In this document: positions 1 through 11,967 of the stretch, piece by piece
Layout of the letters: each line of letters starts with the position of its first letter
How positions within the stretch are numbered: the first letter of the stretch is position 1
NCBI GenBank assembly: GCA_934700265.1
Contig: CAKUXH010000023.1
Location: forward strand, 1-11,967
Source: an uncultured Opitutales bacterium
GTDB taxonomy: Bacteria > Verrucomicrobiota > Verrucomicrobiia > Opitutales > UBA9783
Direction: 5' to 3'
DNA length: 11,967 nt
Notes under the pieces: model-generated
The model's input: the letters and a program-made list of their open reading frames with translations, nothing else
Database searches by the model: none
What the model was told of the DNA's origin: nothing
Made by a program: the position numbers and the translations under genes

Positions 1-2319
1 ACCCTTACTCTTCACCCGCTCTTGAACTTTTTTAATTTCAAGCTCCACAATCGACAACATATGCTCACGATTTAATGAACGAAATAAAATAATTTCGCCA
101 ATACGATTTAAAAATTCTGGTTGAAATGCAGCCTTTACAGCAGCATCTACATTACTTTTTAGCTGTTCAAATGCCAACGACTCAGAAACAATTCCAAAAC
201 CTAAACCACAACTTTTTTGTAACGACTGTGCACCAACATTAGAAGTCATAATGATAATCGTATTTTTAAAATCAACGCACCTTCCCAAGCTATCCGTCAA
301 GCGACCTTCTTCCAAAACTTGCAATAAAATTTGAATAACATCTGGGTGAGCTTTTTCAATCTCATCGAACAAAACAATAGAATATGGCTTTCGACGAACA
401 GCTTCAGTTAGCTGTCCTCCATCTTCATGACCAATATACCCTGGAGGTGCACCAATCAAACGAGCAACTGTATGTTTTTCCATATACTCTGACATATCAA
501 TTTGAATGATCGCATCACGATTACCAAAAATTTGTTCAGCCAAAACTTTTACAAGATAAGTTTTACCAACACCGGTAGGGCCTAGAAACAAGAACGAACC
601 CATAGGGCGATTAGGATCTTTTAAGTCTACACGTGAACGTTTTAACGCACGTGCAACCATTCGCACTGCCTCATCTTGACCTATCACTGCTTTACTTAAA
701 ATTTTATCCAAATTTAAGTAGCGTTGCATTTCTTGTACCCCCATACGCTCTATTGGAATTCCAGTCCAATCAAATACAATACGCTGTAGAGTTTCCTCTC
801 GAACATTTGCTTTTTTAGAACGATTCTTTGTTTTCCAAGCTTCAATAACTTCTGAACGTTCTTTGCTCAAAACTTGCTCTTCATCTCTCCAACGAGCAGC
901 TTCTTCAAACTTTTGAGCATTTATTGCTTTTATTTTCTTCGTCTTTACTAGCTGTATTGCTTTATCAAAAGATTCTGTAGAAGGAACAGCTCCTATACTT
1001 AAAATCTTTGTTCGGGCTCCAGCCTCATCCAATAAATCAATCGCTTTGTCTGGGAATACACGATTTGTAACATAACGCTGAGTTAAATTAACCGACTGTT
1101 TCAAAATGTTTTCTGAATAGTGTACATTATGAAAGCCTTCATAACGTGGGCGTAAACCTTCCAAAATTTTCAATGTATCCGATAACGAAGGTTGATCTAC
1201 TAAGATAGATTGAAACCTACGATTTAATGCCATATCTTTTTCTATATACTTACGGTACTCATCTAAAGTTGTAGCGCCAATACACTGTAATTGACCACGA
1301 GCTAATGCAGGTTTTAAAATATTCGAAGCATCCATAGAACCTTCAGCAGATCCAGCTCCCACAATAGTATGCAACTCATCTAAAAATAAAATAATGTTTG
1401 AAGATTGAACTTCATCCATCAAACGCTTTAATCGCTCTTCAAATTGCCCTCTATACTTGGTTCCTGACAATAATAAAGCTAAATCTAAGCTAAAAATAAC
1501 TTTGTCCAACAACATTTCAGGTACCATCCCTTTTGCAATTCTTTGTGCTAGGCCTTCAACAACAGCTGTCTTACCAACTCCAGCTTCACCAATTAAAACA
1601 GGATTATTTTTTGTACGACGACATAAAATTTGAATCAATCGGTCAATCTCTTTATTTCGACCAATAACAGGATCCAATTCATTTTTCTGTGCCTTTAATG
1701 TTAGATTTTGCCCAAAACTTTTTAAAACTGATCCTTGGTTTGGACTACCATGATTTTGTTTTTCCCAATCATCTTCTTCTAAATCATCATCACCAAAAAA
1801 CGAACTATCATCACTAAAAACATCATCATCCCCTTGATTAATATCATCATTTCCATTATCGGGAGTTAATTCTGACAAAATCTCACGACGACATTCCTTA
1901 GGATCTATATCTAATGTTTTTAGCAATCTCGCTCCTAAACCTTTACCTTCTTCTAACAATCCCAATAAAAGATGCTCTGTACCAATATACGTATGCCTTA
2001 ATTCTTTCGATTTTTCTTCAGCCAATTGAAGTACTTTATGAACTCTTGGAGTCATAGGAATATCCGTAGAATTACAATCTTGTTGAACCCAACCTTCACT
2101 TTCATTTTTACCTGAAGCAATATGATGTTCCAAAGCATCATGAACAGTGTCAACATCTAATCCCATACGTTGCAAAACACGAACAGCAATCCCTTGCCGA
2201 GCTTCTAAAAGACTTAACAACAAATGATCTGTACCTAAATATTTTTGTTGAAATTTTAAAACAAGCCTTTTAGCTAAAACAAAAACCTGCTGAGCCTTTG
2301 GTGTTAAATTATGAAACAT
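1..2319 (-). CDS. clpC: ClpC-type AAA+ unfoldase, ATPase subunit of Clp protease (3' end cut by window edge)
   Basis: Cytosolic AAA+ chaperone that unfolds substrates and feeds them to ClpP. The frame is open for 773 codons from ATG 2319 to the window edge; relatives have about 810-850 residues, so only the C-terminal end is missing. Two Clp N-domain repeats are visible (about residues 3-60 and 88-145, with GTDH at 30-32 and GTEH at 114-116), then an acidic linker (about 154-185). NBD1 has Walker A GEAGVGKT (244-251) and Walker B LDE with Asp314/Glu315. A UVR-like middle segment lies at about 463-488. NBD2 has Walker A GPTGVGKT (580-587), Walker B FDE (Asp652/Glu653), and sensor TSN. The LGF tripeptide near 706-708 fits the ClpP-docking loop, and LNR supplies an arginine finger. 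The UVR segment and short middle domain favour ClpC over ClpA or ClpB. The start overlaps the end of mcsB by 11 bases and has a strong ribosome-binding site. Confidence 0.96.
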
Positions 2320-3415
2320 AAGCCCCTCCCTTAGTTTCTATCGAGCAAAAATCTTCATTTCTTATAAAAAACTTCCGTACAACATCTGCACGTACCTGTT
2401 TTTCTTCTTCAATTTTTAACTCCTTATTTAAAAATTGCTGCAAATTTTCTGTAGGCATACATGCCCATAATTTCATTAAAGCAGAACATTTTTTATTCGA
2501 TAAAGCTCCCAAATCCATTGCCATAATAATAATGGAAATTAAGTTCATACCTTCTTCGAAAGAAAGCTCGTAACAATTTCGTAAAACCCCTAAAGAACGT
2601 CCAACACTATCCTTTATAAAATTTCTATTATCCGAAATTAACTGTTTACGGATAAGCTTTTCTCGTGTTATAATTGCTTGAGTTGCTTCTTCAATATGAT
2701 TCAACAAAAGCTCCTCATTACAACCTATACTTGTAACATTCGTAACAAAAAATAAATGCCCTAGAATCCTATCTTCAATTTTCGCATAGGGCTCCAACTT
2801 CAAAGACATTGCTTCTAATCCTGCTACAATTTGCCCTAATTGCTGTTTATAACAAATAGCAGGTATATGAATCAATGAAAATCCCTTTATACCTGTTCCT
2901 AACGTATCTGTAGAACATGTACTGTATCCTCTTTCAGGATCAAAACTATACACTAAATTTTCTTCTAATTGAGAATCTAAAATATCTAATTTTCGCCATA
3001 AAGATCTCAAATGCAAATTTAAAGCAATTCCTTGCAGTCGTATGTGATCACAATCATTTATTATAATAAATAAATTTTGTGCTTTTAAGTAAACAAGTAC
3101 TGTTTCATCTGTAGGATTTTCCAAAAAACATACATGCAAAAGTAATTTTCTCTCTTCAGCATTACAACTTTTCCAGTTCAAGATCAGCCCATCATTATCA
3201 AAATTAGGTAAAACTTGACAAGCCTTGATAACGGCTTGAGAAATTTGAATTTTTTGATTTTCACACGCTTGACAAGAAAAAGGGAAATCAGCAAGGTTCC
3301 TCGAAATACGGACACCATTAAGCTTTTCATCCAGCTTCTTACCAAAACCAGATAGCTTTTCCCATAATTCATGTACCTCTTGTCTTACGTTACTCATAAT
3401 ACTTTTGTTACGCAT
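2309..3415 (-). CDS. mcsB: McsB-like protein-arginine kinase homologue, active site degraded
   Basis: Homologue of the guanidino-phosphotransferase McsB, which in Firmicutes phosphorylates arginines to mark proteins for ClpCP. Counting from ATG 3415 (368 residues), family landmarks are RISRN (36-40), DHIRLQ (123-128), GYSTCSTDTLGTG (163-175), HIPAI (183-187), a TN..SIG segment (225-231), GRSLGVLRN (272-280) and RADVVR near the C-terminus. Key motifs are altered. The NEED loop reads NDCD (120-123), so the catalytic Glu is Cys. The active-site Cys is one position early (Cys167, with Ser168 in its place). The first Arg of the SSRxR motif is Gly34, and the RG..GE segment is missing. It may be a pseudoenzyme or regulatory partner. 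The start is uncertain: ATG 3397 is a good alternative and TTG 3442 is in frame. It overlaps clpC by 11 bases; no mcsA lies beside it. Confidence 0.85.
   Translation of the reverse strand: MRNKSIMSNVRQEVHELWEKLSGFGKKLDEKLNGVRISRNLADFPFSCQACENQKIQISQAVIKACQVLPNFDNDGLILNWKSCNAEERKLLLHVCFLENPTDETVLVYLKAQNLFIIINDCDHIRLQGIALNLHLRSLWRKLDILDSQLEENLVYSFDPERGYSTCSTDTLGTGIKGFSLIHIPAICYKQQLGQIVAGLEAMSLKLEPYAKIEDRILGHLFFVTNVTSIGCNEELLLNHIEEATQAIITREKLIRKQLISDNRNFIKDSVGRSLGVLRNCYELSFEEGMNLISIIIMAMDLGALSNKKCSALMKLWACMPTENLQQFLNKELKIEEEKQVRADVVRKFFIRNEDFCSIETKGGAYVS
2325..2329 (-). promoter_or_regulatory. Ribosome-binding site of clpC
   Basis: On the minus strand GGAGG, inside the G-rich run GGGAGGGG, lies 5 bases before the clpC ATG at 2319. 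It sits inside the last codons of the mcsB-like gene. It is the clearest Shine-Dalgarno sequence I noticed in this A+T-rich window. It supports ATG 2319 as the start and suggests that clpC is translated efficiently and independently of its upstream neighbour. Confidence 0.75.
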
Positions 3416-3498
3416 CTTGAATTTTTTCTTCAAAACACGCAAGCCTTTAATAAATATAACGGAATTTTTTCCATATATTTACTAAAATTTTTTATTTT
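3416..3498 (-). other. A+T-rich spacer between rmuC and the mcsB-like gene
   Basis: One of only two real gaps in the minus-strand gene run. It is almost pure A+T, with one short dyad, GGAA-N4-TTCC, at about 3461-3472. A TATATT hexamer is present, but no convincing -35 box stands at the right distance. There is no hairpin followed by T's, so I see no terminator. It could carry a separate promoter for mcsB-clpC, but the sequence does not prove it. I do not see a CIRCE element or CtsR-type heptamer repeats. Confidence 0.4.
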
Positions 3499-4743
3499 TT
3501 ATTTTAAAACTGTGGATTCCTTTAAATTAGCCTCTAACTTTTCAGGCAAAACCACACCTATATTTTTTTTTGAAAAAGCATTTAATTTTTTAGCTGCAGG
3601 CAACAAACGACTTTCTAAAGATCCTAATACTTGATTGTAACTTTCCATAGTTTTTTGCAAATTCTTACGTAAATCTTGAAAATAATCTCCAAAAACAAGC
3701 ATTCGATCATATAATTCTCCCCCTAATTTCTCAATGGCTTTTACTTCCTCAAGCATTTTATTTTGACGCCATCCATAATGAATCGATTTTAATAAAGTAA
3801 TCAAAGTCGTTGGTGTGGCAAAAACAACATTGTTTCGACACCCATACTCAATTAAAGCACTATCCACTTGTAAAGCATGACTAAAAAGCCATTCACCTGG
3901 AAAAAACAAAACAACAAAATCGGCAGATTTTTCAAAAAAAGAACCATAATTCTTTGCACTTAATTTAGAAACCAAATCTCGTATTCGTTGACAACAGTTC
4001 TTTAAAATCTTTTGTTGCTCTCCTTCAGATTTATTCTCTCGTATCGCAGACAAATAATCTTCTAATTGCGGTGTTTTTGCATCTACAATTACACAACGAT
4101 CATTGGGTAAATGAATAACCATATCAGGGCGCAAACTTCCTTCTTGGACAGAAGTTTGAACATTAAAATCAACATACTCTAACATCCCTGCCATTTCAAC
4201 AATACGACGCAATTGTAATTCCCCCCAACGACCTCGGTAATTTGGGTTACAAAAAGCATGCGTTAATAAATCTGTCTTGTTTTCCAATTTTAATTGAACT
4301 TGATTTAATTGCTGTAGTTGTTCTTTAAAAGCAACATCTGTCTTTTGCCTTCCAAGTTCCAACTGCTCAACACGGCTCGAAAACTGTTCCAAATTTGTTT
4401 TTAAAGGTTCTATTATTTTTTCCAAAACAATACGCTGATTGTTTACTATATTCCTAGAATTTTCTTGATAATGCTTTAAGCCATTTTCTGCCAGCTGAAC
4501 AAAATTTTGAGCATTTTCCTTAAATAATTCTAAAGAAGCTGCTTTAAATTGTTGTGTCAAACGCTCATCCAACCCTGAAAGCTGTTGTTTACAATTATCT
4601 GCAATAACCTTTTCTGCTGCCAATTGTGCACACAATTGTACATTTTCATCTCTTAACGTATCAAACTTATCGGCCTTCTTTAGCTTCTCCCTAAAAAGAA
4701 GCCAAGCAAAAAAGAAACCGCAAATAACTCCAACAATAATCAT
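3499..4743 (-). CDS. rmuC: RmuC family DNA recombination protein
   Basis: RmuC proteins limit inversion and rearrangement at short repeats; the core resembles PD-(D/E)xK nucleases, though the biochemical role is poorly settled. The 414 residues begin with a membrane anchor (about 2-17: hydrophobic, ending before FREK), followed by a long polar, coiled-coil-like segment (about 20-160) rich in Gln, Glu, Lys and Leu. The family core follows, with GRWGE (171-175), RPD (205-207) and VDAK (220-223); Glu175, Asp207, Asp221 and Lys223 are the likely nuclease-like residues. A further family stretch, FFPGEW, lies at 280-285. Length and order match normal RmuC. The ATG at 4743 comes 3 bases after the ftsY stop codon, so translation is probably coupled. 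Nothing suggests decay. Confidence 0.94.
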   Translation of the reverse strand: MIIVGVICGFFFAWLLFREKLKKADKFDTLRDENVQLCAQLAAEKVIADNCKQQLSGLDERLTQQFKAASLELFKENAQNFVQLAENGLKHYQENSRNIVNNQRIVLEKIIEPLKTNLEQFSSRVEQLELGRQKTDVAFKEQLQQLNQVQLKLENKTDLLTHAFCNPNYRGRWGELQLRRIVEMAGMLEYVDFNVQTSVQEGSLRPDMVIHLPNDRCVIVDAKTPQLEDYLSAIRENKSEGEQQKILKNCCQRIRDLVSKLSAKNYGSFFEKSADFVVLFFPGEWLFSHALQVDSALIEYGCRNNVVFATPTTLITLLKSIHYGWRQNKMLEEVKAIEKLGGELYDRMLVFGDYFQDLRKNLQKTMESYNQVLGSLESRLLPAAKKLNAFSKKNIGVVLPEKLEANLKESTVLK

Positions 4744-4746
4744 CTT

Positions 4747-5658
4747 CTATTTTTCAGATCCTAAAATAGCTTCCACATAAGAATCAATAGAAAATGGTTG
4801 TAAATCTTCAGGCTCTTCCCCCAAACCGACAAAGTAAATCGGCAGTTTTAAAGCATCATAAATACCGACTAAAGCTCCTCCTTTACAGGTACCTTCTAGC
4901 TTTGTCACAATAATTCCTGTTAAACCAACTGCTTCATGAAATAACTTGGCTTGTGCAATAGAATTTGTTCCCAAAGAACCATCAACAACAAGCCAACGAT
5001 GTTGAGGAAAATTTTGTCCACATTTTTTCAAAACACGTATCATTTTCTTCAATTCCTCTATCAAACCTACTTTATTGTGTAACCTTCCAGCCGTATCTAA
5101 TAAAACCCAATTACATGCGCGGTGAATTCCCGCCTGACAAACGTCGAACCCAACAGCAGCCGCATCAGCCCCTTGGTGACTTCCTACATATTCTAAATTT
5201 AATCGGTTTGCCCACTCTTTTAATTGCTGATTCGCAGCAGCTCTGAAGGTATCACAAGACCCCAACAAGACTTTCTGTCCGCTCTTTTGCCATCGATATG
5301 ACAATTTAGCAGCTGTTGTCGTCTTACCTGCCCCATTAACTCCCAACAACAAAACAACTTGAAGATCGTTCGTTAAGTCAATCTTACCCTCAGATCCTTT
5401 TAAAACATTCTTTAATATTTGTCTTAAAATATCTACCCCAGATTTTGTTTTATCAGATTTTGCCATTAGCTTCATCTGTTGCAATATTTTCTCAACCACC
5501 TCAGGACCAAAATCCGCACTATATAAATTAGACTCAAATTGCTGCCAATCCTCTTCTGAAATCAATGGTTTTGAAAAAAGACTCGAAATTCCAGAAAATA
5601 AGCTTTTTTGAGTTTTTATAAATCCATCTTTAAATTTCTTAAAAAAATTCAATATCAT
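4747..5658 (-). CDS. ftsY: Signal recognition particle receptor FtsY
   Basis: SRP receptor GTPase that docks ribosome-SRP complexes at the inner membrane for co-translational insertion. At 303 residues it is essentially a minimal NG-domain FtsY: the long acidic A domain of enterobacterial FtsY is absent, and a short basic amphipathic N-terminus (FFKKFKDGF) probably binds lipid. G motifs are G1 GVNGAGKTT (106-114), DTFRAAA (136-142), DTAGR (188-192), TKLEG (252-256) and the closing GLGEEPEDL (278-286). Two positions are unusual: the guanine-specificity motif reads TKLE instead of TKLD, and the usual DATxGQN is DGSLGTN (226-232). FtsY is preferred over Ffh because there is no M domain and the N-terminus is short and basic. 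The ATG overlaps the nusB TGA as ATGA. Confidence 0.95.
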   Translation of the reverse strand: MILNFFKKFKDGFIKTQKSLFSGISSLFSKPLISEEDWQQFESNLYSADFGPEVVEKILQQMKLMAKSDKTKSGVDILRQILKNVLKGSEGKIDLTNDLQVVLLLGVNGAGKTTTAAKLSYRWQKSGQKVLLGSCDTFRAAANQQLKEWANRLNLEYVGSHQGADAAAVGFDVCQAGIHRACNWVLLDTAGRLHNKVGLIEELKKMIRVLKKCGQNFPQHRWLVVDGSLGTNSIAQAKLFHEAVGLTGIIVTKLEGTCKGGALVGIYDALKLPIYFVGLGEEPEDLQPFSIDSYVEAILGSEK

Positions 5659-6119
5659 TTTTGCAAATCCTCTTTGGCAACATGATCTAGAATACCATTG
5701 ATAAAACGTTTAGAATCATCAGAAGAATAAATTTTGCTTAATTCAATAGCTTCATTAATCACAATCGGAACAGGTGTTTCTCTACAAAAACATAACTCAT
5801 ACAATGCTAATCGAAGGATAGCAAGATCTACTTTAGCAATACGTTCAAAAGCCCAATTTTTAGCAAATTTTTTAATTTTATCATCTAAAAAATCAATATG
5901 CCCCACAACACCTCTGATAGTAGCAATAACAAAATCGGCCTTTAAATTTTCAACCTCTATTTCATCTGATTTTTCTTCACAATAATCGTTAAACAAAGTC
6001 TCAATCGCAACCTCTGGTTGCATATTCCACATATAAAGGCATTCAACAATACATTGCCTTTGCCGACGACGCTTTGAACATCCTAATCTGCGCCCCTGCT
6101 TACCATTTTGCTCTTCCAT
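5655..6119 (-). CDS. nusB: Transcription antitermination factor NusB
   Basis: All-helical RNA-binding protein that with NusE (S10) binds boxA of rRNA leaders and helps RNA polymerase avoid termination. It has 154 residues. The N-terminus is strongly basic (residues 10-22, many Arg and Lys), as expected for boxA RNA binding. The C-terminal half carries the diagnostic segments W89...ERI...VD..ILRLALYEL (to 109), P118IVINEAIELSK and SKRFINGILD (136-145). The start ATG at 6119 follows a 62-base gap after ftsQ, where a possible promoter is seen. The end overlaps ftsY by 4 bases. The length is normal and no key segment is missing. Confidence 0.95.
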   Translation of the reverse strand: MEEQNGKQGRRLGCSKRRRQRQCIVECLYMWNMQPEVAIETLFNDYCEEKSDEIEVENLKADFVIATIRGVVGHIDFLDDKIKKFAKNWAFERIAKVDLAILRLALYELCFCRETPVPIVINEAIELSKIYSSDDSKRFINGILDHVAKEDLQK

Positions 6120-6129
6120 AGAGCCTATT

Positions 6130-6159
6130 ATGAAAGCAAAACATCACATTCATTGTCAA
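6130..6159 (-). promoter_or_regulatory. Possible promoter before nusB
   Basis: In the 62-base ftsQ-nusB gap the minus strand has a perfect TTGACA (6159-6154), 18 bases, then TTTCAT (6135-6130), preceded by TG one base upstream (TGC), like an extended -10. The predicted start of transcription would be only a few bases before the nusB ATG, which leaves almost no leader. The -10 matches consensus at only 4 of 6 positions. This is therefore a candidate only; it may give the nusB-ftsY-rmuC-mcsB-clpC half of the operon its own transcription. Confidence 0.35.
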
Positions 6160-6181
6160 TCATTTAGAAATATTTTTTCAC

Positions 6182-6997
6182 TTATTTCAACTCTATTGTA
6201 GGTGCAGTTAAAGCTACATTTATTTTTTTCAAAGAATTTCTCTGATTCTTAGACAAAGACCTCAAAATTGATTTCAAGTTTCTTAAAGCATTATCTAAAG
6301 ATTCTAACGGGAATACAATGGTAAAAGAATTGCTAAACTTCAAATCAACAAAACGCCAATACGACTGCAAGAAAGGGTCAAAATGCTCCAATGAAATACA
6401 GTGCAAATTTAACAACAAATCTTTTGCATTTTCCTTTAAAAATTTAATCAATTTGCAAACCATACTAAACCCAATTATCTCATTTTTTACAATTAATTTA
6501 GTAGGTATATTCGAAATTGTTGGGAATAAACGAATCATTTCTTTTTTATATCCATAAGGAGAAAAAATAAATCCTTCCTTAGAAACTAACATTAATGATT
6601 TTTTCCCATTTTTTGAAACAAATATTTTTCCGCAAGCCACACGCTCATCTAAAGAAATTTTTAAAGTATCTGGGAACTCACGAACAATATTTACCTGTTG
6701 AATTTGTTTATATTTTAAAATACGCACTTGCAACTCTTCCAAATTAATGGACAGTAAATTCTTTCCCCAAGGCATGGACAAATGCGATTTTAACCAAGCC
6801 TCTGTTAAAACACCATTTGTAGAAAAAATCAAAGTTTTAAAAGGTTGCTTTTCAGCACTGGGATGAAAGAAAAAACCTACCCCACAAAAGGCACTTGCCA
6901 ATAAAAAAAATATAAGCAATCGAAAAACAACACATCGAATCCGTTGCTTATTCCAGCGTGGTTCTTGTGGTAAACTCTTCCATGAATTTAAATTCAT
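6182..6997 (-). CDS. ftsQ: Cell division protein FtsQ/DivIB
   Basis: Bitopic inner-membrane divisome protein that links FtsL/FtsB to other division proteins. It has 271 residues: a basic cytoplasmic tail (1-21), one transmembrane helix (about 22-44, rich in Phe, Leu and Val), a POTRA domain (about 53-121, starting at STNGVLTEAWL and ending in REFPDTLKISLDER), and a weakly conserved FtsQ beta domain. The POTRA ending with Pro-Asp-Thr-Leu and Asp-Glu-Arg is typical of FtsQ. Conservation is otherwise low, as usual in this family, so the name rests on topology, POTRA and position directly after ddl. The ATG overlaps the ddl stop as ATGA. Unusually, the next gene is nusB and not ftsA or ftsZ. Confidence 0.88.
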   Translation of the reverse strand: MNLNSWKSLPQEPRWNKQRIRCVVFRLLIFFLLASAFCGVGFFFHPSAEKQPFKTLIFSTNGVLTEAWLKSHLSMPWGKNLLSINLEELQVRILKYKQIQQVNIVREFPDTLKISLDERVACGKIFVSKNGKKSLMLVSKEGFIFSPYGYKKEMIRLFPTISNIPTKLIVKNEIIGFSMVCKLIKFLKENAKDLLLNLHCISLEHFDPFLQSYWRFVDLKFSNSFTIVFPLESLDNALRNLKSILRSLSKNQRNSLKKINVALTAPTIELK

Positions 6998-7911
6998 ACT
7001 AAAAATCGTCCTCGCACTCCTTCAATCAATCGTACTAACAATTTTTCAAATGTAATTCCTACACATGCTGCACTTTTAGGAAACAAACTTTGACTGGTCA
7101 TTCCAGGAATCGTATTCATTTCCAAAAACCAAACATTTCCATTGGGCTCCAAAATAAAATCAGCACGACCAAAATCTAGGCACTCTGCTTGTTTAAAAAA
7201 CTTAGCTGCTATATTTTGTAATCTTATAAGCACATCTTCCTTAATAGGCGCTGGAAACAAATATTCACAAGCTCCTATAGTATATTTATTTTTAAAATCG
7301 TAGAAACCATGCTTTGGACGAATCTCAACAGCACCTAAAGCTTCTCCTTGTAAAACTCCTACCGTTAGTTCTCTGCCACGAACAAAACGTTCTATCATCC
7401 AATTACCTACGCAGATTTTATCCCAAACATTTTGTAAAACTTCAAAATTTTCACACAAATGAACACCGATACTGCTACCTTTATTAATAGGCTTTAAAAC
7501 AAAACTACTACCTCCTAAGGTTTCGATATATGCCTTATCTAAAGGATCTCCTGCTTCTAACATAATTCCAGGCAAAACTGGCAAATTACTCTTCAAAGCT
7601 ACCTGTTTACTTTTCATCTTATCGATGCATAGAACACTTGCCTTTGAGTCACTTCCTAAATAAGCAAAATTTCTATGCTCTAACAGCAATTGCAATTGCC
7701 CATCCTCACCAAAATCACCATGAATAAGCGGAAAGATTAAATCTGTATCTGGATTCAACCCTTCAGGCAACTTATTTTCATCTAAACGAATAAGTTTGGT
7801 CGGATATAATTCCTTTAACACATCAAAAACAGGTTCAGCTGATTTTATCGAAACATCACGTTCTCCGCTTTGGCCACCACACAAAATAACAACATTTCTT
7901 AAATTCTTCAT
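6994..7911 (-). CDS. ddl: D-alanine--D-alanine ligase
   Basis: ATP-grasp enzyme that joins two D-alanines for the peptidoglycan stem peptide. The 305 residues from ATG 7911 contain all family motifs: GGQSGERDVS (12-21, Glu17 for substrate), HGDFGEDG (64-71), the ATP-grasp lysine in VLKP (138-141) followed by KGSSIG (144-149), the tyrosine-bearing GFYDFKNKY (202-210), and the metal site DF...E.N (Asp251, Glu264, Asn266) leading into TIPGMT. I chose ATG 7911 over GTG 7926 because it gives a 4-base ATGA overlap with murC-murB, the same arrangement used at the neighbouring junctions, and the protein then begins just before the first strand, as in relatives. It looks fully active. Confidence 0.96.
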   Translation of the reverse strand: MKNLRNVVILCGGQSGERDVSIKSAEPVFDVLKELYPTKLIRLDENKLPEGLNPDTDLIFPLIHGDFGEDGQLQLLLEHRNFAYLGSDSKASVLCIDKMKSKQVALKSNLPVLPGIMLEAGDPLDKAYIETLGGSSFVLKPINKGSSIGVHLCENFEVLQNVWDKICVGNWMIERFVRGRELTVGVLQGEALGAVEIRPKHGFYDFKNKYTIGACEYLFPAPIKEDVLIRLQNIAAKFFKQAECLDFGRADFILEPNGNVWFLEMNTIPGMTSQSLFPKSAACVGITFEKLLVRLIEGVRGRFLV

Positions 7912-10010
7912 AAAATTTGTTCCCACTCTTTCCCTAACAATCTCACCTCTGGTTCTAATACAATTCCTGTCTTTTCTTTCACACGATTTCTTATAATACT
8001 AACTAATTTTAGCACATCATTATAAGTACCACCACCTTTATTTACAATAAAATTTGCATGTTTAGAGGATACAAAAATATCTCCTACATGGATATCCTTT
8101 AACCCCAACTGGTCTATGAGTTTTCCAGCAGAACCCAACATCGTATTTTTAAAAAAACAACCTAAGCTAGCTCCCTGAGGTTGACTTAAACATCGCTTCG
8201 ACTTTAAAAGGTTTCGCAAACTTTTTATTTTTTCTGGAGAAGATAATTCCCCTTGTAAAACAGCATCTAAAATAACACAATTTTTTAAAGTATCACAACA
8301 ACGATAACCATAATGAAGATCTTGACGTTTAATCAAATGATGTTTCCCAGAAAAATCAATTATATTGATCTCTAACATACGATCTAAAATACCTATCCCT
8401 TGAGTACCTGCATTCATCGATAAAGCTCCTCCTAAAGTACCCGGAATACCATCTAAAAACTCAAACCCACCAATCCCTTTTTCCTCCATTAGATTGAGAA
8501 ATTGACTTAAAACAAGACCTGCTCCTACTTTATAAATATACGCATCTTTCTTCTGAACCTGGTTCCAACAATCACCTTTTAATCTAATAACAACTCCTGG
8601 GTATTCTTCATCAGGAATAAGTAAATTTGAACCTCCACCTAAAACTGACATATTTAACCCCAGAGAATTACAAGTAAATATAAGCTGCTGTAACTCTTCT
8701 ATATTTTTTGGGCAAGCAAGTCCCAATGCACTACCCCCAACCATTATCAATGAAACATGCTTAAGATTGTAATGGAATGAGACATTAACACCATTATCTC
8801 TTAATTTCGCACAAATTTCCTGTTTTAACTGTGCTACCCAAGCTCTGGCTTTACAATCCACATTACCAGCACCTGCAAATATAATTGTTACTGGAGATTT
8901 TAAAACAACATTTGAAGGAATAAAATCTTCTACCTTCAATTGCTCAAACGTAAATGCATTTGGTAAAACTGTCTTCAAGCTTTTAACAGAAGATTTTTCA
9001 TGTTCAAACGCCTCATAAATCGGGCACAAATATAAATTTTCTACAGGTTTTAACACACGAATAAAATCTTCAAAATATTGATTTAATCGTGAAGCTCTAT
9101 GGGGCTCAAACACAAGATGAAATGAAGAATTTACATCAAAATTATCAAGCAATGCTCTCAATTCGCTAGGATGATGCGCATAATCGGATAGAATGGTCAA
9201 ATACTTAGTTTTTAATAAAATTTCTTGACGACGTTTAATCCCTGGAAAAGTTTTTATAGCATTTTTATCAAATTTCTGTTGTGTTAACAGTTCAAAAGCT
9301 TTACATGCAAAAATTTCGTCTTGATTTAATCCATTAAAAGATTCATCTACTCGTTTATAGACAGCATGATCATCTCTAAAATTTTCATTAGTCAAAACTA
9401 TTTTTTTCGTTCTCCGAACCAATCGATTAAAGGTATTACGATAAGCCGCTATTGTTTTATAATACGCAGGATGATCCCAATCTGTGTTTAAAATTAACGA
9501 AATGTCCGGTGAAAACAAATCGATCGTACCATCACTTTCATCTAATTCTAACAAGGTCCATTCTGCTTCTTTTTGATAAGAAGCTGCAGCATAAAAATCT
9601 TTCTGAAATTCTGCACCTAATAAATAATTAACAGGAATATTATGGTATTTAAAAAAATGAATTAAATAAGCCGTTGTTGTCGATTTTCCATGACTTCCAC
9701 AAACAACACACAACTTTTCTTTACTTAATAATTCTGCAATAAATTCCCCACGCAAGTAGCATTGACAATGATTTTGTGCAGATTTAAAAATAGGATGTTG
9801 AATACTGATAGCACTTGAACGCACACAAATAGAACACTCTTCTGGAATTTTTTCTGTCCACTTAATGTAATTTAATTGATTACGACGTTCTTCTGATGCA
9901 TAATCATCCCACCCTAGAACGAAATATCCCTTATCATATAAATATTTCGCTAGTGAGGCCATTCCCATACCACCTGCCCCAAGCAAATAAATTTTCTTCA
10001 GATTTTTCAT
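7908..10010 (-). CDS. murC/murB: MurC-MurB fusion: UDP-MurNAc--L-alanine ligase / UDP-GlcNAc-enolpyruvate reductase
   Basis: A single 700-residue frame with two consecutive peptidoglycan enzymes. MurB reduces UDP-GlcNAc-enolpyruvate to UDP-MurNAc, and MurC then adds L-alanine. MurC part (about 1-395): GAGGMG (11-16), P-loop GSHGKSTTT (105-113), ELDESDGT (155-162), NTDWDH (175-180), RRQE (260-263), SDYAHHP (275-281) and PHRASR (303-308). It is compact, and the HNxxN motif is reduced to LNQDE near 228-232. MurB part (about 396-700): VGG (424-426), GGGSNLL (458-464), GIPGTLGG (521-528), YGYR with Arg570, GCFFKN with Cys618 where Ser is usual in E. coli, and EPEVR with Glu688. The three MurB active-site positions are therefore Arg, Cys and Glu. 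The frame is continuous, with no stop at the junction. It overlaps tsaD and ddl by 4 bases each. Confidence 0.95.
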   Translation of the reverse strand: MKNLKKIYLLGAGGMGMASLAKYLYDKGYFVLGWDDYASEERRNQLNYIKWTEKIPEECSICVRSSAISIQHPIFKSAQNHCQCYLRGEFIAELLSKEKLCVVCGSHGKSTTTAYLIHFFKYHNIPVNYLLGAEFQKDFYAAASYQKEAEWTLLELDESDGTIDLFSPDISLILNTDWDHPAYYKTIAAYRNTFNRLVRRTKKIVLTNENFRDDHAVYKRVDESFNGLNQDEIFACKAFELLTQQKFDKNAIKTFPGIKRRQEILLKTKYLTILSDYAHHPSELRALLDNFDVNSSFHLVFEPHRASRLNQYFEDFIRVLKPVENLYLCPIYEAFEHEKSSVKSLKTVLPNAFTFEQLKVEDFIPSNVVLKSPVTIIFAGAGNVDCKARAWVAQLKQEICAKLRDNGVNVSFHYNLKHVSLIMVGGSALGLACPKNIEELQQLIFTCNSLGLNMSVLGGGSNLLIPDEEYPGVVIRLKGDCWNQVQKKDAYIYKVGAGLVLSQFLNLMEEKGIGGFEFLDGIPGTLGGALSMNAGTQGIGILDRMLEINIIDFSGKHHLIKRQDLHYGYRCCDTLKNCVILDAVLQGELSSPEKIKSLRNLLKSKRCLSQPQGASLGCFFKNTMLGSAGKLIDQLGLKDIHVGDIFVSSKHANFIVNKGGGTYNDVLKLVSIIRNRVKEKTGIVLEPEVRLLGKEWEQIL

Positions 10011-11029
10011 TCGTTCGAATCTAAAGTCCGGTTAGGATTTAACTTCAAAGGTTTTGTAAGAAAAGCTCCTGCAAAAGCAATCATGGCTGCATTATCTCCA
10101 CAATACTTCCTAGGAGGAACGTAAAAATCAACACCTCTACTACGTGCTAAATTACCAATATGCTCTCTTAAAACAGTATTATTGGAAACCCCGCCAGATA
10201 AACCTAAACTTTTATAATTTTTCAAACACAAAGCCTGAGAAGCTTTCTTTTCTAATGCTCCCACAACCGCAGCTTGATAAGAAGCACAAATAGATGGCTT
10301 ATGCTGCTCGATGTCATCTAATGATATTTTCTCCAAAAAATACCGTAAACTTGTTTTTAAACCCGAAAAACTGAATTTCCACAAACCTTTTTGAGTGAAT
10401 GCTCTAGGAAAATCTACCCATTTAGGATCTCCCTTCAAAGCACATTTTTCAATTAAAGGCCCTCCAGGATAAGGGAACCCTAACAATTTAGCTCCCTTAT
10501 CCAAAGCTTCTCCTGCCGCATCATCAATCGTTTGCGCAATAACTGAAAAAGCAAAACTTCGTTCCTTAACCTCAAGTTCAAAAAGTAATGTATTGCCACC
10601 AGAAACCAATAGACCTAAATGAGGACAGGCATTTTCTAAAGAAAAATTTGGATCTTGCTGATAAACCTCACAAAAAGGTGACAATGCATGACCTTGCAAA
10701 TGATTTACGCCTTCGACAGGAATATTTAAAAGTAGCTCTAAAGATTGTGCATAAGCGATTCCCATCCCCAGACACCCCATTAATCCAGGACCATGAGTAA
10801 CAACAATTTTATCTATGGTTGATAAATCAAATGAGTGATTAATTTTTTCAATTAAAATAGGAAATCCATTCAAATGCTCCCGGATAGCTATTCCTGGCAC
10901 AACGCCACCAAAGGCACTATGTAAATCTATTTGTGTTAGGACTTGCTCATACAAAATCTTACGTTGAACTGTATCCCAAACAGCCAACGCAGTTTCATCA
11001 CATGAACTTTCTAATCCTAAGTAACGCAT
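10007..11029 (-). CDS. tsaD: tRNA N6-adenosine threonylcarbamoyltransferase TsaD
   Basis: Transfers the threonylcarbamoyl group to A37 of ANN-decoding tRNAs (t6A), working with TsaB, TsaE and the TsaC product. The 340 residues show ASKHA-fold motifs: GLESSCDETA (5-14), GGVVPGIAIREH (41-52), THGPGL (78-83), the metal-binding HLQGH (His110, His114), SGGNT (143-147), DDAAGEALDK (169-178), FSFSGLKTS (219-227), LSGGVSNN (277-284) and CGDNAAMIA (310-318), whose Asp312 is the third metal ligand. I chose ATG 11029: it overlaps the kdsC stop by one base (TAATG), and the family begins with a short Met just before the first strand. The TTG at 11047 would add six residues. The end overlaps murC by ATGA. 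Length is normal. Confidence 0.97.
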   Translation of the reverse strand: MRYLGLESSCDETALAVWDTVQRKILYEQVLTQIDLHSAFGGVVPGIAIREHLNGFPILIEKINHSFDLSTIDKIVVTHGPGLMGCLGMGIAYAQSLELLLNIPVEGVNHLQGHALSPFCEVYQQDPNFSLENACPHLGLLVSGGNTLLFELEVKERSFAFSVIAQTIDDAAGEALDKGAKLLGFPYPGGPLIEKCALKGDPKWVDFPRAFTQKGLWKFSFSGLKTSLRYFLEKISLDDIEQHKPSICASYQAAVVGALEKKASQALCLKNYKSLGLSGGVSNNTVLREHIGNLARSRGVDFYVPPRKYCGDNAAMIAFAGAFLTKPLKLNPNRTLDSNE

Positions 11030-11538
11030 TAATGTTGAGCATTCCAAATAGCATCACACAATTCTCGAGCAGCTCCACAACCGCCATCATATTGTGAGAA
11101 AAAATTACAAACTTCTTTTACACAAGGCATCGCATCTTTAGGGCAAGCAGCACATCCTACCAATTTAAGAATTGGCATATCAATCCAATCATCCCCCATA
11201 TAAGCGATTTGATCATAATTTAAATTTAATTGATTACGTAATTCTTCAAATGCAGGAATTTTTTCCAATTTGTTCTGATAAACATGCTGTATCCCTAAAT
11301 CTTTAGCACGTTTTAATACAAATGGTGATTGTCTGCCTGTAATGATACCAATATCATAACCATTTTTTACCATACGACTGATTCCTAAGCCATCTTTTAC
11401 ATTAAAGACCTTAAAACATTCTCCTTCAGATCCATAATATAAACGACCGTCCGTCAAAACACCATCTACATCAAAAATAATAAGTTGTATTTTTTTTAAA
11501 ACTGCTTTTATCGATTCAGATTCCATACTTTTTATCAT
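11029..11538 (-). CDS. kdsC: 3-deoxy-D-manno-octulosonate 8-phosphate phosphatase (KdsC), HAD family
   Basis: Removes phosphate from Kdo-8-phosphate, giving Kdo for the inner core of lipopolysaccharide, so it marks a Gram-negative envelope. The 169-residue protein is the small capless HAD type that forms tetramers. Motif I is DVDGVLTDG (23-31) with nucleophile Asp23 and acid/base Asp25, motif II is ITGR (66-69), the lysine lies in NKLEK (89-93), and motif III is GDDWID (115-120). The end GGCGAARE (152-159) matches the substrate-covering tail of KdsC, GG.GA.RE. It is the first gene of the long operon, with AGG six bases ahead of ATG 11538; ATG 11526 is an alternative. A YrbI-type CMP-sugar-linked phosphatase cannot be fully excluded. 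Confidence 0.92.
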   Translation of the reverse strand: MIKSMESESIKAVLKKIQLIIFDVDGVLTDGRLYYGSEGECFKVFNVKDGLGISRMVKNGYDIGIITGRQSPFVLKRAKDLGIQHVYQNKLEKIPAFEELRNQLNLNYDQIAYMGDDWIDMPILKLVGCAACPKDAMPCVKEVCNFFSQYDGGCGAARELCDAIWNAQH

Positions 11539-11565
11539 GTGCCTAAAAATAAATTAATCAATTCT

Positions 11566-11595
11566 ATTATTATTAAATATAAAAAATAACATCAA
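11566..11595 (-). promoter_or_regulatory. Possible promoter of the kdsC-clpC operon
   Basis: On the minus strand TTGATG (11595-11590) is followed after 18 bases by AATAAT (11571-11566), 28 bases before the kdsC ATG. A second possibility in the same area is TTGATT (11606-11601), 18 bases, TTATAT (11582-11577). The region is so A+T-rich that such matches are expected often by chance. The placement before the first gene is the main support. Confidence 0.35.
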
Positions 11596-11632
11596 CGATA
11601 AATCAATTTTTATCATTAACTAACGATAAAAA
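11594..11632. repeat. Cluster of AACGATAAA-type repeats forming a near-palindrome
   Basis: AACGATAAA occurs exactly twice in direct orientation, at 11594-11602 and 11622-11630, 28 bases apart. Between them, at 11609-11617, lies an inverted copy with one change (TTTATCATT). The second and third copies together form a 26-base dyad (11607-11632) with 12-base arms, one mismatch and a 2-base centre; in minus-strand RNA the mismatch becomes a G-U pair. A looser copy, AACGAATAA, follows at 11631-11639. The site lies immediately upstream of the kdsC promoter candidate, so a regulator-binding site is plausible. Confidence 0.5.
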
Positions 11633-11677
11633 CGAATAATTTTATTAACAATATTAGAGCCCTTTATATTAATCCCA

Positions 11678-11690
11678 ATAACATTGTTAT
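11678..11690. repeat. Short perfect palindrome in the divergent intergenic region
   Basis: ATAACA-T-TGTTAT is a perfect 13-base dyad (6-base arms, 1-base centre) roughly in the middle of the 283-base region between the divergent genes. It could be an operator half-way between the two promoters; it is too short for a terminator, and no T-run follows. A dyad of this length may also arise by chance in such A+T-rich DNA. Confidence 0.3.
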
Positions 11691-11786
11691 GACATCACTT
11701 CTATGAACTGCACATTTTCTCCCATTTTCAAACATTTATTCTTTGTAAAAACACTTTCCATAACGACATACAACTAAAAATTTTTA

Positions 11787-11815
11787 TTGACAAAATGCCT
11801 CAAATAAGGAATAAT
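11787..11815 (+). promoter_or_regulatory. Promoter of the plus-strand exported-protein gene
   Basis: A perfect TTGACA (11787-11792), 17-base spacer and AATAAT (11810-11815, 5 of 6 to TATAAT) make the best sigma-70-like promoter in the window. Transcription would start at about 11821-11823, right at the ATG of the following gene (11822), giving a leaderless or nearly leaderless mRNA. An AAGGA at 11806-11810 would act as a ribosome-binding site only if transcription began further upstream, and its 11-base spacing is long. Confidence 0.55.
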
Positions 11816-11821
11816 TTTAAT

Positions 11822-11967
11822 ATGAAATTTGTTAAACAATTATCTTTAATAAGTACATCTGTATTAATAACTTCTCAGCTTTTTGCAGCTGAGTCCCAAA
11901 ACACTGATAAATCAGCAGATGTCAAAAAAACAACAATGGAAACAAAAGAAATGGTACAACCTGAACC
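11822..11967 (+). CDS. Exported protein of unknown function (N-terminal fragment)
   Basis: Not recognised. The window contains only the first 48 codons. The translation starts with a classical Sec signal peptide: basic MKFVK, a hydrophobic stretch LSLISTSVLIT, and a likely cleavage site at LFA/AE or LFAA/ES (after residue 22 or 23). The mature start is hydrophilic, rich in Lys, Thr, Glu, Asp and Ser, with no Cys at the cleavage site, so it is not a lipoprotein. Such a low-complexity start is common in periplasmic and outer-membrane proteins and does not identify a family. It is transcribed divergently from the kdsC operon. The ATG is supported by the signal peptide and the strong promoter-like sequence just upstream. 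Confidence 0.75.
   Translation, partial: MKFVKQLSLISTSVLITSQLFAAESQNTDKSADVKKTTMETKEMVQPE

What the first reader, a model, noticed from the sequence alone, without database searches (positions are those of the whole stretch)
2309..3415. McsB-like protein with eroded catalytic motifs: a probable pseudokinase kept beside clpC
Seen: the NEED loop reads NDCD (3047-3058), putting Cys where the catalytic Glu stands; in the CP(T/S)N loop (2891-2929) Cys167 sits one position before the expected site, which is Ser; the first Arg of SSRxR is Gly; the RG..GE stretch is missing; the Arg of the RLG segment is gone. Known: these residues bind ATP or the guanidinium in phosphagen kinases and McsB. No mcsA lies next to it, although McsA activates McsB in Firmicutes. 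Yet the frame is intact and coupled to clpC. Inference: it may no longer phosphorylate arginine and may serve as a ClpC adaptor, or it may use a rearranged active site.
Basis: partly seen in the sequence, partly recalled or inferred. Interest (0 to 1): 0.7.

Follow-up and report, generated by a model that had tools for sequence, protein, structure and literature searches.

The report
Kinase-dead McsB kept beside clpC
A bacterial enzyme that normally tags damaged proteins for destruction seems to have lost its catalytic residues in this lineage, yet the gene is preserved beside the protease gene it serves, which suggests a second, non-enzymatic job worth testing.

The parts
2309..3415 (-). mcsB-like gene (pseudo-McsB, 368 aa; likely start at inner ATG 3397)
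3047..3058 (-). NEED loop reads N-D-C-D (E120->D, E121->C)
2891..2929 (-). C167 loop reads GYSTCSTDTLGTG; the C167 position is Ser
2924..2944 (-). FDPERGY, equivalent of the loop gripped by the McsA zinc finger in S. aureus McsB (Y147-Y153); F, D, P, G in 26 of 26 clade members, last residue Y in 24 and F in 2
2777..2779 (-). Ile213 at the position of catalytic E212 (RG..GE stretch reads EPYAKI)
2510..2632 (-). C-terminal (dimerisation) domain stretch 262-302, more conserved in this clade than in canonical McsB
2399..2404 (-). Glu338-Lys339 at the positions of the pArg receptor residues R337/D338
2309..2319 (-). 11-nt overlap ATGTTTCATAA: mcsB codons ..YVS* and clpC MFHN
1..2319 (-). clpC, first 773 codons (runs off the window)
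2227..2229 (-). ClpC Asp31 at the position of pArg2-site Glu32
1975..1977 (-). ClpC Glu115 at the position of pArg1-site Glu106 (kept)
3499..4743 (-). rmuC, upstream neighbour, also beside mcsB in L001, L035 and L036

Best explanation
It is a McsB that has lost protein-arginine kinase activity (a pseudokinase) and is kept under selection as a structural partner of the ClpC protease. The likely mechanism: made by coupled translation with ClpC, it dimerises through its C-terminal domain, still binds the McsA zinc finger through the FDPxxGY loop, and brings McsA and/or substrates to ClpC without phosphorylating them; ClpC in turn may depend less on phospho-arginine because its pArg pockets are eroding. 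Strongly inferred from sequence: loss of catalytic chemistry, selection on the protein, co-absence of the YwlE-type phosphatase, retention of McsA in most relatives and of the clpC overlap. Inferred only: binding to ClpC, binding to McsA, dimerisation, substrate delivery.
For: E121, C167 and E212 absent in 26 of 26 sequences of the window clade (26 rows include two partial ones and two copies of G001's gene). The canonical class was defined by having these three, but its 89 rows also keep E120, the His and all five arginines, 89 of 89. Window clade one group, SH-aLRT 100; sister to G004/G008 with intact motifs, SH-aLRT 89 (quick tree). dN/dS 0.070-0.125 for 5 of 6 degenerate pairs, 0.328 for one (two of the six have dS over 1); canonical 0.058-0.120 in 3 unsaturated of 5 pairs. 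Thr-type LMW phosphatase in 0 of 21 degenerate, 21 of 25 canonical; any LMW phosphatase 1 of 21 against 24 of 25. Of 20 small-genome controls picked by McsB score, 3 lacked the phosphatase; two of these (G081, G178) then proved eroded, the third (G186) canonical. McsA in 17 of 21 degenerate genomes, all 17 with four Cys/His ligands in each zinc finger. G001 and G003 also lack the gene that follows mcsA's neighbour in G002 and G005, so their lack of mcsA may be an assembly gap. McsA-contact loop nearly invariant in the clade. Overlap with clpC 11 nt in 9 of 9 loci. Conservation rises in the C-terminal domain. ClpC E32->D in 6 of 20 degenerate rows (window included), 0 of 36 canonical (G030 read; G012 and G016 called canonical by score only).
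Against: In B. subtilis the adaptor role of McsB needs its kinase activity (PMC5506225, passages), so a dead kinase would not be expected to work as an adaptor in the same way. No direct evidence of ClpC or McsA binding. In other degenerate groups the gene was not found beside clpC (G042 and G034, separate contigs). ClpC pArg glutamates are both kept in 14 of 20 degenerate rows. On the ClpC tree only 4 supported independent contrasts exist, so the phosphatase link cannot reach significance once relatedness is allowed for (3-4 of 4 the same way, 0 the other way). G186 has a canonical McsB and no LMW phosphatase found. mcsA was not found in G001, G003, G042, G138. No McsB match in 24 of 372 genomes of the order (drafts may be incomplete), so it may be dispensable in some.
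Confidence: 0.64

Rival explanations
1. It still phosphorylates arginine through a rearranged active site that uses the protein's own Cys167 and another acidic residue.
For: A cysteine sits one place before the usual site and D121/D123 remain acidic; the fold is intact.
Against: The shifted Cys occurs in 9 of 26 clade members; E212's position is I/V/L/T/S/A/D and R207's is acidic in 23 of 26; no YwlE-type phosphatase in 21 of 21 degenerate genomes.
Confidence: 0.06
2. It is a decaying remnant on the way to loss in shrinking genomes, with no present function.
For: All 21 eroded forms read in the order sit in assemblies of 1.6 Mb or less; some small genomes show no match; one pair has dN/dS 0.33.
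Against: dN/dS 0.07-0.13 in 5 of 6 pairs, like ClpC (0.07-0.14 in the 4 degenerate pairs tested); open frames of normal length in deep clades; retained C-terminal domain, McsA loop and clpC overlap.
Confidence: 0.13
3. It is a nucleotide- or ligand-sensing regulator (or a new enzyme) that works apart from pArg, for example gating ClpC in response to ATP.
For: Second Arg of SRxR kept in 20 and Arg of NEEDHxR in 23 of 26 clade members; group B keeps SRxR and GTGLR, and the Treponema-like rows shown keep SRxR and DHxR.
Against: Three of five phosphate arginines are replaced in the window protein; in the clade R176 is D, K, S, N or V and R207 is E, D, T or L. I did not search for a new conserved polar cluster beyond listing conserved residues.
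Confidence: 0.12

Closest known systems
McsB protein-arginine kinase (Geobacillus/Bacillus 6fh1, 6tv6; S. aureus 8gqd)
   Different: No E121, C167, E212; first SRxR Arg, R176, R207 and pArg receptor R337/D338 replaced; no YwlE-type phosphatase found in relatives' genomes
Canonical McsB of sister Verrucomicrobiota G004/G008
   Same: Same 11-nt overlap with clpC, mcsA at the same trxB-like locus, R337 and D338 already replaced
   Different: Catalytic residues intact; YwlE-type phosphatase present beside a clpB-like gene
Treponema-like McsB homologues (L002, P0021-P0140)
   Same: E121 and C167 absent in 120 of 120, E212 in 119 of 120; in T. saccharophilum an mcsA-mcsB-clpC order
   Different: Another phylum; SRxR, DHxR and GSGMK mostly kept in the rows shown, so may still bind nucleotide; phosphatase not tested
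Phosphagen kinases (arginine and creatine kinase)
   Different: Small-molecule kinases with intact catalytic residues (recalled)
Chlamydia trachomatis McsB (CT675)
   Same: Kept with McsA and ClpC in an intracellular bacterium (PMC10128030, PMC11708050, passages)
   Different: mcsAB operon apart from clpC; motifs not compared here; the passages seen report no activity test of chlamydial McsB

Membership tests
McsB protein-arginine kinase (as an enzyme) | Catalytic E120/E121, C167, E212 | tested here: not met
   D, C, S, I in the window
McsB protein-arginine kinase (as an enzyme) | Arginines that bind the ATP phosphates (two of SRxR, NEEDHxR, GTGLR, RG..GE) | tested here: not met
   2 of 5 kept in the window, one further is Lys; their role is recalled from arginine kinase
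McsB protein-arginine kinase (as an enzyme) | NCBIfam equivalog score cut-off | tested here: not met
   best of five models 189.7 bits against 385
McsB family (by descent) | Full-length McsB fold with C-terminal domain | tested here: met
McsB family (by descent) | Phylogenetic place among McsB | tested here: met
   Clade SH-aLRT 100, sister to canonical G004/G008 at 89
McsB family (by descent) | pArg receptor site R337/D338 | tested here: not met
   E/K in the window; also replaced in canonical G004/G008
ClpC adaptor | Genetic link to clpC | tested here: met
   11-nt overlap, 9 of 9 loci of the clade and its sister; not seen in G042 and G034
ClpC adaptor | Binds ClpC and delivers substrate | not testable with these tools
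   needs purified proteins
McsA-McsB complex | McsA with intact zinc finger in the same genome | tested here: inconclusive
   17 of 21 degenerate relatives have it; the window's own genome is not held
pArg signalling system | Arginine phosphatase YwlE (Thr in the P-loop) | tested here: inconclusive
   0 of 21 degenerate relatives have it; the window's own genome is not held

The most novel reading that the evidence does not exclude
The whole phospho-arginine degradation system has been rebuilt, several times independently in small-genome Verrucomicrobiota and again in Treponema, into a phosphorylation-free one: kinase chemistry, arginine phosphatase and ClpC pArg pockets are lost together, while a dead McsB-McsA pair is kept to feed or gate ClpC.
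Probability: 0.42. Interest if true: 0.8.

Novelty: new variant of a known kind. Interest (0 to 1): 0.67.

Why it matters
In B. subtilis the kinase and adaptor roles of McsB have been hard to separate because adaptor function needs kinase activity (PMC5506225, passages seen). Natural McsB proteins without catalytic residues, selected for beside clpC and in genomes that mostly keep McsA, would separate the two roles and show what McsB does besides phosphorylate. The co-absence of the YwlE-type phosphatase also offers a genome-based guess at which bacteria use protein arginine phosphorylation. Searches for 'McsB'+'pseudokinase' (6 papers, 5 listed), 'McsB'+'Verrucomicrobi' (2), 'McsB'+'Treponema' (1) and a five-term search with 'catalytically inactive' (35 papers, 12 listed) listed no paper whose title or shown start of abstract describes such proteins; most papers of subscription journals are not in that library.

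Tried and rejected
A broken or chance reading frame: rejected (7e-13 for the open frame; 19 homologues with the same erosion). A second, intact McsB in the same genome: one PF00217 match in each of the 49 matching genomes, G001 among them. The conserved C-terminal 'YVS' as a functional tail: rejected, it is the overlap with clpC's first codons; G003/G005 and G006/G009 keep the overlap length with other residues. Absence of mcsA: rejected as a general statement; it lies on another contig in 9 of the 17 degenerate genomes that have it and directly beside mcsB in 8. The lack in G001 and G003 goes with absence of the pssA-like gene of that locus; G042 and G138 are unexplained. Chlamydial McsB motifs were not compared. 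The first genome-contig scan and the viral scan found no relative. The canonical class was set by the catalytic motifs, so '89 of 89' for those three residues is by definition. The drop of conservation in the catalytic loops partly restates the finding. Partial sequences L153, L155, L156, L158, L159 (five genomes, not classed) and repeats L100, L117, L123 were left out; P0018, L038, P0017 were left out of its conservation table (23 of 26 rows). LMW phosphatase was tested in 47 genomes: 21 degenerate, 25 canonical, and G007, which has no McsB match and is left out. Of 372 genomes of the order, motifs were read only for those fetched. ClpC of G118 and G178 was not compared (G118 gave no match at 1e-110; G178 was not searched). 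For G364 a second, partial LMW match was not read.

Full report

What is missing. Aligned with Geobacillus McsB, the window protein has D for E120, C for E121, S for C167, I for E212, G for the first Arg of SRxR, K for the Arg of GTGLR, E for the Arg of RG..GE and E/K for the pArg receptor pair R337/D338 (receptor site: PMC8370763, passages). All reader coordinates hold. The sequences read fall into two classes: 89 rows keep E121, C167 and E212, and these same 89 also keep E120, the His and all five arginines; 41 rows lack C167 and E212, and all but two of them E121. No full-length row lost only one of the three. In the window clade 26 of 26 lack all three (rows include two partial ones and two copies of G001's gene).

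Where it occurs. A scan of genomes from 84,980 species with two short peptide patterns found two relatives: L001, Verrucomicrobia bacterium UBA1183 (41% identity), and Treponema saccharophilum. L001 has the same order nusB-ftsY-rmuC-mcsB-clpC. The genome of the window is not held, so its phylum is inferred from L001 and the ClpC tree. Of 50 genomes (L001's and its relatives), 49 have exactly one PF00217 gene; of 372 genomes of its order, 348 have a McsB match. Reading the fetched sequences gave 21 genomes with eroded McsB: window group G001, 2, 3, 5, 6, 9; group B G042, 107, 118, 129, 138, 164; group C G034, 51, 65, 79; and G081, 178, 93, 155, 88. G093 and G155 still have E121. All 21 assemblies are 1.6 Mb or less. 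On the McsB tree (quick method) the window clade is one group (SH-aLRT 100) next to G004/G008 with intact motifs (89). On a ClpC tree of 56 rows the eroded state needs 6 changes, at least 4 forced by well-supported branches; G088 and G155 are long branches whose place is unsure. Separately, 120 of 120 listed homologues of the Treponema protein lack E121 and C167 and 119 of 120 lack E212 (166 passed the threshold, the best 120 were listed).

Not decay. dN/dS is 0.125, 0.106, 0.070, 0.085 and 0.107 in five degenerate pairs and 0.328 in the sixth (G079/G051); two of the six have dS over 1, where the estimate is rough. Canonical pairs give 0.120, 0.068 and 0.058; two more were saturated. ClpC of the four degenerate pairs tested gives 0.07-0.14. 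The stop of mcsB and the start of clpC overlap by 11 nt in 9 of 9 loci of the clade and its sister although the residues differ. In B. subtilis coupled translation is said to lead to strong McsB-ClpC interaction (PMC5506225, passage).

The rest of the pathway. A low-molecular-weight phosphatase domain (PF01451) is found in 1 of 21 degenerate and 24 of 25 canonical genomes tested (Fisher p 8e-11, relatedness ignored). The P-loop of YwlE type (CxGNTCRS) occurs in 0 of 21 against 21 of 25 (p 2e-9); the single degenerate hit, G088, reads CLGNICRS. The exceptions among canonical genomes: in G186 none was found (nor a ClpC at the 1e-110 threshold), and G025, G044 and G364 are Ile-type. Of 20 small-genome controls picked by McsB score, 3 lacked the phosphatase; G081 and G178 then turned out eroded (INGGDH, SRPCS, YGDS), G186 did not. 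With relatedness allowed for, only 4 supported contrasts exist, 3-4 in the same direction and none opposite, too few for significance. ClpC's two pArg-site glutamates (PMC12583610, passages) are both kept in 36 of 36 canonical ClpC rows but in 14 of 20 degenerate ones, with E32->D in the window, G001, G003, G005, G006, G009 and E106->A in G006, G009 (G030 read; G012 and G016 counted as canonical by score alone). In S. aureus ClpC, E32A/E106A relieves repression (same passages), so pocket erosion could make ClpC less dependent on pArg; this is inference.

What is kept. McsA, sought with a profile of 18 genes next to canonical mcsB, is found in 17 of 21 degenerate genomes, each with four Cys/His ligands in both zinc fingers: on another contig in 9, beside mcsB in 8. 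In the window's group it lies between a thioredoxin-reductase-like gene and a small gene, as in canonical G004/G008. G001 and G003, without mcsA, also lack the pssA-like gene of that locus; G042 and G138 lack mcsA unexplained. In S. aureus the McsA zinc finger grips McsB residues Y147-Y153 (PMC12467219, passage); the equivalent FDPxxGY is F, D, P and G in 26 of 26 of the window clade, against F 74, D 18, P 32 of 89 in canonical McsB. Between canonical rows and 23 rows of the clade, the mean share of the commonest residue falls in the NEED and E212 loops (0.93 to 0.69 and 0.81 to 0.58) and rises in residues 262-302 of the dimerisation domain (0.62 to 0.74).

Conclusion. Loss of kinase function is strongly supported by sequence, by the co-absence of the phosphatase and by the shift in conservation. 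That the protein acts as a McsA-bound, ClpC-linked adaptor or scaffold is the best remaining reading, at about two in three. It goes against what is known of B. subtilis McsB, whose adaptor role needs kinase activity, and in G042 and G034 the gene was not found beside clpC, so the claim needs the bench tests listed.

Noticed in passing
L002:7776-9014 (Treponema saccharophilum) and P0021-P0140: A large family of Treponema-like McsB homologues without E121 and C167; of the few that carry a name, 15 are 'hypothetical protein' and 3 'protein arginine kinase' (one carries both). In T. saccharophilum it lies between an mcsA-like gene and clpC.
   Followed up: partly
L001:6617-7087, also L034, L041, L042: The gene after clpC in L001 encodes a CesT-family (type III secretion chaperone) protein; similar frames follow clpC in L034, L041, L042, which suggests a host-associated life.
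   Followed up: partly
window 7908-10010: One 700-aa frame holds a MurC-like half (by my reading) and a MurB half (Pfam), next to ddl.
   Followed up: partly
G004:C6 and G008:C10: In the intact sister genomes the YwlE-type phosphatase lies beside a clpB-like match; the six window-type genomes show no second ClpC/ClpB-like match at 1e-50.
   Followed up: partly
L039, L151, L154, L157 (G034, G065, G079, G051): An extreme group whose McsB has lost every catalytic motif (GG.HH and the like) yet keeps mcsA directly upstream.
   Followed up: partly
L041, L042 (G004, G008): These McsB keep all catalytic residues but have lost R337 and D338 of the pArg receptor and have mcsA at another locus: a possible first step before loss of catalysis.
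   Followed up: partly
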